64,000 nt of DNA, taken from contig NC_058342.1 in assembly GCF_905475395.1 (NCBI RefSeq), forward strand, positions 16,030,640-16,094,639, read 5' to 3'. The position numbers and the translations under genes are program-made. Shown piece by piece: positions 1 through 64,000 of this stretch. How positions within the stretch are numbered: the first letter of the stretch is position 1; each line of letters opens with the position of its first letter. Source of the DNA: Chrysoperla carnea (lineage: Eukaryota; Arthropoda; Insecta; Neuroptera; Chrysopidae). The notes beneath the pieces are model-generated. The model saw nothing but the letters and a program-made list of their open reading frames with translations. It was not told the origin of the DNA and did not search any database.

Positions 1-214
1 AGCACGCTATAAAAATTTGAGCTTGATATCTCTTTAATTTTTTGAGTTAACGTGATGGGAGACGGACAGACTCGCGGACAGCCAAAAATAGATTAATTAG
101 GTGATTTAATGAACACCTATCCCAAATTTTGTTCGTAACATCAATATTTTTAAGCGTTACAAACTTGGGACTAAACATAGTATACCTAGATATATTTAAT
201 ATAGACATGGTATA
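1..214 (+). repeat. Family-A dispersed repeat, 3' part cut by window edge
   Basis: This is the distal part of the commonest repeat in the window, here called family A. In plus orientation a full copy begins with AAGTGAAAACAAACAATTGA, has an internal stretch TTCTATCTCTAACGGTTTAC, then a short GACA/GACG run, then GTTACAAACTTGGGACTAAA, and ends near CATGGTATA. Here the CTATAAAAATTT, GGACAGAC, CATCAATATTTTTAAGCG and GGGACTAAAC blocks are present. Full copies are about 540-590 bp. I see no coding capacity, no terminal inverted repeats and no poly-A tail, so its class is unknown. Confidence 0.75.
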
Positions 215-358
215 CAAATTTTATGCAACCGACGAGAAATGTACAAAAAAGTAAAAAATAATTTTAATCAATAATGTATATGTCAGCAATAACGTTTTGA
301 AATCGACGCTAACCATATTTTTAGCTAGAAATTGATTCATTCCCGCCAACTTCACAAC

Positions 359-633
359 TATGGAGGGTAGATATAAAGAGAAAGATCTCTGTATATAAAA
401 AGTGTCCATCGAAAAGCAGCAAATAAGGGTGGCGCTGCTGTAGCAAAAGTGTAAGTTTTAAAGGAAGTGCTCAAAGCAATAAGCGTAAGATAAAGATCTA
501 AACAAGTTGTTCGAGAAGGATAGAGCGCCATTCTGGTCAATTTTGTAACTGTTATTTGCTTGTTGTTTTTAGATGGACACTTTTGTACTTTAACTCCTAT
601 TTAAGATAGTTCTCCTTATCTCTACCCTCCATA
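359..633. mobile_element. MITE with 8-bp target duplication
   Basis: The ends are inverted repeats: TATGGAGGGTAGA at the left and its complement TCTACCCTCCATA at the right. The element is flanked by a perfect 8-bp direct repeat, TTCACAAC, at 351-358 and 634-641. An 8-bp duplication fits hAT, P or Merlin superfamilies. The 275-bp interior has no transposase, so it is non-autonomous. Open frames crossing it are not genes. Confidence 0.85.
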
Positions 634-1035
634 TTCACAACGTAATTGCTCACAAAGATATTTTTGATTGGAGTCGCTACTAAAATTATTTTTGACTTTT
701 TTGTACATTTTTCGGCTGTTCTACTTTTTTCAAAAAAAGTTTTATTTTATACTTTTTAGTGAGTTTTTGTAATACACAGCTCAACATTAAAATCTGTGAG
801 TGAACAATAAATTATCCCAATTTTCCCACCCTTAGGCTAGGAATTTTTTTTAAAATTTATATGGAACCAACTTCGAGGTATAAAAAATAATTATCAAAAT
901 CGGACTACTCTGTAAAAACTTATCCGTGATCATACATAAATTTTTTTAAAAATATACACGCGTCGATTTGAAAATCTCCCCCGTTCTGCTTTTTCGTTGG
1001 TTAATGATTACGATAAAAAAATTGATAATTAAATA

Positions 1036-2070
1036 AGGTATCTTTTTTCAAATTGACATATGCTTGAAATTCGAGAAATAAATTTAATCGACGAAAATCT
1101 TTCAAACAAAAAATGTCAGTTTCTAAGACACGCATTTTATGCCGACATCAAATTCGATCTAAGTTTTCAGATTCAATTAAAAACTCCCTCTGATTCGTAA
1201 CTGACAAACATTAGATGAACGTTTTAAATAAGAAAGTTATTCCTTAAAAAAATGCAAATATTTTTTTTTTGAAACATTTTTTTGTAAACCGAATAGTTTA
1301 GACAGTAATTGATAGCAACAATTTAGCTTTTGTGCGTTTGTTCATTTAATTTGAACAAACATCGTCCTTATAGAAAAACAAACCACTTTTATTGGAAAAT
1401 TTTTTTTGGAGAGTGCCTAGATTTCCCAGAAACAATTATACAAAATAAGAATTTTGATACAAAAAAACAGAATTTTAGGTAAAACTGTTCAGTCCGTTTT
1501 AACTATTGTCCGACCGAAGGTCGATTTTTGGTCGAATCCGATTAATCGACTATCGCCACAACCTTCGAAGCCGAAACCGAACTGAAGTCGAAGGTTTAAA
1601 AACATGATTTTAAAACCTTAAAGTATTAAAATTGATCTCTAGAAATTGATCTAGAAGTCAATCTTAAAATGATTAAAAAAATTACCTTGAAATTTATTTC
1701 AAAATAATAACATTTATAATAACAAGGAACCTTCGACTTCAGCCGAAATTCAGGCCGAAGCCGAAGGTGATTTTTTGATGGAAGGTGGCCGAAGCAGAAG
1801 GTTCGGTTGGACACTTGGAGCTGTACGGTTTGCAGAAAAATGTTTCGATCAAAAAATGTTACTTTTTCAATAAATAACAACTTTCTAATTTAAAGTGTTA
1901 ATCTATCGATTAAAAGTTGTAGAGTAGAGTGAGCTTTTCATTGAGATCAAGTTTAATGTCTGCATAAGATGTGCGCCTAAACGTTTCAAACATTTTTTGC
2001 TTGAAGCATTTTTATCGAAAAAATTTATTTTTCGAATTTCAAGTACATGTCAACTTAAAAAAAGACACCT
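1036..2070. mobile_element. Foldback element (family D), long inverted arms
   Basis: The left end (ATATGCTTGAAATTCGAGAAATAAA region) is matched in reverse by the right end (TTTATTTTTCGAATTTCAAG, then ACATGTCAACTT). The arms run roughly 1036-1300 and 1830-2070. Between them is a GC-richer block (about 1505-1830) rich in CCGAAGGT and its complement. A half copy is found at 32640-33150. No transposase is visible. Confidence 0.7.
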
Positions 2071-3389
2071 TTTATAATGCGTCTTTTATAAAACACGGCA
2101 CAAACATGTATAAACATGTCAGCTAGCCATTTTGAAAGCGTATTGAATATTTATTTCATCTCACTATTTACTTTCAAATAAACATAAAAGAATTCACCAA
2201 AAAAGGTGAAGCGAAATTAAGGTCTTACCAATACCCCTCCTTTCGAATTGAAATGACAAAAAATTCCCAATTTTTAGAATATATTGGATTAAAGCATCTT
2301 CAAATTCACTTCTTTACTATTAAAATGAACTCTGTTATTTCAAAAGAATCAAGGCCAACAAAGTTTTAAATGGCTGCAATTATACTTTTAACAAAACAAA
2401 AAATGTTGTGTTTTTATTATTGTGGAAAATAATTTCAACTAACTTTTAATTCCAATGAATTTTCATCATGAAATACTAAATTGAATGAAATAAAAATCGT
2501 TTTCGATTCAATTTTACAGTACATAAAATTTCATAAATGATTAAGTTTTTGAAATTAATTTTCTACCATATTTGAAGAAACTAACTATTTTCATTAAAAT
2601 TTTTATTACAAAAAAACAACGGATTACCTAAATGTTTTTTTTATCCTTTCTGGTTTAAATATTTTTAATGTATTTAAAATTTTACTATTTATAATTATAA
2701 TAATAATTTTCTTACGAGAATAATTTCAATTTTTCAACATGGCGTACAAAGCGTCTATGGCGTACATAAACGAAAAATTAAAATTTTTATCATAAATTAT
2801 ATAACCTCTACATTTAATTAATTTTAACATAATTTAAAGGTTACATAATTTCAATAATCAGTGAAATAATTTTTAAATCAACTTGCATACCTCTTATTTC
2901 CAAATTAAAACAAATAAATATTTGCTGAATAATAATTGCTTCAGGTATGTTAGAGAACAAAACTGAGAATGATTATTTTGTTTTCAAAACCTTTGTAAAA
3001 AATCATCGATTAATGTAAAAAGGATGATCGTTACGCAATCTTGTGATTAAAATTTTAATTAATTACCATACGTTAACGTTAAATCATGGACACAAACCTA
3101 CTGCGCAGTCTCACGGAGTAAAATTTAAACACTAACACAATACGCAATCTCCAAACTAAGACAGGGTTCGATCGTATATTCGTATTGGTCATTTAAAATT
3201 CCGTAACTTTTGCATCATGAAATCAAAAATTACATTTGAGGATATCATAATTTAAAATTTTCAAATAATTTTTGATTCGTCTACTTTTTTTTTTTTTTAT
3301 TGAAATGCTTTAAAAGGGTTTTGAAAATTTTTTTAAATATATTAAATAAATTTTTTTTCAAATTTACGTTTTGTGTTTAATTATTTAGT
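2071..3389. other. AT-rich intergenic DNA, no gene seen
   Basis: I find no coding frame, RNA gene or clear element here. A segment at about 2780-2880 (TTTAATTAATTTTAACATAA and nearby) resembles 4318-4390, so part of it is an old dispersed repeat. Confidence 0.5.
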
Positions 3390-4110
3390 AAATAATTAAC
3401 TCCAGGTGACCAGGACCGTCTGGTTGTACACCCCATGATAATTCTAAATTATTATAAAATGCATCCAAAATAATTATTCGAGGTATTTCGACGTCATTGA
3501 TCACGAATCTAATATCTAAAATACTCAACGGTGTGTTTGGAAATCAGGATACCTTGGTTGCAGAGCTCATCTCCAGGATTTTTCACAAAATTGCCCATGA
3601 AATGCATTCAAAATCGGTACTAGGAGGATTTTCAAGGTCACTGATCACGAATCTGATATATAAAATACTCATGGATGTATTTGGAGTCCAGGGTACCTTG
3701 GTTGAGGAGCTCATCTTCAGAATTTTTCACAAAACTGCTCATGAAATGCATTCAAAATCAGTACTAGGAGGATTTTCGAGGTGACTGATCACGAATCTGA
3801 TAACTAAAATACTCATGGGTGTATCTGGAGTAAAGGGCACCTTGGTTGCGGAGCTCATCTCCAGGATTTTTCACAAAATTCCTCACGAAATGCATTCAAA
3901 ATCAATACTCGGAGAATTTTCGAGGTCATTGATCTTGAATATGATATCTAAAATACTCTTCAGTGTGCCTGCGAGGATCAGGGTACTTGGGTTGCAGCTA
4001 TCTTCGAAAACTCCCGAATACCGTGACAAATCTTAAGAAAAATCCTAGAAGTCAGCTCTGAAACCAGGTTACCCTGGTGTCTACTCTGTTACTAACTACT
4101 CTGATGCGAA
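3390..4110 (+). repeat. Tandem array, 144-bp period
   Basis: The start of the unit, GATCACGAATCT, recurs at 3499, 3643 and 3787, with a diverged start (GATCTTGAATAT) at 3931, giving a period of exactly 144 bp. A degenerate unit lies before the array and another partial one after it. Because 144 is a multiple of three, one frame stays open through the first two units (3497-3784) and, after a stop, through most of the third (3815-4036). I treat this as a minisatellite and not as a gene: the frame has no flanking coding context. Confidence 0.85.
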
Positions 4111-4596
4111 CAAAAATCAAGGACATTTTCCAAAATAAAATTTAAAAAAAAACGGACATTTCCAGGTTTTCAACGAACGCTATGCTCCGTATATTTTACA
4201 GTATTTTCCGGCTGTTTGGAACTATGTAGTAATATTTTGTAAAAAAAATATCAACCCCGAGCCTACTAAAATAAATCGTCAAACCGTATCGTGCTAAGAT
4301 AAACGAAAACTTTTATCATAATTTATATAAACTTCACACTAAATTAATTTTTACAAAATTCAAAATTTACATAATTTAATCTATCCAATCAACTTCTTGT
4401 TTGAGCGGTAAATACCCCTTCGTCTCCTGGTGAAAGTAACGAAGTTTGGTTGCGATGGGTGGTTGTGGGTGGCAAAAATGTGAAAAATTTATATCTGTCC
4501 TTTTCTTACTCATGTGAACTTTCGGAAATTTTCAGAACAAATTACTGGAATGATCTAGAAAGTTACAAAATGTATGTAACGGTCGAAACAAAAATC

Positions 4597-4650
4597 GATT
4601 CGAAACGAAATTTTCTAGAAAATTATAGAAATTATCTAGAAAGTTTTTTT
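4597..4650 (+). promoter_or_regulatory. Heat-shock element cluster
   Basis: Alternating GAA and TTC units occur as CGAAATTTTCTAGAAAATTA followed by ATAGAA and CTAGAA. This matches the nGAAnnTTCn rule for HSF binding, with several extra TAGAA units upstream near 4553. The reverse copy at 40628-41048 keeps the equivalent region. Confidence 0.55.
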
Positions 4651-4944
4651 AAACCGACAACTATAATCATGATCAACTTTAAACTGAACGCCGAGAGCTG
4701 CAAGTGCCATCTCTCGACGACCAGTAGAACTATCAAGCCAGAATCGGACACGAACTCTCAGGACCTTCTTCCGAAATTTAAATCTTTTAATTTCAACCAA
4801 GTTTAGTGTTTTTTCAACGGTTTTATTGTTAAAATTAAGTTATTTATTTTAAAATATTCTGTCTGGATATAAATTTTATTAAATAAACTATTTTCTAACA
4901 AGAAAAAGAACAATAGAAGGTAATAGAATAGAATGAAGCTCTTC

Positions 4945-5040
4945 TCTCGAACTTTCTTTTAACCAGAAGCATCTAGAAAAACCTCGGGGTATAAAAGAAG
5001 GCTCTCTCGTCGACTTGAGTCAGTCTTTCTTGGTAAACCA
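4945..5040 (+). promoter_or_regulatory. Heat-shock-type core promoter 1 in Helitron copy 1
   Basis: A consensus HSE dyad GAACTTTC lies at 4949-4956, further GAA units follow (CCAGAAGC, CTAGAAAA), then TATAAAA at 4990-4996 and the arthropod initiator TCAGTC at 5020-5025 (A at 5022). The TATA-to-initiator distance of about 32 bases is canonical. The transcript would begin inside the Helitron. Confidence 0.65.
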
Positions 5041-5103
5041 CAGCATATTAATCAAATGAGATTTTTGAAAATGTTTCTAACTTTGAAAGTGGTATACAAC
5101 TAA

Positions 5104-5285
5104 ATATTCTAGAGTGTTCTGGTACTAGAAATTTCGATATTTGACGATATATAAACCAAAATCCAGTGACTTTCAGTCAGTTTGATCGTGTTTACAGCCG
5201 AGAGAAGATTAATTGAAATTAAGAGTAAACAGTAATGAAACAAATTCAAGTAATTTTGACAAGTGAAAAAGAACGAACTATTTGA
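5104..5285 (+). promoter_or_regulatory. Heat-shock-type core promoter 2 and A-rich leader in copy 1
   Basis: HSE units (TTCTAGAGTGTTCTGG, then CTAGAAATTTC) precede TATATAAA at 5148-5155 and TCAGTCAG at 5173-5180. The following ~100 bases are A-rich and G/C-poor with no ATG-led long frame, as in insect hsp70 5' leaders, which favour translation under stress. The coding sequence expected after the leader is absent. Confidence 0.65.
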
Positions 5286-5657
5286 ATATTCTAAAGTGTT
5301 CTGGTACTAGAAAGAGGTTTTCTATTTTAACCTATTATTTTAATTCTTTAATTAGTTAATTAATTTTATATACTCTAAATACACCGTATGTTTAATGATC
5401 CAATAAGTCTCTCAATATCTAAAATAGAAATCGATAATATTTACGTTAAAAAATCGATCCTTAAATATTATTTGTACCATTAAACATGCGGTGTATTTTA
5501 ACCCGAGCAACGTCGGGTTTGGCTGCTAGTTCAACATAAAAATTTATAAGAAAAAAAATACAAATGAGATTTCAATATTTAGTCAAATAACTTTTAAAAC
5601 AGTGGTCCATAAAAAAAAAAAAAACTTACGTTGAAAAAGGATTGAAAAAATTAAACA

Positions 5658-6139
5658 TCTCTATATATTATAAATGACAAAGTAAGGATGTTTGTTTGTT
5701 TGTTTGTTACGCTTTCACGCTAAGACTAGCGAATGGTTTTTAATGAAACTGTACAGCAATATAGCAGATATATCAGAGTAACACATGAACTATAATTTAT
5801 AAAGATATATTAATAAAAAAATAAAAAAAATTTAAAAATTAATTTAATTTGATATTACCATTAATTACAGATTTCTGTAAAAGTAGTCATTTGACATTAT
5901 CATAAATTACAAATTTCTTTAAAAATAATCAATATAAAATGTTTCACGGCCATCTTCTCTGATATACTCAATAAATAATTACTATTATACATTTAAAAAA
6001 ATAGAAAAGCATACATATATTTTACCTGTGTAAAACAATCCTTACCATTATTTCGAGTGTTATAGAAAGGAGATAAGCGAGATCAATCTTTATCAATCTT
6101 TACACTTAAACCCAGCGAAGCGGGTGGGTATCACTCTAG
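5658..6139 (+). mobile_element. Non-autonomous Helitron, full copy
   Basis: The 5' end TCTCTATATATTATAAATG, followed by GTTTGTTTGTTTGTTACGC, is a typical insect Helitron start. The 3' end has a CCCAGCGAAGCGGGTGGG hairpin, then TATCACT and terminal CTAG at 6136-6139. The insertion sits between A and T without target duplication, as expected. No Rep/helicase frame. Confidence 0.85.
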
Positions 6140-6308
6140 TTCTGAATATTTCAGAAACATTACACTATTTGATTAACACATTACAAATAATTTTTACTTA
6201 AGAATTAAAATAAAATTTACGAGAATGATTTCGACATTTAGATTCATTTGCCTGAAGAAAAAAGAAAAATTGTTTAGTTACCACGCCATTTAAATTTCTA
6301 GAATTTTT

Positions 6309-6896
6309 ATAACATGTATATGAAATATATCAAGGTATACTAAGTTTAGTCTCAAATTTGTAACGCTTAAAAATATTGATGCTATGAACAAAATTATGGT
6401 ATATTCATAGAATCACCTGATTAGTACATTTCCGGTTGCCTGTCCGTCTGTCTGTCAACTCGATAACTCAAAAACGAAAAGAGATAACAAGCTGAAATTT
6501 TTATAGCTTACTCAGGACGTAAAAAGTGAGGTCGAGTTCGTAAATGAGCAATATAGGTCAATTGGTTCTTAGGTTTGTAGGACCCATCTTGTAAACCGTT
6601 AGAGATAGAACAAATGTTTAAATGTAAAAAATGTTCCTTAAAGTTGTAAAGAAATATACAACAAATTGTTTAAAACATTTTTTTTTAAACATCACTGTTT
6701 ATCCACGACGGCGCTAATTAGGTGCAAATTTTATAGTATGTATTATATGGGAATATCAGTTATGTGTGTGTGGCTATTGAAAAGTGGATATCTTTTTTTA
6801 TTCTCGTGAGGTTAAAAAACAAACGATTGCGTCATCAAAACTGCCTATACATGGTATTTCAACAATTAACTCAGTCAATTGTTTATTTTCACTTGT
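6309..6896 (-). repeat. Family-A repeat, near full length
   Basis: Reads from the CATGTATATGAAATATA end to AATTGTTTATTTTCACTTG at 6877-6895. All internal blocks are present, so the open frame crossing 6764-6961 is repeat sequence. Confidence 0.75.
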
Positions 6897-6899
6897 TTT

Positions 6900-7690
6900 A
6901 TTTAAAATTCATTCGTTGGCTGGAAAAAGTAATCATCGAATATTGTAAAATTGATAATTAAATCTACGCAATCTTTTGAATAAATATTTAGCTGCTATTA
7001 AACATCATATACGTTAGAGTTAAATGACGCAAATTAAATAATTTAACAACAAACTCAATACACAGTCAGAAATTCTTTATTTTTCCGTAATTTTTCGCAC
7101 GCTCTCTTAACAATTAACAATGAAGCACTTAAAATGCAAATAGGCCAAAAAAATTTTTCGGGATGTTGTTGAGTAAGCTTTACACTAAAAATGAAAATTT
7201 TATACATATTAAAAATTTGATTTTTTCTTAAGAGTTTTTGAAGAATTATTTTTTTTAAATTTTGACACCAATTGTATGATAAAATTTTTTCCGAAGCAAT
7301 TCGGTGAATATTATTCATTGATTGCGATTTAAATGTACGTCGAAAAAGGTGAAGATCTCACGTCAAAAAAGTGTGTTTTAACGCCAGATAAAAAGAGGGA
7401 ACAGTTCTTATATAATATACACAGAAAAATATTATATTGAACATCTATTTATGAAAAAAACTGCAATAATGGTTATTTAACAGCATTAAAATTTTGAACA
7501 TCATTTTAATATTATAATAAGTTGGTAAAATTGTTTAGATTTGTAGTTTACCCGCCAAATTAAATGTCAAGTTAACAAGTTTTTTTGGTTATAAATTAAA
7601 ATTGATATTCATATATTTTATTAAATAAGTGTATATATTAAATAATGGCAATTATGGATAATTTAAAAAAACCCTAAAAAAACTATTTAT
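6900..7690. other. AT-rich intergenic DNA, no gene seen
   Basis: Only short chance frames occur. I see no transposon ends or RNA gene. Confidence 0.5.
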
Positions 7691-7955
7691 CTACGATACT
7701 CATGCTAGCTCGATACCGTTAAAATTATGATTAACATCAAATCATAAAGTGAACTCAAGGCCAAAAAACCCTTCAGACCCGTCCTGACTCGACCCCATTA
7801 AATGCATGTCCAACCTATTGATCACAGAGTGAATTCAATCACAGGGTGAACACAAAGGCCAAAAACCCGCAGATTCATAATAACTCTACCCCATTATAGG
7901 CATGCCCAAACCCGTAGATCACAGGGCGAACGCAAAGGCAAAAAATTTAGTTGTA
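7690..7955. repeat. Degenerate GC-richer tandem repeat
   Basis: Blocks such as GATCACAG(A/G)GTGAA, AAGGCCAAAAA(C)CC and C(C)CCATTA(A/T) recur about two and a half times with a period near 100 bp. It stands out from its AT-rich surroundings. No coding frame. Confidence 0.5.
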
Positions 7956-8284
7956 TGCTATAATGTTAAAAAAAAAATAATATTTATCGTTTTTAATTCT
8001 ATTTTGTACAAGCTTGTGTTGTCTTTTTATACTCAATTTATGCGTCTTTTTTATCTATCTTGGAGTTAAATGAATAAATCTGGCGTGAAAATCACCTATT
8101 TACAAAAATTAATATCTGGCTTTAATTAACATAATATTTTTATGTGTACTTGTATATACACTTTATTTATTTGATTAAAAAGAAAATGGTTTAAACAATA
8201 TCCTATCGGGTTATCCACTGGAAACCTGCACTTTTACGTGCAGGAGTATGCTAACGGGATCTTGCAAAAATTTTCTATCCGAAA

Positions 8285-9512
8285 ATGCAAAAAAACCCGG
8301 AAATTCTAGATTTTTATCATTAAAAGGTAAAACAATTGAAAATTTTCATTTGTAATGCAAATCTGAATATTTTCGAGTTATTTCCATTTTTGTTTTGCAA
8401 TTTTTCGGCTCATAATCAGGTTTCGAAAAAAATCGTTCGCACAACTCAAAAGTACATATAAAAACTTGCAATTTAAAAAAAAAATTAAAGTCGAACGATT
8501 TGAGATTTGAGAATTTCAAGAAAAATTTGAGTTTCTCAAAATTGAGGTTAGGTATCGGACTAAAACTACCTACTTTTTTTTATTATAATAAGTTACATAT
8601 TTTTCCAGAATTTCAACTCAATTCCTTCATTTTTCGGAAAGTTATTAGAGAAAGTTGAAAATGTGAGGTTACTGCGGTTTTCTTGAGATTTTAAGATTAT
8701 TTTGCTATGTTCATTGTTCAATAGCACACAAGGTCGATGCAGAAATTCTTAACAAACAATTCTTTTATTTTATTCGTCTGAATCCGATCAAGAAAAACAG
8801 AGATTTAAGAAAGCGTCACCAAAGAAAACAGTGTAGAAGTATCCTCTTAAAAAAAATTGGCCATTTGCAAAAATTTATCGAATTCATTATCTAAATCCGC
8901 TAGATTTATTCAACTATTGTTTAGAATAAACTCTTCAAAATTCTAGTCAGAGATTTTTTAAACTAATTTACGCACTGTCGAAGCAAATTTGATACTTAAT
9001 TTAAAGAATTCGATAAATTTTTGAAAATGGCCATTTTTTTAAAAATAGGTTTCTTTTGTTGGATAGAATACAGAGAAGTAGTTTTCCGGTTCCGGTTTTT
9101 TCTCAACATTGTTTTGTTTGGTGATGTTTTCTTAAATATCTCTATTGATCGGATTGAGACGAATAAAAAAAGAATTTTTTGTTAAGAATTTCTGCATCGA
9201 CTTTGCGTGCTATCGAACCCTGAACATAGTAAAATAACCTCAAAACAGCAAGAAAACCTATGTAACCTCATATTTTCAACTATCTCTGATAACTTTTCGA
9301 AAAATGAAGGAATTTAGTTGAAATTCTGGAAAAAGAACTTATGATCATAAAAAAAGGGTGGTAAATTTTAGCCCGATACATAACCTCAAAATTTCAACAG
9401 CTCGTGCAGCCCAGGCAAATCATCGGACTTTCGAATCGTGATACCGATTTTTTTTCAAAACCTGATTATGAGCCATTACAAAAAAAATGCAAAAAACTCG
9501 GGAAAATGTATA
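8285..9512. repeat. 1.2-kb foldback (long inverted repeat)
   Basis: The arms are about 8285-8890 and 9000-9512 around a ~110-base centre. Matching blocks include GGCTCATAATCAGGTTTCG with its complement at 9447-9471, AATTCCTTCATTTTTCGGAAA with the complement at 9294-9317, and CAGAAATTCTTAACAAACAA with the complement at 9176-9200. Arms are estimated at 80-85% identical. No coding frame. Just outside the left end is CCTGCACTTTTACGTGCAGG, a small perfect hairpin. Confidence 0.8.
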
Positions 9513-9589
9513 AATAGTATCAAAGATAATAAATGAGAAATCTCAGATATTTCGAAATAAATTTCGTTTTTTGCCCCAATTTCCTAGAT

Positions 9590-9800
9590 CAATTTTTTCG
9601 AATTATATAGTTACGTATTTCGAATACCAAGTAGTCATAATCAGTATGAATTAGCTAATCGTCGTTGTTGGCGGACTGCACGTGCAGCAGTCTGCAATTA
9701 CGATTAGCTAATTCATACTGATGATGACTACTTGGTAATCGAAATTCGTATTTATTTAATACAAAAAATTGATCTAGGAAATTGGGGAAAAAATCAAAAT
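9590..9800. repeat. Second foldback, ~95-bp arms
   Basis: The stem pairs TCCTAGATCAATTTTT with AAAAAATTGATCTAGGA, and AGTATGAATTAGCTAATCGT with ACGATTAGCTAATTCATACT, around GGCGGACTGCACGTGCAG. The GCGGACTGCAC motif also occurs in the repeats at 40045-40190, so the two are probably ends of the same element family. Confidence 0.7.
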
Positions 9801-10089
9801 TTATTACTGATAAACAACGCTTTAGAGTTAATACTTTTTACCTAATACAAAAGCCTACAATGTCATCGCAACTTTAAAGTAGGTTTGTTGGAATGAAGAA
9901 TGTTTTGGATACTTATAAAAATCCTACAACCTCAATATCTCACAAATTCATCAAAGAGTGAGTTGGAGCAAGAAGCTGAACTGATTTCCAAACTTTCTCA
10001 AATGACTTATCATCTTCTTTTTCTTCTCAGTCGCTTTCTGTCAGGTCGACATTTTCAAAAGAGATCAGTTCAATGAAAGATGTCAGAGT

Positions 10090-10360
10090 TAACCCGTTTT
10101 TTGATCATTCAGAATTGTCGTCCAATTATCCGGATATATGGACAGCACTTTTGATGTTCCTAACTGTCCCTGTCACTACTTTGAAAGCTGACTTTCTCTA
10201 CTATAAAGTTGATCAAAAACTTTTAGCGTAGCTCAATGAGACAAAATAGACTTAATAATTTAGCGATACTATCCATCGAAAATCAAGGAGCGCGCAAGAA
10301 TAACTTCAATAAAATAATAAATGAATTTGCTACCGTAAACCCTAGAAAAAAAAAGGTTTT
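10090..10360 (+). pseudogene. hAT transposase C-terminal (dimerisation) relic
   Basis: Translation gives NYPDIWTALLMFLTVPVT at 10125-10178 and, in the frame reached after an in-frame stop near 10230, SSMRQNRLNNLAILSIE at about 10231-10281, followed by NEFA. These match the hAT C-terminal dimerisation region, whose family pattern is Yp..w.al...LT.PVT and then S.M.Q.RLn.LaiLSIE. The ErSFSkLK segment between them is degraded. The rest of the transposase is not recognisable, so this is a dead fragment. Confidence 0.75.
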
Positions 10361-10499
10361 AGTTCTAATAAGTTATTGATAAAAATTTGATAAACATTTT
10401 TTTTATTTATATTAAAATATTCTGTCTGGATATAAATTTTACTAAATTAAAGGATTTTCTAACAAGAAAAAGGACAATAGAAGGTAATAGAATAGAATA

Positions 10500-10600
10500 A
10501 AACCCTTCTCTCGAACATTCTTTTAACCAGAAGCCTCTAGAACAACCTCGGTGTATAAAAGGAGGCTGTCTCGGCGACTTGAGTCAGTCTTTCTTGAGAA
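10500..10600 (+). promoter_or_regulatory. Heat-shock-type core promoter 1 in copy 2
   Basis: The upstream dyad is CGAACATTC and a CTAGAA unit follows. TATAAAA is at 10554-10560 and TCAGTC at 10584-10589, again 32 bases from TATA to the initiator A. The core elements are unchanged between the copies although flanking bases differ. Confidence 0.6.
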
Positions 10601-10711
10601 ACCACAGAGACCGGATCTAAAAAGAAACCAAAGCGAGAATAAATGAAAAGCATATTAATCAAATGAAATTTTTGAAAATGTTTCTAACTTTGAAAGTGGT
10701 ATCAAACTAAA

Positions 10712-10880
10712 TATTCTAGAGTGTTCTGGTACTAGAAATTTCGATATTTGACGATATATAAACCAAAATCCAGTGACTTTCAGTCAGTCTGATCGTGTTT
10801 ACAGTTGAGAGAAGATTAATTGAAATTAAGAGTAAACAGTAATGAAACAAATTTAAGTGATTTTGACAAGTGAAAAAGAA
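10712..10880 (+). promoter_or_regulatory. Heat-shock-type core promoter 2 and leader in copy 2
   Basis: The HSE units (TTCTAGAGTGTTCTGG), TATATAAA at 10755-10762 and TCAGTC at 10780-10785 are all identical to copy 1, as is most of the A-rich leader. Confidence 0.6.
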
Positions 10881-11041
10881 CGAATTATTGAATATTCTAG
10901 AATGATAAACCAAAATCGTAATTGTAATATCTAAAAAAGAAATCTATAATATTTACGTTAAAAAATTGATCCTTAAATATTATTTATACCATTATACATG
11001 CGATGTATTTTAACCCGAGCAACGCCAGGTTTTGCTGCTAG

Positions 11042-13491
11042 TATTATTATAACGAGTGACTTTTGGGTGGGCCCCCGAATATGGTTTTACTTCAGGTCCT
11101 TTCCTGTTCTAGTTTCGGCCCTGAAAACCTACGTGTATTTCATTTTACAAAACGATCCCTCCAGATATTTCGACTTCGCCTCCTGTATTGGACACTCACT
11201 AGCTTAATTAAATATTTGAAAACAAAACTATCTTTTTTTATCTGCCTCGAATATTTTGAATACAATATTAAAGAATTTTGAAGAATTATTTTTACGAGTT
11301 AAGAAATTTTTTAAGTAAAAATGCGAATATACTGTTTTTTTTTACAGCATCTACCACTTTATGAAAGAACAGATCTCACAAACCTGATCAAAACCGGAGA
11401 TTTTTTAATTAAAATTGTTACAGAATATATACTACAATCCAAGATATCGATGAAAAATCAAGTATTCAGAATTCAATTATATTAACTCAGTATTTTTTAT
11501 CATTTTCTTTATAAGGCACAGAATGGGTCTAGGGGCTAGAGACCCATCTGTGATACCCCTCTTATGTTTATTTATCATTTTCCTTGACGTATAACAAAAT
11601 CACCCAACTTTTCCAGATTTTTAAAATTTTTTGACATTCCTAAGTCGATTTTCAACTCTCAATCGGATGGCAAAGGAGGAATTGCCTCCAAGATTCTCTT
11701 ACCAGACAGCACTTTTTTTTCTTATAAAATTTGAAATCATTTTTATTTCACCTAATATCAAAAATTACGAAATGTTTAAGTTTTTACAGGAAAAATTAGA
11801 AGTTTTTCTCCGCGATTGCGTTCATTCACTGATCCACCAGTTGGCCAAGCATTTAATGATATCGAGTTAGTACGAGTTGCAGGTTTTTGGGTTAACCCTG
11901 AGGGAAAAATCTGAGGAAAGCTCAAAAAATTTGGATAATATTCTATTCACGCTAATCATCTACACCAAATGGAACAATTTGAAAATTGATCCATAGACTG
12001 AAACATCATTGATCCATGGACTGATCCATGTCAGATATTACAAATGTTACAAGTAGAAAAAGAAAATTAAAAGGATTCTTAAAATTAAGTCAGTATTCTG
12101 ATCTAGAAATTTGAAGAAATCGATTTTTTGTGTGCATATTTTAAAAGGTTAGACTCTTAACAATATGTATTTAAACGAATTTTTCAAAATTCGAATTATA
12201 AGTTTGAATTGATCACTCTGTACTGCAAGCTTCTCTCTCAAAACAGCTCAGTTAGCAGAAATAACTTTGCAAGACATACGTAGTAGAAGAAGGTCCAATG
12301 TATGTATCTGAATATTATAATCCAAGTTATTCTTCCTGAATAGTCTCTCAAATTTTCTTTATAAATCTCTCTATCGTTTGAACCTTGGCTTATAAAAAAT
12401 TTCAATTTTGAGTGTTAAAAAAATTCGTAAAGATAAAAAAAAGGGGTTAAAATGAATTATTTTTTTTATCCATGTTCAGGCGATCTTTACTAATTAGAAA
12501 TTTAACAAATTTTTTTTTAATTCAGACCACTACAAGGCCTAGAATCGTGTCATTCAAAATGTCAATAAACACTAGGCTACATAAAAGTTTTTCATTTTCT
12601 TATAATCTTATTTTTAAAAGTGCCTATAATTGAGACTTCTAGACCGGAGTACCCCCATAAAATAAGACAATTATAATTTCATATTTCCACAAATAAAAGC
12701 TCTGTACAATAAAATACTGAACAAATCTTAAAATAATAAACTTTGTATATTAGTATAATTGGCTAATTCTATGCTTAATAGAGCGTTGTGAAGACATTTT
12801 AGAGACAGCTTGTTAAATATATTTCATATAAACGATTTCTTGTAAATCTTTAAGTAATTACACAAAACTCCAGTCAAAGTAAATGTATGATTACTAAAAT
12901 TTAACTTACGGTTTTAAACAAAATTCTCTGTATACTGCATCAGTGTTAGAGGAGTCTAAAAACGTTTAAATCATCTATTAATTTATTAAATTCATAAATA
13001 AGAATAAATAATGTACAAATTTCTGTTTATCTACCTGTGACATTCAAATTATGGCTAATTTTTCGTTAATTTTCGTGACACACAACTATTTTTCACTGGT
13101 AACGATATCAATTCTAAAAATTTTACATGCTCGAATTAATGATTTTTGTATTTTTTTAAAGATTTGTTGATATTAAATTCATGAAAATTTTATTAATTAT
13201 CACACATGTTTGTTGTTTTAAATTTATTACAAAATATCTAAGGTCGATTCTGTCTGTTATGGTAATAACAACTAGTTGCTACCGACGTACGTACTGCTTG
13301 GTACTTATCTGTCATTCATTTTTTTATTAAAAAAAACAACATAACGTCATGCTTGTATGAAAGGTACCGGCAAAAAACATAGAATGTGCGTTGAGACTAC
13401 AGACTTATATAAATAAACTAGACTGGCAATGCTATACTGAAAAAATTATTTTGGGTATCAGAAAATCAAATAGGCGAAATATTTTTTTATA
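11042..13491. other. Gene-free AT-rich DNA
   Basis: No gene supported. One notable site is a short perfect hairpin at 11523-11549 (GGGTCT, spacer, AGACCC). A frame at 11631-11870 has no recognisable protein features. Confidence 0.45.
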
Positions 13492-13499
13492 GGTACAAG

Positions 13500-13943
13500 C
13501 ATGGAGGTTAGAGAAAAGGAGAACAATCGCAACGCGCTAAGGCATTAGCGCGTCTGTCCCTGAAAATTTGTAGAATTTATAGTTCATTTTTCAGCCACCA
13601 GCCGCGCTGTCGTCGGTAAGTAGTATCTGCGAAATTAGCTGTTTATGAGTACAAGTAGATGAAATTAGTACCATTCAAATTTATAATAGTAGAATAGATA
13701 ATTTATAATTTATTCATTAGTAAATAATAATAATAATTTCATTATTTGTTTTTTTTCCTTTGAATGATATTATATACACGTATATTAAACGTAGATAGAT
13801 CATTTGAAATTAGCGCACAACAGCCCACTTTTAATGACATTTTAATGAGACAACTTAGCGATCCCAGCGCCTCACTTATTTTGTCCCTATTTTGGGGACA
13901 ATATTTTCTATAGCGATCGTTCTCCTTCTTTATAACCTCCATT
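13500..13943. mobile_element. MITE family B, copy with internal insertion
   Basis: The ends are CATGGAGGTTA and its inverse TAACCTCCAT, followed inward by GGAGAACAATCGC and GCGATCGTTCTCC. A perfect 8-bp target duplication, GGTACAAG, flanks it (13492-13499, 13944-13951). It is larger than the 251-bp copy at 41542-41792 because of extra AT-rich DNA at about 13625-13800. Confidence 0.85.
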
Positions 13944-13965
13944 GGTACAAGACTAGCATATATTT

Positions 13966-14500
13966 TTATACCATGTATATATGAAATATATATAGTATAT
14001 TAAGTTTAGTCCCAAGTTTGTAACGCTTAAAAATATTGATGCTACGAACAAAATTTTGGCATAGGTGTTCATAAAATCACTTAATTAGTCCATTTCCGGT
14101 TGTCTGTCTGTCTTTTATCTGTCCGTCGTCTGTCCGTTTGTCATCACGATTACTCAAAAACAAAAAGAGATATCAAGCTGAAATTTTTATAGCGCCTATA
14201 AAGTGAGGTCAAGTTTGTAAATGAGGAACATAGGTCAATTGGGTCTTGAGACCGTAGGACCATCTTGTAAACCGTTAGAGATAGAACAAAAGTTTAAATA
14301 TAAAAATTGTTCCGTATACAACTTTTAAAAACGTATACAACTTTGGTTGAGACCATTTTTTTCGTAAACATCACTGCTTATCTGTTGGGGTGCAAATTAG
14401 GACAAAACTTTGATGTCTGTTTTCTCCAAAAACATAAAAGATGGGGAGTTGAAAATTTGTAAGTAGCTTTCACTAGTTGGTTTTTCAAACTGTCTCATTT
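13966..14500 (-). repeat. Family-A repeat, variant proximal end
   Basis: Starts with TTATACCATGTATATATGAA. Past the GGGTGCAAATTAGGAC block it continues into a CCATTTTCTCCAAAAAC and CACTAGTTGG segment shared with the foldbacks at 35150-35900 and 42040-42450, instead of the usual proximal end. Confidence 0.7.
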
Positions 14501-14507
14501 ATTAAAA

Positions 14508-14885
14508 ACAAGTGAAAACAAACAATTGACTGAGTTAATTTTTGAAATACCATGTATAGACAGTGTTGATGACGCAATCGTTTGTTTTTTGACGACACGT
14601 AAGTAAAGAAAGATATCCGTAGGACCCATCTTGTAAACCGTTAGAGATAGAACAAAAGTTTAAATGTAAAAAATGTTCCTTATAACAAATAAACAACTTT
14701 TGTTTGAAACATTTTTTTCGTAAACATCACTGTTTACCAGTGAGAGCGCAAATTGTATACTATGTATTATATGGGAATATCAGTTATATATGTGTGACAT
14801 TTATGAATGTGTGATGTGACAGAATAATCTACACTGTCTATACATAGTATTTCAACAGTTAACTCAGTCAATTGTTTTTTTCACT
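14508..14885. repeat. Family-A pair: plus 5' fragment abutting minus copy
   Basis: 14508-14615 is the first ~108 bases of family A on the plus strand (GTGAAAACAAACAATTGACT). It runs straight into a minus-strand partial copy, 14617-14885, which ends in GTCAATTGTTTTTTTCACT. Confidence 0.7.
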
Positions 14886-15079
14886 TATTTGAACTTATTT
14901 TTAACAAGTTAAAATTAAAGTGTGTGCAGTCCTTAGGTAGTCTATAAGTCTAACAACACTGTGGAACGATGTAATTGAGAGAACTTCTATGGAAATATTT
15001 TTTTTAAAAACTCTTAGAAAGTCTTCTTACTTCGGAATAAGACTTCATGAAAGTCCTATTTTTGAAAAACTTGTAGAGG

Positions 15080-15195
15080 GTAACAGCAATTTGTACTATT
15101 ATTATTACGTGTTCGTAATTACTTTATTAATTAAAATACAAATGGAAATCACTTTTAAAAATATTTATTATTGTTTAATAAAAATACAAAAATTA
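15080..15195 (+). repeat. Dispersed repeat E
   Basis: The block from CAGCAATTTGTACTATTA to GTTTAATAAAAATAC recurs at about 58045-58160 with small changes. Not coding. Confidence 0.55.
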
Positions 15196-15504
15196 AAGTT
15201 GACTGTTTTGTTTAATATGAGCGTACACTACTAATCATATGATGAGTATGTTGTAATATTTTGTTGGTCATTCTGTGTGTATAAGTACTTTCCGAGAGTT
15301 ATTCGCATAGACAAACCCTTATAAATAGTGCAATATGAATAAAATTATTGGAAATCACCGTACGCTAGCGACACTATTAAAGGTTACACGAATTCAAAAT
15401 TTTTTCAAAAATGTTATTTCAAAAAAATTTGATGGTGTAACTAAGGTTTGAACCAGCTATCTGCAAAATAAGAAGTTGATGTTATAGCAGCTTGGCGTAA
15501 GCTA

Positions 15505-15905
15505 TTCGTTGTGTGCGTACTCATGTTAGGGACAATAAAATCGATGCCAGCTCTTCCAGTGAAAAATTTTGGCGATAAAGGACGCTGTTATGACTAATTT
15601 GCAATTCTTTACATGTTAATGTTATAGAAAATGTCAAATTAAAATTATTGAAAAACACTAATTAATTAAACTTAATGCATTAAAAATTGTGAAAATAAGA
15701 AATCAAATTGCACAAATATTATTTTTCAAATGTAAATTATCATAATTATTTATTTAAATTTGTGAGACAATAATATTAAATTTTCAATGTAAGTCATAAT
15801 TGCAATCCGTTCAATTATATATGCATCCATACAATTCTATAATTAAAGTAGTGTATCGTTACCATGGAAACGCCTCCAATAAAACTCACGCACGGTGCAA
15901 ATACG
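15505..15905 (+). repeat. Dispersed repeat C
   Basis: About 400 bp, from ATTCGTTGTGTGCGTA to CACGCACGGTGC, is repeated at 60123-60520 at roughly 90% identity. No coding frame and no terminal repeats recognised. Confidence 0.75.
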
Positions 15906-15998
15906 TGGACAGTCAAAAAAGATGATCTTATTAACTCAAAAATAGTTCGTGTAACCCTCAAAAGATACACTAGTTTCTCATTTCCAATCCATTAATAT

Positions 15999-16100
15999 CA
16001 TGGAAGTTAGAGAGAAGGAGAACGATCGCTACGCGCTAAAGCATTAGCGCGTCTGTCCCTGAAAATTTGTAGAATTTATAGTTCATTTTTGAGCCACCAG
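15999..16100 (+). mobile_element. MITE family B, left-end fragment
   Basis: CATGGAAGTTAGAGAGAAGG and GAACGATCGCTACGCGCTAA match the start of the 13500-13943 copy. The match stops after GAGCCACCAGCC, so the right half is missing. Confidence 0.75.
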
Positions 16101-16439
16101 CCACCTGCTTTGGTTGCAAACGAAGTATTTCGCTAGAAGCTAGTTACATCTACTTGAAACGTTTACTTTCTAAGGACCATTTGACACTACATATTCTTTG
16201 ATTCTAAAGGTCAGATCACACTAAAAAGTTAGAAAAAGTGTTAAAAAATCTTATATATTCTGAAATTTCAGACTTTCTGAAAGAGTTTTCAAAGTTAATA
16301 ATAGTAATTGAGAATATTAATAAAGAAAATGGAATAAGGATAAAAAAGATAAAACAAAAAATTTTCGACAACGTGTTTTTATTTTTCCATTAAGCTGTTT
16401 GTATGATTCTACTCGTGTGTTTAAACACTACAAAGCCTT

Positions 16440-17340
16440 GCAGTTACTTCCAGATATTCAACACTTTGGGTCCGTTGGAATTTCAGTGTTAAACATTTTC
16501 AATTCAAGTGGGAGCAATGAGAGATTAAGGGATCTATGCGGGGGTTTTAAGGGATCTACATGACGGTTTTTCAAGTAGAAATTTTTGCCATGCTGAGATG
16601 TTAGTGGCATGGAAAGTTGCAGTGAGGTACATATCATCATTTTCTCAGAGAGAGGAGCCAGTGAAGCTTCAAGATTCCAATGGAGGATAGCTTATGAATA
16701 CTTCGACGGACTGTTAAAAAGTACGAGGCAGCGGACTCGTTGGCACGAGAAGGGTTGATTCAAATGCTCCTCATTAACTCATTAAGCCTATTATTCCCAT
16801 AACAAGATGCTCCGCAATTTACCGAATCAAGGAGTGACTACGACTTTCCCATTCAATTTACTGGGATTTTGCACAGAGCCGACAGATCAAACTGAGCATA
16901 ACTACAGCTAGATCATTTGATTGTGTTCGGTTAAAACTCCTTACAATACAGTTGAGAAGGGTGGTGGGTAAGGCTTGTCGAATAAACTACCACCTTCATA
17001 ACTTGGTGATGTCGAATAATCCCACTTGCAGGGCCTGTATGAAAACTCCAGGACTATGAAAACTCCATACATGTTATCTGCACCTGCTGGGAGTCAGGTA
17101 TAGAATGTTTGTGTCCGAAACCTTGGACCTATCAATTCTGTGCGCAATCCCGGCGAAGAGGCTGTGGGCTTTCTGTACGGTCTCTGTCCTCGACAGAATC
17201 CTATACCTTCCTCTTCTAAAAATAGCACCTCTTTTCCGGAGACGTTTTGTTTGCGGTTGACAGGCTTTTCTCAGGGAGGGCACAGACGATCTCTTAGTGC
17301 TCCTCTGATTAGCCTTATGGACTCGGTAAATTTTTAAATA
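16440..17340 (+). pseudogene. Jockey/R1-like LINE relic (RNase H and C-terminal zinc finger)
   Basis: This stretch is much GC-richer than its neighbours. Broken frames give EAADSLAREGLI near 16710-16750, the end of an RNase H domain (family pattern GN..AD.LAR.G). Later, about 16960-17055, they give VVGKACRINYHLHNL then NPTCRACMK, the TGH-L-HL...CR.C C-terminal zinc motif of Jockey/R1-type elements, and IHVICTCWE after a frameshift. Several stops and frameshifts make it dead. Short frames on both strands here are by-products. Confidence 0.65.
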
Positions 17341-17439
17341 AACATCCAACTTAATATTGATTAATATCTTTTTTTATTTAATTACACCCCCGTAAAATAT
17401 CATATCATCAGGAAACTACTCTTGCAACAAATTACCGAA

Positions 17440-17490
17440 TATCTTTTGTCTTTGTCAAATAGTGCTATTTGACAAAGATAAAAGATAATG
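17440..17490. repeat. Near-perfect 46-bp palindrome
   Basis: GTCTTTGTCAAATAG is followed after two bases by CTATTTGACAAAG, and the pairing continues outward (TATCTTTT with AAAAGATA). It could form a cruciform or a short hairpin RNA. Confidence 0.75.
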
Positions 17491-17884
17491 GTTTTTTTTA
17501 CTAGAGCATTTTCTGAAATTCTCCCCGAAACAAAAATAATTGTAAGTAAAAATGAAAAAGTTTGTAGGAAAAACAACGAATCACTGTTAGCTCATATGCA
17601 TTTTATATAAGGTATAAGTACCTATCATATGTTAGTTCCGAAATGGCCACCAAGAAAATTTTACTCATCACTACGGTGGTACAACAAATTTTGTTCAACA
17701 AAATTATTATTTTTTACAATTTTGTTATTTAGTACAGACGAGGGAACCTAATAGTTAAAAAAGAAAAATAAAGCTTTTTTTATGTATAATTTTATTTAAA
17801 TTCTTTATTTGTTATACAAAAATTTGTTACAGAATTGAATTTTGCAAACTATTTCCATTTCGAAAACAATTGTTTAGAAATAAT

Positions 17885-18175
17885 ACAGTAAAAGAAAATT
17901 ACTCGATTGAAGTAATTCCAATTCAACCAATCGGAATGAATAAGGTTCCATTGGAAAGAATTTCCAATTCATTCTCATTGAAACCAATTAAAATTTTGAA
18001 ACCAATTCATTCCGACTGAATTCCGATTCAATCCAATAGAACTAGTTGGAAATTTTCAATTTATTAAAATTCATGAATATGATCAAATAGGAAATTTTAT
18101 ATTGGATTCTATTGGATTAAATCGGAAATCTATTAGAATGAAATGGAAATTTGAATCGGAATTGAATCGAACTTT
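17885..18175. repeat. Degenerate short tandem repeat (ATTCCAATT type)
   Basis: Many variants of ATTCCAATT and GGAATTGAAT occur, with the CCAAT form dominating the left half and the GGAAT form the right half, so the array is partly inverted. Not coding. Confidence 0.55.
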
Positions 18176-18784
18176 TTGCTAGTTGCTGTCATAGAATATA
18201 TATTTTCTTGCAACTAGTACTATTTTTGTTTACTGTGAAAACAATAAATTCTAGACAAAAAAACTTAAATATTATATATAGCTGAAAATATTGATCTTAA
18301 CAATTCATATTATTGATCCACTGAACATTTAACACTGTTTAATGAATTGAATTTCGTAACATATTCTTCAAAAAAACAAGAATTAAAAAACAACACCCTT
18401 ACATTAAAAAACACACGTATGCATGTAGTTATACATATCTGTATATGTATTTGCCTATACACACATAGGCATATATTATATAAATAAGTACGTTTTCCAA
18501 CTTTAATTTAACTATAACATGAAATCCTGTCATTTTCATGACTTGTGACCATGGGAATTTTTCTTTAGAATGACTTAAACTATCATTTGCCAAAGTTGAA
18601 AAAGTTAGACGGAAATGCAGATTACATCTAATTTGCGTGAGATCTTTTATTAAATTGTTTGAAATGAGTTAACGTTCCGAATTGTAATGCCATAGAAAAC
18701 AGTAAATTTTTTTAGTCACACGAAAATAATTGAATACAAATCAAATAATTAGAAAAAGAGCCGAGAAAAGTGGATGGTTGCTAC

Positions 18785-19283
18785 GGAAGCCTGAAAGTCT
18801 CACTGTCAATTTATGAGAAAGTAGCGCTACATTAGCATATGTTTTAAATGTGTACTACACAAAAGTAAAAAACGAACTTATAATAAGTGCACTTGTGACT
18901 TGTGGCATTCTAGAAACAAACCTCTTTGAAGGTGTCGGTATTTTGTCATGTGGAGATTTCTAATTGAAAGTCATAATAAACACTTAATAATACTTTTAAA
19001 CGTTAGAAATTAGGAATGTGTAGATGCAAAAGAAAATCATCAACGATTAAAGCATTATATTTTTAAATAAAGAAAATTTTTAACTAACTACATAAACATT
19101 ATTATATTATTATATTATTATTAAACCCGGACATATAATTATTAATAATTCCAGAAAGATTCGGTCACAAGTGCACTTATTAAAAGTTGGTTTTATACTT
19201 GTGGGTAGTACACATTTAAAAAAAATATGCTTGTGTAACACCACTTTCTCATAAATTGACTGTGAGACTTTCAGGCTTCCATA
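18785..19283. mobile_element. Foldback/MITE, ~120-bp inverted ends
   Basis: GGAAGCCTGAAAGTCTCAC at the left is matched by GTGAGACTTTCAGGCTTCC at the right. Pairing continues inward through TCAATTTATGAGAAAGT and AAGTGCACTTGTGAC. No coding capacity. Confidence 0.8.
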
Positions 19284-19375
19284 GTTTGCAGCTAGCTTAT
19301 AAATAACACATAAAATGGAATATCCTTTAAAAGTTTAACATCCGTTATATATTTTTTCTATGATAAGAAAGACAT

Positions 19376-19845
19376 AGAGCTTGTTCAAAATAACAATGCG
19401 CATACACTTTTATGCGAGCGCATACATTATTTATCTCTTATTAACTACATAAAAAGTATACCTAGAGATAGTTTTGGCACCCCCTTGTGGATATAAATCT
19501 GTTTTGGAAGTTAGAATATTTAGTTTGAAATTCCAGAAACAGAATATGTGAAGTAAAACTAGATTGAGACTCTTTCGGAATAAATATTCTGAGGTACTAC
19601 TACTTTGTACCTACATTATTTCATGAAAAATTTTTTAGTAATATTTCTTCCGAAAGAGTTTCAATCTATTAACATTTTCTATCATTAAATGATTGATTAA
19701 TAATTTATTTAATGTTTTCAGAATTTTTCGGACTTTTTTAGAGATAGTTTTACTTTACATATTCTTTTTCTGAATTTCAAACTAAGTATTCCGAAAATTA
19801 TTCATAAAATTGAACGTGCATTGTTATTTTGTACAAGTCCATAGA
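19376..19845. mobile_element. Foldback element next to the triple-domain gene
   Basis: Outer ends pair (CAAAATAACAATGCGC with GTGCATTGTTATTTTG). Inner arms pair TTTGAAATTCCAGAAACAGA with TTTCTGAATTTCAAA, and GATTGAGACTCTTTCGG with CCGAAAGAGTTTCAATC. It ends about 90 bases beyond the stop codon of the neighbouring gene. Confidence 0.7.
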
Positions 19846-19936
19846 TAATGTATGGTGGAGCTTGAGTTCAGAGCTCTAGGTGGAACTAAACTTAGAAAGA
19901 TCGACCGCTTTCATAAAAAAGTGAACTTAGTTATGC

Positions 19937-21436
19937 TCAGCATTCTATTTTATATAAAAAATTACGATGATTTCTGGTAGCTCTTGTACCCGTATTTGTT
20001 TGTTGATATGATTTATAAGGTATATGACCAAATTCACTGACGTATGGAATATATTTTAATAAATTTTTACCATAATCCAAAATTTTAGATTTTTCTTTCG
20101 ATGGTCCACAATAAAATAAAATTACACCTCGATTAGAAAATGTTTTTTTGGTTTTACAGGCTATAGTAGAACATCTCAAATAACGTATTCCAATTAATTT
20201 GCCTTCATCGTATAGTTTGCAACTATCTTTCCATTTTTTATCAAAATCTTCGATGTGTTTGAAAAACATAATCCATTTACCCAAATATTTTGAGCTGTAG
20301 AATGGAAATGAATTGTGAATCGAATAATTATAATAATTAATAAACTCGTAGTCTGTAATTTCAGATGGTGCTTTATTTTCATCGATTTCAATAGTTTGTT
20401 TTTGAACAGAATTTAATACAATTCGATTGACTGTTACATCAGAGGATGCATTTTTGGGCACAGGTATTCGAAGTATAATATATTCATTTTCATCTCTGTC
20501 AACTGGTTCAATACTTTCAAAACGCACATAACCAGCATCGTTGTAGTATGGTATATGTTTTAACAAATTTTTCCCAATTTCCAACATTCTAAATTTTTCT
20601 TCTGCTGAACCACAATAAAATACAATTTCGCCTGTAGACTGGTCAGATTTTTCTGAATCCTTAAAACCAGTAGAACATTCTAACGATCGAATTCCAGATA
20701 ATTTACCTTCATCATACAACTTACAACAATCTTTCCATTTTTGATCAAAGCCTTCTGCATGTTTAAATCGCATTGTCCATTTACCACAAAACTTCCATTG
20801 TTTAGGAAATGAATTATAAATACGCATATTCTTATAACTCAAAATTTGATAGTCTACAATTTCAGTTGGGATCTTATTTTCATTAATTTCAATTGTTTCT
20901 TTACCTTGCAATTTTAAAAAAATTCGATTCCCTTGAAAAACAGATTTTTCGTTTTTTGGCATAGATATTTGATACAAAGAATATCCTGTAGTTTTTGAAT
21001 CTTTTTTCAAATTAGTCTCATACGTCATAAGTCCATTATCACTAAAGTACGGAATGTATTTTAATAAATTCTCACCATATTCCAACATTTTTTCTCTATC
21101 CATTGCTGAACCACAAAAAAAATTAATGACATTTTCGATATGATCAGAAGATTGTGGATTTTTATAGCCAGTGGAACATCCCAACTCTCGTATTCCAATT
21201 AATTTCCCTTCATCATACATCTTACAACAAGCGTTCCATTTTTTATCAAAATCTTCTGAATGTTTAAAACGCATTATCCATTTTCCCTTTAACTTCGGAG
21301 GTAGGTATGGAAACGATTTTTTAATATCATCGTTAACATAAAATAAAAATTCATGGTCCAATATTTCAGTTGGTTTTCTATTCTCATCCAGTTTAACAAG
21401 CTTTGAATTTTCGTTAAAAAAATAGTATTTGCTCAT
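19937..21436 (-). CDS. Intronless protein of three repeated ~165-residue domains, unknown function
   Basis: The 499-residue frame starts at the ATG at 21434-21436; an in-frame TAG lies 10 codons upstream, so this is the first possible ATG. The same domain occurs three times, with GKW at residues 51, 218 and 386. Each unit has GKW(I/T)M.FKH, then W..(C/S)CK(M/L)YDEGKL.GIR.L.CST, then FFCG or FYCG, then a G.NLLK(Y/H)IPY end. Units share roughly 50-60% identity. Each is preceded by an ENR/ENKxP(T/S)EI.D(H/Y) segment. No signal peptide or membrane span is seen. The W...W...eGkLg layout faintly resembles the DUF1917/Bles03 family, but I cannot confirm this. It is by far the longest intact frame in the window, and conservation between repeats argues that it is real. 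The reverse strand upstream (about 21560-21600) has a TATATA stretch. It could be a host gene or a horizontally acquired one. Confidence 0.75.
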   Translation of the reverse strand: MSKYYFFNENSKLVKLDENRKPTEILDHEFLFYVNDDIKKSFPYLPPKLKGKWIMRFKHSEDFDKKWNACCKMYDEGKLIGIRELGCSTGYKNPQSSDHIENVINFFCGSAMDREKMLEYGENLLKYIPYFSDNGLMTYETNLKKDSKTTGYSLYQISMPKNEKSVFQGNRIFLKLQGKETIEINENKIPTEIVDYQILSYKNMRIYNSFPKQWKFCGKWTMRFKHAEGFDQKWKDCCKLYDEGKLSGIRSLECSTGFKDSEKSDQSTGEIVFYCGSAEEKFRMLEIGKNLLKHIPYYNDAGYVRFESIEPVDRDENEYIILRIPVPKNASSDVTVNRIVLNSVQKQTIEIDENKAPSEITDYEFINYYNYSIHNSFPFYSSKYLGKWIMFFKHIEDFDKKWKDSCKLYDEGKLIGIRYLRCSTIACKTKKTFSNRGVILFYCGPSKEKSKILDYGKNLLKYIPYVSEFGHIPYKSYQQTNTGTRATRNHRNFLYKIEC

Positions 21437-21895
21437 CTTCAATTCATGAAGAAAATACCTCGATTTCTATAGAATCAGTAGAATTCATCCAAAAAATATT
21501 TACAGTAAGCCAAAATGAAAATACCAAATTCAGAGTTGTTATGAAAATGGAAGGGGCCATGCAAAATATATAAAACGAAGTACCTGCAGCCAACTGTAAA
21601 TAATAAAATAAATTTTTTAAAGTTTAAATTGATGAAATTGTATATGTTTGCTTATTTATTCATTAAAAATTTTTTTTTTGAATTATTAGATTCTATATTT
21701 AATTATTTCAAAGAATTTTGATGATTAAAAATATCACTTTACGATATAACTTTATATGATAATGCTTCACACTGGATTTGAGCATCAAGTTAAGAGTTCC
21801 ACCTAGCTGATAAAAATAGAGTTTTGTCCTGCGTTAAATTGTAAAAATGAGCGACAAAACATTTTATTAATATCGAAAGTAAAACTAGACAAACA

Positions 21896-22195
21896 ATTAT
21901 GTTTACGAAAAAAATTTTCAAACAAAAGTTGTTTATTTTTACATTTACAACAGTTTTTAAACTTGCGTTTTATCTACAACGGTTTACGGCTAGAGCACGC
22001 TATAAAATTTTCATATCTCTTTTCATTTTTCAGTTTACGGACGGACGGACAAACGTACAAACGGAAATGGACAACGCAGGTGGTATTCATTTTATGAACT
22101 CCTATACCAAAATTTTGTTCGTAGCTAAAGCGTTACAAACTTGGGACTAAAACTAGTATACTTTAATATATATTTCATATAGGGTATATAAAAGT
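21896..22195 (+). repeat. Family-A repeat, distal half
   Basis: Begins at the ATGTTTACGAAAAAAAT block, lacks the proximal third and ends in TTTCATATAGGGTATATA. The frame at 21899-22150 is repeat sequence. Confidence 0.7.
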
Positions 22196-22301
22196 TTCGC
22201 TTTTTACGATTTGATACTGCTAAGTTTCTTTACAGATGGCATCACGGCCTAAGCTGACCACGTGGCCTAATTTTTCCAATATTTTAATTAAATATATCTC
22301 T

Positions 22302-22975
22302 TAAGGTAGTACGAGCGCCAAGGCAATTTTAGACTTGTGGTTGAACTTATTTGTACCTTATTTTCAATTTTGACGATGAATTTTGTTATAACTTCATGAA
22401 TATAGAGGAACAATAAGAATAACATTTTTTGATATCTGCCTTGGTTTTCGAAATATTGAAAGGTAAATAATTAAACAAAATTTTCAATTTTCGATATTTT
22501 GAAAATTACTTCAGGTATCGAAAAATTGTATTTTTACTATTCGTCTTATATTGTCAAGTTATAACATAATTCATCATCAAAATTGAAAATATGTATATAT
22601 TTTTTAAAATTTATGTCCCCACTACCGTGCTCTTTATGTTTTAAATAATTTATAAAAATTTTAACTTTAATTTAAATAGATTTTTTTTTTCACCGACTAG
22701 TTTTGGAGAAATTTATGAAAACATATCATCCATCTACCGTTTTCCCATAAGACCAATGTTAAATATACCTACTTTCGAAGTCATTTATTTATTAAAATAA
22801 TCGGATAGCCTCCTTTAAAAATTTCAGAATTGATTTAGATTTAGTCCAACTTCATATACAAAAAAATCTCTGAAAAAAATTTTCTCTTACTTAAGGAAAT
22901 AGGTATGATCTTTTAAATAAATTTTTTTAAATTAGTAGTTATCTGTGACTCTCGATACTACCGCATACTACCTTA
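22302..22975. mobile_element. Foldback/MITE with AAGGTAGT ends
   Basis: TAAGGTAGTACGAGCG at the left pairs with CGCATACTACCTTA at the right. An inner pair is ATTTTCAATTTTGACGATGA with TCATCATCAAAATTGAAAAT. No coding frame. Confidence 0.65.
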
Positions 22976-23160
22976 TATATGATCAATTAAATAACATATT
23001 GGATTAGCTTGATTTATTATGCAATTTATTTAATTATTTTATCTCTTATTGTTGTTGTTTACTTTTAATCATGCACACGATATTTACACCATGGTCTATT
23101 CGACTATATTTTGATGTAATATGTTACATACAGGTGTAAACTAAATATTGACAAATATCC

Positions 23161-23200
23161 AGTGACGGATTTAGGCTTGCTGCCGCCCTAGGCCTCGTTC
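23161..23200. mobile_element. hAT terminal sequence
   Basis: CAGTGACGGATTTAGG, followed by a GC-rich GCCGCCCTAGGCC block, matches the usual terminus of hAT elements of the ZMYM/DUF4371 type. It lies about 130 bases beyond the stop of the transposase relic and is likely its 3' end. I could not find the matching end beyond 24960. Confidence 0.65.
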
Positions 23201-23297
23201 GATGCGCCGCCCTTTTTGATAGAATGAATTTCATTAATTTTGATCCAGTTTTTTATTTTAAAGTAACTTAATTTATTGAAATATAATTTTTTAAATA

Positions 23298-24957
23298 TTA
23301 CTGATAAACAAGACAGATAAATATAGTTGGGCTAGTAGATAAAACTAGTTGGGCTTCAATAGACAGTAATGCAAGAGCATTAAGTCTATCTTGGCCCATG
23401 CTTGCGCGTAAATAGGTTTTTACCCTTTTAAGAGTAGAAAAAGATCTTTCTCCTGAACAATTTGTAGCCGGAATACTCAAAAAAATACAGAGAGCAATGT
23501 CCACATTCGGATAAACATCTCGAAGATTCCGTGAATGCAATACATTGCATATTTTTTGTGCAGAGCGTACATCTTCTATATTTGCCAAGGAATCTTTGAG
23601 TTGACAATGTAAATGAATGCATTCATTGCCTAACGTATCTTCCAAATCATCAAGATACTTACTGGTTAGTTTATTGTCAAGATTTTTTAATTCATTCGTG
23701 TATATTTCAGATAAATTATCAAAAAAATTGAAATTTTTATAAAGTTTTTCATATACACGTTTACGCTTGGCCAATTGTACACTCAGAGTATCTAGAATAG
23801 GATAATACACATTTGTACGAAAATTTTCTTGTCCAGAAGAAGGTGTTCTTTCATTTACCCGCGACTCATCTGGCTGAATTATTCTGGTTTTTTTGTGTCG
23901 AGTATCATATACCAATAATAATCGTGAACTCCAGATAGTGCTTTGGCTTTTTCTTCATATTCAGAAAATTGTTTGTCTCTCATGTCTTGAAGAAATAGAG
24001 CCAGAGAACTATAGATCTGAACGACGGATGATAAATCAGCTTGAGATTCTTGAAGCTTCTTACTAGCAGCACTAAAACGATCTAAAATTACATTCCAAAC
24101 TATAAATAGGATTGCCGTTTCGGCAATAAATTGTAGTGCATCAATTAATGCAGGCCACTCTTTTTATAATGCGTAGCATGCATCATGTCGAGCAGACCAA
24201 CGAGTTTGAGTACCCAACGATGTGTAGAAATAGTAAAGAAATTGTATAGTTCTTGCAAAGTAGAAAAGAAGTCGATTGCTTCTGTTACCGATTCAACTGC
24301 ACATGATCCTACCAAGTTTAAAGAATGGGCGGCACAAGGAACATAATTTGCTAAAGGATTAATTGTTTTGATTAGTGTCTGAAGGCCTGAGTATATACCT
24401 GACATATTGCTTGCATTATCATAAGATTGACCATGACAGTTCATTATGTCCAAACCATTATTTTCTAGAGATTTTAACAAAGCATCCTCTATATCTTTAG
24501 CTTTATGACCGATATTTGGTAGAAAATCTAGAAACCTTTCCACAATTTCACCATCATGACGTACATATCTGATAATTATAGTAAGTTGCTCGCCATGTGC
24601 AATATCAGGCGAAGAATCTACAATTATACCAAAATACTTAGCAGATTGCACTCCATTAGAAATTTGTTGTAGTACTTTATTCTGAATCAGCATTATAATT
24701 TCTTCATAGATCGTTTTATACAAATACGACGTATTTTCACTACCAGGATGCGCATACAATTTTAAATGTTCAGATAAAAACGGATCAAATTCAGCAAGAA
24801 GCTCTACTGTTCCTAAAAAAATCTCATTATGAGGATCTCCTATTCGTTCAGAATTTCCTCGATATGGCAATCCTCTTATTGCTAATGATTTAATAATTTC
24901 GAGTTGTTTTATGAGACGTTGATCAACATGCCAGTGAACTGCTCGAGATTTAAATTT
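23298..24957 (-). pseudogene. hAT transposase pseudogene (DUF4371/ZMYM1-like), frameshifted
   Basis: The upstream segment (24957-24145) contains an RG(L)PYRGNSE motif, then GIIVDSSPDIAHGEQLTII, CHGQSYDNASNMSG and NYVPCAAHSLNLVG, the RNase H-like core of DUF4371-type hAT transposases. The downstream segment (23915-23298) ends with IPATNCSGERSFSTLKRVK and a RLNALALLSIE region, the C-terminal dimerisation domain. About 230 bases between them are open in a third frame, so at least two frameshifts (near 24160 and 23905) break the gene. No initiating ATG for a full protein is seen; the open region simply begins around 24957. It is not expected to make active transposase. Confidence 0.85.
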
Positions 24958-25134
24958 TTATTTTAGATAAAACTTTAAATTTTTTGCAAATTATTTTGAT
25001 AATTCAAAAAATTGAAAATGGAAAAAGACGGGATTTATTTTTCATAAAAAATTATTTTTATAAACAAAAAATGTTCTGGCACTTTTTAATAATTTATAAC
25101 GATAATCAATACCCAGCTGAATAAAAGAAAATAT

Positions 25135-25192
25135 TGAGACAAAGAAAAAAGTATTAGATTGACTAGAAAACCAAGACTTTTTTCTTTGTCTC
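25135..25192. repeat. Short hairpin
   Basis: GAGACAAAGAAAAAAGT pairs with ACTTTTTTCTTTGTCTC around a ~25-base loop. Confidence 0.6.
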
Positions 25193-25248
25193 CATACTTT
25201 TTTTTTTTTTAATCAGGGACATATAAATCTTCGGTATTTTTATTTCAC

Positions 25249-25385
25249 CCCTGGTGGAAAAATTATTTGAAAAAATAATAAGTCTTAATAAGTCTTATGA
25301 AACTCTGAAAAAGTCTTAGAAACTTTAAAAAAGTATTAAGAACTCTGAATAACTCTGAATTAGACTAAATACTCTAAAATTCAAA
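25249..25385 (+). mobile_element. CCCTGGTGG MITE, left-end fragment
   Basis: Matches the left two thirds of the complete copy at 36230-36420 (CCCTGGTGGAAAAA, then AAAGTCTTAGAAACTTTAAA). The right end is missing. Confidence 0.7.
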
Positions 25386-25519
25386 GAAGAACAAAATAAC
25401 GTACAAAACAGGGGAAGGGAGGAGGTTCAATATTTTGTTGCAATCAGTTACATAGGAGGAAGTATAGGGTTTGAAAAGTCGTTCTAAATGCGTTATGTAA
25501 TTTAAGTACAGCCCCATAG

Positions 25520-25866
25520 GTACATCAGAAGAGCACATGAGCTGTAATTTATAAAGATATATTTAAAAAATTAAATTTATTCTAACATTTTACTGCTTAA
25601 TCTATGATCATCATTTCGAACCATAAATAAAAATTAAAATTTAAAATAGTAAATGTAAAACAATTCATGGCCATCTTTTCTGAAATACTCAATGAAATAT
25701 ATTTATTTTACACTAAAAAGTTTGAAAACTGTGCATTTATTTTATCAGTGTAAAACAATCCCTTCGAGTGTTATGGAAGGAGGATAAGTACGATGAAGAG
25801 AAGAGGAGGCTATAAAGCGGAGCTTTTTACTTTTATGTTCAGTGAAGCGGGCGGGTCACAAGCTAG
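25520..25866 (+). mobile_element. Helitron 3' fragment
   Basis: Related to the 5658-6139 family. It ends with an AGTGAAGCGGGCGGGTCACA hairpin region and CTAG at 25863-25866 followed by T. The 5' end is not present. Confidence 0.7.
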
Positions 25867-25887
25867 TATAATAATACATACCACAGG

Positions 25888-26190
25888 CTCACATTGCGCT
25901 AAATATCCAAAATTCGATTGCAACCATCTTCAGTAGCTAAATTTATTCATATAACGCATTACAAAAATTCTTTATAAAGTTAATAAACCCCGTTGTAAAC
26001 TGTTACGAAAAGTTAAATTATTTTTGTGATAATTTTTGTATTTTATTTTATTTTTGTAAGGGTTACTGTAATATTTTACATATTTTTTTTAAACTTTGTT
26101 ATGAATTTTTTTGAACACATATGAATAAATTTAGCTACTGGCGATGGTTACATTGCAATCAAAATATGGATATTGAGCGAAACGTAAGTT
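25888..26190. repeat. Foldback, ~75-bp arms
   Basis: CACATTGCGCTAAATATCCA pairs with TGGATATTGAGCGAAACG, and TAGCTAAATTTATTCATAT pairs with ATATGAATAAATTTAGCTA. Confidence 0.75.
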
Positions 26191-26310
26191 ATTGTTGTAT
26201 GTTTTTTAAATAGAATTTCTTAATATACAATTGTATTTCGAGTATCGTGGAATTTATTTCAATATTTATGTCTCAACTCGAAGTCAATAAAAATTCTTTC
26301 TTATAACTAA

Positions 26311-26850
26311 ACAAGTGAAAACAAACAATTGACTCAGCTAATTATTGAAATACCATGAATAGATAGTATTGATTACGAAATCGTTTGTTTTGTACGTCAT
26401 GTGAGTAAAGAAAGATAGCCAGCCATACATACAGGTCATACACACAAACAGTCAAGTTTTCAAATAAATTTTTCAAGCAAAAGTTGTTTACTTTTTTTAT
26501 AAGGAACATTCATTACATGTAAACTTTTGTTCTATCTCTAACGGCTTATAAGATGGGTCATACGGAGCCAAGACCCAAATGACCTATGTTGCTCATTTAC
26601 GAACTCGAACTTAATATTTAAGTCCTGAGCACGCTGCAAAAATTTCAACTTGATATCCTTTTTCGTTTTTCAGTTATCGTGTTGTCAGACGCATAGACAG
26701 ACAGACAGACAGACAATCGGTAATTGACTAATTAGTTGATTTTATGAACACCTATACTAAAATTTTGTGAGTAGCATCAATATTTTTAGGTATTACAAAC
26801 TTGGGACTAAACTTAGTATACCATATATATTACATATATGCATGGTATAA
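26311..26850 (+). repeat. Family-A repeat, full copy
   Basis: Runs from ACAAGTGAAAACAAACAATT to GCATGGTATAA. It includes a six-unit (GACA) run near 26692-26716. Confidence 0.8.
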
Positions 26851-27503
26851 AATGAATAAACTGTTGAAAGCACCTCGCCAATGCTGTAGTACCTTAAGGA
26901 GTTAAAATTAATAAATTAGTACACATATACATTTTACTTATACACATTTATTTCCGCTATGGATATATTTTGTACAATTTAACAATTTTAATCATTTTAA
27001 ATAAATAGGCAAAAAAATATAACATTTTGTTTTGATAAAATATTTGCAGGTATATAAGTATGTAATACTTGTTTCCTTAGGACTCTATCTATTAAGGGTC
27101 TTGATAATATAAGACTCGAAGTTGTGTTATGATAATCGAAAATTCAAAACTATTTGTCACATTGCACGTATCACGTCAATTTTGTTAAAACTAATATGTT
27201 ATTTTAAATCTCTCTATTTTTGTCTACAATTTAATGTATTTGCGGTCAGTTAAATTGCAAACACAATCTAAATATTTAGTATATTTGTTCCTTTAATTAC
27301 CTTTTAGTTTACAAGATGTATGTAGGCAGTAATTATAGTATATATCCATGGTAATACCCTACAAAATATACCACAAATTAACTAATACCATACAGTATCT
27401 CAACAAGTCTGACAAGTCACATACTATGACGTCACACCCGTTTTAAAATTTGAATTTCTCTAACTGAATTTGTACTTTATTAATTAATTTTAAGTAATTA
27501 AAA

Positions 27504-27710
27504 AGACGGCTACGGACTCAAGACCCAATATAACGTCTTGAACACGTTAAAAAAATTTCAGCTTGATGTATCTTTTCGTTTTTGAGTTATCGTGTCGACT
27601 GACGGATAGGCAGACAACCGGAAATGAACTAATTAGGTGATTTTATGATCACCTATAGCAAAATTAGAATTAGTATACCTTAATATATATTTCATATATA
27701 CAGGCTAAAA
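27504..27710 (+). repeat. Family-A repeat, distal fragment
   Basis: Starts at CTACGGACTCAAGACCCAAT. The GTTACAAACTTGGGACTAAA block is largely deleted before the ATTTCATATATACAGG end. Confidence 0.65.
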
Positions 27711-27928
27711 AATAGCTTCTGTGCATCAAGGGTTCAAAAAATTTTTTTCATAGTTTTTTTGATATCCGGTAATTGCCAATGACATTTTTGTATTGTTTGG
27801 ATCTTGGAAATTACATTTTAACACTGCCAGAAAAAAATTCATCCAGTCATAATAAAAAAAATTAACTCGATCTACGGGAAAACGTAGACTGTATTTTAAA
27901 CATTAATACTGAAGCATATACAGAATAT

Positions 27929-29200
27929 TTAAATAATTGATTCAGTTGTAATCTTCTCTTCTTTAACACTACTTTCTGAAGTAGTTTCTTGACTATGAAT
28001 TCGTTTATGTCTGAGTAAGAGCTGATTTCGAGTAAATGTTTTTTCACAAATATCACATGAAAATGGCCTTTCTCCAGTATGAATTCGTTTATGTTGAATT
28101 AAATAATTTTGTCGGAAAAATGTTTTATTACAATAATCACATGAAAAAGGTTTTTCTCCGCCGTGAATTCGTTTATGTTCCGTTAAATTACTATAGTTAT
28201 TAAATGATTTATCACAGTGATTACATGAAAAAGGTTTTTCACCCGTGTGAATCAAATTATGTTGAATTAAATTATGTTTTTGCGTAAATGTTTTATCACA
28301 AAAATCACATTGAAAAGGTTTTTCCCCAGTGTGCATAAGCTTATGTTTATCTAAGAGACTTTGGTAAGTAAATGTTTTATTACAAACATCACATGAAACA
28401 AGTTTTTCTCCGGTATGAGTTCGTTTATGTTGACTTAAAGTGCACTTCTGTTTAAATGTTTTTTCACAAATATCACATGAAAAACGTTTTTCCTCGCTGT
28501 GTGTGAGTTGATGCTTAGCTAACAAACTTTGGTAAGTAAACTTTTTATCACAAATATTACATGAAACCAAGTTTACTCCAGTATGAATGCGTTTATGTTG
28601 AATTAAATTGCATTGTAGCGTAAATGCTGTATCACAAAAATTACACACAAATGGTTTTTCTCCAGTATGAATAATTTTATGTTCAGTTAAATGATGTTTA
28701 TGAGTAAATGTTTTATCACAAAGTTCACAAGAAAAAGGTCTTTTACCTTTATGAATTCGAATATGTTCCTTCAAGCTTTGTTTCTGATTAAATTTTTTAA
28801 GACAGAGATTACATGAAAAAGGCTTTTCTCCAGTATGAATCAATTTGTGTCTAGATAAACTATATTTTCGAGTAAATTTTTTATCACAAACATCACATGA
28901 AAATAATTTTTCATCAGTATGAGTCCGTTGATGGTTCAAAAGATTTTCATCTTCATATATTAATTTTATGTTTAATTGTTGGTCAGATTCATGTTCTGTA
29001 AAATTTTCTTTTTTAATAGGCATATGTTCTATTGTAAGAGGTTCTTCTTTAATATGTAAATATTCCATTGTATCAGTTTCTTCTTTAATTTGTATATGAT
29101 CCATTGTATCATTTTTTTCAAATATTTCATCTTTTTCAAGTTTAATATTTTCTTCATTGATAAGCAAATTTTCATTTACATTCAATGAATTATTTGACAT
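27929..29200 (-). CDS. C2H2 zinc-finger protein, 11 fingers
   Basis: A probable nuclear DNA-binding protein of 423 residues. The ATG at 29198-29200 is chosen because no other ATG precedes it; the open frame extends only ten codons further. Residues 1-85 are acidic with repeated IKEE/IKKE motifs (SUMO-type psi-K-x-E). HQRTH at 90-94 is a vestigial finger that has lost its cysteines. Eleven intact C2H2 fingers follow at a strict 28-residue spacing, first Cys at 102 and last His at 402, joined mostly by H(T)GEKPF linkers. The tail (403-423) carries VKEE. Fingers 5 and 7 share a FTYQSLL core, a sign of internal duplication. No KRAB, ZAD or BTB domain is seen. The gene is single-exon as far as visible. 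Target genes cannot be inferred. Confidence 0.9.
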   Translation of the reverse strand: MSNNSLNVNENLLINEENIKLEKDEIFEKNDTMDHIQIKEETDTMEYLHIKEEPLTIEHMPIKKENFTEHESDQQLNIKLIYEDENLLNHQRTHTDEKLFSCDVCDKKFTRKYSLSRHKLIHTGEKPFSCNLCLKKFNQKQSLKEHIRIHKGKRPFSCELCDKTFTHKHHLTEHKIIHTGEKPFVCNFCDTAFTLQCNLIQHKRIHTGVNLVSCNICDKKFTYQSLLAKHQLTHSEEKRFSCDICEKTFKQKCTLSQHKRTHTGEKLVSCDVCNKTFTYQSLLDKHKLMHTGEKPFQCDFCDKTFTQKHNLIQHNLIHTGEKPFSCNHCDKSFNNYSNLTEHKRIHGGEKPFSCDYCNKTFFRQNYLIQHKRIHTGERPFSCDICEKTFTRNQLLLRHKRIHSQETTSESSVKEEKITTESII

Positions 29201-30115
29201 TTTCTTCGTCTTTGGTTCACAGTTTGACACAGAGAATATATCGGTAAAACAGAAGCGAAAGTCAATGCTAATTTTTATCGCATGTCATTCAATGCCATCT
29301 CTGAAGATCAACGCAAACTAAATTAGTATAATCGTCAAAATAGATCTCATTACTATCTTATATAATAAGGTTCTTATCTTGAATAGTAAGCTTATTGTCT
29401 TGCTAAAAATGATATTTATCCTATATGCAACAACATTAGAAAACTTATAATATTTAATTAACTTTGAAAAATTATTTATAAAATTCAATTATAATAAGTA
29501 AGTTCTATGTAATTTTTAAAATGGAACTTTTTATATATTTTTCAAAGTTATTTAAATATTATAAGTTTTCTAATGTCGTGCAAAAAGGATGAATACCATT
29601 TTCATACAAGCTCATATATTTTATAAATATAGTCTCTGATATAGTTTTTTACTGATATAGTCTCTGGTTTGACATATTTACTGAATCACTGCACAGACAT
29701 CGAACATATAAAAATGGACAATGTTATTAAAAAATGGCACCGGTATACAGAGTGCTATGACTCGATTCAAATTGGATTTTAACGCTAAGATATAGCGCCA
29801 CGAGTAAAAAAAATGTAAACCATTCTCGTTATTATTATTCTCAACTGATTATTTCAATGATTAAAGAGGCAGGAGATATATGCTTTATTATACATTTTAT
29901 TGTGCCGTGCTAAATTTGCTCCCCGAGTCTGTTATAATTACGATTATTTTCCTACTTTTTATATAAACTTAGTAGTTTGTGTTGTTATATAAATTTTTTA
30001 ATGCAAATTTTGCACCTTATTCTATAATTTTTTGTTTTTGATTTACATTTTGAACTTTTAAATTTGTATACTTTTTGACTTTTAATTTCATAGTTGTGTG
30101 TGTTTTCAAATGCAT
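29201..30115. other. Intergenic DNA upstream of the 11-finger gene
   Basis: No gene seen. The promoter of the zinc-finger gene should lie at the left side. An imperfect inverted pair (TTATAATATTTAATTAACTT near 29448 and AAGTTATTTAAATATTATAA near 29545) brackets AT-rich DNA. Confidence 0.4.
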
Positions 30116-30118
30116 TTT

Positions 30119-30425
30119 TAAACCATGTATGTATATGAAATATACCAAGGTATATTAAGTTTAGTCCGAAGTTTGTAAATCTGAAAAATATTGATGCTAT
30201 GAACAAAATTTTGGTATAGGTGTTCATAAAATCACCTAATTAGCCCATTTCTGGTTGTCTGTCTGTCGTCTGTTGTCTGGAAGCACGATAACTCAAAAAA
30301 GAAAAGAGTTATCAAGTTGATAGCATGGTCAGGACGTAAAAAGTGAGGCAAAATTCGTAAATAGGTCCGTGGGACAAATCTTGTAAGCCGTAAGAAATAG
30401 AACAAAAGTTTGCAAAAAGAAATAA
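30119..30425 (-). repeat. Family-A repeat, partial, head of divergent pair
   Basis: Starts AACCATGTATGTATATGAAA and stops in the GAACAAAAGTTTGCAAAAAG region, directly before the plus copy at 30428. Confidence 0.7.
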
Positions 30426-30427
30426 AA

Positions 30428-30957
30428 CAAGTAAAAACAAACAATTGACTGAGTTAATTGTTGAAATACCATGTATAGACAGTGTTGATTACTCTGTCAT
30501 ATTACACATATACATATAACACGTATATATAGCCATAACATACATACTATAAAATTTGCGCATAATTTGCGCTCTCACGGGTAAACAGTGATGTTTACGA
30601 AAAAATGTTTCAAACAAAAGTTGTTTATTTTTTTATATGGAACATTTTTTAAATTTTTTGTTCTATCTCTAACAGAAAGGTTTACAAGATGGGTCCTACG
30701 GACCTTGACCTCACTTTTTACGTCCTCAGCACGCTATAAAAATTTCAGCTTGATACCTCTTTTCGTTTTTGAGTTATCGTGATTACAGAAGGACAGACGA
30801 TAGACGACAGACAGACAGACACACGGAAATGGACTAACGAAGTGATTTTATGAACACCTATTTCAAAATTTTTTATGTAGCATCAATATTTTTAAGCGTT
30901 ACAAACTTGGGACTAAACTTAACATGTATACTTTGTATATTTAATATACATGGTATA
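30428..30957 (+). repeat. Family-A repeat, full copy
   Basis: Starts ACAAGTAAAAACAAACAATT and ends AATATACATGGTATA. Divergent with the minus copy 30119-30425. Confidence 0.75.
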
Positions 30958-30964
30958 AAAAAGT

Positions 30965-31270
30965 TCCTCATAAAAAAATTTCAAACTTTAGCTTGAAACA
31001 TTTTTTTGGAAAACGTTACTGTTTATCCGCAAGGGCGCAAATTTGGACGAAACTTTGGTGTCCATTTTCTTCAAAATTGTAAAAGATAAAGAGTGTGAAA
31101 ATTTGCAGGTAGCTTCAACAAGTGGTCTTATGCAACATTCTCGAAAAACAAAGAAAAATTTAAGAAAATACTTTCGAAAATTTTCGAAAACTTAATAAAT
31201 AATATTTAACACTTTCTATACTGGATATGTCAACAATCAAACTCAGTCAATTGTTTGTTTTCACTTGTTA
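30965..31270 (-). repeat. Family-A related repeat, variant
   Basis: Contains TTTATCCGCAAGGGCGCAAA and then the variant CCATTTTCTTCAAAATTG / GGTAGCTTCAACAAGTGG segment, ending with the usual ATTGTTTGTTTTCACTTG. Confidence 0.65.
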
Positions 31271-31424
31271 ATTTTAAAGTTTTGTTCTATCTCCTACGTT
31301 TTACCCAATTGAGCATGCTATAAAAAATTCAGCTCGATATTTCTTTTCATTTTCAAGAAAGTTATGACATACAGACAGGCAAACAATAACGGATAGTTTA
31401 CCTTTTTTAACAATGATAAATAAT

Positions 31425-31640
31425 GATATTATAGTTATTAAAAATAATAACTGCAAAAGAAGTAAAGAATTTTAAAAGTAATTGCAAATAATATATTTTT
31501 AAACCAATATACGTATTATTAATTTATTAAAAACAGTAATTATTAAATCAATAAATGATATATTTAAACAAACATTAAATTTAATTGAATTAAACTTAGT
31601 AATTATATACATAGTATTATTATTATTTATCGAGAAAAAT
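31425..31640 (+). repeat. Dispersed repeat G
   Basis: A TAGTTATTAAAAATAA to TTAATTGAATTAAAC stretch resembles 41315-41510. Extremely AT-rich, not coding. Confidence 0.45.
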
Positions 31641-31734
31641 TGGTAAAGGTTTGGGTTAGGTACAATTTGATAAAAAAAATTAGGAATAAACTATTGAAAA
31701 AACATTAGCAAAATAAGTATTTTTTGTTAAACAT

Positions 31735-31972
31735 AGGTCAATGGTGTCTTGGGTCCGTGCGACCCATATTGTAAATCGTTAGAGATAGAACAAAAGTTTA
31801 AATGTAAAAAAAATCCTTATAAAAAAATAAACAACTTTTATTTGAAACTTTTTTTTAAACATGACTGTTTACCCGCGAGGGCGCAAATTAATTAGCAAAT
31901 TTTTTAATATGTATTATATGAGAATATCAGTTATATGTATGTGGCTATCTAAAAGTGGATATCTTTCTTTAT
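31735..31972 (-). repeat. Family-A repeat, partial, head of divergent pair
   Basis: Runs from the CATAGGTCAATGGTGTCTTGG block to TGGATATCTTTCTTTA, then abuts the next plus copy. Confidence 0.7.
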
Positions 31973-32530
31973 TTAAAACAAACAATTGACTGAGCTAATT
32001 TTTGAAATACCATGCAACGACAGTGTTGATTATTCTATCACATTACAAATACATACATGTCACACATACATAACTGATAATCCTATATTAATACATACTA
32101 TAAAATTTGCATCTAATGTGTGCCCTCGTGAGTAAACAGTGATGTTTACAAAAAATGTTTCAAACAAAAGTCGTTTATTTTTTTATAAAAAACATTTTTT
32201 ATAATTATACTTTTGTTCTATCTCTAACGGTTTACAAGATGGGTCCTACGCACCCAAGGCCCAATTGACATATATTGTTCATTAACGAACTCGACCTTAC
32301 TTTTTACGTCCTGAGTACGCTATAAAAATTTCAGTTTGATATCTCTTTTCGTTTTTGAGCTATCGTGTTGACAGACAGACAGACGGATAGAGAACCGGAA
32401 ATGGACTAACTAGATGATTTTATGACCACCTATACCAAAATTTTGTTCGTAGCATCAACATTTTTAAGCGTTACAAACTTGGGACTGAACTTAGTATACC
32501 TTGCATAATACATATATATGCATGGTATAA
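31973..32530 (+). repeat. Family-A repeat, nearly full copy
   Basis: Starts within AAAACAAACAATTGACTGAG, missing only the first few bases, and ends GCATGGTATAA. Confidence 0.75.
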
Positions 32531-32544
32531 AATGATTTTGTTTA

Positions 32545-32640
32545 GTTGAAATATATCAGAGTATTACACATTAAAGTTAGTCCCAAGTTTGTAACGCTTA
32601 GAAATATTGATGCTACAAACAAAATTTGTAGAATCACATG
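32545..32640 (-). repeat. Family-A repeat, terminal fragment
   Basis: GAAATATATCAGAGTATTAC and AGTCCCAAGTTTGTAACGC are recognisable. It is truncated before the TCCGGTTGTCTGTC block. Confidence 0.65.
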
Positions 32641-33150
32641 GGAGGCGGGAGCATAACATTTTTTTTTCTAAACATTTTTCCGTAAACCGTACAGTTTAGG
32701 CAAAAACGGACTGAAAAGTTTTACCGAAAATTTTTATTTCGTATAATTGTTTCTGTGATATCTATAGACACTATTCGAAAAAGATTTTCCAATAAATCTA
32801 ACAAAAGTGGTTCGTTTTTCTATAAAGACCATTTTAGTTCAAATTGAATGAACAAACGCACGAAAAAGCTAGATTTTTGATCAATTACTGTCTAAACTAT
32901 TCGGATTACAAAAAAATGTTTAAAACAAAAACTGTTTGCGTATTTGTAAAGAACAACTTTCTAATTTAAAGCGTTCATCTAATGTTTGACAGTTATGAAT
33001 CAGAGTGAGGTTTTAATTTAACCTGAAAAATTAGATCGAATTCGGTACCGGTATGAAAGATGTGTCCCTTTGAAAATAATATTTTTCGTGTGAAACATTT
33101 TCTTCGATAAAATTTATTTATTTCAAGCATATGTCAACTTAAAAAAGCAC
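32640..33150 (-). mobile_element. Family-D element, half copy
   Basis: Reverse complement of about 1036-1505, continuing in the sense of 1870-2070. Shared blocks include TAAACCGTACAGTTTAG and AATTGAATGAACAAACGCAC. It ends near CATATGTCAACTT. Confidence 0.65.
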
Positions 33151-33365
33151 TCTGTATATAGTATGAGTGTAAAGGGCGGCAAATGTTATTTTTGCTTGGG
33201 GCGGCTAAATGGTGAGATCGGGCCCTGTCCCCCTAGCTACTCCATCGCATGATGGTATATGGTTTAGGGAATATAATGTATAATTGTTCAAAAAATACAA
33301 TAGTTTACTAAATCGGAATGTTACTGATAATCGAGGAAATGAAACTAAAAAAAACCGTCTAACTG

Positions 33366-33635
33366 AGGAAAAGTCTCCTCGTCGGTAGATTTTTATGGAA
33401 GCCGGTGGAAAATGTTTGCCTGAGTGTACTCAAAAATGTCATTTACATGAGTGCTTGTGCTTTTTAAACGTTTATTAAAGACAACATGGTGTCCGGGATT
33501 AGAAAACTTCTGCCCCGCCGCATGGGCGTAAATCGAAAAAGCACAAGCACTCATGTATATGACATTTTTGAGTACACTCAGACAAACATTTTCCACCGGC
33601 TTCCATAAAAATCTACCTACGAGAAGGTTTTTCCT
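33366..33635. mobile_element. Foldback, ~90-bp arms, GC-richer
   Basis: GTAGATTTTTATGGAAGCCG pairs with CGGCTTCCATAAAAATCTAC, and GAGTGTACTCAAAAATGTCA with TGACATTTTTGAGTACACTC. Loop about 75 bases. It lies ~140 bases upstream of the first PEBP exon. Confidence 0.85.
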
Positions 33636-33773
33636 GGGTCAAATGCTTCATTTCCTACAGTATGATCTGGCGCTGACTGGCCCTGCTTGTTTTATATTCA
33701 TGATAGATTTTTATATAAATAACTGAAATTTAATTGTTCTTTTTTGTGTATTTCATAGTTTGATGCAACAATT

Positions 33774-33899
33774 ATGTGGCAACTATTAGTTTTCATTGTT
33801 GCAGTTTTGGGTCAAATTTTTGCAAATGTTGAGCAAGCATTTACAGAGAATGAAATTGTACCAGATTCAATTGATATACCACCAAATAAATTTATGGAG
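33774..33899 (+). CDS. PEBP gene 1, exon 1 (signal peptide)
   Basis: 42 codons from the ATG at 33774, beginning MWQLLVFIVAVLGQIFA, a hydrophobic secretion signal with likely cleavage near residue 17-18. The exon ends ...FME followed by GTAATT, a phase-0 donor. The second PEBP exon 1 (43452-43577) is very similar, including the upstream ACAACAATTATGTGG. A TTTCATAG just before the start could be an acceptor for an upstream untranslated exon. Confidence 0.85.
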
Positions 33900-34311
33900 G
33901 TAATTTAAATATACATAGTAACTTAAAGCTCTCTTAAGTTGGCGACGACACATCAATTTTTCTAGGTGTTCGATTAACAGTTCGATTTTTATAATAAATT
34001 GAAATATTTATTTCGATCATAACTTTCAAATTTTAATGATTTTAATTACATAAGCGCAATGTGTTAAATTGATTAAGCGTGTATTCAAACAATGAAACAA
34101 CGGTACTAGGATAATATTCAACAAACAATAACGATCAATTATCGATTAATCGAGCTGTTTATCGGAAAAAATTCATGTGTGGTGGCCAAGTTAGGAGAGC
34201 TGTAACTATAGATTGATTAAGTATTTCTGACATCTATTTGGCAAAAACAGATTTGTTAGATTTAAAAAAAAAATATTAAATGAATATACATATCAATATT
34301 AGAATTAAATT

Positions 34312-34891
34312 ATTATACCATATTTATGAAATATACAAGGTATAATAACTTTATTCCCAAGTTTGTAACGCTTAAAAATATTGATGCTACGAACAAAATT
34401 TTGGTAAAAGTTTTCATAAAATCACCTAATTAGTCCAATTTTGATTGTCTACCCGCCTGTCTGTCAACACGATAGCTCAAAAACGAAAAAAGATATCAAG
34501 CTGAAATTTTTATAACGTTCTCAGGACATAAAAAATGAGGTCGAATTCGTAAATGAGCAACATAGTTCAAATGGATCTTGGGTCCGTAAGACCCATTTTG
34601 TAAGCCGTTAGAAATGGAACAAAAGTTTAAATGAAAAAAATGTTCCTTATAAAAAAATAAACAATTTTTGTTTGAAAAATTTTTGCGTAAACATCACTGT
34701 GTAACCGTCAGAGCGCAAATTATATCGTTTGTATTATGTGGCAATATCAATTAGGTGTGTGTGACATGTATGTATTTATGTTTGGCTATCTTTCTTTACT
34801 CATATGACGTAAAGAAATAAACGATTGCGTAATCAACCCTGTCTTTACATGGTATTTCAATAATTAACTCAGTCAATTGTTTGTTTTCACT
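34312..34891 (-). repeat. Family-A repeat in PEBP 1 intron, full copy
   Basis: Runs from ATTATACCATATTTATGAAA to CAATTGTTTGTTTTCACTT. Confidence 0.75.
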
Positions 34892-35144
34892 TTTTTTAAA
34901 AATTATATTAGTGCAATTAAACTAAATATCGAAAAAGGAAAAAATTAATCTCTCAGGAGCGTACCTAACGCCCATTTTTGGGAGGTAGTTGGGAGTTTTA
35001 TCAGCTTTCTTAACAGTTCTAGTTGAAGTATTTGTGCACATTTTCGTTTCCTTTCGACTTGCTAGGTTCAAAATTGAGCGAGGTATACCAATTTTAAAAT
35101 AGAATTTTTTTTGCTAATTCAATCAAATGAAAAAGTATCCAAGT

Positions 35145-35900
35145 TGTAAACAGTTAGAGATAGAACAAAAGTTTAAATGTAAAAGTTATTCCTTTTAAAA
35201 AAATGAACAATTTTTAATTGAATCATTGTTTCGTAAACATGCATCACTGTTTAACCGTGAGGGCGCAACTTAGTAAATAACTTTGGTGTCCATTTTCTCC
35301 AAAACCATAAAAAAGTGTGTTGATTTTTTTCAGGTTAACTTCAACTGGTGGTTGATTTGTGAAACATTCTAGAAAAACCAAAAAAACTGCCAGCAAATAC
35401 TTGCGAAAATTTTGAAATTTTTGAAAGTATATTGGAGACTATGGTCCCCATAGGTAAAAAGGGACGTTCAGAAAAAAATATTTCAAACAAAAGTTGTTTA
35501 TTTTTATATATGAAATAACTTTTACATTCCGAGCTTTCTTCTATCTCTAACGATTTACATAATGTTTTTTTTTTTTTTTTTTTTTCATTGGATCGATTGA
35601 TGAGTCAAAAATTCTAGAAAATACTTTCAAAAACTTTCGAAAAGTTTGAAATTTTTGTAAGAATTTTTTTTGGCTTTCTAGAATGTCTCACAAAACCACC
35701 TGTTGAAGTTAACCTAAAAAAAATCAACACAGTTTGTTTTATAGTTTTGGGGAAAATGGACAGTAAAGTTGCGCTTTCACGGGTACACAGTGATGTTAAC
35801 GTGTTTATTTGAATGATTCGAATAAAAGTTGTTCATCAAATAAAAGTTTATTTGATGATAATTTTTTTTTATAAAGAAACTTTTACATTTTATATGATTA
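35145..35900. repeat. Foldback F in PEBP 1 intron
   Basis: The left arm (GTTAGAGATAGAACAAAAGT ... AGGTTAACTTCAACTGGTGG ... TTCTAGAAAAACC) is mirrored by the right arm (TTTCTAGAATGTCTCACAAA, AGTTAACCT, then ATCACTGT-type and AACTTTTACATTT blocks). The outer arms are related to family A. Confidence 0.7.
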
Positions 35901-36229
35901 AAAACAAAAGAATGTCATATGTCAAAATCCATTTTAAATTTAACCCTTAAATATAGTGGCAACTTCAAAGAATGATACATTTTAATATTTTGCTTAAAGT
36001 GTAAATAAATGCTGATATTTTGAGTTTTTTACTATTTGTAAATAATTTTCCTCGATATCAAAAGTTTAATAATTAAATATAATAAGTTTAAATTGTGAAG
36101 CACATATTACTCGAATATATCTGTAGCTACTAGAAGGGTTAAATTAAAGTGTTGTTGTCCCCCATATTAGGTTGTAGCAGATGGAATGAAATCGGAAAAA
36201 ATAGATACTTTAAGATTATATAATAACTT

Positions 36230-36420
36230 CCCTGGTGGAAAAAATATTTGAAAAAGAATAAGTCTTAGGAAACTCTGAAAAAGTCTTAGAAACTTTAAAA
36301 AAGTATTAAGAACTCTGAATAACTCTGAATTAGACTAGTCCGAAAACGTTGAGAAATTCAAAGTTCCTAAGACTTTTTCAGAATTTCTTATTCTTTCTTC
36401 AAATATTTTTTCCATCAGGG
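36230..36420. mobile_element. 191-bp MITE with CCCTG ends
   Basis: CCCTGGTGGAAAAAATATTT at the left pairs with AAATATTTTTTCCATCAGGG at the right, continuing through AAGAATAAGTCTTAGGAA. The short interior is AT-rich. Confidence 0.85.
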
Positions 36421-36672
36421 TTTCCCTTACATTAGAATTAGAATTTTGTGGAAGCGGTAAACCTTGAAAATAATTTGTATAATCTTATTCGATTAAAATC
36501 TAACGGCGGGCAAAAAATTTCCAAAAGTATTGATTGAGGCGGGGGTGTAAAGCAGAAGTATTCACAAAAAGATCTAAAAGATAAAATCATTATTTTTATT
36601 TTTCTGGGCACATGGCTATAGTAAGGCTTAGATAACACTAAAAATTGTCTTGACTTCTTATTTTTAATATAA

Positions 36673-37213
36673 ACAAGTGAAAACAAACAATTGACTGAGT
36701 TAATTGTTGAAATACCATGCAAAGTCAGTGTTGATTTCTTGATCACATTACACATACATACATGTGACACATACATAACTGATATTCAAGTATAGTGCAT
36801 ACTATAAAATTTCCGCCTAATTGGCCCCCACACGGGTAAACAGTGATGTTTACGAAAAAATATTTCAAAAAAAAGTTGTTTCTTTTTTTATAAGGAAAAT
36901 TTTTTACACTTAAACTTTTGTTCTATCTCTAACAGTTTACAAGATGGGTTTTACAGACCCAAGACCCAATTGACCTATGATGCTCATTTCCGAACTCGAC
37001 CTCATTTTTTACGTCCTGAGAACGCTGTAAAAATTTCAGCTCGATATCTTTTTTCGTTTTTGAGTTATCTTGTCCACAGACGGACGGACGGACGGGCAAC
37101 CGGAAATGGACTAATTAGGTGATTCTATGAACACCTATACCAAAATTTTTTTCGTAGCATCAATATTTTTAAGCGTTACAAACTTGGGACGAAATTTCAT
37201 ATACATCGTATAA
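36673..37213 (+). repeat. Family-A repeat in PEBP 1 intron, full copy
   Basis: Starts ACAAGTGAAAACAAACAATT and ends ATACATCGTATA, 235 bases before the second exon. Confidence 0.8.
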
Positions 37214-37448
37214 AAATGACTGTTTATTAGTTAACAAAGTAATATGTTTAAAACAATTAATAGCCCCCTCGCACAATTTTTTTTTCCAATGGCCCCTTTT
37301 GGTCCAAGGTTTACGAAAAGTACAAACATGATTAGTCACATTCACATTTTCAGTGATTGGTCAGTCATTTTCATTTCTACGCATTTTTTGCAGGAGTTTG
37401 CCGCTTTTCTTATTTACAAAGATTATTTAAAAATTATTATATTATATT

Positions 37449-37955
37449 TAGATAATATATCCCGATGATGCTGCGATAGAACTAGGAAATTTTCTAGCCC
37501 CCACGCAAACATTAAAAGTACCACTAGTGAAATTTAATGGTGAGCCAAACAAGTACTATTTATTAGTGATGACTGATCCAGATTGTCCAAGCCGTGCTCA
37601 ACCAACATTGCGTGAAATGGTTCATTGGTTAGTTGGAAATATTCCTGCAGATAATGTATTTAGTGGTGAAACTCTTGTAGAATATCTTCCAGCAGCCCCA
37701 CCGGAAAATTCTGGTATTCGTCGATATATATTTTTAATTTACGAACAACCAGGTCAGATTGAATTCGATGAGCCTCGTATAACAAACAATTCACTATCAG
37801 GACGTCTAAATTTTTCAATACGTAATTTTGCTAATAAATATGGTTTTGGTGAACCAATTTTTGGTAATTTTTTCAATTGTCAATATGATCCTGCTTCTCC
37901 AACAATTCATTCTATGTTCGGGATATCTAATGTACCGAAGGCCGACCATGCGTGA
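37449..37955 (+). CDS. PEBP gene 1, exon 2 (phosphatidylethanolamine-binding domain)
   Basis: Acceptor ATATTTAG precedes 37449. The exon gives 168 residues and completes a 210-residue secreted PEBP (OV-16/RKIP family), which usually binds phospholipid head groups or modulates signalling. Conserved features: LGN.LAPTQT, DPDCPSR at residues 84-90, HWLVGNIP at 100-107, YEQPGQIEF near 139. The usual GxHRY motif is GIRRY here (130-134), so the pocket histidine is arginine; alanine in DPDAPSR is cysteine and glycine in NIPG is alanine. A polyadenylation signal AATAAA lies at 37968-37973. The intron (33900-37448, 3549 bp) is filled with repeats. Roughly 80% identical to gene 2 downstream. Confidence 0.9.
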
Positions 37956-38145
37956 TACTGGTTATTAAATAAAAATTGTAATATTATAAAATCTGGCAAG
38001 TTAATGATTGTAATTATCTTTCTTCAAATATAGAGTGATTCATAAAATACATTTCTCAATTTTTTTTTTAATTTTAGAGAAAATTTGCAAAGAACAAGAA
38101 TTATTATACAATACGTAAAAAGTCCTATTATATATGCATTTATAC

Positions 38146-38873
38146 AGTGTGTCCTCGGATAGAGGTAACTATACTTGTAAATTTTCTTATTTTTCATTTT
38201 AAGAAAAAAAATCATTCTTTTTAAAAAATTTTGCTTGTGTACAGTGGTAGCCAAAAATTTGGTAACACTATTATTTTTTGGTAAACCACTCATTTTTTAT
38301 AAAAGTTGACAAAATGTTACTAAGAAAAGTTGCTCGAAATTATTAATTACGACTCAAGATTCAAATTCATGACCGAATTTCAAGAAGATCTTTCCAACGT
38401 TGTCAATTCCATTCTTATTGGATGTTTATCCGAGAAAATAAATTTTCATTTTAATTTTCTAACTTAGTCCACAAAAACAATACACTCTCGAATAGTACAT
38501 GTTAATTGATTTATTATTATTTTCTTTGTTACGTTTTTTTGTAATTATAACTTTTGCTCAAATAAAAAATGATGCTATAATTAAAGTATACGGATCTTCT
38601 TGATATTTTGTATTTTGTATTTGAGTCATAATTGTTAATTGCGAGCAACTTTTCTGAATAACATTTTGTCAACTTATAAAAAGGAAGGGTAGTTTACCAA
38701 AATGAAAAATAGTGATTTCAATTTTTTGGCTACCCTGTACATTATTTAGAAGTTTTATATATTCCTACATACTTTTCAGAATAAGCAAAATTTTTTATAA
38801 AGAATGACTTTTTTTCTTAAAATGCAAAATAAGATATTTACAAGTATAGTTACCTCTATCCGGGGACACACTG
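38146..38873. mobile_element. TA-flanked MITE, interrupted
   Basis: CAGTGTGTCCTCGGATAGAG at the left pairs with CTCTATCCGGGGACACACTG at the right, flanked by TA on both sides, as for Tc1/mariner. Without the nested insertion it is about 230 bp and folds along its whole length. It starts 190 bases after the PEBP 1 stop. Confidence 0.8.
38242..38737. mobile_element. Nested Tc1/mariner-type MITE
   Basis: CAGTGGTAGCCAAAAATTTG at the left and CAATTTTTTGGCTACCCTG at the right, flanked by TA. Inner arms pair AAAGTTGCTCGAAATTATTA with the GCGAGCAACTTTTC region. No transposase. Confidence 0.8.
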
Positions 38874-38885
38874 TATATATACATA

Positions 38886-39695
38886 CAGTGTGTTCATTAA
38901 AAAAGTAACCACCCTTAATATCTCTTGACCTGATATGATTATTGTTTTGACTGAAAACACGTCGATTTAGATATCGAAAGAGAAGTTTAAAAAGGATTTT
39001 TAGGTTTCATCCCTTCACCCCCACCCAGCCCAACAGTGGAATTTCAAATAGCATCCCCTACTTTGTTATACCTCATTTGAAATAACATAAAATTCTCTAT
39101 TCAACATAAGATAGACTGCACAGAAGATGGTAGTTATCGACCCTTAATTACTGTTGACCTGATGTGATTACTGTTTTGAGTGAAAACACGTCGATTTAGA
39201 TATCGATGGGGAAGTTCAAAATTGGTATCTAGAAAATTCTAGGTTTCATCCTTTCACCCCCACCCACTCAAACAGTGAAATTTCAAATTACACCTCCTAC
39301 CTTGGGATACCTCATTTGAAAAAGCATGCAATTGTCTCTCCAACCATGATAAAAAACCGAAATCGATGAATTAGTTCTTCAGATAGACTGCCCAGAAGAT
39401 GGAATTCATCCCTTGTGTAGTTTATCTTAAGAACCAACTGATTGATTTCATTTTTTTTTATCATGGTTGAAGAGAGAATTGTATGTTCTTTCCAATGAGG
39501 TATCACAAGGAAGTGAGTGCCATTTGAAATTTCAAAATCGGCGTGGGTTAGAGTGAAGAGATGAAACCTAGAATTTTCTAGGGACCAATTTGGAACTTCA
39601 CCGTCGATAGCTAAATCGACGTGTTTTCACACAAGTCAATAATTACATCAGGTCAAGAGTTATTAAGGATGAATACTTTTTAAATAAACGCACTG
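38886..39695. mobile_element. Large TA-flanked MITE with internal duplication
   Basis: CAGTGTGTTCATTAAAAAAG pairs with TTTTTAAATAAACGCACTG, both flanked by TA. The left arm holds two tandem copies of a ~240-bp block (ACACGTCGATTTAGATATCG at 38958 and 39187); the right arm holds one inverted copy. Non-coding. Confidence 0.8.
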
Positions 39696-40044
39696 TATAT
39701 GCATAAGAGTTATTATGGGTGTAAAGTGTGTATAACGAAGATAATACTATTTTATTTTTGTCACTTTTAGTGGAGGGGGGTGGAATTTTATCGATAATAT
39801 TCATTCATTGTACAATATTTGCTGTCACTCTTTCTTTGTTTTACACATTGATGTGCACAAGAACTTTTCTTATTCAAATACAAGGTGGGTAGGTGGTATT
39901 TTAATCTATCCATTTGAATATCTCACCATAGGCGCCACCTATTAAAAAAAGACCTTAAGAAAAACTGTAGCGTTTGATAGGGGCATCATGTTCTAACATC
40001 AGATTGGACCAAGTTCTTCGGGTTGCTTTAATAAACTTCGATTG

Positions 40045-40195
40045 GCGGACGTGCAGTCCGCCAATAAATTAGCAAAGAATAACATTCATAATAAGAGTAA
40101 TCACTAGCTAATTCTTACTGATGTGCAGTCCGCCACCAAATTAGCAAAGAGTAACGTTCATAATAAGAGTTATCACTAGCTAATTCTTACTTATG
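40045..40195 (+). repeat. Tandem pair of 73-bp units
   Basis: GTGCAGTCCGCCA(A/C)(T/C)AAATTAGC and AATCACTAGCTAATTCTTAC occur twice in tandem. The GCGGACTGCAC and TAGCTAATTC motifs link it to the hairpin at 9590-9800. Confidence 0.65.
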
Positions 40196-40627
40196 ATAAT
40201 CCTAGAGTTCTCATTTATTATCTTCGATAATATTTATATTGCTTTAATAGCCAATATAGATTCTAAACGGTAAGAGATATAATAACACTTTAAATTAGAA
40301 AGTTGATCCTCATAAAAAAAACTAACATTTTTCATCTAAATCATTTTTTCTAAAATCGTCAGCTTTCGAAGAAAATGCGACTTAAAAACATTTCATTATT
40401 GCATTTAATCTAAAAAAAATATTCTTAAAGTTTATCTATAAATGTAGGTCAAAGAACTCAAGCGAATGTCTTCTAGTGGCCTTGACAAGTTTTGGCAAAA
40501 GTACATGACATTTTTAATAGCTTTTCCATATTAACACATTATATCACATAGCATATGACAAACTGACTCGAACTCAGCTATATCCGTCACTTTATTAGCT
40601 ATATACTAAATATATAGTTATTTATAT

Positions 40628-41048
40628 TTTAATATAAATAACTTACTTTTAACAATAAAACCGTTGAAAAAACACTAAACTTGATTGAAATTAAAAGATT
40701 TAAATTTCGGAAGAAGGCCCAGAAAGTTCGAGTCCGGTTCTGGTTTGATATTTCTACTGGTCGTCGAGAGATAGCGCTAACAGCTCTCGGCGGTCAGTTT
40801 AAAGTTGATCATGATTATAGTTGTCGGTTTAAACAAACTTTCTAGATCATCTCCAGAATTTTCTTAGACCGTTACACACATTTTATAGCTTTCTAGATCA
40901 TTCCAGAAATTTGTTCTGAAAATTTCCGAAAGTTCACATGAGTAAACAAAAGACAGATATATATTTTGTCATATTTTTGCCACTCACAACCACCCACTTC
41001 CACTCATCGCATCAAACTCCCTTACTTTCACTAGGAGACCAAGGGGTA
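40628..41048 (-). mobile_element. Heat-shock-promoter Helitron, 5' part (copy 3)
   Basis: The reverse complement aligns with 4413-4850 of copy 1, from TACCCCTTGGTCTCC onward, including GAACTTTCGGAAATTTTCAG and the TCTAGAAAG units. The two core promoters and the 3' hairpin are absent. Divergence from copy 1 looks like 10-20%. Confidence 0.75.
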
Positions 41049-41314
41049 GTCTACCATCCCTTTTTAGACCCATTGACCTAGTCACTCTTTATGCTCCCTT
41101 TACCTGAGGACATTATAAGAAGGTATAACGTTTTAACGAACCAAATTCCTAATGTTCCCGGGATACCTTAGAGGTGGTGGGAATAAATATATTTTCTACT
41201 CCATCAACATGGATTCTCGTATACTATGACGACTTCTCTGTAAGCAAATCATAAGAAAAAATTTGTTTCGCAAATTTTGCATGCTCAAATCTACCTAGTA
41301 ATTTGTCTATATTA

Positions 41315-41510
41315 AATAATAGTTATTAAAAATAACAACTTAAAATAAAAGTTATTGTTAATCATATATTTTTAAAACAAACTATCAATTTATTGGTTTA
41401 TTAAATATAATAATAAAATAAAATAATTGATATATTTAAGCAAACAATAAATTTAATTGAATTAGACGTAGTAATTAAATATTCTTTATTATAATGTTAA
41501 ATTACAGTAC
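41315..41510 (+). repeat. Dispersed repeat G
   Basis: Resembles 31425-31640, with shared TAGTTATTAAAAATAA and AAATTTAATTGAATTA blocks. Confidence 0.45.
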
Positions 41511-41541
41511 GGCAGCGTAGTAAGAGCGGTTTGCTCCGTAT

Positions 41542-41792
41542 CATGGAGGTTATAAAGAAGGAGAACGATCGCAATAGAAAATATTGTCCCCAAAATATGA
41601 ACAAAATAAGTGAGGCGCTGGGATCGCTAAGTTGTCTCATTAAATTCGGGCTGTTGTGCGCTAATATACTACTGACCGACGACAGCGCGGCTAGTGGCTG
41701 AAAAATGAACTATAAATTCTACAAATTTTCAGGGACAGGTGCGCTAATGCTTTAGTACATAGCGATCGTTCTCCTTCTTTGTAACCTTCATG
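41542..41792. mobile_element. MITE family B, complete 251-bp copy
   Basis: CATGGAGGTTATAAAG and CTTTGTAACCTTCATG are its ends. A perfect 8-bp duplication CTCCGTAT flanks it (41534-41541 and 41793-41800). It is in the opposite orientation to the copy at 13500-13943. Confidence 0.9.
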
Positions 41793-41949
41793 CTCCGTAT
41801 TGTGGTATGTCTTTTTTCAATTCACAAGAGTTTTTGTTACATTTTTATCATGTGATTCTGAATTTTGAGTGCGGAATGACCTATAGCGTAAAATCAATTG
41901 TTTATATCTGAAAGTTCTTATAAACAAATGCAATTTCCCCGTTTCTTTT

Positions 41950-42720
41950 GATGGCAAGTAAATATCTTAAAGTAAAAAATTAATGCATCTTTGAAATTTT
42001 CCACAGTTGTTTATTATATTGCAAACACTTTACAAAAAAAGGCGATCTCTGAGTACCTAATCCCTTTTCATAAACAAAACTGTTTACCCGTTACGGCGCA
42101 ACTTACGGCCCGAAAAAAATTTTGGTGTTCATTTTCTCCAAAACTATAAAAAGAGTGTGTTGATATTTTTAAGGTTAACTTCTATTAGTGGCTTTGTGAA
42201 ACATTTTCGAAAATTTCGAAATTTTTGCAAGTATTTTCTGTTTCATAAAGCCACTAGTTGAATTTAACCTGAAAAAAATCAACACAGTTTTTTTTATAGT
42301 TTTGGAGAAAATGAACACCCCATGTGTTTTCCTAAGTTTACCCTCACGGGTAAACAGTGATTTTAACGACAAAATGATTCAAATAAAAGTTGTTAATTTT
42401 TTTATAAGGAATAACTTTTACATTTTAACTTCTGTTCTATCTCTAACGATTAACAAGATGGATATTTTTTCATTTGATTGAAGGAGCAATAAAATTTCAC
42501 TTTAAAATTGACTTCGAGAAAGTCAAAAAAAAAAACGAAAATGTGCAAAAATATTTCATCTTGAACTTTTTTTATTTAATTCATAGTTTTTTTTGTAATT
42601 TGTAAAAAGCTGATTCAAATCCCCAACTACTCCTCCAAAAAAGGGGTAGTTTACAACATAATGAACAACTGTGGAAAATTTCAAAGATGCATTAATTTTT
42701 TTTTTTGTTACCATGATATT
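41950..42720. repeat. Nested foldbacks (F type inside another)
   Basis: Outer arms: AATGCATCTTTGAAATTTTC pairs with GAAAATTTCAAAGATGCATT. Inner F-type arms meet near 42212: AGGTTAACTTCTATTAGTGG pairs with the CACTAGTTGAATTTAACCT side. The inner element resembles 35145-35900. Confidence 0.75.
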
Positions 42721-42761
42721 CTATTTTCAATAATTGTTTATAAATAAACCTATATAAATAA

Positions 42762-43195
42762 TCTCTATATATTATAAATACCAAAGTAGGCATGTTTGTT
42801 TGTTTGCTACGCTTTTACGCTAACACTAGCGAATGGTTTTTAATGAAACTGTACAACAATATAGCTCATACTCCAGAATAACACATGAACTATAATTTAT
42901 AAAGATATATTTAAAAAAAATAAAAAAATTTAATTTAATTTGAAATTTGACATTACCATAAATTACAGATTTCTGTAAAAATAGTCAATATAAAATATTT
43001 CTAGGCCATCTTCTCTGATATACTCAATGAATAATTGCTATTATACATTTAAAAAAATAGAAAACCATACATATATTTTACCTGTGTAAAACAATTCTTA
43101 CCATTATTTCGAGTGTTATCGAAAAGGGATAAGAGAGAGCAATCTTTATCAATCTTTACTTTTAAACCCAGCGAAGCGGGTGGGTATCACTCTAG
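42762..43195 (+). mobile_element. Non-autonomous Helitron, full copy
   Basis: Starts TCTCTATATATTATAAAT and ends with the CCCAGCGAAGCGGGTGGG hairpin and CTAG at 43192-43195, between A and T. Highly similar to 5658-6139. Confidence 0.85.
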
Positions 43196-43451
43196 TAAAT
43201 AACTAATTAGCTCGGTCTATAGAGAGAGTCACTCGATTTCGTTGAAACGAAGCCACTTACGAAATATTAGCTTCATACTTATCATCCCAAAAAACAGTTT
43301 GGTCTCCTGGACTATTAGAGAAATCACTGTAACGCATAATAATAATTATTAACAATTAATTTGATTTCCTGATAATTTTTTTATAAAAATATCTGAGAAC
43401 AAAATTTTAATTATTATTTTAAGTCTGATTTCATAGTCTTGTACAACAATT

Positions 43452-43577
43452 ATGTGGTATCTATTTGTTTCCATTGTTGTGATTTTGGGTCAAGTTTTCG
43501 CAAATGTAGAAAAAGTATTTACAGAGAATGAAATTGTACCAGATTTAATTGATAAACCACCAAATCAATCTATTGAG
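43452..43577 (+). CDS. PEBP gene 2, exon 1 (signal peptide)
   Basis: 42 codons starting MWYLFVSIVVILGQVFA, a secretion signal, and ending ...SIE before a phase-0 GTAATT donor. Length, phase and sequence match exon 1 of gene 1. A Helitron 3' end lies only 29 bases after the donor. Confidence 0.85.
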
Positions 43578-43605
43578 GTAATTTTAATGTAATAACTATT
43601 AATAA

Positions 43606-44112
43606 CTAGCTTAATACCAACCAGTTTCGCTGGGCTTAAAAGTAAAAACCACCGCTTTATAGCCTCCTCCTCTCTTGATCTTAGTTATCCCCTTTCCATA
43701 ACACTTGAAGGGATTGTTTTACGCAGCTAAAAGATATGCATAGTTTTCAATTTTTTAAATAGTAAAGTAGTTATAATTCTTGAAAATATTAGAAAAGGTG
43801 GCTCTGAATTATTTGACATTTACCATTTTAAATTTTTACAGAAACATTTGATTTATGGTTTAAAATGATGATAGATCTGCCTCATCTATAATCATCATTT
43901 TGAACCATAAATTAAAGAAAAAATATAAAATAGTAAATGTCAAACAATTCAGAGCCACCTTTTCTAACATCCTCAAGAATTATAACTACTATTTAAAAAA
44001 TTGAAAACTATGCATATCTTTTAGCTGCGTAAAACAATCCCTTCAAGTGTTATGGAAAGGGGATAACTAAGATCAAGAGAGGAGGAGGCTATAAAGCGGT
44101 GGTTTTTTTTTC
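43606..44112. mobile_element. Palindromic Helitron derivative
   Basis: On the minus strand a Helitron 3' end (CTAG at 43606-43609 with the CCCAGCGAAACTGG hairpin region) begins. After ~255 bases the sequence turns around near 43868 and repeats in reverse (TAAAACAATCCCTTCAAGTG, GGCTATAAAGCGGTGG), giving an almost perfect long hairpin. Confidence 0.75.
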
Positions 44113-44189
44113 TAATAGTCCAATTTCTCTAATAGTCCAGGAGACCAAACTGTTTTTTGGGATGATAAGTATCTTCTTATATTTTTTTT

Positions 44190-44720
44190 ATCCCACGTAT
44201 ATGAAATATACCAAGGTATGATAAGTTTAGGCCCAAGTTTGTAACGGTTAAAAATATTAATGCTATGAACAAAATTTTGGTATAGGTGTTCATAAACTCA
44301 CCTTATTAGTCCTATTACGGTTGTCCGTCTGTCGACTGTCGCCTGTCGTCTGTCATCGCGATTACTTAAAAACAAAAAAAGATATCAAGCTGAAATTTTA
44401 TAGCGTGCTGAGGACGTAAAAAGTGAGTTCAGGTTCGTAAATGAGCAACATAGGTCAATTGTAAACATCTTGCAAACCGTTAGAGATAGAACAAAAAATT
44501 TTCCTTATAAAGAAATAAACAACTTTTGTTTGAAACATTTTTTCGTAAACATGACTGTTTACCCGTGAGAGCGCATATTATGCACAAATTGTAGTATTAT
44601 ATGGGTATAGCAGTTATATGTGTGTGACATGTATGTATGTGTAATGTTATAAAGTAATCAACACTGTTTATACATGGTATTTCAACAATTAACTCAGTCA
44701 ATTGTTTGTTTTCACTTGTT
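44190..44720 (-). repeat. Family-A repeat in PEBP 2 intron, full copy
   Basis: Runs from ACGTATATGAAATATACC to CAATTGTTTGTTTTCACTTG. The frame at 44597-44989 spans its end and is not a gene. Confidence 0.75.
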
Positions 44721-44723
44721 TCT

Positions 44724-44850
44724 TTATAAATTATAGCATGTGTTATTCTGATTCTATATTTGTACAGTTTCATTAAAAACCATTCGCTAGTTTTTGCGTG
44801 AAAGCGTAACAAACAAACATCCTTACTTTCACATTTATAATATATAGGGA
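44724..44850 (-). mobile_element. Helitron 5' fragment
   Basis: On the minus strand: CCTATATATTATAAATGTGA, then GTTTGTTTGTTACGC and AAACTAGCGAATGG. Only about 125 bases of the 5' end remain. Confidence 0.7.
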
Positions 44851-44875
44851 TTCTTAGATCTTCTCTCGTTTTATG

Positions 44876-45188
44876 AAATATACCTATATATGAAATATAT
44901 ATATATAAAGGTATACTTAGTTTAGTTGTAAGTTTGTAACGCTTAGAGATATTGATGCTACCAAAAAAAATAATGGTATAGGTGTTCATAAAATCACCTA
45001 TTTAGTACATGTCCGTTTGTCCGTCCGTGATCACGATAACTCAAAAACGAAAAGAAATTCCGAGCTGAAATTTTTATAGGGTGTTCAGGGACGTAAAAAA
45101 GTGACTTTGAGTTTGTTAAGCTCACTTGGCATTAGAGTGAAAACAAACAATTGAAAGAGTTAATTGTTGGAATACCTTGTATAGAAAG
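44876..45188. repeat. Family-A fragments
   Basis: A minus distal half (44876-45125) is followed by a plus 5' fragment (45134-45188, GTGAAAACAAACAATTGA). Confidence 0.65.
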
Positions 45189-45189
45189 T

Positions 45190-45805
45190 TGGTTTTCCAA
45201 AATTTCTAAAAGGATTCCGGGAACAATACATTAATTTTTGGCTTCGGTTAAAATTTTTTGAAAACTATAGAATAAGGTAGTTTTTATCATGCTGATCAAA
45301 AGTTTTTTGGACTCAACCCTCAAAAATCGTTCCTTTCTGAGCTACAGCTCTTCAAATGTTATGCCTTCATGAGATATTTATTTTTGGTTTCGGTTAAAAT
45401 TTTTTGAAAACTATGACTTAAGATAGTTTTGATCATGCTGATCAAAAGATCTTGTGGAATCAACCCTCAAAAACCCTTCCCTTCCGAGCCCTTCATGTAA
45501 GCATCACTTTCGAAGGGCCGTAGCCAAGGGTTTTTGAGGGTTGAGTCCATAAGAACTTTTGATCAACATGATCAAAACAACCTTAATTCATAGTTTTCAA
45601 AAAAATTTAAGTGAAACCAAAAATCAATATCTCATGTAGGCATAACCTTTGAAGGGCTGTCGCTCAGATGGGAAGGGTTTTTGAGGGTTGAGTTCATAAG
45701 AACTTTTGATCAGTATGACCAAAACTACCTCAATCCATAATTTTCAAAAAATTTAACTGAAACCACAAATCAATGTATAGTTTCCGGAGTCCTTTTCGAA
45801 AGTAT
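45190..45805. repeat. Foldback whose arms are themselves tandem repeats
   Basis: A ~150-bp unit (TTCGGTTAAAATTTTTTGAA, ATGCTGATCAAAAG, CAACCCTCAAAAA) occurs twice on the plus strand to about 45490, then twice on the minus strand. The terminal TTCTAAAAGGATTCCGG pairs with CCGGAGTCCTTTTCGAA. Confidence 0.8.
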
Positions 45806-45978
45806 TATCTAGAATTTTTTTCCTTTTTCGAGAACGCTTCACAAGAACACTAGTTGAAGCTACCTGCTATCTATTTACAACTGCCTATCTTTTATAGCTT
45901 TAGAGAAAATGATAAACACTAAATGTTTCAAACAAAAGTTTTTTATTTTTTTAAAAGGAACATTTTTTACATTTTACA

Positions 45979-46530
45979 GTGTGGATTACGCAATTGTTTG
46001 TTTTTTCACGTCATGTAAATAAAAAAAGATAATCAAACAAACACATACATAATATATGTAACGTATAAATTTAAAATATATACAATAGGTACCTGTATAT
46101 ACATGCTATATAATGTTTCTAAGCTAATTTGTTCCTTCACGGGTAAACAATGATATTGAAAAAATTTTTCAAATAAAAGTTGTTTATTTTTTTATAAGGG
46201 ACATTTTTTATATTTAAACTTTTGTTCTATCTCTAACGGACCTAATACCTTGGCCTATGTTGATCATTTACGGAATCGACCTCACTTTTTACGTCTCTCA
46301 AAAATTCAAAATTTCTCTATCAAAATTTCAGCTTGATATCTCTTATGGTTTTTGAGTTATCGTGTTTACAGGCGGAGGGACGAACAGACGGACAACCGGA
46401 AATTAACTAATTAAGTGATTTCATGAACACCTATATCAAAATTTTGTTCGTAGCATCAATATTTTTAAACATTACAAACTTGGGACTAAACTTAGTATAC
46501 CTTGGTATATTTCATATAAACATGGTATAA
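45979..46530 (+). repeat. Family-A repeat, nearly full
   Basis: Begins at the GTGTGGATTACGCAATTG block and ends AACATGGTATAA. It is preceded by a duplicate TGTTTCAAACAAAAGTT block at 45922. Confidence 0.7.
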
Positions 46531-47129
46531 TAGCACCATATAGCCGCCATAATGAATTTTTAGCCAATGTCACTCGGGATGATGTAAGGGTTTTAACGAT
46601 ACCCCATACCAAAGAATACAGAAATACATACACATAGAATCTACGTGCAATTTGTTGATAAATTATTTCGCATGCTACATCAATGAGTGTGAGAGAGTAC
46701 ATATGTACATATGCAATAAGCAATGTGTATAAGAAAGATACTATTATACGCATGGGCCTAGTTACCGCCGTATCAATGATACAGGGCCCCCGAGCTACAG
46801 AGACCCTTACATATGCAAGCAAAAATTAGTAAATGTTATCCACAATGTCACTTAAAGGGCCATTAATTAATTACGTAAGCATAGAAAAACTGAAATCGTC
46901 TTCAGCTACACATATTTCAATAAATCAATTTACCGAAAAAAGGCAAGAAAAGTGTATATTTAATTTGAATTGTTTGGCTAGCTCAATTTCTAGGAGGAAG
47001 TGATAACTTATAATCAATCAATAAATATTTATTTTAATTTAATGCAAGCAATTTTGTTTCTTTTGTAAGAAATCTTCACCCTTCGAAGTATTTCAAATAC
47101 ATTATCTCACATATATACCATACGTTGAA
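46531..47129. other. Intronic DNA without recognised features
   Basis: Slightly GC-richer at 46540-46820. A minus-strand frame there has no family resemblance, and I do not call it a gene. Confidence 0.4.
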
Positions 47130-47435
47130 ATTCACATCTTGGCATAGGCATCTTCCCTGGGTATGGCAGAATACATATGTTAAGCAATGCGTGTAAGAAG
47201 AGGTCTAATGGGTGTTGTATGTTTCTTGCAAGTGTTGTAGCTTCGGTTCCCTTTAAGTTGTACGATGGTTTTACTGCTGCTGTGTATGCTGTGTACAACT
47301 CAACGCGAATCGAAGCTAGATTCAACTTATAATAAACAAACATACCTATAACTCTTCTTTCTCTTACGCATTGTTTAATGTGTATATATGCACTCTCTCA
47401 CACTTGTGGGAGATGTACTATGCCAAGATGTAAAT
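47130..47435. mobile_element. MITE with CACATCTTGGCATA ends
   Basis: CACATCTTGGCATAG at the left pairs with CTATGCCAAGATGT at the right. Weaker pairing continues inward (AGCAATGCGTGTAAGA with TCTTACGCATTGT). Confidence 0.7.
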
Positions 47436-47639
47436 TAAACAACCAGTAATCAGTATACGCTACTGGACTTCTAGTTGTATCGTATTTGAAGTCATTGAAA
47501 AGTGGGAATTTCGTGTTGCATACAATAACTACTGAACTATCTACCGCTGTTCAGAGACTACATGAATAAGTCAGCAAACATATAATAGTATCTTTCTTAT
47601 ACACATTGCTTAAAGTTTATGTTTACGTCTATCCGTCAT

Positions 47640-47810
47640 GGGCGGAGGACGTGGTATAACTTGTGACAAGATGTACCAAATGTGATGATTATTATCATAT
47701 AGAGTGTATTGAAATGTGCCTCGAAGAGTTACAGAATCCAAAGAAATAAAATCATGGGAATGTTTGAAGTGTGTTAACATAACCTCAAGACCAGAAACCG
47801 GAACTAACAA
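47640..47810 (+). pseudogene. PHD-like zinc-finger relic
   Basis: One frame gives TRCTKCDDYYHIEC, and after a one-base shift EIKSWECLKC, the Cys/His spacing of a PHD finger of the kind seen at the N terminus of insect transposon ORF1 proteins. The frame is interrupted by a stop. Confidence 0.45.
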
Positions 47811-47834
47811 ACAATGAAATGACGAAAATAGATA

Positions 47835-48417
47835 CGTACTAATGGAAGTTATTGTAAAGGAAAACAGTTTTTTGAAACAAAAAAATGCGTTATTGAATTA
47901 CACAAGAGATAAGAGATAAGAAAAACTAGATATGAAAATTTCACTCACCAGAAATATAGAAACAAAACAAAAATAATGTGAACACACCGAAAAATAAACT
48001 TTCTTGTTCAGAAGAAACCACTGACAATAATGGTAAACAAAACAAATGATAAACAATTTACTGAAAAACAAAATACACAAATAAAAAAACACACAAAATT
48101 TTGTAATGTCAACGACAGCCAGTAGTTTAGGCAACAGCAGTTACATAGATGTACTAGAAGTTGTCGCTACTGAAAAATTTATAGAAAAACCAGAATCTAA
48201 CATTGTTGTTAAATCATTAAATGGGGATGATTTTGAAATAATACGTAATCGTAAGAAACAATTATTGGTACGGAATCCTTGGATAAAAATACGGATTTTA
48301 AAGCAGCAGAAACAAATATCTGGATTTACGTTGGGCGAGTACATACTATTACAAATCTTAAAAGTTGACATGAAATTTTCCCGAACTACTTTTTTTTCTC
48401 CAAATGAAGTTATTTGA
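47835..48417 (+). pseudogene. Possible LINE ORF1 relic downstream of the PHD finger
   Basis: 47838-47905 could encode a coiled-coil start (ENSFLKQKNALL). The only open stretch is 48106-48417, 103 residues, with VVKSLNGDDFEIIRNRKKQL and no recognised domain. Order and spacing after a PHD finger suggest a non-LTR ORF1. This is inference. Confidence 0.35.
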
Positions 48418-48694
48418 AAGCAGTCGTTGTATTGTTTTGCTTCCCCGGACCCCTCTACTAACACTTAAACTTTATGGTATGGTAAATTAAAGTTCAAATT
48501 GACTTTTAATTATTATTACGAATCTTCTGTATGGGAATATAGAAAGGTGTTGTTTTTAGACTTTTTCAGGCAATTTTTTAAATTTTTCTCTCCGTAAAAA
48601 CCATTTTCTTACTTCAAGGAATATTATAAAAAAATAATTAGCGAAATCGGTTCAGCTCTCGAGATTTGTGTTTAGCAACACATTCAGCGATTCA

Positions 48695-49200
48695 TTTTTG
48701 TAACGCTTAAAAATATTGATGCTATGAAAAAGATTTTGGTATAGGTGTTCATAGAATCATCTAATTAGTCCATTTTCGGTTGTCTGTCCGTTTGTCTGTC
48801 AATACGATAACTCAAAAACGCAAATTGATATCAAGCTGAAATTTGTACAGCGTGCTCAGGACAAAAAAAGTGAGGTCGAGTTCGTAAATGGGAAACATTG
48901 GTCAAATGGATCTTGGGTCCGTAGGACCTATTTTGTAAACCGTTAAAGATTGAACAAAAGTTTAAATGTAAATGTTCCTTATAAAAAAATAAACAACTTT
49001 TGTTTGAAACATTTTTTCGTAAACATCACTGTTTACCCGTGAGAGCGCACATTAGGCGCAACTTATATAGTATGTATTATATGGGAATATCAGTTATATA
49101 TGTGTGACATGTATGCATGTGTAATGTGACAGTGTAATCAACACAGTATATACATGGTATTTTAACAATTAACTCAGTCAATTGTTGATTTTCACTTGTT
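48695..49200 (-). repeat. Family-A repeat, nearly full
   Basis: Begins within GTAACGCTTAAAAATATTGA (outer ~30 bases missing) and ends CAATTGTTGATTTTCACTTG. It abuts a LINE remnant. Confidence 0.75.
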
Positions 49201-49435
49201 ATATTATAGATTAGCGAAAGAAATTAAGCAGTCAACTTCAGCAGTATTTAAGAAGAAGTTAAAAGCATTCCTTTTAACGAGGAATTATGACATAGGGCAA
49301 TTTGTTGATGAGACGACCAAAGTATTAAGTATTATTATCAGTATAATTATTATTGTCATTGTTGTCAAATTAAAGATTTATTTTTATTATAGAGATTTAT
49401 TTTTGATATTTTTTTTTTTTAAATTTACTATTTAA
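49201..49435 (+). pseudogene. LINE C-terminal fragment and 3' tail
   Basis: The frame reads LAKEIKQSTSAVFKKKLKAF then LL, matching the LP.eI..s.s..Fk.kLk.yLl ending common in CR1-like reverse transcriptases. It is followed by an ATT-rich tail (49330-49540). The 5' part is lost. Confidence 0.5.
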
Positions 49436-49549
49436 ATTATTGTTGCCTCTATTTTCATTGTTATTGTTTGCAAAATACTATTGTTATTAATTGTTATTAT
49501 TATTGCCGTCTATGTTTCTCCTATTTACAAAATTTACTTGTTACTGATA

Positions 49550-50826
49550 ATAGTCCAGGAGCTGTGGATCTAAAAAGTTCCCTCATACGTGCATATATTT
49601 TTTTTAAAGAAAATAGATAGTTTAAAACTATAGGAATTCGAAACGGTAGGTTTGCGTGGTTTTGCAAAGCCGAAAAAATGTTAAAAAAAATTAATTATTA
49701 AAAAAATCGATAAATGTTTGTCTCTCATGTTGTGAAATGGTTTGCCTAAAGTATATTCTACAGAAAATTTCATTATCTTTCAGAAAAAATTTACGCAAAC
49801 CAATTTTTTTAGCCGGGAGAGTCAGGCAAGCCTTTTAAAGTGTGTGATGAGGGAGGAAATTTCTCCCTCATTACGTAACATGATTTTTTTATTTTTATTT
49901 TGTTCCTTGCAGTGTCTACTTTAAGATTATCTTGGTTTGCGGGCTCAGAAACGGCCGGAAAAGTCCAGCAAACCAGCTTAAAGTTCATCTACTCTTAACT
50001 CATTTTCAATAAATATAAACTAGAAAAATGTTTCGTTGTAAAATTACTATTGTTTTATGGTGATTTTTATTTTTTATTTTCTATTAAATACTTTTATTTT
50101 ATAAAATTACTTTTCTATATTTTCTTTTGATATACTTTAGTACGAACTTCATATAGGATATGACGTCTTGTTGTTTTTACGATTTGAAATAATGAAAGGG
50201 TAAATATAATTAAAGGAATAATAGGAAATTTTTATTTTGGATGGATTTAATAATTTAATAAAAATAATGTCAGTTTATAAATGCAGAGGATAGAAAAAAT
50301 ACCACAAGTGTCTATACATGTTTGAATGTGTTTATTGTCTATACAAGTTTGTCTATTATGTTTATTGAAAATGAGTTCAGAGTAGATGAACTTTAAGCTG
50401 GTTTGCTGGACATTTCCGGCCGTTTCTGAGCCCGCAAACCAAGATAATCTTAAAGTAGACACTGCAAGGAACAAAATAAAAATAAAAAAATCATGTTACG
50501 TAATGAGGGAGAAATTTCCTCCCTCATCACACACTTTAAAAGGCTTGCCTGACTCTCCCGGCTAAAAAAATTGGTTTGCGTAAATTTTTTCTGAAAGATA
50601 ATGAAATTTCTGTAAAATATACTTTAGGCAAACCATTTCACAACATGAGAGACAAACATTTATCGATTTTTTTAATAATTAATTTTTTTAAACATTTTTT
50701 CGGCTTTGCAAAACCATGCAAACCTACCGTTTCGAATTCCTATAGTTTTAAACTATCTATTTTCTTTAAAAAAAATATATGCACGGTATGAGGGAACTTT
50801 TTAGATCCACAGCTCCTGGACTATAA
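49550..50826. repeat. Near-identical inverted repeat, 465-bp arms
   Basis: The left arm 49550-50016 and right arm 50357-50826 differ at only about eight to ten positions (around 98% identity), with a ~340-base AT-rich spacer. Both arm ends read ATAGTCCAGGAGCTGTGG. Arms include CAAACCAATTTTTTTAGCCG and a GAGGGAGG...TCTCCCTC hairpin. The arms are not related to the other foldbacks here. No TSD is recognised, so it may be a young foldback transposon or an inverted duplication. Confidence 0.9.
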
Positions 50827-50891
50827 TATTGTCATTATTGTTTTTATTATTATTCTAAATGTTGTTTACAAAATTTGTCTTTCAAGCTGGT

Positions 50892-52013
50892 CATCATTAT
50901 TGCGTGCCATGTCTGTTCAACAGACGTTGGGAATCATGGAATTCCACTGCTCCCGATCACAGGCCATGTGAAAAAACTCAACAGCCTTTTGCGGAGAAAG
51001 GGGCAATAAAAAATTTACTGCCTTTCTGCCTCTTGATTTGTTACATAATATTTTACCGCTTAGTACTAAATATTCTAAGGACTGCTGTCTTATCACATGA
51101 CCTACGAATTGGAGTTGCCTTGTTTTCAGAGTCTTTATAAGCTGTCTTTTAGTACCAACTCTATCCAACACCTCCTCGTTTGATATTTTTTCTTTCCAAG
51201 AAACATTCAGTACCTATACGTTTCTAAATCCACATTTCAAAGGCAAGTAAGGATGACTCATACCTTCTAGAGATCGTCCATGCTTCACTGCCATACAACA
51301 AAACCGGCCAAATATAGCACTTTCCAAACCGTAATTTTGCTTTTACAGTTATTTTTTTTTTTTGAATAATATTTTTATAATTAATGTAACTTTGTTTAGC
51401 TAGTAGTATATGGTTTTTAGTAGATACCCTATTAGGGTATTCTACTATTTTTGAAAAAGTACTTCAAAATGTTGATGTACTTTTAAATGTAAAAAATGTT
51501 CCTTATAAAAAATTAAACAACTTTTGTTTGAAAAATTTTTTCGTAAACATCGCTGTTTACCCGTGAGAGCGCACATTATACGCAAATTATTATATGGGTA
51601 TTCAGTTATATGTGTGTGACATGTATGTATGTGGAATGTGATAAAGTAATCAACACTGTTTATACATGGTATTTCAACAATTAACTCAGTCATTTGTTTA
51701 TTTTCACTTGTTTTTATATTGATTTGGAGCCCCCATTGCTCTAATTGTTGATTTGCTAATAGTAATGAATCGTCCGCATAGCGTAAATTACTGATGTATT
51801 GGCCATTAATGTTAACACCCAGTTTTCTATTTAATTCCGAAAGACCATCTCTGTATACATATATGTTAAATAGCATTGCTGACATAACACATCCTTGACG
51901 CACCCCACGCTCTATATCGATATAGTTAGTTGATACATTTTCGTTAATTTTTACCGTAGATTGTTGATTCCAATATAGAGCTTGAATGATTCGAATTTCT
52001 TTGCTATCTATAT
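50892..52013 (-). pseudogene. Non-LTR retrotransposon (LINE) fragment, 5'-truncated, with TSD
   Basis: On the minus strand 51903-51716 encodes RQGCVMSAMLFNIY and YADDSLLLA, the reverse transcriptase palm with the YADD active site. 51340-50917 gives an AFEMWIYRRMLNVSW region, a NEEVLDR region and LQFVGHVIRQQ, the usual region after RT. A 14-bp direct repeat TCTTTCAAGCTGGT flanks the insertion (50878-50891 and 52014-52027). The 3' end finishes in an AATGATGA-type tail, not poly-A. A family-A copy (51478-51713) interrupts it. Confidence 0.85.
51478..51713 (-). repeat. Family-A repeat inserted in the LINE
   Basis: Contains only the proximal part, from ACTTTTAAATGTAAAAAATG to CATTTGTTTATTTTCACTTG. 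Confidence 0.75.
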
Positions 52014-52261
52014 TCTTTCAAGCTGGTGCATTTATTTTTTTATTGTTTATTATTAATTACAAATATGTTTTGTCGAATTTGACGCATTCTGTGTACTATG
52101 TACGAAATCTTGAGAATTAAGAATATTAATATTCATATAAATATGTACTCTATCGTACTCATTGATGTAGCAGAAGAAATGATTTATCAAACAATTTGTA
52201 TATAAGTTTTTTTGTCCTCAAAACTTTCTTAGTGAGTCTTCTGAAAGCCATAAGCGTGCAC

Positions 52262-53024
52262 CAGGCCCGTCCACAGGAATTATCCAAGGAGGGGTTCTAA
52301 CTTTTATCCGCCATGTTAGACCATAAAGTCAATAAAAACAAAAAATTCTTTTTTCGAGTAAGAGAACATTTAATTAAGTCAAACTGTGGTAATCAGCCTC
52401 TGTTTTTCTATGAGTTAATTCTGAGAGGTACAGAAAAAACTTTCCCAAAACGAGGAGCATTTAGTAGACATTCGGATGTCACGAGTCATCGTGTAAAATT
52501 GAATATTCTAGTTCAAAAAGTCGAGCAAGAGAATTCTCATCAAAATTTTTCATTTTATTGAAAAAGAGACAAACTAAATTTGATAAAACATTGCAATGAT
52601 TCAAAATTCGATCTATAATCTTCAACTGAATCAGTCTGTATATTCGAGCGTTCAGTCCGTTATGACGCAAACCTTAGCTTCTGAACTTCTACGTCGTATT
52701 CATCGCAGATATCGTTCAGCGTTTAAAAAATTTTCCTGAAATAGTCTCCAGCATTTCTACTTCTTTTAATCAAAATATGTTTCGCAGCATCAGCTAGTTC
52801 GCTAGCCTTGCCAAGATCCAAGTTTTCGGTTTGAACTTCTCAACTAACAAAATCAAATAATGTACGGAGTTCAAAATATGCATGGATATCTAATTCGTCA
52901 GTGGAAATGCGCCTCATAAATGGGTGCATTTATTACGACTACATTGTTAGTTCAAATTTTATGTTGAAACATTTTCTATGGGAGGGATTTTGGGGCCAAA
53001 CTCCTTCCCTTGCACACGGGCCTG
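52262..53024 (-). mobile_element. hAT element with 8-bp TSD and dead transposase remnant
   Basis: Ends CAGGCCCGTCCACAGGAA and the inverse ...CACACGGGCCTG. A perfect 8-bp duplication GCGTGCAC lies at 52254-52261 and 53025-53032. On the minus strand about 52930-52660 encodes, with stops, STDELDIHAYFELRT, NLDLGKASELADAAKHIL and AGDYFRKIF, resembling the middle of hAT transposases related to the 52-kDa PKR-inhibitor-repressor type. Confidence 0.8.
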
Positions 53025-53440
53025 GCGTGCACTAAATTATTTATTTATTTCTACAATATTTCATTTTGAAATATCGTTTCAAAAAAACAATCTCGACAAA
53101 TGTACTATTTTTGCTTATTACTCATTAGAAAAACTAAGTTTGAAATAAATTTTGAGGACAAAAAACCTTTATATGTGAGATTCTATTTTTAAATCTGTAT
53201 TCTTTGTCCATACCATGGTGGTACCATGGTACATTCATACATGGAACTTTAACACGTGTACACTTCTTTTTTGACTGATCAATCGTGTAAAAGGAGTCGT
53301 TTTTCGTATTAAAAATAATATTTGAAAACATTTTGTCCACTTGACATAAGTATAAAAATGGCGAAGAATCTTACCCACATATAGAGAGATCTAGATTTGA
53401 CTATTTGTGAAGCTAACTTGCACATTTCTATTTTGTCTAG

Positions 53441-53923
53441 ATAATATACCCCAGTGGTATTATAGTGGAACCAGGAAATCATCTAACTCCAACACAAGTA
53501 TTAAAAACACCACGAGTTAAATTTAATGGAGATCGAAACAAGTACTATTTATTAGTGATGACAGATCCAGATGCTCCAAGCCGTGCTCAACCAACGTTAC
53601 GTGAGTTCGTTCATTGGCTGGTTGGAAATATACCTGGAGATAACGTATGTAGTGGTGAAACCATTATAGAATACGTTCCATCAGCTCCACCACAAAATTC
53701 TGGTGATCATCGATATACATTTTTAATTTACGAACAACCAGGTCAGATTGAATTCGACGAGCCTCGTATATCAAACACTTCAATATCAGGCCGTCCAAAT
53801 TTTTCAATACGTAATTTTGCTAATAAATATGGTTTTGGTGAACCAATTTTTGGTAATTTTTATCAATGTCAATATGATGATTCTGTTCCAATGATTTATT
53901 CAATGTTGGGAGTTGTACTTTAG
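53441..53923 (+). CDS. PEBP gene 2, exon 2 (phosphatidylethanolamine-binding domain)
   Basis: Acceptor TTTTGTCTAG precedes 53441. 160 residues complete a 202-residue secreted PEBP. Canonical family features are intact: PGNHLTPTQV, DPDAPSR at residues 84-90, HWLVGNIPG at 100-108, GDHRY at 130-134 with the pocket histidine at 132, and YEQPGQIEF. It therefore keeps the ligand site that gene 1 has altered. The C terminus is shorter and ends SMLGVVL. The 9863-bp intron (43578-53440) contains several transposon insertions. Same strand and exon layout as gene 1, so the pair is a tandem duplication. Confidence 0.9.
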   Translation: MIYPSGIIVEPGNHLTPTQVLKTPRVKFNGDRNKYYLLVMTDPDAPSRAQPTLREFVHWLVGNIPGDNVCSGETIIEYVPSAPPQNSGDHRYTFLIYEQPGQIEFDEPRISNTSISGRPNFSIRNFANKYGFGEPIFGNFYQCQYDDSVPMIYSMLGVVL

Positions 53924-54159
53924 ATCATATATGTTATATAAGTGTCTCTGGTTAATATTTTGATTATCAAACCTGGCGGATTTACCATATCTCAATCACC
54001 ACTTAATGTTGTGATTCATTTTTCTTTGTAACACCTTCACTTCTACTAAACAGGGTTTTGGTAGGATTTTTCAAAACATCCTCATAAATGAAATCTAAAA
54101 AGTTCTCATCGATTCGATATGTGAAAAAAAATGTACGGGGGTCTATCGTCAAAAAAAAA

Positions 54160-55175
54160 AAAAACGGATTTTTTCGTTTTTCAGCAAAACAGTAAGTTTT
54201 ATCATAAATTTGGCTCAGACAAACATTGTAGATCAGATAATTAAATATAAAAAATGTCCTGATATTTTTTTCCCTAAGAGCCGCCGTTTCGGAGATATTA
54301 CGATTCAAAAAGTTGAAAGAGGTGTAATCGTCATAACATGTGCAAGTTTCCACACCACCTTTGTGGTAATGCATTTAGCGTGAACTGATAGTCATCGCTA
54401 TTTTCAATGTAAGTGAATATTTCCTCCATTCCAGATTCGTAGTTTCATCTTGAGGAGGACCGACTTTAACCCCGTGTCCCTTCTTTTCTCATACTCTTCA
54501 TTCAATTCCTTGCCGCAAAATAAAATAGTTTTTTACAACAAAAAGCTGATTCACTTACACGTGCTTTAGTACGAAGAGAACTTACTGTAGATGTGCTGGC
54601 TTCTTATTCTTCACGTTGTCGTTTAATAGCTGCAGCAATATAACACTTTCGAGTGTAATTTCTTACGATACTCCACATGTATGATCACAAATTTCTACCC
54701 TTTAAGATATTCTAAAAATTCATCAGTTCTTTCAGTACTTGCATTGATTAATGTCTTCATACCACGTTCAACGGTGACAATTTCATGTAAGTTTCTGAGG
54801 AAATCACGTTAAAAAAACGCGCTAAGTACACTTGAGGTTGTGTAGTTACAAAATACTACCTCAAGTGAACTTGCGCGCGTTTTTGTTAGAATATTGTTTT
54901 ATTTGTGCTAAATTTTTAACTGAAGGTGAAATTTTTACTGTTGAACGTGGTATGAAGACACTAATCACTGCAAATACTGAAAGAGTATTTGCTGAAGAGA
55001 GACCATGAGGTGGCGTGGAAACGTGTGCATAATATGACGATGGCTCTTTCAACTTTTTGAATCGCAAAAAGTATTGGGAAATTTTTTTATTTAATTATCT
55101 GATCTACAATTTTTGCCTGGGCTAATATTATGATAAAACTTACCGTTTTTCTGAGAAACGCAAAAACCCCATTGT
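54160..55175. repeat. 1-kb foldback downstream of PEBP 2
   Basis: TTGTAGATCAGATAATTAAA pairs with TTTAATTATCTGATCTACAA, TCAAAAAGTTGAAAG pairs with CTTTCAACTTTTTGA, and near the centre ACACTTGAGGTTGTG pairs with the TACCTCAAGTG side. A minus-strand ILFCGKEL coding hint near 54510-54540 suggests an old transposon protein, too decayed to name. Confidence 0.7.
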
Positions 55176-55593
55176 CGTCGATTTCATTTATGATGGTGTC
55201 TTGAACAATTCTACCAAAATTCAGCCGAGTGCGAATTTTTGTATCTTCGAATGTTTAAATTGACCGGGTCATAACCCTTCAGAACAATTGCGTCTCAATC
55301 ATTTTGGAGAGGTGGTTCTCACTCTGTTGCTAATGCCAGTTAGTATATTTTCAAAGGTTCTCTCTATTTAAAATGTATTAAGAACATTGTCCCTTTTATT
55401 AATGTTCAGATTAGTTCCCAAGACTGCTACACAGCAACGCTACCAGTGATGGTGAAAGAAAAATGCATACTTATATTCTACTTTTATTTCGAAATAAAAC
55501 CATTAGGAAAAATGGAAAGATATTGTTTTATATATACGCATACATAACTATCCTCTACCCTCTCACATTGATGAACTTGTATCTATTTCATTA

Positions 55594-56027
55594 CTAGAGT
55601 GATACCCACCTGCTTCGCTGGGTTTAAAAGTAAAGATTGATAAAGGTTGCTCCCTCTTATCCCTTTTCTATAATACTCGAAATAATGGTGGGGATTGTTT
55701 TACACAGGTAAAATATATTATTTTTTTAAATGTATAATAGTAATTATTCATTGACTATATATGAGAAGATGGCCTTGAAACATTTTATATTTTCTATTTT
55801 TATAGAAATCTGTAATTTATGGTAATTTCAAAAGTCAAATTAAATTAAATTTTTGTATTTTTTTTATATTTTTTTTTATTATATCTTTATAACTTATAGC
55901 CCATGTGTTATTCTAATATATCAGGTATATTTCTGTACAGTTTCATTAAAAACCATTCGCTAGTTTAAGCGTGAAAGCTTAACAAACAAACAAACATGCT
56001 TACTTTCGCATTTATAATATATAGAGA
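55594..56027 (-). mobile_element. Non-autonomous Helitron, full copy
   Basis: On the minus strand it starts TCTCTATATATTATAAATG and ends with the CCCAGCGAAGCAGGTGGG hairpin and CTAG (55594-55597). Same family as 5658-6139 and 42762-43195. Confidence 0.85.
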
Positions 56028-56186
56028 TTGTTAAAAAATCAGTCAGTCATAGTTGAATCATATACTTATAAACTACAGTTTTATAAAATGTAATTTTATT
56101 CAAATGAAATATTGTGTAGTAAAAATTATATTAGAAAGTATACAAATGGGATTTAACTTCCGTTTCTCCATCCACATCTTTATTTT

Positions 56187-56749
56187 TATACCATGTATAT
56201 ATGAAATATACATAGTATTATAAGTTTAGTCCCAAGTTTGTAACGCCTAAAAATATTGATGCTACAAAAAAAAAATTGGTATAGGTGTTCATAAAATCAC
56301 CTAATTAATCCATTTCCGGTTGTCCGTCCGTCCGTCCGTCTGTGGTCACGATTACTCAAAAACGAAAAGAGATATCAAGTTGAAATTTTCACAGCGTGCT
56401 TAGGACGTAAAAAGTGAGGTCAAGTTCGTAAATGAGCAATATGGGTCAATTGGGTCATGGGTCCGTAGTACCCATCTTGTAAACCGTTAGAGATAGAATG
56501 AAAGTTTAAATGTAAAAAATGTTCCTTATCAAAAATTAAACAACTTTAGTTTGAAACATTTTTTCGTAAACATCACTGTTTACCCGTGAGGGCGACAATT
56601 AGTTCGGAAATTTTATAATATGTGCTATACTTGATTATCAGTTATGTATGTGTCACATGTTGGTATATGTAATGTGATAAAGAAATCAACACTGACTATA
56701 CATGGTATTTCAACAATTAACTCAGTCAATTGTTTGTTTTCACTTGTTA
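56187..56749 (-). repeat. Family-A repeat, full copy
   Basis: Runs from TTATACCATGTATATATGAA to CAATTGTTTGTTTTCACTTG. It has one of the cleanest (TCCG)n runs, near 56322-56340. Confidence 0.8.
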
Positions 56750-56764
56750 ATCTTTATTTATTTG

Positions 56765-56975
56765 TTAAACTACTTCGTATATACAATTAATTTTATGATG
56801 TGGGTAGAGTCGTTTACTTCGTTTTTATCCAAGCTACGACAGTGTGATCAATTTACCGCGGCATTAACTGTTTTTTTTCACACTACCGTTGCCTGGATTC
56901 GAACCTGCAACATCTCAGCTAGTAGTCAAAGCAAGTTAAGACGCCTTAACAAGCTCGGCTGCTATAGCCGGTTTC
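56765..56975 (-). mobile_element. tRNA-derived SINE
   Basis: On the minus strand a box A-like AGCTTGTTAAGGCG (about 56940-56953) is followed by a canonical box B, GGTTCGAATCC (56895-56905). This gives an internal RNA polymerase III promoter. The region does not fold into a complete tRNA (the acceptor ends do not pair) and continues ~120 bases into a non-tRNA body, so it is a SINE and not a tRNA gene. Confidence 0.65.
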
Positions 56976-56987
56976 ATTTAGTTTAGT

Positions 56988-57884
56988 CAAAGAATACAGA
57001 ATACCTAATAGAACATCATTTGTATATACGTATCCGAACTCACCATTTTGGTAGTTTGAACTACTCCTCCAAAGGGTTTAGGCATTACATATTTATAAGG
57101 ACTAGATATGCATTGATTTGTTATATTCATCGATAGATGGCTCTACGGGCATAATAGATATTTTATAATAAAAACAAGTGAAAACAAACAATTGGCTGAG
57201 TTAATTGTTGAAATACCATGCATAGTCAGTGTTGATTTCTTTATCACATTACACTACAAACATGTGACACATACATAACTGATAATCAAGTATAGTACAT
57301 ATTATAAAATTTCCGCCTAATTGGCGCCCTCAGGGTTAAACAGTGATGTTTACGAAAAAATGTTTCAAACAAAAGTTGTTTAATTTTTGATAAAGAACAT
57401 TTTTTACATTTAAACATTTGTTCTATCTCTAACGGTTTACCCAATTGACCTATGATGCTCATTTACAAACTTTTTACGTCCTGAGTATGCTGTAAAAATT
57501 TCAGCTCGATATCTTTTTTCGTTTTTGAGTTATCGTGTCCACAGACGGACGGACGGACGGACAACCGAAAATGGACTAATTAGGTGATTTTATGAACACC
57601 TATGACAAAATTTTTTTCCTAGCATCATTATTTTTAAGCGTTACAAACTTGGGACTAAACTTAATATACTATATATATTTCATATATACATGGTATAATA
57701 CATGTTATGCGTATAGAGAGTCTATAATATAATAAACATAACAAACCAATGCATATCTATTCGCTATACATATGTAACGCTTAAACCCTTTGGAGGAGTA
57801 GTTCAAACTACCAAAATGATGAGTTCGGATATGTATTTTCAAATGATGTTCTATTAAATATTCAGTATTCTTTGGTTTGGTTGT
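56988..57884. mobile_element. Foldback/MITE split by a family-A copy
   Basis: CAAAGAATACAGAATACCTA pairs with the inverse ending CAGTATTCTTTG. GTAGTTTGAACTACTCCTCC pairs with GGAGGAGTAGTTCAAACTAC. The interior is occupied by the plus family-A copy 57173-57698. Confidence 0.8.
57173..57698 (+). repeat. Family-A repeat, full copy
   Basis: Starts AACAAGTGAAAACAAACAAT and ends TATATACATGGTATA. Confidence 0.8.
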
Positions 57885-58044
57885 AATCTTCAGAAATCAA
57901 CTGAGAAAATCGTTACGAAGTTTGAGAAATTTTACATAGATCTCCATAAACATAGTGAAATGAAATGCACGTTCCCGAGATTTTTTTCTTCGAACTCTCA
58001 CAATATAGTCACGGTTGTCCTGAAATTCGACTCATACTTTTTTA

Positions 58045-58160
58045 GATGTAACAGCAATTTGTACTGTTACTATTTCGTATTCGTATTAATTTATTAATTA
58101 AAACGCAAATAGAAATCACTTTTAATGATTATTTTATTTTTGTTTAATAAAAAATACAAT
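58045..58160 (+). repeat. Dispersed repeat E
   Basis: Matches 15080-15195 (ACAGCAATTTGTACTGTTAC to TTTAATAAAAAATAC). Confidence 0.55.
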
Positions 58161-58309
58161 AAATGTAATAAATAAAAATACAACATACAAAATATAAATT
58201 TAATAAAAAAAACATCAAAATTTGACTCTTTTGAATACAAATATTGTTATTTTTTATATGCGGTGAGCATACACCAATTACATGCTGGTCCGTTCGTTGT
58301 CTAATTCTG

Positions 58310-58402
58310 TCGTATGAAGTATCTATTCGTGTCGTATGTATTGAGTGCATTCGTATCGTATGTATTCGTATCGTATATATTCGTGTTGTATGTATTCGTC
58401 AG
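58310..58402 (+). repeat. Short tandem repeat (GTATTCGTATCGTAT type)
   Basis: Imperfect repeats of TATTCGT(A/G)TCGTATG occur about five times. Confidence 0.7.
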
Positions 58403-59124
58403 TAAGTAGAGACATCTACCTCAACATTTAGCATTCTAAAGCCTGGTGGTCATTACAGGTTATTACAGATGACACTACACTTTCCTCAATTCCTTAAGAA
58501 TATTTTTCCTTTTGGATAATGTCTATCGGAGAGTTGTTTTTTTTATACAAAATGCATGAAAAAGTGTATTTTTTAAAATGCTATGTGTAATTTTTTGTTA
58601 AAATTTGTATAAAATCATGCAATTTTTGCCATTTTTTTCATAAAGAAAATATCATTTTCTACAATAAGTTCAGTTTCATTATTCTTTAAAAAATTTTATT
58701 ATCTGTTATAACCCGAGCAGCTGATATATTTTGGAAATAACTTAATATATTGTTTCAAATTACTAAATAACTTATTAATTGCTAAACAATAAATAAAAAG
58801 TACTAAATAACTGATTAAAAGCAACTAATAAGGCTTATTCACAATTTATTATTTTAAATGCAAGAATAATTAATTTTTTATTTGAACAAATATCATTATT
58901 ATCAATTAAAATTAAAATTATTTATTAATTTAATGAAAATAAATAGAATTTAATCCAAAATTATAACTTGTTTTATTTATTTTTTCTTCTAATACCGCCA
59001 TTGTCTCATCATATGTTGCTCTGTCTAGTGTCTAATAATGTAACTAAATCTGTTTCACTAAGAGACACATAGTTTTATCAAAAAAATATGATACATAGAG
59101 AACGCGAGGGATCTGCTAGCCTAA
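58403..59124. other. Very AT-rich intergenic DNA, nothing recognised
   Basis: No coding frame or element ends seen. Confidence 0.4.
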
Positions 59125-59305
59125 AAGTGGATGCGATATGATGAATGAGAGAGAAGACTGTCGGTGAGTTCCCCTATGTTCTTGTCATAATCATATGTAC
59201 ATATATGCTTATTATGTAAGTATATGTATTAGACAAGGACACACGGGAACTTACGGTCTTCTCTCTCGCGTCGTATATCGCATCCACTTACAGACAAGCG
59301 TTTTC
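59125..59305. repeat. Foldback, ~55-bp arms
   Basis: AAGTGGATGCGATATGA pairs with TCGTATATCGCATCCACTT, and AGAGAGAAGACTGTCGGTGA pairs with TTACGGTCTTCTCTCTC. Confidence 0.75.
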
Positions 59306-59565
59306 TATCTTCATATCTCTATGGTTTTATCAACAGTTAACTCTTTAAATGACTTGTACATATTATTCGATTTTAACGATAAGATGTCAGCGCTACAGCG
59401 CCAAAAGACTAGAGATGCCTACTTCATTATACATCTTAAAGTGCTGTACCATATTTGCTCCCGAATCTTTTATAATTCCGATAGTTTTTCTACTTTTTTA
59501 TACAAACTTTGTAGTTTGTTTGTGATATGCATTTTTCACATATAATTTATTTTCATACAAATTTT

Positions 59566-59936
59566 TTTTTCCGGTGTTCCGTCCGTCCGTCCGTCCGTCT
59601 GTCAACTGGATAACTCAAAAACGAAAAAAGATATCAAGCTGAAATTGTTACAGCGTACTCAGGACGGAAAAAGTGAGGTCGAGTTCGTAAATGAGCAACA
59701 TAGGTCAATTGGGTCCTTATAGAAAAATAACCAACTTTTGTTGAAACATTTTTCGTAAACATCACTATTCATCCGTGAGGGCGCAAATTAGGCGTAAATT
59801 GTATAATATTTATTATACGGGAATATCAGTTATATTGTGTGACATGTATGTATGTGTAATGTGATAGAGTTATCAACACTATCTATGCATGGTATTTCAA
59901 CAATTAACTCAGCCAATTGTTTGTTTTCACTTGTTA
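59566..59936 (-). repeat. Family-A repeat, lacking its distal end
   Basis: Begins inside the TTTCCGGTGTTCCGTCCGTC run and ends CAATTGTTTGTTTTCACTTG. An internal deletion removes the TCTATCTCTAACGG block. Confidence 0.7.
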
Positions 59937-60122
59937 GTTTCAATTTTATAGTTGTGAGTGAAATTTTTACTTCCTGGCTACAATTTGGAAATTTATGAAA
60001 AATTAAGTCACGATCTACTTTTTTAACCGACATATTGACCCAAATTAAAATAATAACAATTGCTTTATATAATTCTATAGCAAAATTAGTGTTGTAAAAA
60101 TTGTTACATTAACCTTTTTTAT

Positions 60123-60520
60123 ATGTGTATTCGTTGTGTGCGTAGTCATGGTAGGGACAATAAAATCGATGCCAGCGCTTCCAGTGAAAAATTTTGGAGT
60201 TAAAGGGGGCTGTTATGACTAATTTGCATATCTTTACATGTTAATATTATAGAAAATGTCAAATTAAAATTATTTAAAAATACTAATTAATTAAACTTAA
60301 TGCATTAAAAATTGTGAAAATAAGAAATCAAATTCACAAATATTATTTTTCAAATGTAAATTATCATAATTATTTATTTAAATTTGTTAGACAATATTAT
60401 TAAATTTTCAATGTAAGTCAATAATGCAATCCATACAATTATATATGCATCCATACAATTCTATAATTAAAGTAGTGTATCGAGTCATGGAAACGAAACT
60501 CGCGCACGGTGCCAATAGGT
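60123..60520 (+). repeat. Dispersed repeat C, second copy
   Basis: Aligns with 15505-15905 over its whole length. It lies 320 bases upstream of the 4-finger gene and could overlap its promoter region. Confidence 0.75.
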
Positions 60521-60840
60521 TACAAGATTTTAAACAAACATTTCTATTAAATATTATGTATGAAGTATGTATGTATGTGCGTTGCAAACTATAGTTATCT
60601 TTTCTATCGATAGATAGAGTCTTAGTATTAAATTCCAAATAACTGTGGTCGTCAGACATGTGGCATGCGCGCTGTTACTAGAAGTAAGTAGATGGCGTTG
60701 GCATAACCACGAACTATTTCCGTTAATCATTATTTTCAATACATATGTTAACGTAGTAACTGTATAATACATTACATTACTGTATTACATTGTTAAAAGC
60801 CTCAATTGATAAGTTTTATTAAATTAAGTAATAAAATAAA

Positions 60841-61527
60841 ATGGCAAATCATTCATTTGTTGATACAAACAATCATTTTCATATCAATAAAGAAAATATT
60901 AAACTTCAAGAGGAAGAATTATCTACAGAATTAATTATTAAAAATGAAACAATTGGTGAAAATACTGCAATGGAGGTTGGGGAAATGAAAAATGAAAAAC
61001 CAGAAGATGACAGTAATGATTTTGATAGTGTTGTGAGTGTAAAACAAGAACCTGTTAGTGAAAATGATGAACAATTGTACACAATTAATTATGAAAATAT
61101 TAAACTTGAAAAAGAACTAAATACAGAACTGATTATTAAAGATGAAATACTAGATGAAAACTCTATTTTAGAACCACATGAGGTTCATACTGGAAGAAAA
61201 AATCAATCATTTTTGTGTGGCATTTGTGATAAAACATTTACCCAGAAACGTTATTTAGTTCAACATAAACGTATTCACACCGAGGACAAACCATTTGAAT
61301 GTGGAATTTGTAATAAAAGATTTAGCCTTCAAAGGTATTTAGTTCGACATAATCGAGAAAAACTATTTCCATGTGATATTTGTAATAAACAATTTGTCAA
61401 TAAATATAGTCTAGTTAGACATCAACGAATTCACACGGGAGAAAAACCATTTATATGTGATATTTGTAATAAAAGATTTACACAGAAAGGTACTTTAATT
61501 TCACATAAACGTACTCACAATCGATAA
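60841..61527 (+). CDS. C2H2 zinc-finger protein, four finger units, the second broken
   Basis: A 228-residue, single-exon, probably nuclear protein starting at the ATG at 60841. Residues 14-41 and 81-107 are a duplicated acidic module (IN(K/Y)ENIKL....TELIIK(N/D)E), also present near the start of the 11-finger protein at 27929-29200. VKQE at 67-70 is a SUMO-type motif. Finger 1 runs Cys126-His146, finger 3 Cys178-His198 and finger 4 Cys206-His226. Finger 2 (Cys154, Cys157, His170) lacks its second histidine because four residues of the IHT-type linker are deleted, so the spacing to finger 3 is 24 and not 28. DNA target unknown. The frame is otherwise intact, so it is probably still expressed. 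Confidence 0.85.
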   Translation: MANHSFVDTNNHFHINKENIKLQEEELSTELIIKNETIGENTAMEVGEMKNEKPEDDSNDFDSVVSVKQEPVSENDEQLYTINYENIKLEKELNTELIIKDEILDENSILEPHEVHTGRKNQSFLCGICDKTFTQKRYLVQHKRIHTEDKPFECGICNKRFSLQRYLVRHNREKLFPCDICNKQFVNKYSLVRHQRIHTGEKPFICDICNKRFTQKGTLISHKRTHNR

Positions 61528-61838
61528 AAAAGCTGAAACAAATTTGTAAGAAATTAAAATCACCATTATTTGATGTTGATGATATAAGAGAAGTAATTTA
61601 TTTTGATATAAACGAGTTTGTATAAAAATTGAAAAAATGATAAGGACCTCCACACAAGGACGCAACTTAAGATTCGGATGATGACAAAAAAAAATTTTCT
61701 CCGCATTATTGATAAGATTTGAAAAGTGTAATCGTATGGGATACATTTTCAATTTATAAATATCATACTAGAATATAACATAATTAATAAAATTTTTTTA
61801 TATGTTACACTTTAGTTTTTGCATTTTTTTAGGAAATT

Positions 61839-62722
61839 TTAATTATAATCGTTATTTTTATAATTGTTCATAAATATTGCAAAATTATCTGCTTTAATTT
61901 TGTGAATTCTACTTAATGCGTCAGCAGGATTGCACTTTCCAGATTTATGTACGATTTCATAATCGTATTCTTCTAATTTGAGTCTAAATTTAACTAATCG
62001 CGATCCAGGGTCTTTAACAGAAAACAAGTAAATCAGAGATCTACAATCGGTAACGACAATAAAATGTCGACCTAACAAATGACATCGAAAATATTTAACC
62101 GCCCATACTATCGCTAAAAGTTCCTTTTCAATAGAACTATAATTTAATTCAGCTTTATTAAGTGTCCTACTCGCGTAAGCTACAGGTAAATCAAGATTCT
62201 TTTTATAATCACCTTGAGATAATATCGCTCCTATGGAATACGAACTCGCATCGCAAGTTAATATAAATTTTTCATTAAAATTTGGATACTGTCATATCGG
62301 AGCTGTTATTAACGAATTTTTCAATTTTTCAAAAGAATCCTCTTCTATATTGGACCATTTAAATTTGTTATTTTCCTTTAACAATTCTGTCAAAGGTTTT
62401 GCTAAAGCACTAAAATTGTTTACGAATTTTCGATAGTATCCAGCTAGTCCCAAAAACGATTTTATTTCTATTTTAGTGGTAGGACGGGGAAAATTCTTTA
62501 CAGCGCTAATTTTACCACTGTCCGCTTTCAAACCATTTTCCGTTATCGTATGACCCAAAAAATTTACTTCTTTTCGCAAGAACTCACATTTATCGGACTG
62601 TATTTTTAGATTGTATTCTTTCAATCTGTCTAAAACATCAATTAGTCGCTTATTATGATTTTCTAATGAATCGCCGAAAACTACAATGTCGTCTAAAACT
62701 ACAAATTGGATAGGTAAGTAAT
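61839..62722 (-). pseudogene. Ty3/Gypsy retrotransposon fragment (RT end and RNase H)
   Basis: The minus-strand frame begins at the junction near 62722 with a VVLDDIVVFGDS catalytic box (x-x-D-D), then the RT thumb (NFLGHTITENGLK, FLGLAGYYRKFV), then RNase H (LTCDASSYSIGA, KELLAIVWAVKYF, TDCRSLIYLF) and a NPADALSR end. The frame is continuous except for one in-frame TGA at 62289-62291. Gag, protease, the RT fingers, integrase and LTRs are absent, so it cannot move by itself. Confidence 0.9.
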
Positions 62723-62724
62723 AA

Positions 62725-63385
62725 AAAGCCTAACAGGCTCAGATTCAGCCTTCAAAACAGGTGATGGGCACGGCACAGCCACCCGAAAATCGGCCAAATG
62801 GGAGTCGAAGCATGCACTCGCTCATGATCAATATATTGCAATTCCTACAAAGGAGATGTTTACAAGATATATGGCGCCCTGACCAAGATATTGTACAGTG
62901 TGTTTGCCTTCGTGGACGTAACCGTGGAGCGGTCACTAGTAAATGAATAAACCTGTAAGATGTTAGTTTGCTCGCCCACAAAAATTACAAAAGTAAATGT
63001 TTGCACATCACAATGTCGTCGTATTATTACTTCTATTATTTGGAATTTTTTGAGTTAAATTTGGGTATTTTATTAATGAAAAATAAGTGTTTTGTTACGG
63101 ATTCGGAGATTTTTTTTTTTTTTTTTTGGTTAAATTTGGGTATGAATGCACTAATCGTCAAGTATATTTTCGGCAACTGTTCAGCGTAAGTGAAGTATAC
63201 ATACTAGATAACCATAGTAAAAAAACTGACCGACACAACTAAAGTGTAACCAAATTATAACGGTAAATATACGGCATTGCGTAAATGCCGAATAATTACG
63301 GTATTATTACGGACCTCTAGGCCCTAGAAACCTCTAGGCCCATTCGAAAGCAATTTTTTGAATCGAATTCAAACAATTTTATACA
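62725..63385. other. Gene-free segment, left part GC-richer
   Basis: 62730-62945 is GC-richer than its surroundings, but neither strand shows a recognisable protein or RNA. An 18-base T run lies near 63112. Confidence 0.4.
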
Positions 63386-63388
63386 AAA

Positions 63389-63920
63389 TAAGTGAAAACA
63401 AACAATTGACTGAGTTAATTTTTGAAATACCATGTATAGACAGTGTTGATTACGCAATCGTTTGTATTTTTACGTCATATAAGTAAAGAAATATGGCCAC
63501 TCTTACATAGCCACATACACATAACTTATATTAACATATAATACATGCTACATAATTTGCGCCTAATTTTCTCCCTCACGGGTAAACGGTAATGTTTACG
63601 AAAAAGTGTTTCAAACAAAAGATGTTAATTTTTTTATAAGGAACATTTATACTTTAACTTTTGTCCTATCTCTAACGGTTTACAAGATGAGTCTTACGGA
63701 CCTAACATCCAATTGATCTATGTTGCTCATTTACGAACTCGACCTCACTTTCCTGAGCACGCTATAAAATTTCAATTGGATATTTTTTTATTTTTGAGTT
63801 ATCGTGTTAACAGACAACCGAAAATGGACTAATTAAGTGATTTTATAAACACTATACCAAAATTTTGTTCGTCGCATTAAGCGTTACAAACTTGGGACTA
63901 AACTTGTATACCTATTATAT
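63389..63920 (+). repeat. Family-A repeat, nearly full copy
   Basis: Starts AAGTGAAAACAAACAATTGA. The end is degenerate (ATATACCAATATATAATAG). The (GACA)n run is reduced to ACAGACAACC. Confidence 0.75.
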
Positions 63921-64000
63921 ACCAATATATAATAGTCAAATAAAGAAATATTTCTTGATATTTATGTCATAATTAATTTTGAGATTTTGCCTTGAATTCT

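Follow-up and report, generated by a model that had tools for sequence, protein, structure and literature searches.

A dispersed non-autonomous Helitron family of Chrysoperla carnea with predicted heat-shock-type promoter modules near its 3' end

Canonical Helitrons have TC...CTRR ends and a 3' hairpin and insert between an A and a T (PMC6544945), and several described families carry regulatory DNA. In Caenorhabditis, Helitrons occupying 1.7% of the genome contain 61.4% of its HSEs (Garrigues et al. 2019, eLife 8:e51139, PMC6927752). For one bat, the amplification of 15 gene promoters by Helitrons to 4,690 copies is cited (PMC4778049); HelibatN3, a non-autonomous bat Helitron, has a complete promoter derived from NUBPL, together with a splice donor, and is able to start transcripts in flanking genes, with such transcripts demonstrated (PMC4778049). 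A Helitron of Aspergillus nidulans contains the xanA promoter (Cultrone 2007, cited via PMC6544945), and the short non-autonomous Hel1 elements of insects combine TC/CTRR ends, a 3' hairpin, and insertion between A and T with stepwise acquisition of sequence (PMC6544945).

The element described here, copy A, lies in a window (the whole stretch of DNA analyzed, 64 kb long) that corresponds to C6:16030640-16094639 of the 559-Mb C. carnea assembly, in DNA of about 30% GC. Like the Caenorhabditis elements, it is HSE-rich and belongs to a family that has spread HSEs through its genome. The Caenorhabditis report, however, concerns HSE motifs, and its main text does not contain the terms "TATA" or "captured" (PMC6927752), whereas A has two complete predicted promoters, P1 and P2, each with HSE, TATA box, and initiator and one with a leader, that point out of its 3' end. 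HelibatN3 resembles A in being a non-autonomous Helitron with a complete promoter but differs in its NUBPL source and its observed transcripts (PMC4778049); the promoters predicted in A are of heat-shock type. The xanA Helitron likewise places a regulated host promoter inside a Helitron, but it is fungal and involves one known gene (via PMC6544945), whereas A belongs to a dispersed family. Hel1 elements share the end structure of A, but "heat shock" is absent from the main text describing them (PMC6544945), and A has predicted HSE promoters. A search of the open-licence literature turned up no account of an insect Helitron with heat-shock promoters. HSE-bearing Helitrons are thus known from Caenorhabditis and promoter-carrying Helitrons from bats, while an insect Helitron with complete core promoters of heat-shock type appears to be new.

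Table 1. Positions of the element, its promoter modules, and related features (window coordinates)
Feature	Position	Strand	Details
Copy A, full-length non-autonomous Helitron	4384-5529	+	1,146 bp; TC after A 4383, CTAG before T 5530; ends from genome copies, letters checked
Segment 1 of A	4384-4857	+	5' part with HSE clusters, without TATA-TCAGT pair; common to copy C from about 4413
HSE cluster 1	4516-4560	+	four-unit HSEs at 4516-4533 and 4543-4560, 14/16 each
HSE 2, TTCTAGAAAATTATAGAA	4613-4630	+	four-unit score 14/16
HSE of P1, GAAGCATCTAGAA	4966-4978	+	score 11/12; in copy B at 10530
P1 core	4990-5025	+	TATA TATAAAAG at 4990, initiator TCAGTC at 5020-5025; A+1 at 5022, spacing 32 bp
HSE of P2	5107-5135	+	four-unit 14/16 at 5107, three-unit 11/12 at 5123
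P2 core	5148-5181	+	TATA TATATAAA at 5148, initiator TCAGTCAGT at 5173-5181; A+1 at 5175 or 5179, spacing 27/31 bp
A-rich leader-like stretch 3' of P2	5181-5283	+	without hsp frame; 44% A; 6 of 102 aligned bases differ from B
Second tandem P2 unit, first 29 bp only	5285-5313	+	96.6% identical to 5103-5131; other loci hold more
20-bp inverted repeat	5378-5497	.	arms 5378-5397 and 5478-5497; left arm not found in copy B
Helitron 3' terminus	5500-5529	+	hairpin 5500-5519, then CTAG 5526-5529; 29-bp pattern with 97 genome matches, reversed control 0
Second, unrelated non-autonomous Helitron, common	5658-6139		482 bp; A, then TCTCTATATATTATAAATG...CTAG, then T; 128 bp after element A
Copy B	10403-11041	+	matches A only from 4840 on; without segment 1
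Copy C	40624-41048	-	segment 1 only, with HSEs; matches A only at 4413-4857

The ends of A were mapped with window positions 4300 to 5650 as the query, using copies other than A among the best 40 of 173 candidates. In these 40, the leftmost match starts exactly at 4384 (query 85) in 20 and at 4383 to 4388 (query 84 to 89) in 28, and in none does it start left of 4383. From the same best 40 of 173 candidates, 14 of 31 3' pieces end at 5528 to 5533 (query 1229 to 1234), 10 extend 11 to 66 bp into the AT-rich flank, and 7 stop short; this tally omits two separate pieces (C6:22922714 and C6:25079780). The terminal letters are those of a Helitron, with TC at 4384-4385 and CTAG at 5526-5529 in A and at 11038-11041 in B. 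A palindrome of 16 to 20 bp just before the 3' end is present in A, as a 20-nt hairpin with a 7-bp stem and a 6-nt loop placed 6 nt before CTAG, and has decayed in B. The folding energy of the A hairpin is unremarkable by itself (z of -1.7; 16 of 200 shuffles equally good). Insertion between A and T without target duplication is seen on both sides of A (A 4383, T 5530) and on the 3' side of B (T 11042). An empty-site test with the joined flanks of A was weak, as 7% of random right flanks score as well with the left edge at 4383 and 8% with the edge at 4379 that was used before the true end was known; a separate right-flank test, chosen after the fact, gave 0.4%. Because A has TC...CTAG between an A and a T and its ends are common to dispersed copies, its identification as a canonical non-autonomous Helitron is strongly supported. 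An earlier note on this DNA, made from the letters of the window, had assigned the element to this class, citing the hairpin, the CTAG, and the insertion between A and T. All of these stand, as does the 3' end of its interval (4413 to 5529), but the real 5' end lies 29 bp further left, between A and TC at 4384.

A neighboring Helitron provided a check on this procedure. Copies of the 5658-6139 element occur in the window at 42762-43195 and 56027-55594 and in a genome sample at L016:2084-2502, L027:1156-1560, and L012:5603-5182, the last three all with both ends. Since this element was found with the same kind of ends, the method recovers true ends. It has no HSE (best four-unit score of 10) and serves as a control for HSE content.

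Comparison of the A stretch with the whole window revealed two relatives, copies B and C. B retains P1 (TATA at 10554, +1 at 10586), P2 (TATA at 10755, +1 at 10782/10786), and the 3' end, while C has no TATA-TCAGT pair and no match to the Helitron 3' terminus. The point where the three copies join is a run of 18 bp, TTATTTATATTAAAATAT, in which A has one change. This junction indicates that A consists of two segments that are also found apart, B and C being different subsets of it. The flanks of A, B, and C do not match one another. If A and B were instead segmental duplicates of a host hsp promoter, with a small Helitron inserted beside it, the promoters would lie outside the mobile unit. The lack of the 5' part in B would fit such an origin, and the inverted-repeat arm in A could mark a nested element. 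However, copies on C1, C2, C3, C5, and C6 align with A starting at the 5' end, continuing into the promoter region, and once more at the 3' end; the flanks are unrelated; and the common 5' end at 4384 encloses both P1 and P2. Common termini and unrelated flanks rule out segmental duplication rather than transposition, and we give a promoter outside the mobile unit hardly any weight.

Heat-shock promoters have an HSE array upstream of a TATA box and an initiator at a set spacing. A contains this arrangement, with HSE arrays upstream of a TATA box and an initiator at the correct spacing, and both P1 and P2 are oriented toward the Helitron 3' end. Downstream of them are a single ATTAAA (5479) and a number of donor-like sites of the form GTRA. 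The earlier note had described an HSE cluster, two TATA boxes (4990 and 5148) 27 to 32 bp before an initiator, an A-rich leader, and the lack of a heat-shock protein frame. Each of these observations held up: the four-unit HSEs score 14/16, both TATA boxes lie at the predicted distances, the stretch at 5181-5283 is 44% A, and none of the seven stop-free frames of at least 45 amino acids matches an hsp, with two sub-threshold Pfam hits among them (E of 0.008 and 0.044).

We then compared these motifs with chance expectation. HSEs were scored as alternating GAA/TTC units with a four-unit threshold of at least 14/16, a TATA-TCAGT pair was defined as TATAWA followed by TCAGT at 26 to 34 bp, and the genome sample comprised 25 stretches, mostly at even spacing along C1 and C2, that total 250 kb free of N. 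All eight four-unit HSEs in the 64-kb window fall within A, B, and C (about 2.2 kb). Shuffled windows contain 2.45 per 64 kb, and the 250-kb sample has 15. Three-unit HSEs are less telling, with 22 in the window versus 12.15 in shuffles and 13 of the 22 in the copies. Shuffles of each individual copy reach its best four-unit score at frequencies of 0.042 for A (either segment), 0.022 for B, and 0.004 for C. The window has six more TATA-TCAGT pairs elsewhere on the + strand and one on the - strand, compared with about 2.5 in shuffles, and the sample has 10. When a three-unit HSE was required no more than 120 bp upstream of the TATA-TCAGT pair, four promoters were found in the window, all in A and B, and none was found on either strand of the 250-kb sample. 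That sample contains no copy of A, only two AT-rich matches (33 and 45 bp) to segment 2.

These counts bear on whether the motifs are look-alikes in an AT-rich repeat that were copied by transposition and have no promoter function. A, B, and C are related, so that motif occurrences in them are not independent events, and this relatedness inflates the counts; moreover, shuffling within the copy matches the best HSE score of A in 4% of cases, and P2 has no clear extra conservation. On the other hand, HSE, TATA box, and initiator occur together at the correct spacing twice in one element, the sample yielded no such combination on either strand, and shuffles give few four-unit HSEs or TATA-TCAGT pairs per 64 kb. 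We therefore consider look-alikes unlikely.

To what extent have these modules been dispersed? Allowing up to three mismatches, genome-wide pattern searches gave 97 matches for the 29-bp 3' terminus, 49 for the P1 core, and 27 for the P2 core, with A and B included in both core counts, and the reversed pattern gave none in each of the three cases. A looser P1 pattern with 23 fixed positions gave 57 matches. The DNA searches scored the best 40 of 176 candidates for the element, of 173 for the ends, of 63 for P2, and of 139 for a control, and the copy numbers are lower bounds. Once the hits of the 3' terminus, of the two P1 patterns, of the P2 pattern and DNA searches, and of the element DNA search were merged, at least 129 distinct loci were left; these and the 97 termini answer the earlier note's call for a copy count. 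Counting A and B, 72 distinct loci have a P1 or P2 core: P1 alone at 29, P2 alone at 24, and the two together at 19, with decayed cores being missed. A family 3' end lies within 1.5 kb downstream on the same strand at 32 of the 49 P1 places and at 31 of 43 P2 places, the latter comprising 40 from the P2 DNA search (best 40 of 63) and 3 from the pattern search. Conversely, 48 of the 97 family 3' ends have a recognized P1 or P2 within 2 kb upstream. The proposal that the element spreads heat-shock-type promoters is thus borne out in its sequence part, by cores at 72 loci and by the linkage of such cores with the 3' end on the same strand. In viral, phage, and prokaryote collections, the P2 pattern, the 3'-end pattern, and the element itself gave nothing. 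Separately, 42 of the 97 3' termini and many RepHel matches are located on C6. Judged by the coordinates, this contig accounts for no more than about 16% of the assembly, and it could be a small, a repeat-rich, or a sex chromosome.

The main matches are 79 to 88% identical to A (best 40 of 176 and best 40 of 173 candidates), and the family is therefore not young; many copies may be decayed. Among the 39 copies besides A in the best 40 of 176 candidates, the main match ends at query 839-901 in 11, at 739-785 in 5, just after P1 (610-631) in 10, inside P1 (578-609) in 5, and before P1 in 6. It continues to the 3' end in the remaining two, one of which begins no earlier than query 667; many copies resume at the 3' end. 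These scattered ends indicate that the element interior is variable, by gain, loss, or both. Duplication is also seen: at 8 of 40 scored loci (best 40 of 63 candidates), the P2 piece lies next to another one, which reaches query 104-114, past the initiator, at 4 of these 8. P1 is doubled at C2:19123318/19123525, with cores 207 bp apart, and P2 at C6:12987643/12987825, with cores 182 bp apart.

We looked for selection on P2 within this variable interior. In all 12 of 12 copies, P2 appeared better conserved than other parts of the element, an estimate from rounded identities that count gaps, and A and B differ at 0 of 80 bases in 5101-5180, a zone chosen after the fact. Against a length-matched 213-bp control from segment 1 in eight shared copies, P2 is higher in three, equal in one, and lower in four, with mean conservation of 89.1 for P2 and 90.0 for the control; the control list (best 40 of 139 candidates, compared with the best 40 of 63 for P2) is biased in the control's favor. 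We see no clear sign of selection on P2 in these alignments.

The promoters could also be the Helitron's own, having driven the RepHel gene of an autonomous parent, with the short copies being internal-deletion derivatives that kept both ends and the promoter. Stress-linked motifs are known in Helitrons, as in the HSEs of Caenorhabditis (PMC6927752), and the genome has 64 Helitron_like_N (RepHel) matches, including RepHel genes with long open frames. Around each of the 64, however, P1, P2, and the family 3' terminus are absent for 33 kb (a terminus 33.4 kb away is the nearest), and P1, P2, and element matches for 56 kb, which speaks against these being promoters of a detected replicase gene. 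In addition, the promoters of A and B are near the 3' end and point outward. An autonomous partner combining the same 3' end with RepHel was not found among these matches; such a partner is not required of a non-autonomous copy, and the parent may be lost or diverged. Overall, we think it quite unlikely that P1 and P2 originated as the Helitron's own promoters. Two further observations concern the RepHel matches themselves. At C3:3767553-3809352, seven Helitron_like_N matches lie on one strand, the first six spaced 5,813 to 5,815 bp apart, in an arrangement that resembles a tandem array of autonomous Helitrons, such as could result from rolling-circle replication. Six RepHel matches with an equal score of 197.5 bits and open frames of 1,462 amino acids, three on C5 and three on C6, suggest recently active autonomous Helitrons.

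The earlier note had further proposed that the promoters were captured from one or two hsp genes and that host hsp70 and small-hsp genes be searched for a matching promoter. Nine of the host's hsp70 matches are full-length and unbroken, and six of these form three divergent pairs (intergenic regions C4:64683824-64686294, C4:68145277-68147487, and C2:36863991-36865414); 32 hsp70 and 15 hsp20 matches (47 in all) were tested. The test compared genome pattern matches with hsp70 and hsp20 positions. Neither P1 (two patterns) nor P2, at up to three mismatches genome-wide, occurs within 295 kb of any of the 47, and this search lends capture from hsp genes no support. Judging from pattern matches, the modules are therefore unlikely to be close copies of any P1/P2-type promoter that the hsp70 or hsp20 genes have today, although a diverged hsp source or another HSF target may be the origin. 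As a separate observation, one family 3' terminus (C1:133801085-133801113, + strand) and an hsp20 domain (C1:133801558-133801848, - strand) converge on each other, with their starts 473 bp apart. This terminus is the only one of the 97 termini within 169 kb of any hsp70 or hsp20 match, and no P1 or P2 was recognized there by pattern.

The same result bears on an origin without hsp capture, in which the modules arose or were kept in the element since heat-opened, transcribed chromatin favors transposition. The doubling of P1 and P2 inside the element would fit such an advantage in cis, as would the lack of a source among the 47 hsp70 and hsp20 matches. The full HSE-TATA-initiator architecture, present twice, would nevertheless be easier to obtain by capture, and P2 lacks clear excess conservation. 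We regard this origin as doubtful.

The observed ends, dispersal, modules, orientation, and linkage to the 3' end are best explained by a Helitron family that carries outward heat-shock-type promoter modules near its 3' end, and the source of these modules was probably one or more heat-inducible genes. The interpretation in the earlier note is thus partly supported as a whole. The modules, P1 with HSE, TATA box, and initiator and P2 with these and a leader, partly in tandem, would have been acquired from the heat-inducible gene or genes by filler-DNA or read-through capture and afterwards lost or duplicated in different copies. Under heat, trimeric HSF would bind the HSEs of P1 and P2, polymerase II would start at 5022 and at 5175/5179, and transcription would read through CTAG at the 3' end into the flank, so that insertion would bring a stress-inducible start site. 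An HSF-driven start at P1 and P2 that reads outward appears most likely because of the order and spacing of the motifs and by analogy with the Caenorhabditis HSE Helitrons and the bat NUBPL-promoter Helitron. More tentatively, the modules may form a mobile heat-shock promoter cassette that was acquired, tandem-duplicated, and dispersed to give dozens of stress-inducible starts, with heat-opened chromatin possibly favoring transposition. If active, each intact insertion would be a ready-made heat-inducible promoter reading into its neighborhood. The 72 core loci amount to dozens of natural replicates in one genome and, if active, would offer a direct test of transposon rewiring of the insect heat-shock response, beside the Caenorhabditis HSE Helitrons. 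Capture from another gene, an older capture, and horizontal arrival with the Helitron are the source alternatives to sort.

The window has several other features. An open frame of 509 amino acids at 19940-21466 (- strand) has three internal repeats, as judged by eye; Pfam gave no match for its protein, and viral contigs yielded no confirmed relative. At 27930-29284 (- strand), a 451-amino-acid C2H2 zinc-finger protein is encoded with 84-bp tandem repeats. A long inverted repeat at 49588-50785, whose arms are 97 to 98% complementary, is perhaps a recent foldback or TIR element.
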